Virus record (IMG/VR): IMGVR_UViG_3300023179_000008
Coordinates: 1 to 30,864 of that record
Strand: one strand, 5' to 3'
Origin: a virus
DNA length: 30,864 nt
Below are positions 1-30,864 of this stretch, one piece after another; within the stretch, counting starts at the first letter, position 1, and the number at the start of each line of letters is the position of its first letter. The position numbers and the translations under genes are program-made. Under the pieces are notes generated by a model. It made no database searches. It saw only the letters and a program-made list of their open reading frames with translations, and was not told where the DNA came from.

Positions 1-127
1 TCTTTAATGGCTTCGTAAAAGCTCCGATAAAAGATTGTTGAATCTCTCATATAAATACCCACCACTACACACAAAGGCTACCCGGCGCACGGATGTGCTA
101 TGGCAATGTGGCAGTGATGGGATTTTG
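1..127. repeat. Terminal direct repeat, copy 1 (circular closure)
   Basis: These 127 bases are identical to 30738-30864. The length of exactly 127 matches the largest k-mer of common short-read assemblers, so this is best read as assembly overlap of a circular or circularly permuted genome, not as a biological terminal repeat. Positions 1-50 therefore repeat the 5' end of the minus-strand gene whose full copy is 30125-30787. Confidence 0.95.
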
Positions 128-134
128 TTTTCAT
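78..134 (-). CDS. Possible 18-residue leader peptide (uORF)
   Basis: An ATG at 134 opens an 18-codon frame ending in TAG at 78-80. The peptide is rich in His and Cys (HHCHIAIAHPC). It lies in the untranslated leader between the candidate promoter at 155-162 and the ATG at position 50 (30787 on the closed circle) of the DUF6291-like replication gene. It could be an attenuating leader peptide or a chance frame. Only its position supports it. Confidence 0.2.
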   Translation of the reverse strand: MKTKSHHCHIAIAHPCAG

Positions 135-154
135 TAGTGTACCGAGTAGCGTGG

Positions 155-162
155 CAAATATA
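155..162 (-). promoter_or_regulatory. Candidate leftward promoter (-7 element TATATTTG)
   Basis: The minus strand reads TATATTTG, a perfect match to the Bacteroidota -7 consensus TAnnTTTG and the same element as at 2665-2672. No good TTTG lies at the expected -33 distance, although TTGAC occurs closer in. It would start a transcript near 148 that crosses the circle closure into the replication genes at 30787 and beyond. The gap 51-186 is otherwise non-coding apart from the short leader frame, and is unusually GC-rich around 80-120. Confidence 0.4.
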
Positions 163-186
163 TAAATGTCAAGTTTTTTACATCAT

Positions 187-630
187 TTACTTTTGAGCAA
201 TATACCAACAAACCGAAGTAACTACCGCACCGAGTAAGAAAACAAACAAATAAGCAAAGATGTTATTTGTCGTTTCAGGTTGAGCTGGTGCGATACGTGG
301 ATTGCTTGCTTTTTTACGCTGAGTGAAATTGATAGCAAGTTGTTTTTGTTTATTAACGTGCGATTTATTGCGAGCTATATTTTCGCGTTTCATCGCTAAT
401 ACGTGCTTTACGCTTGGCGCGTCTTGTAAATTCCATTTGTATGTACCTTTTCCTATCCACGTAATAAATTGCAAATCCGATAAACTTTTAATGCATTGAT
501 GGGTAACACTAAATTGTTTACATAATTCAGCACCGTTAATAAAATTTGAATGATAAATTTTATTAAGCATGGCTAAATAATTAGCGTTAGTTTTCTCTTT
601 TGAGAGTTTCTTTCTTTTTACGGTAATCAT
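187..630 (-). CDS. Winged-helix-like protein with C-terminal membrane anchor
   Basis: A 147-residue protein. Residues about 15-68 look like a small helix-turn-helix or winged-helix domain (AELCKQFSVTHQCIKSL followed by a wing ending GKGTYKWN). Residues 70-120 are basic and Pro/Asn-rich, and residues 123-144 form one hydrophobic membrane helix ending in YIAQK. It should therefore be a tail-anchored cytoplasmic protein able to bind DNA. It follows the YqaJ exonuclease gene by two bases, so it belongs to the recombination operon. The start ATG is preceded by the AAATAACA leader seen at other starts here. I do not recognise a named family. A role in tethering phage DNA to the membrane is inference only. 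Confidence 0.7.
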   Translation of the reverse strand: MITVKRKKLSKEKTNANYLAMLNKIYHSNFINGAELCKQFSVTHQCIKSLSDLQFITWIGKGTYKWNLQDAPSVKHVLAMKRENIARNKSHVNKQKQLAINFTQRKKASNPRIAPAQPETTNNIFAYLFVFLLGAVVTSVCWYIAQK

Positions 631-632
631 TG

Positions 633-1337
633 TTATTTGTTTTTATTGTTAAACATCCATTCATTGAGTATTTGATCGCGGTAATGCTTTGCTTTTTCCA
701 TTACATCAATCGCAAGTTGCATATCTTCAGGCACTGCGTAACAGATTGCCCAGTGCAGTCTGCGGTGTTCAGGTTGACGTGGGTCGAATGATGCGAATAT
801 CCATCCGCCAATTTCGTAAGTCAACATGTTCATTTGAACTTGCCAATAGTAGTCGGAGTTAATTGCTTTTAAGTCGGCTTCGCTTTGAATCTTGCAATGG
901 TGGTAATGGTTAATCGGATTGTAAGGACACTTAATCTCAACACCAATTTTTGTATCTGCTAACTGCATAAACGCGTCAGGCGAAGCCCCTGAGTACTCAT
1001 TGAACAATTTGAAGCCGGGGCAAAGTTGCGTTTTCTCATCAGGCGAACCGATAGCTTTTTGAAGTTCACGCAGTGCGGTTTCTTCCCACTCATTACCGTG
1101 GTCGATTGCAGCACTGGATGCACCATCTTGCGATTGCCCTGTGACGATTTCCATGACTTTGGAAAGGATGTAATTCTCAGCGGTCTTTGACCATTCGCCT
1201 GCTTCCTGCGCAGCTTTTGTTTTTGGTTGCGTGAATAAGTCACCGAGCCTTGAGCCTGTAAACTTACCGAGCCTTGCAACATCCCAAGCTGTGTTTTGTT
1301 TGATACTCTCGAAGAGTTCTTTTGTGTAGTTATTCAT
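633..1337 (-). CDS. YqaJ-family recombination exonuclease
   Basis: A 234-residue protein of the YqaJ / lambda Exo superfamily of PD-(D/E)XK nucleases. It should digest one strand from double-stranded DNA ends to give 3' tails for annealing. Visible motifs are HGNEWEETA at 80-88 with its conserved Glu, GASPDAF with Asp121, GVEIKCPY with Glu134 and Lys136 (the ExK pair), and YYWQVQMNM with Gln166/Gln168. The length fits single-domain family members. It overlaps the upstream annealing-protein gene by eight bases, so the two form a Red/RecET-like pair. The start ATG is preceded by CTAAACAATCGTAACA, the local A-rich leader. Confidence 0.9.
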   Translation of the reverse strand: MNNYTKELFESIKQNTAWDVARLGKFTGSRLGDLFTQPKTKAAQEAGEWSKTAENYILSKVMEIVTGQSQDGASSAAIDHGNEWEETALRELQKAIGSPDEKTQLCPGFKLFNEYSGASPDAFMQLADTKIGVEIKCPYNPINHYHHCKIQSEADLKAINSDYYWQVQMNMLTYEIGGWIFASFDPRQPEHRRLHWAICYAVPEDMQLAIDVMEKAKHYRDQILNEWMFNNKNK

Positions 1338-1977
1338 TGTTACGATTGTTTAGGAGTCCAAATATATGCTGTTTTTGTTGGTCGGTTACAAGGTCACCGA
1401 GTTGGTCAAGTGCCTCACGAATTTCGAACTCCTCAACACCGAGCTTAATATCATTCTCGATTTTCTTCATTGTGCTTTCGGGCAACTGTATTTTGAACGG
1501 TCTGTATTCGTCAACAATTTTTCGGTTCATGTCGCGCCCGAATATCTTTCCAAGACTTTGCGCTGCGTTCTTCAGGCATTCCGCTTTGAGTTTCGGGAAA
1601 GCCATATCAAGCGCATTTGGTTTTTTGTTATCGGGGTTAAGTGCCCATCGGTTGCGTTCAGCTCCGCTAATTCCTTCGGGTGCTTTGTCAACTGTTATTA
1701 CTATTGAAGCCGCTCCCGTGCGTTCAATGACTTCATTGGTAACTGGGTGATGTACTTTCAGAGTTAATGAGCCTTGCACTTCGTTACCGATTGCTGACCA
1801 TGTGAAGTTGGTCGTTGACCATCTGCCGAAATAAAGTTCATCCAGTGTCATTTCAACGTGTGAAATAGTTACCGTGTGCGCTCTATTGTCGGGTGTTGGT
1901 GCGATTGATTCGCGAGCTGGTTCGCGGTTTAGGTGCTTCATGAATTTTTGAAGCGAGTCCATGAGATTAGTTTCCAT
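1330..1977 (-). CDS. Single-strand annealing protein (Rad52/Sak-like)
   Basis: A 215-residue protein, probably a single-strand annealing protein that pairs complementary strands during phage recombination. A beta-rich N-terminal half (about 35-98) is followed by a helix KLKAECLKNAAQSLGKIFG (about 129-147), which resembles the Rad52/Sak-type helix in which Ala, Lys and Gly positions recur. Its 3' end overlaps the YqaJ nuclease gene, the usual partner, which strongly supports the role. The exact branch (Rad52, ERF or a Bacteroidota-specific family) cannot be settled by eye. The start at 1977 has TAAACAACAAACTC before it, and an in-frame ATG at 1962 is the alternative. Confidence 0.72.
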   Translation of the reverse strand: METNLMDSLQKFMKHLNREPARESIAPTPDNRAHTVTISHVEMTLDELYFGRWSTTNFTWSAIGNEVQGSLTLKVHHPVTNEVIERTGAASIVITVDKAPEGISGAERNRWALNPDNKKPNALDMAFPKLKAECLKNAAQSLGKIFGRDMNRKIVDEYRPFKIQLPESTMKKIENDIKLGVEEFEIREALDQLGDLVTDQQKQHIFGLLNNRNNE

Positions 1978-2131
1978 TGAGTTTGTTGTTTAGGGTTTTA
2001 ATAAATAGGTCGTAATTGTGTTTGCCGTATTGATCTCTGAGTACAATGGCAACGGCTTCAGCCAAAGTGATTACATCGGTGTCTTCCGGAATGAATGGCT
2101 CGATGCGGTCGGAAATTTGTTTTGCTGTCAT
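1967..2131 (-). CDS. Small hypothetical protein (54 residues)
   Basis: A short, probably helical, acidic protein beginning MTAKQISDRIEPFIPEDTD. I chose the ATG at 2131 because it follows the stop of the preceding gene by one base and carries the local TAAATAAC leader. An upstream ATG at 2155 would add eight residues and overlap that gene. It overlaps the annealing-protein gene by 11 bases. No family is recognised. Its place in a tight recombination operon suggests co-expression with the annealing protein. Confidence 0.6.
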   Translation of the reverse strand: MTAKQISDRIEPFIPEDTDVITLAEAVAIVLRDQYGKHNYDLFIKTLNNKLNGN

Positions 2132-2132
2132 G

Positions 2133-2315
2133 TTATTTAGATAATTGGGTTTCACTATTGAACATCATGATGTCGGTAGCTTCACGAACTGCCTGCCTTG
2201 CAATAAGGCGTAGGAGTCTGCGAAATTCATCCTTGCTATCATTTGTCAGTTGCACGTTAGATTGAAGCTTAAGGTACGCATTGATGCGGTCTTCAACACC
2301 GATAAAATTTTTCAT
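2133..2315 (-). CDS. Small hypothetical helical protein (60 residues)
   Basis: A basic, helical protein with a long C-terminal helix (FRRLLRLIARQAVREATDIM). The start at 2315 gives an ATGA overlap with the stop of the upstream gene, typical of translational coupling; an ATG five codons upstream (2330) is also possible. No recognised domain. It is probably an accessory protein of the DNA recombination operon. Confidence 0.6.
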   Translation of the reverse strand: MKNFIGVEDRINAYLKLQSNVQLTNDSKDEFRRLLRLIARQAVREATDIMMFNSETQLSK

Positions 2316-2635
2316 TTGCAAAAGGGGCATTTTTCTTGGTCACATACTACAATAACATCGTCAACGTCACTGCAAAGGTCTTGCACTTGCGCTGCGTAGT
2401 CTTTGAGGAAGCGTTGCAATACCAGCTCAACATCTTTGGCGGTTCTTGCATCGCGATACTTTAAGGTTTCTGCAATCGCTTCCTTGAATGATGCGGACAA
2501 ATACTTGTTCATGTTTTCAAGGTCAGTCGAAAGTTGCTTGTACATGAAGGCGCAATCCTTCAGTGAGCGGTTTTCGAGTTGGTCGGGTGATGAGCAGATA
2601 CATTGCTCGTCGTTGTGTGGGCTTGATAAATCCAT
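2312..2635 (-). CDS. Hypothetical Cys-rich operon-leading protein (107 residues)
   Basis: An acidic, mostly helical protein. It has Cys pairs near both ends: CICS near the N-terminus, and CDQEKCPFC at the C-terminus, which resembles half of a zinc knuckle. I start it at the ATG at 2635, not at the longer in-frame ATG at 2707. The longer start would place coding sequence inside the promoter at 2665-2697, and 2635 sits exactly 30 bases from the -7 element, the same distance as for the gene starting at 4635. It is the first gene of the recombination operon. Function unknown. Confidence 0.65.
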   Translation of the reverse strand: MDLSSPHNDEQCICSSPDQLENRSLKDCAFMYKQLSTDLENMNKYLSASFKEAIAETLKYRDARTAKDVELVLQRFLKDYAAQVQDLCSDVDDVIVVCDQEKCPFCK

Positions 2636-2664
2636 TGTATTGTTTGTTTTATTGGTTACGGCAG

Positions 2665-2697
2665 CAAATATATACACACTATTTTCTAATGTGTAAA
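2665..2697 (-). promoter_or_regulatory. Leftward promoter of the recombination operon
   Basis: The minus strand shows TTTA, 21 bases, then TATATTTG, close to the Bacteroidota promoter consensus TTTG-N(17-21)-TAnnTTTG. Transcription should start near 2658, giving a leader of about 23 bases to the ATG at 2635. Between the two boxes lies an imperfect inverted repeat, ACACATTAG...ATAGTGTGT, which could be an operator. Confidence 0.6.
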
Positions 2698-2738
2698 CTT
2701 TTTTCATAATTTTTTTATTTGCCTTGAAAATCAGCGAC

Positions 2739-4037
2739 TTACACGTAGGAATATTTACCGTAGTTGGGCGAAAGTTCGAAATACATCCGCATCATGATAG
2801 CATCAGCGTAGTCAGGTGACACGCCGTGCATGGCTTTTATTTCATCTTTTCCTGTCACGGCTAACTTTCCATCGGCTTCAGGTCGTTTGCGCCGAATCAT
2901 GTCGAGTTCTTTTGTAATGATGTCGCGCTTTGGCACTGGCAGAATAACTTTGCCTTGCTCAATAAGTTCGGCAAGTTTGTAATAGCATTCGGCTTTTTGA
3001 TTTGTGAACTTGTCAGGTTGCCTTGCACGCCCTCCATTTAGGAACCCTCGACAACGGAGCAGGTCGCAGGCTCCACCGCCAACCCCATCTTCATCCACGA
3101 TAACATTCGAGAGCTTTACGTTGTGCTTATTGATTGCGTTCCGAATAGCAGCCACCACTGTTGTAATTGGTTCCTTGCGTAGTTCGTGAATCTCGAATAG
3201 TTGAAGTCCTTTCCATACGCAAATGATTGTTCTGTCCTTTCCGAGCCGGGCGATGTCGGCACTGATAAACATTTCACCCGTTCCAACTTCCTCACGAAAG
3301 CACCGAAGTAAGTCATCGTACTTGAATAGCCAGTCAATACTTTCGTCAAAATCCCAGTCACCATGAAGCAACCTTTTGCGGTCGGTTTCAGGTAGTGACG
3401 CGAGCGTTTCAAGATAACTTTCGGGCAGGTGTGGATTGTCACCGGGTAAGGCTTGAATGAAAGCATATCGCTCATGTAGTGTTTGATTGCGCCACGGGTC
3501 ATAAAATTCATTATAGAGCCAACCTTTCGAAGGGTTGCACGTTAGTAGTGCTTTCGGCTTTATATCAAATTCGCGCAGCTTAAAACGAACGCGAGAGCGT
3601 AACACGTCAACGGCTTTCTTTGTGACTTGCGAAACTTCATCCACGTAAAAGTCAGTAAGTTCCAAGCCACCGAGCGAATCAAACACTGGATCACTTGGGT
3701 ATTGAAATAAGTCTTTGAGAATGATTTCGGACTTATTGAAGAAAGTAATCACGTTGGTTGAGCCGTTTAGTTCATAGTCGCGCCCTGTTCGAAGGTTCAT
3801 CATGCCAGCGACTTCAAAGAAAGTTTTTACAGTTGTTTTCTTTAAGGTATCGAGTTTGCTTCGCCCTATTAAACCACGAGAGCCTGCATAATGCAAGCGT
3901 CTCATGATTTGCCAAGCGCATCCTGTGAATGATTTCGAACCACCAGCTGCGCCACCGTATAAAACTATCTCACAAGGCGAATCGGTAGCAAGTGCCTTGA
4001 AGCATTCGATTTGTTTGGGTAGGTATTCAATACGCAT
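2739..4037 (-). CDS. terL: Terminase large subunit (ATPase and nuclease)
   Basis: A 432-residue packaging motor that pumps phage DNA into proheads and cuts concatemers. The ATPase part shows Walker A GGAAGGSKS at 28-36, Walker B FYVDEVS with Asp133-Glu134, and the coupling motif LLTCNPS at 164-170. The RNase H-like nuclease shows ISADIARLGKDRT with Asp261, NVIVDEDGVGGG with Asp315/Asp317, and SPDYADAIMM with Asp409/Asp412. The length is normal for a complete TerL. It is on the strand opposite to every head and tail gene, in the early DNA-metabolism block, and its start overlaps the upstream DnaA-like gene by 11 bases. A typical small terminase gene is not next to it. Confidence 0.96.
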   Translation of the reverse strand: MRIEYLPKQIECFKALATDSPCEIVLYGGAAGGSKSFTGCAWQIMRRLHYAGSRGLIGRSKLDTLKKTTVKTFFEVAGMMNLRTGRDYELNGSTNVITFFNKSEIILKDLFQYPSDPVFDSLGGLELTDFYVDEVSQVTKKAVDVLRSRVRFKLREFDIKPKALLTCNPSKGWLYNEFYDPWRNQTLHERYAFIQALPGDNPHLPESYLETLASLPETDRKRLLHGDWDFDESIDWLFKYDDLLRCFREEVGTGEMFISADIARLGKDRTIICVWKGLQLFEIHELRKEPITTVVAAIRNAINKHNVKLSNVIVDEDGVGGGACDLLRCRGFLNGGRARQPDKFTNQKAECYYKLAELIEQGKVILPVPKRDIITKELDMIRRKRPEADGKLAVTGKDEIKAMHGVSPDYADAIMMRMYFELSPNYGKYSYV

Positions 4038-4635
4038 GAATGCGATTTTTGTCGCGAATGGCTTTTACTTCAGCATAACCCTCTGCCATTTTCTCAATCT
4101 CTTTGACCACGTTATCGAAACGGTTCATGTCAATGCACATTTGTTTGATTACATCCAAGTCCTGACGCAATTTCGAATCATAACAATAGCCGTTTACTAT
4201 CTTGCGGTAACAGTGAATGATAGTCGAATGGTCTTTTCGCGGCACGAAATAGCTACCGATTAACGCAAGTGGGCAAAGGTGCAGCATTGATTTGAACTGA
4301 GTCCTCAATAAGAAAATCAGAATTGACCTTGCGTAGACAATTTGTTGGTGACGCGTAACACTTGAGAGAATATGATTGCATCCCGTGATGCTTGAAACCA
4401 TGCCTTCGAATACATACGCGACTTTGTCCACGATGAAGTCCTCTCCGACCATAGCCGCAACACGTTCGCGACTGGATTGCAGCGACATGATTCGGTGCGC
4501 TTCATTCATGATTGCCTTGTAAACAAGGTCTTTTGTTTGTTGGTCACTTGCAAGAGCTGCATTAGTGATTGTTTCAATTTCACTTGGTGCGAGTTTCAGC
4601 AAAACTTTGCCGTCGCTGTTAAGAATTTTACTCAT
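4027..4635 (-). CDS. DnaA domain IV-like DNA-binding protein; candidate small terminase or initiator
   Basis: A 202-residue protein. Residues about 92-150 match the C-terminal DNA-binding domain of DnaA: an alpha-helical stretch (RHQQIVYARSILIFLLR) followed by LIGSYFVPRKDHSTIIH and YRKI, which corresponds to the DnaA-box-reading signature IG..F..RDHSTV.HA..KI. No AAA+ ATPase domain is present; residues 1-90 and 155-202 are helical and of unknown role. It is the first gene behind the promoter at 4665-4694 and overlaps terL, the place a small terminase would occupy. It may recognise DnaA-box-like sites for replication, for packaging, or for both. The domain is clear; the role is inference. Confidence 0.78.
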   Translation of the reverse strand: MSKILNSDGKVLLKLAPSEIETITNAALASDQQTKDLVYKAIMNEAHRIMSLQSSRERVAAMVGEDFIVDKVAYVFEGMVSSITGCNHILSSVTRHQQIVYARSILIFLLRTQFKSMLHLCPLALIGSYFVPRKDHSTIIHCYRKIVNGYCYDSKLRQDLDVIKQMCIDMNRFDNVVKEIEKMAEGYAEVKAIRDKNRIHAY

Positions 4636-4664
4636 GTTATTGTTATTTAGTTAATTACTTTGCA

Positions 4665-4694
4665 CAAAAGTAGAATGATTTTGAACAAATCAAA
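4665..4694 (-). promoter_or_regulatory. Leftward promoter for the DnaA-like/terminase genes
   Basis: The minus strand reads TTTG, 18 bases, then TACTTTTG: a full match to the Bacteroidota consensus TTTG-N(17-21)-TAnnTTTG. The predicted start is near 4658, with a leader of about 23 bases to the ATG at 4635. The same stretch (4636-4700) is the divergent gap before the rightward block, and it contains the inverted repeat CAAAA-N9-TTTTG at 4665-4683. No equally good plus-strand promoter was found. Confidence 0.75.
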
Positions 4695-4700
4695 ATAAAA

Positions 4701-5222
4701 TTGGAACAATGCCTTGAATATGCGGTTGCCGAACACCTTCCGACATGGATCAAGTTCGCATCGACATTAACCAGGAACCATACCAACGCTAAAGACCTTG
4801 TCAGCGAAACACTTTTGAAGATATTAGAGAACCAAAGAGAGAAGGCTGAGGAACTTGCTTGCGAGGATAAACTAATTTCATACGTCAACCGCGCAATTTA
4901 CTTAATGGCTATTGATGACAGCTCAAGGTTTGGCATGAAATATATGCAGTTTGCGCAAAAGTGGAATGAGAATGACAACGCTTTTGACATTGAACCCGAT
5001 GAACCCTGGCTCGGGAGTAGGCTCGATAACGAATTTCTCGATGCTTACATTCAACTCATGCCCGAACGTGAAGCCATACTATTGAGATTGTACATGCTTG
5101 ACGAATTTGATTACAAGGATTTGAGCGATAAGACTAACATACCGATAAAACGGTTATATAAATACATTCAAAACGCACTTAAAAAATTACGCACCGATGT
5201 TCACCGTACCGCCAGCCATTAG
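4701..5222 (+). CDS. Sigma-70-like transcription factor
   Basis: A 173-residue protein with the layout of a small sigma factor. Residues about 12-75 resemble region 2 (NAKDLVSETLLKILEN, then a helix ending in YVNRAIYLMA). Residues about 119-165 resemble region 4 (MPEREAILLRLYMLDE followed by the helix-turn-helix DLSDKTNIPIKRLYKYI and NALKKL). An acidic linker joins them. It should bind host core RNA polymerase and direct it to phage promoters. It is the first gene of the rightward block, which suits a late-gene activator. The start is TTG at 4701; no in-frame ATG lies nearby and a stop lies upstream at 4671. The true N-terminus is uncertain. Confidence 0.72.
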   Translation: MEQCLEYAVAEHLPTWIKFASTLTRNHTNAKDLVSETLLKILENQREKAEELACEDKLISYVNRAIYLMAIDDSSRFGMKYMQFAQKWNENDNAFDIEPDEPWLGSRLDNEFLDAYIQLMPEREAILLRLYMLDEFDYKDLSDKTNIPIKRLYKYIQNALKKLRTDVHRTASH

Positions 5223-5625
5223 AGATCACCGCATTAAGACCTGTCAGGAATGCAAATACTATCGTAAAACGACCATGAGTTGTGGAACTTTGATAGTAGG
5301 CGAAAGCGTTCCCGAAGAAAACGAGTTCAACTATCGCAGGAAGAAAGTGAGGTTATGCGGTTGCGTGATGCCCGTCAAGACTAAATTGATGTTCGCGAAA
5401 TGTCCGCTCGGAAAGTGGGAGAGCTTCAGACTTTCAAAGGAGGAAATTGAGGAATTGAAGACATTCGTGGGCGGTTTGCCGTTATCTTCATTGACACGTG
5501 AACAAGTGAAAAAATTATATGAGTTGAAATCAAAGCTGACAGGCAGAAGGGAACAACCTTCGACTTGCGGAAGTTGCGTGAACTCACTGATTAAGGAATT
5601 TAAGAAACAATTAGAACAACTCTAA
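5197..5625 (+). CDS. Cys-rich putative zinc-binding protein
   Basis: A 142-residue protein overlapping the sigma-like gene by 26 bases. The N-terminal third has CQECKYY...SCG, then CGC and a further Cys (KCPLGKW), spaced like a zinc ribbon or zinc knuckle. The C-terminus has a second pair, CGSC. The middle (about 75-115) is helical and charged. The family is not recognised, though similar small Cys-rich proteins ending in KCPLGKW are common in Bacteroidota phages. Coupling with the sigma-like gene suggests a regulatory or structural helper role, but nothing in the sequence settles it. Confidence 0.72.
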   Translation: MFTVPPAIRDHRIKTCQECKYYRKTTMSCGTLIVGESVPEENEFNYRRKKVRLCGCVMPVKTKLMFAKCPLGKWESFRLSKEEIEELKTFVGGLPLSSLTREQVKKLYELKSKLTGRREQPSTCGSCVNSLIKEFKKQLEQL

Positions 5626-5957
5626 TGCGTTACCGAATAGTATTAGCAGAAGCAACAAGGGTAAGTTTTGACTTTGATGGCACGCTTGAAACCCAACGAG
5701 GGCAAGAAATCGCAAAGAATGAACTCGAAGCAGGCAACGATGTTTGGATTATTACGGCACGCGACATATCGGACTCGCGCCCTGTATTGAAACTTGCTGA
5801 CACGTTAGGCATTCCACATTCGAAAGTTGTGTTCACGAATGGCGAAGACAAATGGAAGTACATGATACGTTACAGGATAGCTAAACACTACGACAATAAC
5901 GCTGAGCAAATCAAAAAGATAAATAAACACACCGACACGAAAGGAATAATATTTTAA
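5625..5957 (+). CDS. HAD-superfamily phosphatase-like protein
   Basis: A 110-residue protein with HAD phosphatase motifs: motif I SFDFDGTLE (Asp16 nucleophile, Asp18), motif II VWIITAR with Thr44, a Lys at 76-78 (EDKWKY), and a motif IV-like HYDNN at 88-92. It lacks a large cap domain and is among the shortest HAD enzymes. It probably removes phosphate from a nucleotide or a polynucleotide end. It starts at the stop of the Cys-rich gene (TAATG overlap). The substrate cannot be read from the sequence. Confidence 0.8.
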   Translation: MRYRIVLAEATRVSFDFDGTLETQRGQEIAKNELEAGNDVWIITARDISDSRPVLKLADTLGIPHSKVVFTNGEDKWKYMIRYRIAKHYDNNAEQIKKINKHTDTKGIIF

Positions 5958-5960
5958 CTT

Positions 5961-6122
5961 ATGCCTATACCAACAAGAAAGCAAGGTGAAAAGCCTGATG
6001 AATTTATCGGTCGATGTATGTCCGATGACGTTATGATAAAAGAATACACCGAACCAGCACAGCGATATGCGGTTTGTGTTGGGCAACTGAAGTCTTTGAA
6101 CACGTCTGAAGGGGAAGAGTAA
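5961..6122 (+). CDS. Small conserved phage protein (53 residues)
   Basis: Starts MPIPTRKQGEKPDEFIGRCM and contains an AQRYAVC motif. This P.P...E....FI.RCM.D......E.....QR.AVC pattern recurs as a stand-alone small protein, or as a segment of head proteins, in many phages. The function is unknown. It follows the HAD gene after three bases and precedes the putative packaging-related gene at 6144. Confidence 0.75.
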   Translation: MPIPTRKQGEKPDEFIGRCMSDDVMIKEYTEPAQRYAVCVGQLKSLNTSEGEE

Positions 6123-6143
6123 AACTATTTTTTATTGAGCAAA

Positions 6144-6428
6144 ATGGCAGCACCAAGAGACGCGAATGGCAGATTGATGAAAGGACATTCAGGATTGAAA
6201 CCGAAAGGAGCGATTCATGAGAAGACTGAAATGTGGCACAAGCTCGGTGAGTTCATCGTGACTGAGGGAGCGCATAGGGCAATGGCAATTCTTATGGAAA
6301 TGGAAAATGAAGAATTTCTAAAGAACTACATGGCAATGCTCGAATACTTCAAACCAAAGCAAGCGCGAAACATTCACTCTGGTGACGAGCAGAACCCTGT
6401 TGTCATTAACATTCACGGCAATATATGA
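6144..6428 (+). CDS. DUF5681-like protein, alternative candidate small terminase
   Basis: A 94-residue protein. The N-terminus (RDANGRLMKGHSGLKPKGA) resembles the basic, Gly/Pro-rich start of DUF5681-type phage proteins, and it ends with a YFKPKQAR motif after a helical middle section. Proteins of this type often sit in the small-terminase position of phages that infect Bacteroidota. Here it is on the opposite strand from terL and about 2 kb from it. I use the ATG at 6144; an in-frame TTG at 6135 would add three residues. Its role in packaging is inference. Confidence 0.68.
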   Translation: MAAPRDANGRLMKGHSGLKPKGAIHEKTEMWHKLGEFIVTEGAHRAMAILMEMENEEFLKNYMAMLEYFKPKQARNIHSGDEQNPVVINIHGNI

Positions 6429-7012
6429 AACAATACCACGTTCCTAAGTCAGTCGAGGGCATAACCTTGAAGCAATACGTACAATTCTACACGGCAAAAA
6501 CCGATATTGAGAAAGTGTCAGCTGCTATTCAAAAGCCAGTTGCCGAATGTGAGCAGTTGCAATTTAGCGCGATTGAAACGATATTGAAGTTGTTTGTTGA
6601 TGCTTGCCAAAGTGGTGCGTCAAAACACGAGCAAACTTTTTTCGATGGTGACGTGCGCATGGGTTTCATTCCTGACTTGAATATGCTTACGTTCAAAGAG
6701 TATATCGACCTTGACTCTTTCACTTCGCAGATATACAAGCAACCTGTTGAGCCTGAGAACTACAAATATTTCATTGATTTATTTTGCATCTTATTCCGCC
6801 CTGTTAAAGATGTTTGGGGCAAGCGTTACGAGTTAGAGCCTTACGACATTCAGACCGTTCCAAACTATCGCGACATCATTGAGAGAATTACAATGGACCG
6901 CGTGAACGGTGCTCTGATTTTTTTTTCGACTATCGCAAACGAACTCTTTCAAGATTCGCTGACTTATTTGGAGACACAGATGATGGAAGCGGCGAGGGAA
7001 ATTGGGGATTAA
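6425..7012 (+). CDS. Tail assembly chaperone, unshifted product (gpG-like)
   Basis: A 195-residue protein read in the zero frame. The start overlaps the previous gene (ATGA). A helical protein with no catalytic motifs. It contains a run of nine T (6918-6926), where the reading ATT TTT TTT TCG can slip back one base into a second open frame that continues to 7191. This arrangement, a short product plus a less abundant -1 extended product just before tail genes, is that of lambda G/GT tail chaperones, which load the tape measure protein during tail assembly. Assignment rests on the frameshift architecture and position rather than on a recognised domain. Confidence 0.75.
   Translation: MKQYHVPKSVEGITLKQYVQFYTAKTDIEKVSAAIQKPVAECEQLQFSAIETILKLFVDACQSGASKHEQTFFDGDVRMGFIPDLNMLTFKEYIDLDSFTSQIYKQPVEPENYKYFIDLFCILFRPVKDVWGKRYELEPYDIQTVPNYRDIIERITMDRVNGALIFFSTIANELFQDSLTYLETQMMEAAREIGD
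6918..6926 (+). promoter_or_regulatory. Programmed -1 frameshift slippery site (T9)
   Basis: Nine T residues. Zero-frame codons are ATT(6917) TTT(6920) TTT(6923) TCG(6926). After a -1 slip the next codons are TTC(6925) GAC(6928). The -1 frame is open from 6883 to its stop at 7189-7191 and has no start codon needed for its own translation. The downstream stretch may hold a stimulatory stem, which I did not resolve. Confidence 0.7.
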
Positions 7013-7191
7013 ATCCGTTATCTAAATACGGGTGGGTTCATGTGCTTGAAGGAATAACCGAGCGCGATATGTCGAAGTGGGATATTGTACTAAACAAGAC
7101 AGCGTGGGAAGTGTTCACTCACATGACTTATTTGAAGGATTACAACGCAGAACAAAAGAGATTATTTGAATTAAGCAAGCATGGTCACTAA
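6925..7191 (+). CDS. Tail assembly chaperone, -1 frameshift extension (gpT-like)
   Basis: An 88-codon extension that joins residue 167 of the chaperone to give a product of about 255 residues. It reads FDYRKRTLSRFADLFGD, an acidic Gly-rich linker, then WGLNPLSKYGWVHVLEGI and a helical C-terminus ending ELSKHGH. The segment looks like real protein (aromatic-rich, amphipathic, no early stop) and explains the otherwise empty interval 7013-7180. Its stop overlaps the ATG of the next gene at 7181. Seen directly: the open frame and the T run. Inferred: that ribosomes use it. Confidence 0.7.
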   Translation, partial: FDYRKRTLSRFADLFGDTDDGSGEGNWGLNPLSKYGWVHVLEGITERDMSKWDIVLNKTAWEVFTHMTYLKDYNAEQKRLFELSKHGH

Positions 7192-9538
7192 CATATCATA
7201 CAACGTAATCATTGACAGGCTGAAGGCTTTCGCCACAGGCCACTATTTGATTAAACACTTTTCACATGGTCAGATTGATTTGCGCTATTTAGAACAAGGC
7301 GCGGATTATTACCCGTGGATGCACGTAATACCCGGCACGATTAACCCGGCGGAAGGTCTGCGCGAGTATTCATTCGACATCACATTCAGCGACTTGACAC
7401 GTGACAAAGAACATGAGTCTGAATACATACGCGAAGCGATAAGCGACTGCACACGGTTGGCTGAAGACTTGCTTGCTGAAATAAAGAACGGCAACACCTT
7501 ATTCGATTCGAGTGTTCAAATTGTGGATGGCAGTTCGATCACTCCATTCATTCATGAGGATACTCACACGCTGACAGGCGTAACACTTTCGCTTTCAATT
7601 CGCGTGCCTTGGGATTGGTCGGCTTGCGATATTCCTGCGGACTACGCTCCGGGCGGTTCAAGTTCGGGCGGTGGAGCATTTGGAGGTTGTTGCGTGACGT
7701 TGCAAGTTAACGGCACTGACAACGTAGATCAGAGCTTGTTGAATTTAGTTGAAGGCGAAAACATCACGCTCACAGATAACGGCGATGGCTCGGTGACATT
7801 TGACGTGACAGGCGGCGCAAGTACGTTGCAAGAAGTTACCGACTTGGGTAACACGACAACAAACGACATTGAATTCGGAGCAGGCGCAGGCGTTTACTTT
7901 AACAATGGTGCTCGCGTAACAGAGGGAACGACGAATAGTGGTTTAGGTGGCTACGGCGGTGTTGCATTGAAGTGTTCAGTTGACTATGAATTAAAGTGGG
8001 AAGCCGGGCGGTTGTATGTCATGCAACAAGATGGGTTTGCCATTCGCGAGGTGTTGTATAATTTAACAGCAACGCCAACGGTCAGCGATGATGATACAAA
8101 GGGTTTTGTTGTTGGCAGTAGATGGACACTTGACGATGGTTCAATTTATGAATGCACCGACAACACAACTGGAGCGGCGGTTTGGGTGTTGCAAGTTTCA
8201 GGCAGTGTTACATCGGTAGGAATTTCAGTTCCTACTCCTGCAAATCCAGCATTCAGTGTAAGTGGTTCGCCTGTGATAACAAGCGGAACTATTGCAATAT
8301 CAGCCAATGGAACGGCTTCGCAATTAGTGGATGGAACAGGAGCATTGCAAAATATACCGACATCATTACCACCATCAGGGAGTGCAGGCGGTGACTTGTC
8401 AGGCACTTATCCAAATCCGAATGTGGACCGCATACATGGCATTGATATGCAAAGCGGCACGCCTTCAACGGATGAGGTTTGGGTGTACGGTGGTTCGCCT
8501 GCGAAGTGGCAGCATCAACATTTGGGAGCTGACCAAGTGAATAACACGAGCAGCGTAACAGGTACGAGCGTAAAGGATGCACTTGACCATTTGAGTACAA
8601 CGAAAGTTGAAACCACGCGAAGCATTTCGACAACGTCACCGCTTTCAGGTGGTGGAGATTTGAGCGCAAATAGAACGCTCTCGATTGCGCAAGCGAATAC
8701 GTCAACAAGTGGATATTTAAGCAGCACGGACTGGAATACTTTCAATGGCAAGCAAGCGGCATTGGTTTCAGGCACTAACATCAAAAGTGTTAATTCAACT
8801 TCATTACTCGGAAGCGGCAACCTATCAGTTGGAACGGTCACGAGTGTAAGCGGAACGGGAACAACCGCAGGATTAAGTTTAAGCGGCACAGTTACGGGTA
8901 GCGGCAATTTGACTTTGGGCGGTACATTGAGCACGCCAGTCAGCACGATAAATGATTCAACAACGGTTGGTCAAAACATCGTGAAACTTGCGAATCCGAG
9001 CGCAATCACTTACCTGAAGATAGCAGCAGACAACAACGTTAGCGCGATAACTGCGGCGCAACTTAAAACTGATTTGGGTATTCCTTCGGGCACTACGTTT
9101 CAACTGGTTACAACTTCAGACCAAGCGAGTAATAGCACAGCAGCAATAGTTGTGTCCGATATAACTGGTTTGACCTTTCCGATTACGAGTGGAAAGCGGT
9201 ATAAATTCAAAGCATTGTTATTGCATACAGCGAATTCTGCAAGTGTCAGTATTCGTATTGGAATCAATGCTAATGTAGGGGTTACAAGCGTCAATCAACA
9301 GATATGTATAGTGACAACTCCATCGGGCACTCCAGTTGAGAATAGATTCAATCTTAACGCTCTCGGTGTAGTCACATTTGCAGGTGCTAATTCAACTGCA
9401 CAATGGATGTCAACAGTTGAAGGTATATTGATTGCGAGTAATAACGGAACGGCAGCGATTCAATTCAGCAAGGGTGCGGCAAACTCTGGTATATTAACAA
9501 TCAAAGCAGGATCAATTCTTGAATATTTTGAAATATGA
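7181..9538 (+). CDS. Tail fibre / receptor-binding protein with structural N-terminal domain
   Basis: A 785-residue protein in two parts. Residues 1-155 form a compact alpha/beta domain (ISYNVIIDRLKAFATGHYLI, YSFDITFSDLTRDKEHESEY, CTRLAEDLLAEI) of a type found as a separate tail protein in other Bacteroidota phages. After a Gly/Ser linker (GGSSSGGGAFGG), residues 165-650 are low-complexity fibre sequence with motifs common in phage tail fibres (GGDLSGTYPNPNVDRIHGID, PLSGGGDLSANRTLSI, STSGYLSSTDWNTFNGKQ). Residues about 655-785 form a beta-rich tip that is probably the receptor-binding head. It follows the chaperone and overlaps the next gene by four bases. Confidence 0.82.
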   Translation: MVTNISYNVIIDRLKAFATGHYLIKHFSHGQIDLRYLEQGADYYPWMHVIPGTINPAEGLREYSFDITFSDLTRDKEHESEYIREAISDCTRLAEDLLAEIKNGNTLFDSSVQIVDGSSITPFIHEDTHTLTGVTLSLSIRVPWDWSACDIPADYAPGGSSSGGGAFGGCCVTLQVNGTDNVDQSLLNLVEGENITLTDNGDGSVTFDVTGGASTLQEVTDLGNTTTNDIEFGAGAGVYFNNGARVTEGTTNSGLGGYGGVALKCSVDYELKWEAGRLYVMQQDGFAIREVLYNLTATPTVSDDDTKGFVVGSRWTLDDGSIYECTDNTTGAAVWVLQVSGSVTSVGISVPTPANPAFSVSGSPVITSGTIAISANGTASQLVDGTGALQNIPTSLPPSGSAGGDLSGTYPNPNVDRIHGIDMQSGTPSTDEVWVYGGSPAKWQHQHLGADQVNNTSSVTGTSVKDALDHLSTTKVETTRSISTTSPLSGGGDLSANRTLSIAQANTSTSGYLSSTDWNTFNGKQAALVSGTNIKSVNSTSLLGSGNLSVGTVTSVSGTGTTAGLSLSGTVTGSGNLTLGGTLSTPVSTINDSTTVGQNIVKLANPSAITYLKIAADNNVSAITAAQLKTDLGIPSGTTFQLVTTSDQASNSTAAIVVSDITGLTFPITSGKRYKFKALLLHTANSASVSIRIGINANVGVTSVNQQICIVTTPSGTPVENRFNLNALGVVTFAGANSTAQWMSTVEGILIASNNGTAAIQFSKGAANSGILTIKAGSILEYFEI

Positions 9539-9837
9539 AAACAATACAACCAATTCAATTATGGAGTGATGGCAAAATTCAAAATGCTGTTTACTTCAAT
9601 ATGTACATCAGTTATGATAATCTAAGCACAACGGCGGTGTTTTATTACTCGCTCATGGGTGAAACATTCGACTTGCTTGCGTCAGGTAAAATTGAAATGA
9701 CTGGCAGCGACTATCAAAATTGGGATGACTCAAATGAGGGTGCGTATTTATATGCGGCTTATGTTTTGAATTTAGTCATTACAGGCGATGCGGTAACAAC
9801 TGCCAGCGACACACCGAGCGATGAACAAACAACTTAA
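9535..9837 (+). CDS. Small tail-module protein
   Basis: A 100-residue, acidic, beta-rich protein, typical of a small conserved protein that follows the fibre gene in Bacteroidota phages (QLWSDGKIQNAVYF, IEMTGSDYQNWDDS, AAYVLNLVITGD). It overlaps the fibre gene with ATGA and the next gene by 17 bases, so translation is probably coupled. Possibly a fibre-associated or chaperone protein; its exact role is unknown. Confidence 0.7.
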   Translation: MKTIQPIQLWSDGKIQNAVYFNMYISYDNLSTTAVFYYSLMGETFDLLASGKIEMTGSDYQNWDDSNEGAYLYAAYVLNLVITGDAVTTASDTPSDEQTT

Positions 9838-10360
9838 GGATTTACTAAACATATTAGGCGCAGACGTTGTCGAGCGTGCAAAGAGTAATTTGAAAGTTAC
9901 TCAAAGCATTCGTTACCCTAACGGCAAGACTTACAAGCGCAACCGATATGCGACTGGTAAACTTTACAACTCGCTTACTTTCAAGGCAAGTGTAGCAGGC
10001 GGCAAACCGTTCATCAAATTCACAACAAAGGATTCGGCAACGGGGCAATACGCTGACATTGTCGAGTTCGGCAGAAGGGCAGGTGCAACACCGCCACCGA
10101 TTGATCCAATAATTGAGTGGATGAAAGTCCGCAAGATTCGGTTGCGTAACTCAAAGAATGAGTTCATCAAATATTCAGATGAAGCGCAACGCAATGCTGC
10201 GAAACGAATAGCGCAGGCAATAGGTCGCAACGGCACGCCCGGAATACTTTACTACACGACAGCACTTCAAGAGATATTAGATGAACGCTCGGATGCGTTT
10301 TTTCAATACTTGAATGAAGCTATATCATTCGAACTGGACTTAGACAAAAGAAACAAATAA
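9821..10360 (+). CDS. HK97 gp10-like head-tail/tail completion protein
   Basis: A 179-residue protein with features of the HK97 gp10 and virion morphogenesis group: an N-terminal helix (LLNILGADVVERAKSNL), a beta region with YADIVEFGRRAGATPPP, then IIEWMKVRKIRLR and a basic helix AAKRIAQAIGRNGTPG. Such proteins cap the tail or join it to the head. It lies in a continuous tail operon. Identification rests on the EFGRR...PP..I..W motif order. Confidence 0.75.
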   Translation: MNKQLKDLLNILGADVVERAKSNLKVTQSIRYPNGKTYKRNRYATGKLYNSLTFKASVAGGKPFIKFTTKDSATGQYADIVEFGRRAGATPPPIDPIIEWMKVRKIRLRNSKNEFIKYSDEAQRNAAKRIAQAIGRNGTPGILYYTTALQEILDERSDAFFQYLNEAISFELDLDKRNK

Positions 10361-10361
10361 C

Positions 10362-11699
10362 ATGGCACTTACACAAGTTGACAAACCTTACTCATACACT
10401 CGCAAAGGGCAACGTCTTTACGTGGTTTATACAAGCGACAATAGCGGTAATACAGGCTTCAAATTCGGCTTCAAATTAACAGAGGTTGCAAGTGGTAAAG
10501 AATATCAGGTCTTTATTTCACCTGACCCACAAGGGCGCGGAGTATTTGACATGGCACCGCTTGTAAACTTGCGACATCAGGATGAATATACAGGTAGTTT
10601 TGATTTGCACGAAGATACTATTTACGAACCGATTGGTTGGGGTTACAATGAATATAATATTGAAATTACTGAGTGGTGGGTAGTCGATGGGGTGTTTACT
10701 CAGAATGAAGAAGCTGTTGACACGATTTCAGGAATGGTTGTTACGAACTCTTATTTTCAGCCGTTTCAAGGTTACAAACCAGACGTAATGAATTCCCCGG
10801 CTTCATGTTATTATTCTTGGGAAGTACCGATGAATTTTACAGCTGCTGAAGATTATTGGTTAGCTTATAGTGATAGATATTTTGGAACAAGTAATTGGTA
10901 TAAAAGTTTTTTCAGCGGTGACGATATTATTTACATCGCGTGTCGTTGGACTGATATAGGGCACTTGACTTTTTCAACTTCAGATTGGTTGACAGGCAAT
11001 GATTTGGTTTCAGTTAAAGTAGTTTATTTTAATTCAGCAGGAGGTTTCATTTCGCAAGAGGTAATTCCGTTGACCGCAAATAGTCCATTGATCCACGTCG
11101 GTTGTTACCCAGCGTGTCAAAGCATAAGCGTTCCGGGCAACTGTGTTGCTTATGAAGTGTATGGAATAACGGCAGGCAGTTCGCGTGTTTCTGCTCGTTA
11201 CATTTTTTACAACGAGGAAGAAGTTGGCAACTGGAATCAGAATTGTAATTATACCCCTGTTCGCGTTGCTTGGGTTAATAGCAGAGCAGGATGGGATTAC
11301 TGGAACTTTCAATTAAAGAGTGAGCGCACTACGCAGATTGAGCGCAAGCAATACAACTCGGTATTGAAAACGGATTTCGATTATGGGTTTACAGGTGCTG
11401 CAATTCAGCCATTTCGCCCAACGACTCGAATACTTACAGACCGATCAAACTTAAATACAACTTCATTACTTGTTACGAGTGACTGGCTAAGTGATAACGA
11501 GTTTATTTTTTTACGCTCGTTGCTTGTTGCTAACCAAGTGCAAATAATAGAAACTTCAGAAGTTGACGGGAAAACGTGTTATCGAATAACACCTGTGAGC
11601 ATTGAGCAAACATCATTCGCAGAGCAGAAAAACAAAGATGGAAAGTTGCACAACATCACGCTCAACTTGAAATATTCACAACCTTATTGGTCACACTAA
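10362..11699 (+). CDS. Tail/baseplate structural protein (distal-tail-like)
   Basis: A 445-residue beta-rich protein. The N-terminus (PYSYTRKGQRLYVVYTSD) and the C-terminal half with VAWVNSRAGWDYWNFQ followed by ERTTQIERKQY resemble a conserved Bacteroidota phage tail protein that precedes the large hub protein. Many Cys residues occur in the middle (CYPACQSISVPGNC). It starts one base after the gp10-like gene and ends directly against the next gene. It is likely part of the distal tail or baseplate ring; the assignment is by position and composition. Confidence 0.68.
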   Translation: MALTQVDKPYSYTRKGQRLYVVYTSDNSGNTGFKFGFKLTEVASGKEYQVFISPDPQGRGVFDMAPLVNLRHQDEYTGSFDLHEDTIYEPIGWGYNEYNIEITEWWVVDGVFTQNEEAVDTISGMVVTNSYFQPFQGYKPDVMNSPASCYYSWEVPMNFTAAEDYWLAYSDRYFGTSNWYKSFFSGDDIIYIACRWTDIGHLTFSTSDWLTGNDLVSVKVVYFNSAGGFISQEVIPLTANSPLIHVGCYPACQSISVPGNCVAYEVYGITAGSSRVSARYIFYNEEEVGNWNQNCNYTPVRVAWVNSRAGWDYWNFQLKSERTTQIERKQYNSVLKTDFDYGFTGAAIQPFRPTTRILTDRSNLNTTSLLVTSDWLSDNEFIFLRSLLVANQVQIIETSEVDGKTCYRITPVSIEQTSFAEQKNKDGKLHNITLNLKYSQPYWSH

Positions 11700-14600
11700 A
11701 TGCAGAACGAAGTACAACTCATAGTCAAGTCGGGAGGTATTGTTTACCAAACGAATCAATATACTATCGCTGGACTTGCTATTAACGGATTCACAACCTT
11801 TAGCTTAAACTCGACATTAAGTGCTCCTTGGTCATGCGTTCCATCAATACAACCAACAATAGGCGGCACGTTTTCAGTGCCTGATGCAGATGTAAACAAT
11901 ACGGCAATTATCATTGGTTATGATTCATCCACTTGCAATATTACGCTTGATGTTCCTATTGTTTGGTCAGGTGTTGGAAACCCTGCAACCGATGTTTTTA
12001 TAGATGTCGCAATCAATACTGAAGTAGAATATTTTCTTGACTTATATCCAAACGAATCCATTTCGCTTTCATATCAATTTACCGACTTAAATAACTTTAG
12101 TCAGATAGGCACGTTTTCGCGTGACTTCAGGATTCCTGCAACGAAGCGGAATGTCGAAGCACTTGGACCGTTGTACGATTACAATTTCGTTGACGATGTT
12201 CAATCGTTTAGTAGAAAGTACACCGCTGAATTAAGGGTTGACACAATACCGATTTCACGCGGTTACATTCGGGTTATGGCTGCGTATAAGCAACAGGATT
12301 ATTTGAGTGATTTCCAAGTTGCGTTTTATAGTGATGCTCCGAATTTCGTGAAGGAGTTGGGTGAAAAGAAACTCAAGGACTTGACCGACTTGCCGAATTT
12401 GGATGAGGAAGTAAATTTCACGAATGTCACAAATATTACAAGCGAAAGAATTTGGGCATTGATTGACAGGGCAAGCGGCAACAAAGCGTTTAGTGAATAC
12501 GGTGAAGCAAACACAAGATCAATACAAAATTCAAGTCAACCATTATTTGCAAGTGACCTGACACCGTGCTTACGAGCGGACTACATACTGAATCAAATCT
12601 TCGAGGATGCTGGATTCGAACTTGACGCGAGTAGCTTATTAACTACATTAAGCGATTACTATGTGCCTTGGATTAACAGCCAACAAATCAAAACAAATTT
12701 TGTATTAAATGACTACGCTTTAACAGTGACACGCTCAACCGCATATACCGATACAATAACGTCTTTGCCTTGGGGTCCGATACTTTTTCCATTCAATGTC
12801 GTTACAGTGGATAATGCGAGTGCGTACAATATTGCGGGGAATTATTATACTGCTCCTGTTACCGGGCAATATCAATTTGTAATGAAATCATTAGTGCCTG
12901 ATAATTTAGACGGTGTTGATTTTATTATACAAGTTAATGATGGTATATTATTAACAAATTATACATATTTCGTTCCGGGTGTAAACGATGGAAATGATGA
13001 TGATGTGAGTGTTTTAAGTGATTACATTTCCATTAACGCGAATGATACAGTTCAATTCTTTTTTACATCTTCAAATTACTTTTTAAGCACAACTTATACA
13101 TTCCAACCTTATGGAACTTTTTTTATACTCAATGATTTAATCATTGGAAGTGGTGACGATATAAGTTATTCAGACAACGCTCCAGACGTTAAGCAGATTG
13201 ATTTCGTTTCGGACATCATTAAGATGCACAATCTCGCGGTTATTCCTGATGCGGCTATTGAGAATAAACTTTTGCTTGAACCGATGTCAACTTATTTGGG
13301 CAGCGGCTCAACGCTTGACTGGACGAAGAAACTCGATACCTCAAAGGACATTGTAATTAAAGGAACTGATGACATCAAAAAGTCAAAGTTGTATTTCAGT
13401 TATTCGGCAGGGCAAGATACTTACTCAAAGTTATTCGTTGACCAAGGGCGCATTTATGGCGATTACAAAGTTGAACCGTACACCGTTGATGCGAGCCAAG
13501 TGCCGAGCGTTTTTTTAACTGGAAGCACAGATATTAAACTCGTTGCGCAATCAACACCATCGACACAAGTCAATGGAAGTAATATTATTTGCCCGCGCTT
13601 TTGGACTCAAAGCGGTGAAGAACCACCAAAGTTCACAGCTCCCGGCTTGCGCTTTTTATATTGGTCGGAATCTTCAGGTGTATATCTTTTTGACGATGTA
13701 ACCAACTTTGAGCCCGTTTACCAAAACGTGCCATTGCTTAATCACTATAATAATACAAGTGGTGACAATCCAAACTTTGCAGGGCAGTACGATTTGAATT
13801 GGGCGCCTGAGACTCCGCTTCATGACTACACAATGAATCCTCAGAACAATTTATTCACGCAATATTGGCGCGATTATTTGGATTCAATTTATAGCGATGA
13901 CGCGAGAATACTCGAAGCAAGTTTCGCGTTGAATAACACCGATATATTGAGTCTAAACTTCGGTGATTACGTTTTTGTGAAAGATGCTTATTGGCGAATC
14001 ATTGAGTTGAGCGATTACAAGATGGGGCAATATGAAAGCACCCGTGTTAAGTTGCTGAAAGTTTCGCCCGGGGCAGCCGCAAAGCCTGCCTGTGATATTG
14101 TTCCTGTATCGAACAATCCCGATGGTTCGGTGAATTTTGAAACTCCTGCAGGTGCAAGCGTGTCGGCTACTCAATACTGTTGTAATTATTTCAACTTTAC
14201 ATGGAGCGTGAACACAAATCTTTGTTACGGAAAGGTTCGTGACAGGCCGGGAATAACAAAGCCGAATAACGACTCAACGGGCAAGGGTGAAATTACATCA
14301 CTCAATTCGATTAGCACGGGCGCGAACAATGTAATTACAACGGTTGGGTTGGATGCTGGTTCATCCACTTTCTCGGTGTTTGCAGGAAATGATATAAAAG
14401 TCAGCGGTTCGAATGACAACTTAATTGCAGTCGGTGACACGCTTCAAGTTAAAGGAGACCAACGTGGCATTGCGATGTTTGGCAAATCAGTTGAAAGTGT
14501 AGTTCCGGGTTTAGTTGTCGGTGGTGGCTGGCCGCAAGATGACAGAACTTATGCGTTCAATGGTTCGCAAAGTGCAGGCACATTCATGATGTCAGAGCAG

Positions 14601-14963
14601 GGCACTTACGCTGCTACACTTGGAACGCTTGAGTTATTCATCGAGGGCATCGCGAATAAGCGCATAGAACTTGAAGACAATACTGCGTGGTATATGCGAA
14701 TGCAAGTCATGGTTCAGCCAACAATCAATCAGTACATCAACGCAACCATCACGGCACAGATTGGGAAAAGTTCGGGCATTGCGTTTGCGACTGCTCCGAT
14801 AGTTCAATATCAGGATACGAGTATGGCAGGGCGCACGGTTAATTTAATTATTGACACGGCAACGAATACGGCACAGCATCGAATGAACATTCAGCTTGCA
14901 GGCGGTACTTACCCATTCATCACTCGATTGGTGGCTCAAATAAACTATACACAATTCAGATGA
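11700..14963 (+). CDS. Large baseplate hub / tail-associated protein
   Basis: A 1087-residue structural protein, the largest in the genome. Residues about 105-300 contain a hub-like region (YFLDLYPNESISLSYQFTDL, FSRDFRIPATKRNVEALG). Residues about 360-480 form a Tyr/Phe-rich beta segment (YTAPVTGQYQFVMKSL, ISINANDTVQFFF) like a C1q/TNF-type jelly roll, apparently inserted and more AT-rich. Residues 490-790 resume the hub, and 870-1087 form a second beta-rich region. It probably forms the tail tip that contacts the host surface and carries accessory binding domains. It abuts the previous gene and overlaps the small membrane-protein gene by four bases. Confidence 0.7.
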   Translation: MQNEVQLIVKSGGIVYQTNQYTIAGLAINGFTTFSLNSTLSAPWSCVPSIQPTIGGTFSVPDADVNNTAIIIGYDSSTCNITLDVPIVWSGVGNPATDVFIDVAINTEVEYFLDLYPNESISLSYQFTDLNNFSQIGTFSRDFRIPATKRNVEALGPLYDYNFVDDVQSFSRKYTAELRVDTIPISRGYIRVMAAYKQQDYLSDFQVAFYSDAPNFVKELGEKKLKDLTDLPNLDEEVNFTNVTNITSERIWALIDRASGNKAFSEYGEANTRSIQNSSQPLFASDLTPCLRADYILNQIFEDAGFELDASSLLTTLSDYYVPWINSQQIKTNFVLNDYALTVTRSTAYTDTITSLPWGPILFPFNVVTVDNASAYNIAGNYYTAPVTGQYQFVMKSLVPDNLDGVDFIIQVNDGILLTNYTYFVPGVNDGNDDDVSVLSDYISINANDTVQFFFTSSNYFLSTTYTFQPYGTFFILNDLIIGSGDDISYSDNAPDVKQIDFVSDIIKMHNLAVIPDAAIENKLLLEPMSTYLGSGSTLDWTKKLDTSKDIVIKGTDDIKKSKLYFSYSAGQDTYSKLFVDQGRIYGDYKVEPYTVDASQVPSVFLTGSTDIKLVAQSTPSTQVNGSNIICPRFWTQSGEEPPKFTAPGLRFLYWSESSGVYLFDDVTNFEPVYQNVPLLNHYNNTSGDNPNFAGQYDLNWAPETPLHDYTMNPQNNLFTQYWRDYLDSIYSDDARILEASFALNNTDILSLNFGDYVFVKDAYWRIIELSDYKMGQYESTRVKLLKVSPGAAAKPACDIVPVSNNPDGSVNFETPAGASVSATQYCCNYFNFTWSVNTNLCYGKVRDRPGITKPNNDSTGKGEITSLNSISTGANNVITTVGLDAGSSTFSVFAGNDIKVSGSNDNLIAVGDTLQVKGDQRGIAMFGKSVESVVPGLVVGGGWPQDDRTYAFNGSQSAGTFMMSEQGTYAATLGTLELFIEGIANKRIELEDNTAWYMRMQVMVQPTINQYINATITAQIGKSSGIAFATAPIVQYQDTSMAGRTVNLIIDTATNTAQHRMNIQLAGGTYPFITRLVAQINYTQFR

Positions 14964-15133
14964 GAAACGATATAGGTATGTCTTTAGCTTTATTGAAAGC
15001 TGGAATAAAATGCAGGCGTGAGGGTTATTCTATCAGTCGCAGGCGCAAAATCGTCAAAACTTCCGTTATCTATTTAGTGCACACTATATTTTGGATATTA
15101 ATATTATTTAGTATTTATAAATTAATTTTATAA
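14960..15133 (+). CDS. Small single-span membrane protein (57 residues)
   Basis: Begins MRNDIGMSLALLKAGIKCRR, continues with a basic stretch SISRRRKIVKTS, and ends with a hydrophobic helix of about 20 residues (VIYLVHTIFWILILF then SIYKLIL). It is a predicted inner-membrane protein with a positive N-terminal side inside. The ATG overlaps the stop of the hub gene (ATGA), and it ends two bases before the tape measure gene. Codons become very AT-rich along its length. No family is recognised. Its place between tail genes is odd for a lysis gene; superinfection exclusion or an ejection-linked role are possibilities. Confidence 0.6.
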   Translation: MRNDIGMSLALLKAGIKCRREGYSISRRRKIVKTSVIYLVHTIFWILILFSIYKLIL

Positions 15134-15135
15134 TT

Positions 15136-17127
15136 ATGGAGAAAAATGAATTCATTGTCAAACTAAGAATAAATGACGATGGTAATGCTGAAATCATTGA
15201 TAAAGTAAAAGAACAATTAGATGATGTAAATGAAAAAACGGCTAATCTTGAGAAGACATCTAAAAAAAGTGATTCAGCATTCAAAAAATTAGCAGATGGT
15301 ATAAAGTCAATAGGAAAAACAACTGGTGTTATCGCTTTAGTTGCTGCTGCATTTAATACAATTAAAAGCGTAATAAGTTCCACACAAGAAGCAACTGATT
15401 TTTTTTCTGCTGCATTTGGTACGTTTACTGATATTATTAAAGACGCATTTAATTTTATATTAGATAACGCTGGAAAAATTATTGATTATTTTAAGGGAAT
15501 TTTTGAAAATCCAGTACAATCGTTAAAAGATTTTGGTAATGCTATTAAAGAAAATCTTATAGAACGATTTAATTCTTTTTTAGATACTCTTGGTTATTTA
15601 GCAGAAGGTGTTAAAAATTTATTTACAGGAGAATTTTCCGCTGCCTTAGATTCATTTGGGAAAGCTGGAAAAGAATCTATCGATATACTTACAGGTGTTA
15701 ACAATACCGTAGATAATGTAACTGAAGCCGTTATACAAGGCGCACAGTCATTTTCCGATTATGTATCAGAAATATATAAGTCAAATGTTCAATTAGTTAA
15801 TTTACAAAATAATGCAAAACTTACCGCTGCATTATCTGCAAAATTATCCGCTCAATATGAAAGAGAAGCTGAGATACAAAGACAGTTGCGCGATGATACT
15901 TCAGAAAGTATTACAAAACGAATTGAAGCAAATGCCAAATTGAGTACAATTATAGATAAACAAGAAGAAATTGAATTGAAGGGAGCTAAAGCGCAATTAG
16001 CGGCAGCACAAGCTACATTATCGCATAGTAAAACAATAGAAAATCAGGTAGCCGTAACAGAAGCATTAACCGCAGTTGAAGAAGTAAAAGCAAAAGCAAC
16101 TTCCCAACGATCCGAACAATTAATAAATCAAATTGCATTAAACAAAGAACTTAATGAGCTTATAAAGACAGAAGCTCAAAGTAAAACAGATTTAGCCATC
16201 ACATCAGCAAAATTTGCTGCTGATTCAAATAAAAATGAAATTGACAGATTAAAAGCACAGAGAGATGTCTTAGAACAAGAAAAATCTATACAACTCGAAA
16301 GATTACAAAATCAAATTGATTCATATAAGGAGGGAACACAAGATAGGTTAAATGCAGAAATTGCATATGCCCAAAAAAAACAAGAACTGGAACAATCATT
16401 ACAAAATAATGCTATTGCTATTTCTGACGCGGAAACTTTAAGAAATAATGAAATAAATATTTTACGTGCTCAAAATGATTTATCTGGATTTGAAGAAAGA
16501 CGTGCTTTATTAGAATTGGAATATTCTGAGAAAATAAGGTTAGCTTATAATGATAAAGATAAAATAATTGAAATTGAAAAAGAAAAAGCTGAAAAAATTC
16601 GTCAGCTCAATCTTGAATTAAATATGAAGCGTTTGCAAATGGCAAGTGATGTCATTGGTGCTATCGCAGGACTCGATGAAGCATTTAGCAAGAACAACAA
16701 GAAAGGCGCACGTGCCGCATTCAATCGTAACAAAGCCTATGGTATCGCACAGGCTGGTATTCAAACAGGACTTGCTGTTACGGCTGCATTAACTGCCGGG
16801 GGTAATGCTTTGAAAATAGCAGGTGGTGTGCAATTCATTGAAGCTGGTATTGCGGCAGCTACGGGTATTGCGCAAATAGCGAAAATTGCATCAACAAAAT
16901 TCAATGAAAACGGTGGCGATGGCGGTGGCGGTGGAAGTACATCAGTGCCAAGTGTAGGCGGTGGAGGTGGAGGAAGTCAACCGAGCGTTCCTGCATTCAA
17001 TGCTTTGAATTTAGGGTTCCTACAAAACAGACCTGACCAAACACCAAAGGCGTATGTACTTGCGCAAGACGTTAGTACTGCAGTTGAAGCACGCGATAAG
17101 GTTAGAGATTTAGCACGAATAAACTAA
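15136..17127 (+). CDS. Tape measure protein
   Basis: A 663-residue protein that sets tail length and helps DNA ejection. It shows an N-terminal domain (EFIVKLRINDDGNAEII), hydrophobic helices (TTGVIALVAAAFNTIKSVIS, about 57-76), a long charged coiled coil (about 210-520, rich in Glu, Lys and Gln), a second hydrophobic region (GIAQAGIQTGLAVTAALTAG, about 537-556) and Gly-rich linkers near the C-terminus (DGGGGGSTS, GGGGGGSQ). At about 0.15 nm per residue the tail would be about 100 nm. Bases change from about a quarter to nearly half GC around 16630, inside the gene, so its N-terminal three quarters look recently acquired. Confidence 0.9.
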   Translation: MEKNEFIVKLRINDDGNAEIIDKVKEQLDDVNEKTANLEKTSKKSDSAFKKLADGIKSIGKTTGVIALVAAAFNTIKSVISSTQEATDFFSAAFGTFTDIIKDAFNFILDNAGKIIDYFKGIFENPVQSLKDFGNAIKENLIERFNSFLDTLGYLAEGVKNLFTGEFSAALDSFGKAGKESIDILTGVNNTVDNVTEAVIQGAQSFSDYVSEIYKSNVQLVNLQNNAKLTAALSAKLSAQYEREAEIQRQLRDDTSESITKRIEANAKLSTIIDKQEEIELKGAKAQLAAAQATLSHSKTIENQVAVTEALTAVEEVKAKATSQRSEQLINQIALNKELNELIKTEAQSKTDLAITSAKFAADSNKNEIDRLKAQRDVLEQEKSIQLERLQNQIDSYKEGTQDRLNAEIAYAQKKQELEQSLQNNAIAISDAETLRNNEINILRAQNDLSGFEERRALLELEYSEKIRLAYNDKDKIIEIEKEKAEKIRQLNLELNMKRLQMASDVIGAIAGLDEAFSKNNKKGARAAFNRNKAYGIAQAGIQTGLAVTAALTAGGNALKIAGGVQFIEAGIAAATGIAQIAKIASTKFNENGGDGGGGGSTSVPSVGGGGGGSQPSVPAFNALNLGFLQNRPDQTPKAYVLAQDVSTAVEARDKVRDLARIN

Positions 17128-17134
17128 TAAAAAC

Positions 17135-17722
17135 ATGGATAAAAAAAGAATCGTTAAATGTGTCATTGACGAAAATGGCAAGTTAGGACTTACTGCGATG
17201 GGGCTTGTTGATATGCCTGCCATCGAAGAGAATTGGGTTGCGTTATCGAGCACCAAAATAAAGTTAGCAAGTGTTGACAACGAGCGCAGGATGTTATACG
17301 GTGCGGCTTTGATTCCCGAAAAGTTGATACTTCGCATTGATAAAAACAACGAGGAATACTACATGACTTTTGACAAAGCAACCATTGAGACGCTCGCGCA
17401 TGATTTCTACAAAAAGAACTTACACCACACAACTAATTTACAACACGCCTACCCAGTAACGGGCGTGACCATAGTTGAATCATGGCTTAAAGAAGGTGAT
17501 TCAGACAAAAGTATTGCGCTCGGATTGAGTGATTTGCCCAATGGTACATGGTTCATCGGTGCAAAGGTTGACGATGACAACGTATGGAATGAAGTGAAGT
17601 CAGGTAATATAAGAGGTTTCAGCATCGAGGGAATGTTCGTTGAGGAAGCCGTTGAAATGAAAGTGCAGAGTGTTGAATCTTCGTTATTAAAAGAGATTGA
17701 ACGGGTGCTTTCAATGGTATAA
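17135..17722 (+). CDS. XkdF-family prohead serine protease
   Basis: A 195-residue capsid maturation protease of the XkdF (S78-like) family, which trims scaffold and capsid proteins. Supporting segments are MLYGAALIPEKLILR (53-67), YYMTFDKATIETLAHDFYK, LQHAYPVTGVTIVESW with His104, GTWFIGAKVDDDNVWNEVKS, and GFSIEGMF with the presumed catalytic Ser163. The length is complete for the family. It starts seven bases after the tape measure gene and is followed by a strong terminator, so it closes the tail transcription unit although its product acts in the head. Confidence 0.9.
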   Translation: MDKKRIVKCVIDENGKLGLTAMGLVDMPAIEENWVALSSTKIKLASVDNERRMLYGAALIPEKLILRIDKNNEEYYMTFDKATIETLAHDFYKKNLHHTTNLQHAYPVTGVTIVESWLKEGDSDKSIALGLSDLPNGTWFIGAKVDDDNVWNEVKSGNIRGFSIEGMFVEEAVEMKVQSVESSLLKEIERVLSMV

Positions 17723-17772
17723 ATTTGCCACTCATTGTTTGTTGTTTTAGTTATTGCATTTAGGTTAACAAG

Positions 17773-17805
17773 AATAGCGGGGCAACGGCTCCGCTATTTT
17801 TTTTT
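17773..17805 (+). terminator. Rho-independent terminator after the protease gene
   Basis: AATAGCGG pairs with CCGCTATT (8 bp), extended by GGC/GCT with one G-T pair around an AACG loop, then nine T. A strong intrinsic terminator. The scaffold and capsid genes downstream would therefore need readthrough or their own promoter; 17806-17858 shows only a weak -7-like TAAAATTG. Confidence 0.88.
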
Positions 17806-17858
17806 CTACTTGTCGGGGGTAAAATTGAGATTCTTCCGTTATAGGAAAAAATACTATA

Positions 17859-18458
17859 ATGAATCTTAAAGAACAAATTCTTGGTATATTCCACAAATTC
17901 GGAATTGATCCAAAAGAGCACGGTGTAAAATTCGACACCGAAGTAAAGCTCGAAGCCGAAGCACGTCTTGCGGATGGCAATATGATTTACACAACTGCTA
18001 ACGATTTCGGTGTTGGTAGTGACTGCTACATGAAAGATGCAGATGGAAACTCTTTCCCAGTTGGTGCTGGCGAATACCCACTTGAAGACGGCAAAGTTCT
18101 CATCGTTGGTGAGGACGGCAAGATTGCTGAAGTAAAAGAGGTTGAGGTTGAAACCGAAATGAGTACTGCAGATTTCATGGCAACTATCAAATCATTGTCT
18201 GAAAAAATCAGCGTGCTGACCAACGAGCTTTCTGCAAAGAGCGGTGAGGTTGCTTCAGTAAAAGAGGAACTTGCAAAGGCAAAGAACGAAGCCGTTGTAA
18301 GTGCTACCGAACTTGCTGCATTGAAGAGCGCACCTGCGACTACTTCAGTAAAAGAAAGAAAGAGCGTATTTAGTGCGGCTCCTGCTCCTGCAAAAAAATG
18401 GGAGCAAATGTCTTATCAGGAGCGTGTACTTGCTGAAATTCAAAAAATACAAAAATAA
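17859..18458 (+). CDS. Probable capsid scaffolding protein
   Basis: A 199-residue acidic protein between the protease and the major capsid protein, the usual place for a scaffold. Residues about 33-90 form a beta region (ARLADGNMIYTTAND, GEYPLEDGKVLIVGEDG). Residues about 105-150 are a coiled coil (TIKSLSEKISVLTNELSAKS, VKEELAKAKNE), followed by an Ala/Pro-rich linker and a basic amphipathic C-terminus (QERVLAEIQKIQK), as expected for capsid binding by scaffolds. Preceded by a 53-base gap after the terminator. Confidence 0.75.
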   Translation: MNLKEQILGIFHKFGIDPKEHGVKFDTEVKLEAEARLADGNMIYTTANDFGVGSDCYMKDADGNSFPVGAGEYPLEDGKVLIVGEDGKIAEVKEVEVETEMSTADFMATIKSLSEKISVLTNELSAKSGEVASVKEELAKAKNEAVVSATELAALKSAPATTSVKERKSVFSAAPAPAKKWEQMSYQERVLAEIQKIQK

Positions 18459-18475
18459 TTTAATAAAAAAAGAAA

Positions 18476-19384
18476 ATGGCTACAACTACTAACTTAACCA
18501 CAACATACGCTGGTAAAGTTGCAGGCGGTTACATTCGTGCTGCCCTGCTTTCAAATGAATCATTAAAGGGCGTTACTGTCCTTGAAAACGTGGACTACAA
18601 AGCTGTTGTTCGCAGATTAACTGACTCTATCACATTTGCTGATGCAACTTGTGATTTCACTCCTTCAGGTACTGTTACTTTGAATGAGAAAATTCTTGAG
18701 CTGAAGAAGTTCCAAATTCACCGCGAAATATGCAAAGGTGATTTGAATACTTCAAACTTGCTTTACGATTGGGATGCAAAAGAAACTCAAGATGGTGTTC
18801 TTCCTGTATCATTGACTGATGCACTTATCGCAAACATCTTGGGCGGTGCTGCCGCTGCAAATGAAACAATGATTTGGCAAGGTCTTGGAACTGCAAACAC
18901 TTACAAAGGTTTTTGCGAATTGATTCAAGATGCTGGTGACGATCAGAATGCTGGTTCAGGTGCTTTGACTTCTGCTACTATTGTCGGAGCTGTTGAGGAT
19001 CTCGTTGACGCTTGCCCAGACGCTGTAAAAGGTTCAACTGAAAAGCCTATCATTTACATGTCATTGAACGCATGGGAAGCCTACATGATTGCTTCTGCTG
19101 CTGCAGGAAATGGATGGTACACTTACGGAGGTCCTGAAATGCCAAAGCAATACTTGGGTTATCAGATTTTTGTTTGTCCCGGTCTTTACGCAAACCACAT
19201 GTTGATGACACAAAAGAGCAATTTGTACTTTGGAACAAATCTTTTGAATCAGTGGAATGAGGTGAAAGTTTTGGACATGAGCGAGCTTGACGGTTCAGAC
19301 AATGTACGTTTCAAGTGTAACTTCTTTGCCGGTGCGCAAATTGGTTTCACAAGTGAAATCGCTACTTGGGGAACTAACTTCTAA
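18476..19384 (+). CDS. Major capsid protein
   Basis: A 302-residue shell protein, probably of the HK97 fold. The N-terminal part (YAGKVAGGYIRAALLSNESL) is followed by an E-loop-like segment, the spine helix region with LTDALIANILGGAA, and C-terminal strands (LYFGTNLLNQWNEVKVLDMS, FAGAQIGFTSEIATWG). It follows the scaffold by 17 bases, has the A-rich leader AAAAAAAGAAA before the ATG, and is followed by a hairpin, both typical of a very highly expressed gene. Codon use is regular and less AT-rich than the upstream part of the tape measure gene. Confidence 0.87.
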   Translation: MATTTNLTTTYAGKVAGGYIRAALLSNESLKGVTVLENVDYKAVVRRLTDSITFADATCDFTPSGTVTLNEKILELKKFQIHREICKGDLNTSNLLYDWDAKETQDGVLPVSLTDALIANILGGAAAANETMIWQGLGTANTYKGFCELIQDAGDDQNAGSGALTSATIVGAVEDLVDACPDAVKGSTEKPIIYMSLNAWEAYMIASAAAGNGWYTYGGPEMPKQYLGYQIFVCPGLYANHMLMTQKSNLYFGTNLLNQWNEVKVLDMSELDGSDNVRFKCNFFAGAQIGFTSEIATWGTNF

Positions 19385-19403
19385 TCATTAACAAATAATC
19401 AAT

Positions 19404-19423
19404 GGGCGGTGTAATAGCCGCCC
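19404..19423 (+). terminator. Hairpin after the capsid gene (attenuator-like)
   Basis: GGGCGG pairs with CCGCCC around an 8-base loop, 20 bases after the capsid stop. No T run follows (TTAATAAAA), so it probably protects or attenuates the transcript instead of stopping it fully. Confidence 0.55.
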
Positions 19424-19439
19424 TTAATAAAATAAAAAC

Positions 19440-19970
19440 ATGAGTTGCGCATTAACCACAGGATTCACACTCGGATGTAACGATAGCATCGGAGGTGTAA
19501 AAAAAATATATATCGGTTCTTTTGATCAGTTGACTTATACAATAGGTGGAACTCCTGCCGAAGTAACAGCTGGAACAGGAACGGTTTTTACTTATGAGCC
19601 GTTAAAAAATACAGGTTCTGCGACTTTCAATCCTACCGTTTCGCTTGAAAATGGCACGGTGTTCTATACTCACAGCGTTTCATTGAGCTTAAAAAACATC
19701 AATGCTAATAAGCGTGAGGAAATGGAAGCACTTGCAAAAGCTCGTGTTGGTTTGTTCGTAGAATTAAACAGCGGTGAAATCATCGCTTTCGGTACAACCA
19801 ATGGGATGTACATGACCGCAGGAACTTTCCAGACCGGAGCTGCATTCGGTGACTTGCAAGGTTATCAGTTGACATTTACAAGTGACGAACCAACTCAGCC
19901 ATACACGTTAAATGACGCTACTATGACTGCCGCTGGTTACACCGTAAGTTCAACAACTGAAGCTCAATAA
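19440..19970 (+). CDS. Putative major tail tube protein
   Basis: A 176-residue beta-rich protein. The N-terminus has paired Cys (MSCALTTGFTLGCNDSIGG). The C-terminal half carries strands and a loop (ALAKARVGLFVELNSGEIIA, AFGDLQGYQLTFTSDEP) like a tail tube fold. Flanked by a hairpin before it and a perfect terminator after it, it forms its own short transcript segment, as would be expected for an abundant virion protein. A decoration protein of the head is the alternative. The tube role is inferred from fold-like features and expression context. Confidence 0.6.
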   Translation: MSCALTTGFTLGCNDSIGGVKKIYIGSFDQLTYTIGGTPAEVTAGTGTVFTYEPLKNTGSATFNPTVSLENGTVFYTHSVSLSLKNINANKREEMEALAKARVGLFVELNSGEIIAFGTTNGMYMTAGTFQTGAAFGDLQGYQLTFTSDEPTQPYTLNDATMTAAGYTVSSTTEAQ

Positions 19971-19993
19971 TAAATTGATATAAATATTAAACG

Positions 19994-20018
19994 GGTGGGC
20001 TCGCTGCCCACCTTTTTT
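19994..20018 (+). terminator. Rho-independent terminator after the tube gene
   Basis: GGTGGGC pairs perfectly with GCCCACC around TCGCT and is followed by six T. The next gene begins only eight bases later, so portal-region expression must come from readthrough. Confidence 0.9.
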
Positions 20019-20025
20019 ATACACA

Positions 20026-20415
20026 ATGGTTTATCTAAATACAAATACAGCAGGGCAAACATTACGGCTTTCACTCGATGAAGCACGGCAATACTATTTA
20101 ACTGCATTCACCGATTATTTGCTTTTGATTTATCATGAAGAAAACTCAAACGTGGGTAATTCAATCGCGCAAGTGCCGCCTATTGTTGTGGAAAACCAAC
20201 GCTATACAGAACTTACGGTAACGACTATCGGACTAACTTTACCCGGGCGTTATCGGTATGACGTATATGGTCAAAATTCAAACAGCAACACAGACCCAAA
20301 TGATGCAAGCGTTGTTGGTATATGTGAGCGTGGTTATTTGTATTTGAATGATTCAGGCGTTTATTTCGATGTGCCTACAATAACAATTCAAGACGATATA
20401 ATTTACAATGGATAA
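20026..20415 (+). CDS. Hypothetical structural protein upstream of portal
   Basis: A 129-residue beta-rich protein (LRLSLDEARQYYLTAFTDYL, TLPGRYRYDVYGQNSNSN, RGYLYLNDSGVYFDVPTI). It resembles a conserved small protein beside the portal or tail genes in Bacteroidota phages. The start is eight bases after the terminator and it overlaps the portal gene by eight bases. Function unknown; a virion component is likely. Confidence 0.68.
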   Translation: MVYLNTNTAGQTLRLSLDEARQYYLTAFTDYLLLIYHEENSNVGNSIAQVPPIVVENQRYTELTVTTIGLTLPGRYRYDVYGQNSNSNTDPNDASVVGICERGYLYLNDSGVYFDVPTITIQDDIIYNG

Positions 20416-22222
20416 CAATATAGTCAATGTAAAGTTGCAAGAATATACTCCAGTAAGTTCGGTTGAGCGTGTTGATCGTGGCGGCTGGGTATCTTTTGGG
20501 GTAAATAATTTGTTCCCACAATACTTGCGTGAGCTTTCAGAGAGCAGTCCAGTTCATGGTTCGTTGTGCATTTCAATCGGTGACATGATTGCAGGCAAAG
20601 GAATCACATCGAATACAGGGCAGGAGCGTGTTGATGCGCTCGATGTTTACGGTCAATACTATGCTGCGTCTCATGACTTCAAAAAATACGGTGGATATTT
20701 CGTTGAGGTGATTTATTCAAACGACCGCAAGACCATTGCAAAGTTGAAGCACTTACCATTTGAGGAATGTCGCATTGCGGTTGAGGGTGAAGATGAAGAG
20801 GTTATCGGAATTTATCACAGCGAAGACTGGGCGAATACACGCAAGAAAAAAAACAGACCGACATTCATTCCAAAGTTCAATCCGAGCATGGCAGTACAAG
20901 AGCCGTCGCAAGTGCTTTGGAAGTTTGCATATACAAGCGGACAGATTTATCCGAATCCTGACTATTGGAGTGCGGTAAATTACATTGAATTAGAGCGTCA
21001 GATAGGAATGTACCACGTGAATAACATCATGAATGGTTTATTTCCTTCATTCATTATTTCGTTCTTCAACGGGCAAATTCCACCCGATCAGCAGTGGGAT
21101 ATGAAACGTGACTGGGAGAAGTTACTCACGGGCGCACGCAATGCAGGAAAGTTTTTGATGACTTTCAACGAGCGCGATACTCCAAAGCCCGACATCACTT
21201 CATTCCCACTTTCAGATGCTGATAAACAATATCAATTTTTGAGTGAGGAATCGACAAGCAAAGTCATGGTCGCTCACCGAATTACTACACCTTTGATTTT
21301 CGGTATTAGAACGCAGTCGGGTTTTGGTTCAAACAAAGACGAAATGGCTGTTGGTTTAGAGATATTCACGAACCAAGTTATCGAGCCAGCGCAACGGTTA
21401 ATCATTAAAGGTTTCACCGAGATTCTATCGTTTGAAATTCCAAATATTCAGTTGACTGTTATTCCTAACACACCGCTGTCGTTCTCGGTTGCTACCGAAC
21501 CAGCTCCTGCACCTGCGCCTGTGGTACAATCACTTGAAAAAAAAAAGAGTTGTTGCCACGAATTGAGTGAGTGCCACGAATTAAGTGAGCAGGAAAATTC
21601 AACTGTTGCAGATGAACTTATTGCGCTCGGTGAGGATCCACATGAGGATTGGATTTTGATAGATTCTTACGAGGTTGACTACGATACCGACGATGCTGAA
21701 AACAAAGAGCTCGAAGTTATCGCAGCGCACGAATTAGCAAGCACGGGCAGAGCAACACCAAATCTTAAAAGTGGACAAGACGCTTTGATTGATGGCAACT
21801 ACTTCATTACTCGTTACGTGTATGCAGGTGAATTTAGGCATGATAACATGAGGGAATTTTGCCGCAAGATGCTACGTGCGAATAAGCTATATCGCAAAGA
21901 GGATATTGTTGCTATGGAAGGCAAAGCGGTCAATCCGGGTTGGGGTCCTAATGGTACAAACAATTACGATATATGGTTCTACAAGGGCGGTGGCAACTGC
22001 AAACATTGGTGGCAGAAGACCGTGTGGGTTAATAGCAAGGGCGCAAAGATTAACCCCGAAAGTGAAGATGCTCGCAGGATTGCGGTGGCAAAAGCTGAAC
22101 GCATGGGTTACAAGGTAAGGAATGAAGCACTTGTTGCAAAGCTACCTGAAGACATGGATTATCGCGGATTCTTACCAACGAATCCAGTGTGGGGCAGAAA
22201 TGGAAGTGCATATAAAAAATAA
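20408..22222 (+). CDS. Portal protein with C-terminal extension
   Basis: A 604-residue protein. Residues 1-370 form the portal (VNNLFPQYLRELSESSPVHG, KYGGYFVEVIYSNDRKTIAK, LKHLPFEECRIAV, HRITTPLIFGI), the 12-subunit ring through which DNA enters the head and to which the tail attaches. A Pro/Ala linker and a duplicated Cys-His stretch (CHELSECHELSE) lead to a C-terminal domain (about 460-604) with FRHDNMREFCRKML, YRKEDIVAM, NPGWGPNG and YKGGGNCKHWW. This domain is like one seen attached to head proteins of other phages and may be ejected or capsid-internal. Portal identity is firm; the function of the extension is not known. Confidence 0.85.
   Translation: MDNNIVNVKLQEYTPVSSVERVDRGGWVSFGVNNLFPQYLRELSESSPVHGSLCISIGDMIAGKGITSNTGQERVDALDVYGQYYAASHDFKKYGGYFVEVIYSNDRKTIAKLKHLPFEECRIAVEGEDEEVIGIYHSEDWANTRKKKNRPTFIPKFNPSMAVQEPSQVLWKFAYTSGQIYPNPDYWSAVNYIELERQIGMYHVNNIMNGLFPSFIISFFNGQIPPDQQWDMKRDWEKLLTGARNAGKFLMTFNERDTPKPDITSFPLSDADKQYQFLSEESTSKVMVAHRITTPLIFGIRTQSGFGSNKDEMAVGLEIFTNQVIEPAQRLIIKGFTEILSFEIPNIQLTVIPNTPLSFSVATEPAPAPAPVVQSLEKKKSCCHELSECHELSEQENSTVADELIALGEDPHEDWILIDSYEVDYDTDDAENKELEVIAAHELASTGRATPNLKSGQDALIDGNYFITRYVYAGEFRHDNMREFCRKMLRANKLYRKEDIVAMEGKAVNPGWGPNGTNNYDIWFYKGGGNCKHWWQKTVWVNSKGAKINPESEDARRIAVAKAERMGYKVRNEALVAKLPEDMDYRGFLPTNPVWGRNGSAYKK
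21553..21588 (+). repeat. 18-base tandem duplication in the portal gene
   Basis: Two copies of TGCCACGAATT(G/A)AGTGAG in direct tandem, differing by one base. They encode CHELSE twice, in frame, in the linker between the portal body and the C-terminal domain. Confidence 0.9.
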
Positions 22223-22228
22223 AACACA

Positions 22229-22798
22229 ATGGCAGAAGTATTATTCATATCAGAAAACTACATAAAAAAATACACTCAGGTTAACGGTGCGGTTGACCCA
22301 AATCTTTTATACCCTGCGGTATATTTGAGTCAAGACAAATACCTTTCGCCCTACTTGGGTGATTCATTATTTGACTACTTAAAAAACGAAATCGCTAACA
22401 ATACATTGAGCGGTAACTACCAAACTTTGGTGGATGATTATTGCCGTAAAGTTGTTTTGTGGTGGACTATGGTTGAAGCCATTCCATCGCTTACATACAA
22501 GCTCGATAACGGCACTTTGGTACAGCGTACAAGCGAAGATGCTTCACCTATTTCTGACTCGGTCATGAAGGATGCTATTGAGCGTGCGAAATCAAATGCA
22601 GAATATTATACTGGCGTGTTGGTGGATTATTTGTGTGCGAATAGTTCGCTATTTCCTGAATACTCAAATAACGTCTGGCCGCAACGCTCACCGATAGGCG
22701 TAAAAAAGAGCAGTTCAAACTATCTTTTTTCAAGCGGAAACACTGCAATGAATACACGTGGACCAGTGTTTAGTAACTTATTGAGTAAGCTCCCATGA
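22229..22798 (+). CDS. Head-tail connector protein
   Basis: A 189-residue mostly helical protein (FISENYIKKYTQVNGAVDPN, AVYLSQDKYLSPYLGDSLFD, RKVVLWWTMVEAIPSLTYKL). It resembles the DUF6712-type connector placed after the portal in Bacteroidota phages, which forms the adaptor ring between portal and tail. It begins six bases after the portal stop and overlaps the following small gene with ATGA. Identification rests on position, helical content and the Y.SQ..Y..P.LGD pattern. Confidence 0.75.
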   Translation: MAEVLFISENYIKKYTQVNGAVDPNLLYPAVYLSQDKYLSPYLGDSLFDYLKNEIANNTLSGNYQTLVDDYCRKVVLWWTMVEAIPSLTYKLDNGTLVQRTSEDASPISDSVMKDAIERAKSNAEYYTGVLVDYLCANSSLFPEYSNNVWPQRSPIGVKKSSSNYLFSSGNTAMNTRGPVFSNLLSKLP

Positions 22799-22911
22799 CC
22801 AAAGAGGAACTGAAAGCACAAATAAAAAAAGAAACTGAAGCCTTGCGCAAGTACGAACGTGAGATGCTACTTAAATTGAAGAAAAATGAATCTAAATCTA
22901 AACCCGTTTGA
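22795..22911 (+). CDS. Very small coiled-coil protein (38 residues)
   Basis: Lys/Glu-rich helix (MTKEELKAQIKKETEALRKY). ATGA overlap with the connector gene and a 26-base overlap with the next gene support translation. No family; possibly a lysis regulator or a connector partner. Confidence 0.45.
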   Translation: MTKEELKAQIKKETEALRKYEREMLLKLKKNESKSKPV

Positions 22912-23119
22912 CGTTGATTTCGCTGAGCCTGCAATGACTTTCGTTAAGTCATGCACTTTGCTTATAGCTGGCACTGCCTTGGAAGGTGTTGAGCCTGTGC
23001 ATTTGCCGCCTATTGTGATTGAATGTGCGAAAGTGCTTGCGTACTTGGGTGCATCAGTTGCTTTTTTTAAGTTTATTTTGGTTCTTATTATGGGCAAAAA
23101 TGTCACAAATGAGAAATGA
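22886..23119 (+). CDS. Small membrane protein, holin candidate
   Basis: A 77-residue protein with two hydrophobic segments: a weaker one near 18-33 (TFVKSCTLLIAGTAL) and a strong helix near 45-69 (IECAKVLAYLGASVAFFKFILVLI is split by one Lys). It sits in a run of three small membrane proteins that leads into the endolysin, so a holin that opens the inner membrane is the natural reading. No holin family signature can be named. Confidence 0.55.
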   Translation: MNLNLNPFDVDFAEPAMTFVKSCTLLIAGTALEGVEPVHLPPIVIECAKVLAYLGASVAFFKFILVLIMGKNVTNEK

Positions 23120-23315
23120 TATGCTAATAATCGCGGTTGTGGTGTGTGTATTTTTTGCATTTGTCATTTACTATGACCACAAACTCGTCAAGCAATCATT
23201 TGAAGCAACGAAATCGAGAATAAATAAAATATACGATGGGGCGAAAGCCTTCTTATTCGTTCACTTTTTAGATAACACGCTCAATGATCATGAAGACATT
23301 GACGAAATAAATTAA
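23100..23315 (+). CDS. Small N-terminally anchored protein (spanin/holin candidate)
   Basis: About 71 residues: an N-terminal membrane helix (MLIIAVVVCVFFAFVIYY) followed by a charged helical tail (KLVKQSFEATKSRINKIYD) and an acidic end (DHEDIDEIN). This layout is that of an i-spanin or a regulator of lysis. Start codons at 23100, 23109 and 23121 are all possible; I use the first, which overlaps the previous gene. A longer frame back to 23019 exists but lies within the preceding gene. Confidence 0.5.
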   Translation: MSQMRNDMLIIAVVVCVFFAFVIYYDHKLVKQSFEATKSRINKIYDGAKAFLFVHFLDNTLNDHEDIDEIN

Positions 23316-23317
23316 AT

Positions 23318-23455
23318 ATGGAAGATTTAACAAATCCCGGAAGCGCAGATTTGGTGCGCGAACTTTTACTCATTGTCATTGGCTTAATTGTCCGAGCCAT
23401 TGAAAAAAGAAAGTTGAAGAAATCTTTGCAGAATGCCGACTCGGTCGCTGAGTGA
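23318..23455 (+). CDS. Small single-span membrane protein (45 residues)
   Basis: Begins MEDLTNPGSADLVREL, then a hydrophobic helix (LLLIVIGLIVRAI) and a basic tail (EKRKLKKSLQN). It starts two bases after the previous stop with an A-rich leader and overlaps the endolysin start by 23 bases. Likely part of the lysis set, either as a holin or an antiholin. Confidence 0.55.
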   Translation: MEDLTNPGSADLVRELLLIVIGLIVRAIEKRKLKKSLQNADSVAE

Positions 23456-23816
23456 TGCGGTAAAGGAGCTGGCTGATGCTTATTCGATGGCATCGTTAGC
23501 GTACATGATGACTTACCCGAATGCACCGCAACCATTTATTACGTGCGTTTATCGTTCACCTGAAGAACAACTTGAGCTATATGCACAAGGTCGAACAAAG
23601 CCGGGCAAGATTGTCACGCAATTAAAGTCTGGAAGCAAGCACAACACGAATCCATCGCGAGCCATTGACATTGCTTTTAGATTGGCTGGTGGTGGATTGA
23701 CTTGGGATAAAAAGCACTTCATCAATTTTGCGAACATCATTAAAACCATGAATCCTGCGGTGAAGTGGGGCGGTGACTGGAAGAAATTCAAGGACTATCC
23801 ACATTTCGAAATATGA
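23433..23816 (+). CDS. Endolysin, M15-type L,D-peptidase
   Basis: A 127-residue enzyme resembling VanY/T5 endolysin-type zinc peptidases that cut peptidoglycan cross-links. Motifs are VYRSPEEQLELYAQGR (39-54), SKHNTNPSRAIDIAF with likely zinc ligands His70 and Asp79, and KWGGDWKKF..YPHFEI with Asp115 and the third ligand His124. The protein ends right after the HFE motif, as do single-domain members. No signal peptide is seen, so export would need a holin, in keeping with the three membrane proteins just upstream. Confidence 0.85.
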   Translation: MPTRSLSDAVKELADAYSMASLAYMMTYPNAPQPFITCVYRSPEEQLELYAQGRTKPGKIVTQLKSGSKHNTNPSRAIDIAFRLAGGGLTWDKKHFINFANIIKTMNPAVKWGGDWKKFKDYPHFEI

Positions 23817-24841
23817 GTTTACCTAAATACAGAGAATATTTTGAGCCGATTATTTTCGGCAAAAGCACTGAGCCCTACCGCAGTCAAGTGGCACGGGTTT
23901 ACAAGTCATTAAACCTTAAGGGCGAGTGTTCATTTGATAGCTTTTACAACAACTTCAAACGCTTCAAAAAGCAAGCGGCAAAGTTGAGCATCAAAGAGCA
24001 ACAATCAGCACCAAAGCAAAACGCATTTTCAGGCTTATTATACGCACTTAAACCCGAGCCGAATCCTCTCGGCTTGCCAACGTCACGCGAATCGGTTTAT
24101 AGTGCCTTCAAATTGCCTAAAAGCGCGAATGATATTCTTTTGCTCTCAGATATTCACGTGCCTTATCATAACATCGAAGCTCTCACGCTGGCACTTCAAT
24201 ACGGGTTAGAACACAAAGTCAATACGATTATTTTGAATGGTGACTTAATCGACTTCTATGCAATTAGTAGATTTGAGAAAGACCCACGCAAAAGAGATTT
24301 GGCTCATGAGGTGAACACGTGCCGAGAATTTTTGACCGTATTACGCAAGTTATTTCCAACTCAGGAAATTTATTTCAAGTGTGGAAATCACGATATAAGG
24401 TTTGAGCATTACATCATGCGTCAAGCACCTGACCTTTTAGGACTCGGTGAGTACAATCTTGAAACCTTATTGAAGCTCGAACAACACCGAATCACATTCA
24501 TACCTGACAAACAAATCATTCATGCCGGGCAGCTCACAATTCTGCATGGTCACGAATTAGGAAAGTCGGCTTTCAGTCCTGTGAACGTGGCGCGATCACT
24601 TTACATGAAGGCAAAAGACAATGCTATTTGCGGACATCACCATCAAACAAGTGAACACACCGAACCTTCAATTAACGGCAAGGTTGTGACGTGTTGGAGT
24701 GTGGCATGTTTGTCGGAGCTTTCACCTGACTACCATCCATCCGGCAACAAATACACGCATGGTTTCGCTCATATAAAAGTCGAGCCAAGCGGTGATTTTG
24801 AAGTTCAGAATTTGCGCATCATTAAAGGGCGCATACGCTAA
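23813..24841 (+). CDS. Calcineurin-like metallophosphoesterase
   Basis: A 342-residue protein. Residues about 105-290 carry all metal-binding motifs: LLSDIHVPYH with Asp113 and His115, LNGDLIDF with Asp144, KCGNHDIRF with Asn192-His193, ILHGHELG, and ICGHHHQ. Residues 1-100 form a basic helical domain of unknown type. The target may be nucleic acid, a cyclic nucleotide or a phosphoprotein; nothing shows which. ATGA overlap with the endolysin makes it the last gene of the rightward block. Its stop overlaps the stop of the opposing minus-strand gene, and no terminator separates the blocks. Confidence 0.87.
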   Translation: MSLPKYREYFEPIIFGKSTEPYRSQVARVYKSLNLKGECSFDSFYNNFKRFKKQAAKLSIKEQQSAPKQNAFSGLLYALKPEPNPLGLPTSRESVYSAFKLPKSANDILLLSDIHVPYHNIEALTLALQYGLEHKVNTIILNGDLIDFYAISRFEKDPRKRDLAHEVNTCREFLTVLRKLFPTQEIYFKCGNHDIRFEHYIMRQAPDLLGLGEYNLETLLKLEQHRITFIPDKQIIHAGQLTILHGHELGKSAFSPVNVARSLYMKAKDNAICGHHHQTSEHTEPSINGKVVTCWSVACLSELSPDYHPSGNKYTHGFAHIKVEPSGDFEVQNLRIIKGRIR

Positions 24842-25005
24842 CAAACACCGAGCAAATAACCGCGATGTCCTGTGAGCTGGAATAGTCGCAGGCTAACATC
24901 ACACAAAATTTCTTCATCCTCGAAAGAAGTGGAATCATTTAGGAAGAGTGCCCTTCTTTGCTTTCGGAGCCTTGCTATCTCCGCGATTTGCTTCTCGTTG
25001 TACAT
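24838..25005 (-). CDS. Small helical protein (55 residues)
   Basis: MYNEKQIAEIARLRKQRRAL followed by an acidic segment and LTGHRGYLLGVC. The ATG at 25005 lies inside the 3' end of the NinG gene (71-base overlap), in a different frame. It ends tail to tail with the metallophosphoesterase gene. No family; a protein-like composition supports it. Confidence 0.5.
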   Translation of the reverse strand: MYNEKQIAEIARLRKQRRALFLNDSTSFEDEEILCDVSLRLFQLTGHRGYLLGVC

Positions 25006-25525
25006 ATTCAACTTTGTTTTTATAGTGGGCAATTAAGTCCTGTGCTTGCGGCATTGTCAAGCGCAATTCTTTCGTTTTATCCACTTCAAGTTGTTCAAAT
25101 GACTCTAAGCCTATCCGTTGAATTAAACCCTCACGATACGCAATTAAATTGCCATGCTTGTATTGATTACATGGCACGCATTGACCGTGAACATTCCTTT
25201 CATCAAATCTCAAATTCGGAGTTGAACCAACGGAATAAAAATGCCCTGCATCATACTTGCCACGTAATGGTTTGCCACAGCTAATACACCCTTTGCGCTC
25301 GTCACGTAGTCGAATATATTTGTTGAATACAGTTTGCAGTTTGCGCTTCCATTCAGCCAGTGTGATGAGTCGTTGCTTGCGTTCCTTCATTTCGGCTTTC
25401 TGCTGCTTTTCGCTGACACGTTTAGCGTATTCAATGATGCAGTCAGGATTGAGACACGTAGCTTGTAACGAGCTAAATCGCGGCTTGAATTTCTCAGAGC
25501 AAACTTTGCATTTTCTCAACTCCAC
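24935..25525 (-). CDS. ninG: NinG/Rap-like recombination endonuclease
   Basis: A 196-residue protein of the lambda NinG (Rap) family, which cuts branched DNA such as Holliday junctions and D-loops. It has an N-terminal zinc knuckle (Cys6, Cys9, Cys24, Cys29), a basic helical region (about 36-75), a second Cys pair CISC at 80-83, YDAGHFYSVGSTPNLRFDERN and an HNH-like NVHGQCVPCNQYKHG (111-125). It acts with the annealing protein and YqaJ nuclease encoded in the same leftward block. The apparent start is GTG at 25525, within the end of the preceding gene. Confidence 0.88.
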   Translation of the reverse strand: MELRKCKVCSEKFKPRFSSLQATCLNPDCIIEYAKRVSEKQQKAEMKERKQRLITLAEWKRKLQTVFNKYIRLRDERKGCISCGKPLRGKYDAGHFYSVGSTPNLRFDERNVHGQCVPCNQYKHGNLIAYREGLIQRIGLESFEQLEVDKTKELRLTMPQAQDLIAHYKNKVEYVQREANRGDSKAPKAKKGTLPK

Positions 25526-25749
25526 CGAATTTGTTCGCAGTTCAGATTTGCGAGTATTGTACCCACAATTATTTCGCGCTGACCTTCTGTTGCTTCGGTT
25601 AGTAATCGCACGGAATTTTTTTGTTCGCCATTGATTGAGCGAATGAGTTCGAATTCCCAGTTGATTGTGTCACTTCCAGCAACGCACATTGTGATGGTTC
25701 CTGCATGATACTCAACTCTCTTGTGGGGTTTGGTTTGTACTGTTATCAT
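25516..25749 (-). CDS. Hypothetical beta-rich protein (77 residues)
   Basis: A small protein with alternating strands (KRVEYHAGTITMCVAGSDT, WEFELIRSINGEQ) and a short helical end. It overlaps both neighbours by a few bases, so it is part of a coupled operon. Family unknown; a DNA-metabolism accessory by position only. Confidence 0.6.
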   Translation of the reverse strand: MITVQTKPHKRVEYHAGTITMCVAGSDTINWEFELIRSINGEQKNSVRLLTEATEGQREIIVGTILANLNCEQIRWS

Positions 25750-25936
25750 TGTTTTGCATTTTGGTTTTCATGTCTTCTGCGCCTGCAATATAACCATTGA
25801 TAAAATAATCGCGCTCGACTTGGAGTAAATCGGTGCAATAGTTTACAAAGTCTTGGTAAATACTTGCGGCAATAGCTTTGCGGTTCTTGTTTGCCTTGCT
25901 TGTATAGTGGCTAATGAGTTGTTCGAGTGGTGTCAA
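25712..25936 (-). CDS. Hypothetical helical protein (74 residues)
   Basis: Starts with TTG, forming a TTGA overlap with the stop of the upstream gene. Helical, with YQDFVNYCTDLLQVERDYFI and INGYIAGAEDM, a pattern seen in small Bacteroidota phage proteins that end in a Y..G...G.ED motif. The C-terminus is Asn/Thr-rich and probably disordered. Function unknown. Confidence 0.6.
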   Translation of the reverse strand: MTPLEQLISHYTSKANKNRKAIAASIYQDFVNYCTDLLQVERDYFINGYIAGAEDMKTKMQNNDNSTNQTPQES

Positions 25937-26127
25937 TTTAGTGAGGCTTTAATTTCAAAGTGTTCTGAGTTGATGAAGCACGCAGGAAAGCTGCCTGTTT
26001 CATCTGTTGCCATTCCAACTTCGACAACTGGGTCGTATATGTATAATTGATTTTGCATTATAGCAACGTACACGGGTGTTTCGGGGTGAAACGATTCGAG
26101 TATAACGATGAGTTCTTCTACTGTCAC
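25933..26127 (-). CDS. Hypothetical small protein (64 residues)
   Basis: Reads TVEELIVILESFHPETPVYV and then YIYDPVVEVGM, an alpha/beta pattern recurring in small phage proteins with an ELI..L..F.P..PV.V motif. The start is GTG at 26127, four bases after the DUF736 gene stop, following TAAAATT. No function can be assigned. Confidence 0.62.
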   Translation of the reverse strand: MTVEELIVILESFHPETPVYVAIMQNQLYIYDPVVEVGMATDETGSFPACFINSEHFEIKASLN

Positions 26128-26131
26128 AATT

Positions 26132-26380
26132 TTAGAACGGAAGATCGTCTGAATTGCCGTTTGATTGTGCAGCTTTATTTTTCAAGTTATCAGTTGCTTG
26201 TTGTTCACTAATTTTTAGTGAGAGGAAAGAACCTTTCGCGCCTTGCTTTACCCATCCTGCAATGCGTAATTCTTTGCCGTTTATTTTGACGTTTCCTGTG
26301 TAGTCAGGTAGTTTATCACCATCCTGCTTTTTATTGTTCTTAAATAGCGTTCCGCTGTTATCTTGTAATTCGTAAGCCAT
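26132..26380 (-). CDS. DUF736-family protein with SSB-like C-terminal tail
   Basis: An 82-residue protein of the DUF736 type: MAYELQDNSGTLFKNNKKQD, DKLPDYTGNVKINGKELRI, AGWVKQGAKGSFLSLKI, then a disordered linker and the acidic tip SDDLPF. The tip copies the DD(I/L)PF end with which bacterial SSB recruits replication partners. The small beta-rich body would suit an OB-like or ssDNA-binding role, so it may be the phage SSB. I use the ATG at 26380; the longer frame needs TTG at 26386. It overlaps the upstream gene by 23 bases. Confidence 0.8.
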   Translation of the reverse strand: MAYELQDNSGTLFKNNKKQDGDKLPDYTGNVKINGKELRIAGWVKQGAKGSFLSLKISEQQATDNLKNKAAQSNGNSDDLPF

Positions 26381-26573
26381 GTTCAATTAAATTTTTGAGA
26401 CGTTCTGTATAAGGTTTGCATGATTCAAATTGATAGTTGTTTTTCACGTGCATTAAGTGAGAGCGCAAGCAGTGCCGAAAGTCCAACACTGTCACGTGTG
26501 GAGCTGGTTTGTACACTGCCTGCGGTAGCTCACGTGTTAGCAGTTCTTCAGCCTTTGCGATAAGTTCGGACAC
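26358..26573 (-). CDS. Hypothetical protein downstream of the RHH gene (about 71 residues)
   Basis: Basic, helical protein with FRHCLRSHLMHVKNNYQFES and CKPYTERLKNLIEHGLRI. No ATG is available. GTG at 26573 gives the least overlap with the ribbon-helix-helix gene; the open frame also extends to a TTG at 26642, but that part looks like out-of-frame reading of the RHH gene. Family unknown. The start is weakly supported; the downstream part looks like real protein. Confidence 0.5.
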   Translation of the reverse strand: MSELIAKAEELLTRELPQAVYKPAPHVTVLDFRHCLRSHLMHVKNNYQFESCKPYTERLKNLIEHGLRITR

Positions 26574-26712
26574 TTCCTTGCTCGGTGGCGAGTGCTTTAG
26601 TCCGAAGGAACTCAGCAATGGATTGTTTGGCTTTTTTTGCAAGTGATGCGATTTTCTTTTTATCGGACTCGCTGACTCGCGCTCCGATTTTGGTGGTTTT
26701 TACTTTACTCAT
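26548..26712 (-). CDS. Ribbon-helix-helix DNA-binding protein (54 residues)
   Basis: Begins MSKVKTTKIGARVSESDKKK and continues IASLAKKAKQSIAEFLRTKA. The short basic strand KTTKIGARVS followed by two helices is the Arc/MobC-type ribbon-helix-helix pattern, so it should bind DNA as a dimer and repress transcription, possibly of its own operon. The ATG overlaps the upstream gene's stop (ATGAGTAA), indicating coupling. This is the only Arc-like regulator seen. Candidate targets include the repeats at 27611-27696 and the palindrome at 2665-2697. Confidence 0.72.
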   Translation of the reverse strand: MSKVKTTKIGARVSESDKKKIASLAKKAKQSIAEFLRTKALATEQGSVRTYRKG

Positions 26713-26860
26713 TTTTAAGTTGATTGATTATTTCTTGTAATTCTTTTTTGATTGCTTCACACTCATCGCGTAATGCGATAAGCTCCTGAAGTAATTCGCT
26801 CTCATTTACATCGGTCAGGTTGTAAACGATGGGCACGTTGTAGGTTGCATTTGATTCCAT
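26705..26860 (-). CDS. Small coiled-coil protein (51 residues)
   Basis: MESNATYNVPIVYNLTDVNE followed by a heptad-like helix LLQELIALRDECEAIKKEL. The stop overlaps the RHH gene start by eight bases. A TAAATTTG box lies only five bases upstream of the ATG, too close for a normal leader. Possibly a partner of the RHH protein. Confidence 0.55.
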   Translation of the reverse strand: MESNATYNVPIVYNLTDVNESELLQELIALRDECEAIKKELQEIINQLKNE

Positions 26861-26884
26861 GTAACAAATTTAGATATAAAATTG

Positions 26885-27103
26885 TTACAAGAGGATTCCT
26901 TCTTCCAAACATTTCGCCCGGAGTAAGTCGCGCAATCTTTCAACCATGTCGTAAACTTCAGGCAACAACCCATCTTGGTATTTGATTATGGCTCGCATTT
27001 CCTGATCCATTTCGAGCAAGATGCTTTGCGCTTTCGCTCCTTTAACGGCAGCGTCAAATTCGAACTGCTCGTCTGGAAGGTTGTATGTTAGTGTTGCTTT
27101 CAT
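26885..27103 (-). CDS. Conserved phage hypothetical protein (72 residues)
   Basis: KATLTYNLPDEQFEFDAAVK, then LEMDQEMRAIIKYQDG and a helical end. This MKATL.(F/Y)NLP....EF pattern is widespread as a small protein in phages of many hosts, near replication or early genes. Function unknown. It has an ATGA overlap with the upstream duplicated gene. Confidence 0.72.
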   Translation of the reverse strand: MKATLTYNLPDEQFEFDAAVKGAKAQSILLEMDQEMRAIIKYQDGLLPEVYDMVERLRDLLRAKCLEEGILL

Positions 27104-27321
27104 TTGTAGGTTTGATTAAAATAATCCGCTGATGTTCTATCATACCACTTATCAATGGTGCTTTGTTGGTCGGTTCTACCCTCTCGATAGGCTTCAAGTA
27201 TTTGGTCGCGATACAGTTCTTTCGCTTGTTCAAATACTTCATTCCATTCTTTCATGGTTTTGCTTTGCACTTGTGCATCGTTATTGATTTCATCAATCAG
27301 AAATTGTACTGCTGTTTTCAT
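27100..27321 (-). CDS. Small helical protein, tandem paralogue A
   Basis: A 73-residue protein: TAVQFLIDEI, EQAKELYRDQILEAYREGR and ADYFNQTY. These segments match the neighbouring gene at 27318-27539 (TAVEWLF, SEAKAMEKEQIVDAYRKGY, KDYYNETY) in order, so the two are diverged tandem duplicates. The ATG overlaps the upstream stop. The family (TAV.(F/W)L...AK..(E/R)(K/D)QI.(D/E)AY..G....YYNETY) recurs in Bacteroidota phages. Function unknown. Confidence 0.7.
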   Translation of the reverse strand: MKTAVQFLIDEINNDAQVQSKTMKEWNEVFEQAKELYRDQILEAYREGRTDQQSTIDKWYDRTSADYFNQTYK

Positions 27322-27539
27322 TTGTCACCTCCGTATGTTTCGTTGTAGTAATCTTTGAAATCTTCGCGCAAAGCACCTTCTCTATAACCCTTCCTATAAG
27401 CATCAACAATCTGCTCCTTCTCCATTGCTTTGGCTTCGGATAAACACCGTCTAAAATGCTCTCTTTCTTTTGGGTCAGAAAATGGAAGAAAAGGTAATAG
27501 GTGTGCAAATAACCACTCCACTGCTGTTTGTTTTTTCAT
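27318..27539 (-). CDS. Small helical protein, tandem paralogue B
   Basis: A 73-residue paralogue of the gene at 27100-27321. It keeps the TAVEW start, the AK..EKEQIVDAY core and the YYNETYG end, with a longer Pro/Phe-rich insert (FAHLLPFLPFSDPKERE). First gene after the 195-base non-coding stretch 27540-27734, with ACTAAACTTTGTACAA before the ATG. Function unknown. Confidence 0.7.
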   Translation of the reverse strand: MKKQTAVEWLFAHLLPFLPFSDPKEREHFRRCLSEAKAMEKEQIVDAYRKGYREGALREDFKDYYNETYGGDK

Positions 27540-27610
27540 TTGTACAAAGTTTAGTTAATTTATTAAGTTGTTATATAATTCACAAATCTCCGAATAATTG
27601 TGCCGTAAAA

Positions 27611-27696
27611 GACAAGTTATCGCTTTACTTGTTACCAATTTAGTTAGGATTTTGTCAAGTTATGTGTTTACCTTTTTAACCATTTGGTCAAGCTAT
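27611..27696. repeat. Three iteron-like repeats in a non-coding stretch
   Basis: Gap 27540-27734 has no gene. On the plus strand it contains GACAAGTTATCG (27611), GTCAAGTTATGT (27654) and GTCAAGCTATCG (27687), core G(A/T)CAAG(T/C)TAT. The spacings of 43 and 33 bases are close to four and three helical turns. The first copy also forms the inverted repeat ACAAGT-N9-ACTTGT (27612-27632). Candidate operator or replication iterons. Confidence 0.5.
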
Positions 27697-27734
27697 CGGT
27701 TGACTTTCGCTTATTGATTAGTTAGCGGCAAATG

Positions 27735-27989
27735 CTACTTTTTGCAAGTGCAGCCAAACTTTTCCTGAACTTCCCTTTTTGATACTATACCCATCCTGTA
27801 TCCGTTATTCCAATACCAATCAATTTCTTTCTTGGCTTCCTTGTCTTTGTAACCTTTATTTGTGACAGCATAAATAATCCCTTCGCAAGACCCCTTACAA
27901 TAGACAGCAATACCATCTTTTGCTGCATCAGCCGCTAACACTGCATTGGTGCTATTTGGGCTTGACGTTGTTGTTTCAACTGTTTGCAT
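27735..27989 (-). CDS. Hypothetical Cys-containing protein (84 residues)
   Basis: A Ser/Thr/Asn-rich N-terminus is followed by DGIAVYCKGSCEGIIYAVTN, a Trp-rich DWYWNNGYRMG and a C-terminal CTCKK. Two Cys pairs (CKGSC, CTC) could bind metal or form a disulphide. It stands in a low-density part of the leftward block. No family recognised. Confidence 0.55.
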   Translation of the reverse strand: MQTVETTTSSPNSTNAVLAADAAKDGIAVYCKGSCEGIIYAVTNKGYKDKEAKKEIDWYWNNGYRMGIVSKREVQEKFGCTCKK

Positions 27990-28059
27990 ATATTTTACTT
28001 TTAGTTATTAATTTGAACTTTTGTGCCTTGATGCCCAAACAGACACCAATGCTTTTACG

Positions 28060-28284
28060 TTATGCGCCATTATCAAGTTCTTTAATTATGTCCCTAATCG
28101 CAAGAGCAAGTGTCTTTGTATCAATCATTCTTAAGTAATTAACTCCGTCAATATTTTGCCAATCACATTTTCTAAATCGCTTGCTGATTAAGAGCATTTT
28201 TTCAACTTTGTCAATAAACAACGGGCGCATAACATTTTGTTGCTGCAATGTGGGCAGACCGTTTTCAATTTTACTTTTGTTCAT
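28060..28284 (-). CDS. Hypothetical protein (74 residues)
   Basis: A basic protein with a mixed fold: MRPLFIDKVEKMLLISKRFR, DWQNIDGVNYLRM, and a C-terminal helix TLALAIRDIIKELDN. The ATG overlaps the stop of the small frame at 28281-28394. The family is unknown. Low coding density around it suggests an accessory region. Confidence 0.55.
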   Translation of the reverse strand: MNKSKIENGLPTLQQQNVMRPLFIDKVEKMLLISKRFRKCDWQNIDGVNYLRMIDTKTLALAIRDIIKELDNGA

Positions 28285-28394
28285 ATTGTTGTCTTTAGTT
28301 TATTAATAAACTGTTCTGCTGCCAATTCCCACACTGACAGCAACACTTTGCCGTTAGCAGTTATTATCCTTACGCCAACGGATAGATATTTCAC
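28281..28394 (-). CDS. Possible 37-residue protein between two small genes
   Basis: A GTG at 28394 opens a frame reading KYLSVGVRIITANGKVLL then SVWELAAEQFINKLKTT, ending with TGA that overlaps the next ATG (ATGA). It fills the gap 28285-28353 and overlaps the membrane-protein gene by 41 bases. Support is only protein-like composition and coupling. Confidence 0.3.
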   Translation of the reverse strand: MKYLSVGVRIITANGKVLLSVWELAAEQFINKLKTTI

Positions 28395-28563
28395 TTGCTA
28401 TTGCTACTAATATAATTGTTACCCAGTATTTCCAACTATTACCAGCATCGAACCAAAATTGAAGTGCGAAGCAAAGTGGAATAAATTCAAGGTTTCTCAT
28501 TAAAAATCTAAAAACAACTGCTAACAAGTTGTATAGCAAATTGCAGTTTCTATGGTTTTTCAT
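28354..28563 (-). CDS. Small membrane protein (69 residues)
   Basis: Two hydrophobic segments: LLYNLLAVVFRFLM and, after a short loop, WVTIILVAIASEISI with a basic C-terminus (RWRKDNN). A predicted inner-membrane protein. A perfect 10-base inverted repeat GTTAGCAGTT/AACTGCTAAC (28353-28362 and 28516-28525) lies around most of it. No family seen; an accessory role such as exclusion of other phages is speculation. Confidence 0.45.
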   Translation of the reverse strand: MKNHRNCNLLYNLLAVVFRFLMRNLEFIPLCFALQFWFDAGNSWKYWVTIILVAIASEISIRWRKDNNC

Positions 28564-28602
28564 AATTATTACATTTAATTAAGTTATTACTAATTTGACA
28601 AG

Positions 28603-28779
28603 TTAGTGTTTCAAAGTCGGCAACTTGCCATACAACCGACCGTTATACGCAATTCGGCTGGACGATGCAGCGACATAGCTTCTCCCACTTAGCTCTACTT
28701 CTGATACTGCGATAAAAACCGCAGCAAAAAGTACCGAAGTCACGTATAAATTAAAGTTGTTTTTTGAATGAGTTATCAT
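28603..28779 (-). CDS. Small protein with N-terminal hydrophobic segment (58 residues)
   Basis: MITHSKNNFNLYVTSVLFAA then VFIAVSEVELSGRSYV: a basic/polar start and a hydrophobic stretch like a signal anchor, followed by a Ser-rich and basic tail. It is linked to the gene at 28817-29023 by a 14-codon mini-frame whose start and stop both use the repeated AACGCATGA. Moderate support. Confidence 0.45.
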   Translation of the reverse strand: MITHSKNNFNLYVTSVLFAAVFIAVSEVELSGRSYVAASSSRIAYNGRLYGKLPTLKH

Positions 28780-28816
28780 GCGTTAATGGTTGTAATAATG
28801 GTTAGTGAATGATTTC

Positions 28817-29023
28817 TCATGCGTTATCTGATTCAGCTTTGATACTCATTACTTTCTTCAAATAAATCGCAAGGTCAAGAGCTTCTTCGTATGCGTGTTG
28901 CAGCCATTGCGCTTGCGTTAAATCGGTTCGGTCAACGGTTGTGCCGTACTTCATTAGTCCACGTTCTTCGCGTACTCTCATGTCTGCGATTACTTGCTGA
29001 AGGATTGTGCTGGGTTGTTTCAT
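28817..29023 (-). CDS. MazG-like small protein
   Basis: A 68-residue helical protein: VIADMRVREERGLMKYGTTV, DLTQAQWLQHAYEEALDLAI and YLKK. KYGTT.DR.DLT..QW.QHA.EEALD is a recurring phage motif, and the EEALD acidic helix resembles the metal-binding helix of MazG-type nucleotide pyrophosphohydrolases. It is shorter than full MazG enzymes and may work as a dimer. Its substrate is unknown. The ATG overlaps the stop of the upstream 48-residue gene. Confidence 0.68.
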   Translation of the reverse strand: MKQPSTILQQVIADMRVREERGLMKYGTTVDRTDLTQAQWLQHAYEEALDLAIYLKKVMSIKAESDNA

Positions 29024-29166
29024 TCCACATCAATGTATTTGAACATTACTTCATTCAATGTTTCGCGCCACATTTTTTCAAGTTGGTTTATTCCCCAATT
29101 TGTTTTTGTGTTTAGCTTTTCAGACCATGCTTGGTCTAATTTTTTAAGGATTTCACTCGTTTTCAT
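29020..29166 (-). CDS. Small hypothetical protein (48 residues)
   Basis: MKTSEILKKLDQAWSEKLNT followed by NWGINQLEKMWRETLNEVMF. A Trp-containing amphipathic helical protein, ATGA-coupled to the MazG-like gene and one base after the T5orf172 gene stop. No family recognised. Confidence 0.6.
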   Translation of the reverse strand: MKTSEILKKLDQAWSEKLNTKTNWGINQLEKMWRETLNEVMFKYIDVE

Positions 29167-29167
29167 T

Positions 29168-29569
29168 TTACAAATATTGTTGTTGATATTCTATAATTAA
29201 AGGCGATATTTTTTTTAATACATCTTTAGCGGATACTAAATCTTTCATACAAAACCATTCCTTTCTTACTTTATGTGGTTTTAGGTTTATATGTAAATAT
29301 CTTTCACAATCAAATGGTATTGTGCTAACTGTTCCTATAATTGGGTTAGCCGTTTGTAATTGTCTTAATCTCCATTCCAAACTAATTGTTTTTCCTATTT
29401 TGAAATACAACTTATCAAAGTTATTTACTGCATCCATAAAAACAATATAAGTTAATGATTCTGTATAGCTATCCCTTCTTACTTTTTTGCGTTTTTTTTG
29501 CGATTCCACAAAGTATTTTTGGTATTCATTCATCGGCTTTCCGCTCGCGGGAATTTTGAATGTATTCAT
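29168..29569 (-). CDS. T5orf172 / GIY-YIG-like nuclease domain protein
   Basis: A 133-residue protein with the T5orf172 (Mug113-like) variant of the GIY-YIG fold: YIVFM at 41-45, LYFKIGKTISLEWRLRQLQ at 54-72 with the catalytic-type Arg67, a distal helix with ERYLHINLKPH, and REWF-like KEWF at 103-106. The protein is complete. Function in phages is uncertain: DNA cleavage or a homing-like role are both possible. The gene is clearly more AT-rich than its neighbours, suggesting later acquisition. ATGA overlap with the upstream gene. Confidence 0.75.
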   Translation of the reverse strand: MNTFKIPASGKPMNEYQKYFVESQKKRKKVRRDSYTESLTYIVFMDAVNNFDKLYFKIGKTISLEWRLRQLQTANPIIGTVSTIPFDCERYLHINLKPHKVRKEWFCMKDLVSAKDVLKKISPLIIEYQQQYL

Positions 29570-30210
29570 ATCTCGCCCTGATTTGACATTTCTTCTTGGA
29601 ATCTGACCGCCCTGTACATTTCAAAATCCATTTGCTTGCCGTTGTAGGTTGCGAATTGTTTCATGCCACGTAACTTGTCGTATTCGCTGATAACCTGATT
29701 TTCAAACGGTGTGCGCTTGCTCACGTATGGCTCAGGATCATTGCGCTTTGCCTTTGTCGAGAGTTCATCCATGATTTTTTTGATAGCCGTATTGAAGTTG
29801 TCAAGGCTCATGATGTCTTTGTTTTGTTCGCTATTCTTCTGCATTTGTTCGTGTACAATTTTTTCCGTTCTTTCAATGTCATAGGTTCGAAGCCAGTCCA
29901 TGATTACCGCGCCATCGAGCCTATTGTAAATCTTGCCGTACTTTCCTGACATCGCTGCCCTGAAGCATTGGGAAAAATCCTCAGCACTAAAGTAATAAAA
30001 GTTTTCTTTAATGATGTCGATTGTCATTTCGATTTGTGGCAACGTCATTTGCCTTTCGAGGTTGAAGTAGACTTGAAGTTCATCCAGTCTATTCGCGAGT
30101 AATAAGTTTACTGCATTGTCACCTTCAAGGCGTTGCAGTTTTTTTAGGGAACATACTGAAATAATTTGGTTCCTGTCGCTTTGCGTAATAATCTGCTGCT
30201 CTTTGCTCAT
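29566..30210 (-). CDS. Putative replication accessory protein (helicase-loader-like)
   Basis: A 214-residue helical protein resembling the DUF6633-like proteins paired with DUF6291-type genes. Segments are CSLKKLQRLEGDNAVNLLLA, YYFSAEDFSQCFRAAMSGKY, IYNRLDGAVIMDWLRTYDIE and a charged C-terminus. The pattern ED...CF..A..G.YGK.Y.R.DG..I..WL..Y recurs in Bacteroidota phages and prophages beside an initiator-like gene. It overlaps that gene by 86 bases. A helicase-loading or replisome role is inference from position. Confidence 0.65.
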   Translation of the reverse strand: MSKEQQIITQSDRNQIISVCSLKKLQRLEGDNAVNLLLANRLDELQVYFNLERQMTLPQIEMTIDIIKENFYYFSAEDFSQCFRAAMSGKYGKIYNRLDGAVIMDWLRTYDIERTEKIVHEQMQKNSEQNKDIMSLDNFNTAIKKIMDELSTKAKRNDPEPYVSKRTPFENQVISEYDKLRGMKQFATYNGKQMDFEMYRAVRFQEEMSNQGEI

Positions 30211-30787
30211 TGTTGTTTGTGTTATTGGTTTGTTTATTGTTATTCATCCATCTGCGAATGGTGGCTTTTAGGTCTTTCATTTTGTTTTTGCCTATCACCC
30301 AACCTTTGCTTTCGTAAAAGTCGTGAAAGTTTTGTGCTTCCATTCTAACTTTTGATTCATTCCAGCGATTGCCTGCGGCTTGGTTTAGTTCGGTCATGTA
30401 ATCATAAACATCTTTTGGTTGTGGTTTCACAAATTTATTTGCATTTACATTCTCATTTACATTTAGATTAAGATTTACATTATCATTTACATTATCATTA
30501 TCATTTACATTAGCTTCGGTTTCGCTTCGCTTTCGCTTATTGTTCGCTTCCGTTTCGCTTCTGTTTCGTTTCTGTTTTGGTACAGTTCCGCTTGCGTATC
30601 GCTTCAAGTTCGCATCTAATTGCGGCTTTACCAACGTGAATACAGTCTTCGCCAGTCCTGTGAGTTCGGTTTCTTTGAAATTTAGGGCATACTCAAATAT
30701 TGCTGAGTAGACTTGTGCTTGAAGTTCGGGCGAAAGTTCTTTAATGGCTTCGTAAAAGCTCCGATAAAAGATTGTTGAATCTCTCAT
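30125..30787 (-). CDS. DUF6291-like putative replication initiator
   Basis: A 220-residue protein. Residues 1-62 form a DUF6291-type helical domain (MRDSTIFYRSFYEAIKELSP, VYSAIFEYALNF, FTLVKPQLDANLKRY). The linker 70-117 is low-complexity, with a duplicated RSETEAN and then an Asn-Val/Asp repeat. Residues 124-185 form a DnaD-like helical domain (DVYDYMTELNQAAGNRWNE, FHDFYESKGWVIGKNKM, ATIRRWMNN). This layout, two DNA/protein-binding domains joined by a repeat-coded linker, is like phage initiators. I start at the ATG at 30787; the longer frame needs TTG at 30811. Its 5' end is repeated at 1-50. Confidence 0.72.
   Translation of the reverse strand: MRDSTIFYRSFYEAIKELSPELQAQVYSAIFEYALNFKETELTGLAKTVFTLVKPQLDANLKRYASGTVPKQKRNRSETEANNKRKRSETEANVNDNDNVNDNVNLNLNVNENVNANKFVKPQPKDVYDYMTELNQAAGNRWNESKVRMEAQNFHDFYESKGWVIGKNKMKDLKATIRRWMNNNKQTNNTNNNEQRAADYYAKRQEPNYFSMFPKKTATP
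30437..30562 (-). repeat. Short tandem repeats inside the putative initiator gene
   Basis: On the minus strand, 30437-30511 is built from AATGTAAATGAT-like 12-mers and AATGAT/AATGTA hexamers. Just 5' of it, two 21-base copies of a GAAGCGAAACSGAAGC-type unit lie 33 bases apart (30542-30562 and 30509-30529). They code the NVN and RSETEAN repeats. AT-rich iterons of this kind inside an initiator gene are a known place for phage origins (for example lambda O). Confidence 0.6.
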
Positions 30788-30864
30788 ATAAATACCCACC
30801 ACTACACACAAAGGCTACCCGGCGCACGGATGTGCTATGGCAATGTGGCAGTGATGGGATTTTG
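30738..30864. repeat. Terminal direct repeat, copy 2 (circular closure)
   Basis: Exact copy of 1-127. Joining the two ends gives a 30,737-bp circle and restores the leader of the minus-strand gene at 30787. Confidence 0.95.

Follow-up and report, generated by a model that had tools for sequence, protein, structure and literature searches.

A conserved nine-T run and an open -1 frame point to a recoded, probably tail chaperone-encoding gene in a widespread group of phages

The window analyzed here spans all 30,864 bases of a virus record. It carries a run of nine T (T9) within a first reading frame and an open -1 frame that continues beyond it, and this observation is real. Comparison of relatives indicates that the run and the -1 frame are a conserved recoding device, and we consider a recoded pair of tail chaperones very likely, irrespective of the machine that slips. 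An earlier note on this DNA had placed the run at 6918-6926 inside a 195-codon ORF, with a -1 frame open from 6883 to 7191 filling a 168-base gap; all these coordinates hold, the ORF being 6425-7012, the gap running from its end to the next ORF at 7181, and the stop codon of the -1 frame being the TAA at 7189-7191 (Table 1). The 0-frame codons across the run are ATT TTT TTT TCG (6917-6928), so that the sequence T TTT TTT is correctly phased for a -1 slip. In the mechanism that we propose, ORF 6425-7012 and the -1 segment 6925-7191 would be a single gene with two products. The majority of messages would give the 195-aa protein and, in a minority, a one-base slip on T9 would lead to a 255-aa protein sharing its first 167 residues with the short product and continuing into a predicted 88-aa, mostly helical domain. 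We infer production of this fusion from the sequence; the predicted joined product includes ...NGALIFFFDYRKRTLSRFADLF... and its -1 domain shows the pattern 'GWxHVxE..D.TK......'. A further T9 is present in the window at 17797-17805, between ORFs 17135-17722 and 17859-18458.

Table 1. Features of the candidate recoded locus and of its neighborhood (positions in the window).
Feature	Position	Strand	Basis or remark
Large terminase gene	2739-4037	- (other strand)	several small genes between terminase and recoded gene
0-frame ORF, short (G-like) product, 195 aa	6425..7012	+	phrog_32199; AlphaFold2 model pLDDT 86
Candidate T9 slippage site, phase NTT TTT TTT TCG, heptamer T TTT TTT at 6919-6925	6918..6926	+	sequence, conservation
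Segment coding in both frames (0-frame tail, -1 segment)	6928..7012	+	dS suppressed
-1 C-terminal extension, 88 aa + stop, T-like part of predicted long product	6925..7191	+	open frame, dN/dS
Next gene	7181..9538	+	N-terminal domain of ~160 aa, then fibre-like-looking repeats
HK97-gp10-like / tail completion (Neck1)	9821..10360	+	phrog_5, E 3e-4; Pfam HK97-gp10_like, E 0.03
Tape-measure candidate, 663 aa	15136..17127	+	phrog_1506 (tape measure), E 1.5e-6; phrog_21537 (virion structural protein), E 1e-20
Possible tail tube protein	19440..19970	+	Pfam Phage_tail_2, E 0.07 (weak); phrog_19091, no assigned function

Relatives were gathered from viral contigs with the pre-run part, the -1 part and alignments of the pre-run part as queries; because the alignment queries used conserved peptides located away from the run, the searches did not select for it. 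One scan reported 439 relatives, 80 of which were retrieved. In total, 150 loci were readable, corresponding to 148 distinct records (two contigs were counted twice); L083 and L152 were left out as the contig or the match stops before the site, and L188 as no site was detected up to the end of its contig. At 150/150 of these loci, and hence in 148/148 distinct viral records, the run is present in the same codon phase, as T9 or, in seven cases confined to one branch, as T10 (L174 has T9 as well), which bears out the conservation that the earlier note had predicted for homologues. The run is never shorter than nine T in readable relatives, all of which keep the slippery sequence T TTT TTT towards the first ORF's 3' end, phased for a -1 slip, and the -1 frame is intact over 81-94 codons wherever the contig permits reading to its end. 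This conservation extends over a wide range of divergence, with pre-run protein identity to the window down to about 23% and 18 lineages below 60% protein identity. One scan of bacterial genome contigs returned no relatives. Of note, in a second large branch (L120:3479-3746), the frame overlap beyond the run spans ~68 codons, with both frames open, and GGA stands in place of CGA after the T run. Homopolymers are prone to sequencing error, and this general weakness could be invoked to explain the run and the frame break as an error or as the trace of a decayed gene. However, 148 distinct records share this run and these two frames, as do cultured phages that were sequenced independently; this explanation was rejected, its probability being negligible.

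Selection has acted on both parts of the gene. In three clades, the median dN/dS of the pre-run part is 0.05-0.11, and that of the part encoded only in the -1 frame is 0.118, 0.158 and 0.029, i.e., purifying selection, in line with the value below 1 anticipated by the earlier note (0.03-0.16 over the three clades). In this -1-only region, the -1 frame contains 0 stops in 2,688 codons versus 74, 199 and 101 stops in the remaining two frames (three clades, respectively). Whereas dS is 0.70-1.05 upstream of the run, it is reduced to 0.16-0.38 for either frame where the two overlap, implying that both frames are constrained. These data also bear on the alternative that the -1 segment is a separate gene starting at ATG 7069 or elsewhere. 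The window does carry the ATG at 7069, which the earlier note had named as the possible start of such a gene, but it is unconserved in relatives, and the -1 sequence located 5' of it (FDYRKR..F..F) is itself conserved and bears the constraint of coding in two frames. Since no ATG, GTG or TTG is conserved in the -1 frame of the relatives compared, a separate gene was rejected and appears very improbable.

Beyond the encoded proteins, the nucleotides of the run themselves are conserved. Across 18 lineages, T occupies codon position 3 in every lineage at 3/151 alignment columns only, which are exactly the three codons of the run. Its two Phe codons are TTT in 24/24 cases, versus an about even split between TTT and TTC at other well-conserved Phe codons. 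The comparison thus indicates that the synonymous positions of the run are under nucleotide-level selection; these positions are T2, T5 and T8, all within the heptamer T2-T8. Invariant T at codon position 2 is more common (13/151 columns, and 5/81 in the -1 frame), and T1 and T9, which lie outside the heptamer, may be fixed by amino acids.

Regarding the machine that slips, RNA polymerase and the ribosome would yield an identical fusion protein from T9. RNA-polymerase slippage also classically occurs on T9 runs that lack stimulatory elements, and in many Bacteroidota the ribosomes rely little on Shine-Dalgarno pairing, which would remove one kind of stimulator. Among 22 representatives, no stimulatory structure was found, z-scores downstream of the run scattering around zero, nor any Shine-Dalgarno-like signal; polymerase slippage is hence at least as likely as ribosomal slippage. 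We give about even chances to transcriptional slippage alone, in which RNA polymerase would insert one U on T9 so that part of the mRNA would carry U10 and encode the fusion. Besides the lack of a stem and of a Shine-Dalgarno-like signal in these representatives, this reading is favored by the length of the run, always 9 or 10 in readable relatives, nine being the threshold from which many bacterial genomes show evident selection against A/T runs (PMC1088944). In other ORFs of the same phages, A runs of at least nine are depleted (4 vs 12.1 expected) whereas A8 runs are not (21 vs 16.4 expected); for T runs of at least nine, only 0.7 were expected, too few for a test of depletion. The phase-independent A10 run that these phages carry in the portal gene, described below, points in the same direction. 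On the other hand, amino acid constraint could account for T1 and T9, and T2, T5 and T8 lie inside the heptamer, so T9 alone is no proof of polymerase slippage, and run length was rejected as the sole arbiter between the two machines. No published example of a tail chaperone made by polymerase slippage was found in the literature searched, subscription journals being mostly outside its coverage.

Ribosomal -1 programmed frameshifting alone at T TTT TTT (6919-6925), in the manner of lambda G/GT, is a serious candidate, at somewhat under even chances. Indeed, the synonymous positions under selection coincide exactly with those of the heptamer, ribosomal slippage is a known mechanism for frameshifted tail chaperones (PMC5009743), and the A8 and A9 runs of the phages phi10:1 and 11b considered below contain A AAA AAA. 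However, U_UUU_UUU is a weak ribosomal slip site in E. coli (PMC5009743), neither a downstream structure nor a Shine-Dalgarno-like signal accompanies it, no switch to another heptamer occurred across 18 lineages and avoidance of T7 in ORFs is no stronger in the slippery phase than in the two others, the numbers being small. That both machines contribute is quite unlikely. The earlier note had stated that lambda-type tail chaperones use exactly this device: the -1 recoding stands by comparison of relatives, while slipping by the ribosome is one of two candidate mechanisms, which sequence alone does not tell apart.

A second homopolymer deserves attention in this context. The portal ORF (20408-22222) of the window contains an A10 run at 21537-21546, in the linker between the portal domain and the C-terminal domain. 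After portal codon 333, the longest A run is A9 to A12 in 66/73 relatives (window included) and exactly A10 in 54, and a run of at least nine is present in 15/19 representatives (<95% identity) versus 8.3 expected from synonymous shuffles (P 6e-4); the P12024S portal has no A10-type run. In the representatives, both shifted frames reach a stop within 17 codons, and the run is found in all three codon phases, which fits polymerase slippage better than ribosomal slippage. It is possible that A10 is a second slippage site giving a truncated portal, and we regard it as a lead, weaker than the T9 site. A joint scheme, in which polymerase slippage on T9 would produce two tail chaperones and, in part of the family, A10 would give full-length and truncated portal, is tentative and possible rather than probable. 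If true, two structural stoichiometries would be set at the transcription level in a large uncharacterized phage family.

With respect to function, sequence comparison gave little guidance. The 0-frame protein is a member of phrog_32199, and in some relatives the -1 part falls into phrog_38404; neither PHROG family has an assigned function, and searches of Pfam, PHROGs and PDB sequences detected no homology to characterized families. Foldseek of the 0-frame AlphaFold2 model (pLDDT 86) returned nothing significant in the PDB. With VIA-align 2, the top row for this model was the HK97 tail assembly chaperone 2OB9 (residues 1-66), with a Z of 3.5 over 57 residues that falls in the chance range and is thus a hint, not proof. 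BFVD returned many uncharacterized phage proteins together with weak matches named tail assembly chaperone, again hints, not proof. The model of the -1 segment (pLDDT 61) was too poor and had no meaningful fold match. The G/GT-like identity, which is likely, hence rests on anatomy, neighborhood and these weak fold matches. By analogy, the two products would be tail assembly chaperones coating the tape measure protein and bringing in tail tube subunits.

The neighborhood is consistent with this assignment, the neck, tape-measure and possible tail tube genes of the same arm supporting a tail role. The ~160-aa N-terminal domain of the gene that directly follows also opens the next gene in the relatives L020 and L028. 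From the -1 stop it is 7.9 kb downstream to the tape-measure candidate, which is followed by the tail tube candidate; the recoded gene is thus not between the tail tube and tape measure genes, which is the usual, although not strictly defining, place of a chaperone. The earlier note had remarked on this distance of about 8 kb as unusual; the figure is right, and the distance is not peculiar to the window, since phage P12024S has the same order of chaperone-like, neck-type and tape-measure-like genes. It may be argued that a gene matching no characterized family and lying next to the terminase and neck genes rather than to the tape measure has another virion or assembly function. This is unlikely, as a small, two-product, -1-recoded protein in the tail gene arm is typical of a tail chaperone, and the weak fold matches to 2OB9 and to BFVD tail chaperones speak against it. 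The gpG/gpGT-like pair proposed by the earlier note can be retained with this distinction: the -1 recoding and the predicted fused product are strongly supported by the relatives, and the tail-chaperone identity is only likely.

Known systems help to place this family. The lambda gpG/gpGT pair and other -1 frameshifted tail assembly chaperones (Xu, Hendrix and Duda 2004, as reviewed in PMC5009743) have in common with it a short product and a minor -1 extension sharing an N-terminal part, a slippery run near the end of the first frame and a place among the tail genes. However, lambda has a slip site of its own whereas the site here is a T9 homopolymer, the lambda-like chaperone adjoins the tape measure, and the overlap of 74-248 nt from the run to the 0-frame stop is unlike lambda. 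Between lambda gpG/gpGT and this family, no sequence homology is detectable and the fold match is weak; the family most likely works like gpG/gpGT, its putative membership resting on device and context, not on homology. The closest counterparts among cultured phages are genes 38/39 of the Nonlabens (Persicivirga) phages P12024S and P12024L (JQ823122, JQ823123), which are homologous and share the T9, its phase and the -1 extension, at about 23-26% identity. This homology runs through intermediates (L164 to P12024S, E 2e-17). Both phages were cultured on a Persicivirga/Nonlabens strain, and the device is not annotated as a fusion: in P12024S, the homologue immediately follows the large terminase gene and is recorded as two separate hypothetical proteins, the tape-measure-like gene lying kilobases beyond.

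Homopolymer recoding likewise occurs in genes 38/39 of Flavobacterium phage 11b, with A9, and at the homologous site of Cellulophaga phage phi10:1, with A8. In 11b (L278:17864-18519), the -1 frame has 114 codons and its product matches phrog_441 (tail assembly chaperone); the two genes, both annotated as hypothetical, immediately precede the tape-measure-like gene 40. This type thus uses an A run and adjoins the tape measure, unlike the T run found here away from it, and profile comparison detected no homology to the 11b chaperone. As A9 and A8 both occur, run length is not fixed at nine in the 11b/phi10:1 type, and these runs are compatible with ordinary ribosomal slippage. Genes with programmed transcriptional slippage, i.e., the Shigella mxiE/spa genes, Thermus dnaX and Citrobacter tssM (PMC4256274, PMC1088944), share with the present locus a homopolymer of at least nine A or T at the frame transition and two products, which are predicted here from the DNA; unlike these genes as listed, T9 here also holds a ribosomal heptamer.

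As far as the records and papers searched show, the recoding device is unannotated, and no earlier description of this T9 site was found in that literature, which mostly excluded subscription journals. Both halves of the gene stand in databases as separate proteins or families (P12024S genes 38 and 39; phrog_32199 and phrog_38404), and the annotations of a widespread group of phages miss the predicted fusion because the halves are filed as separate unknowns. The phages carrying the device, whose cultured members grow on Flavobacteriia, form a group with few cultured members, in which the present analysis points to an uncharacterized tail assembly gene. This family would also be well suited to testing cleanly whether slippage by RNA polymerase, in place of ribosomal frameshifting, can set a structural stoichiometry.
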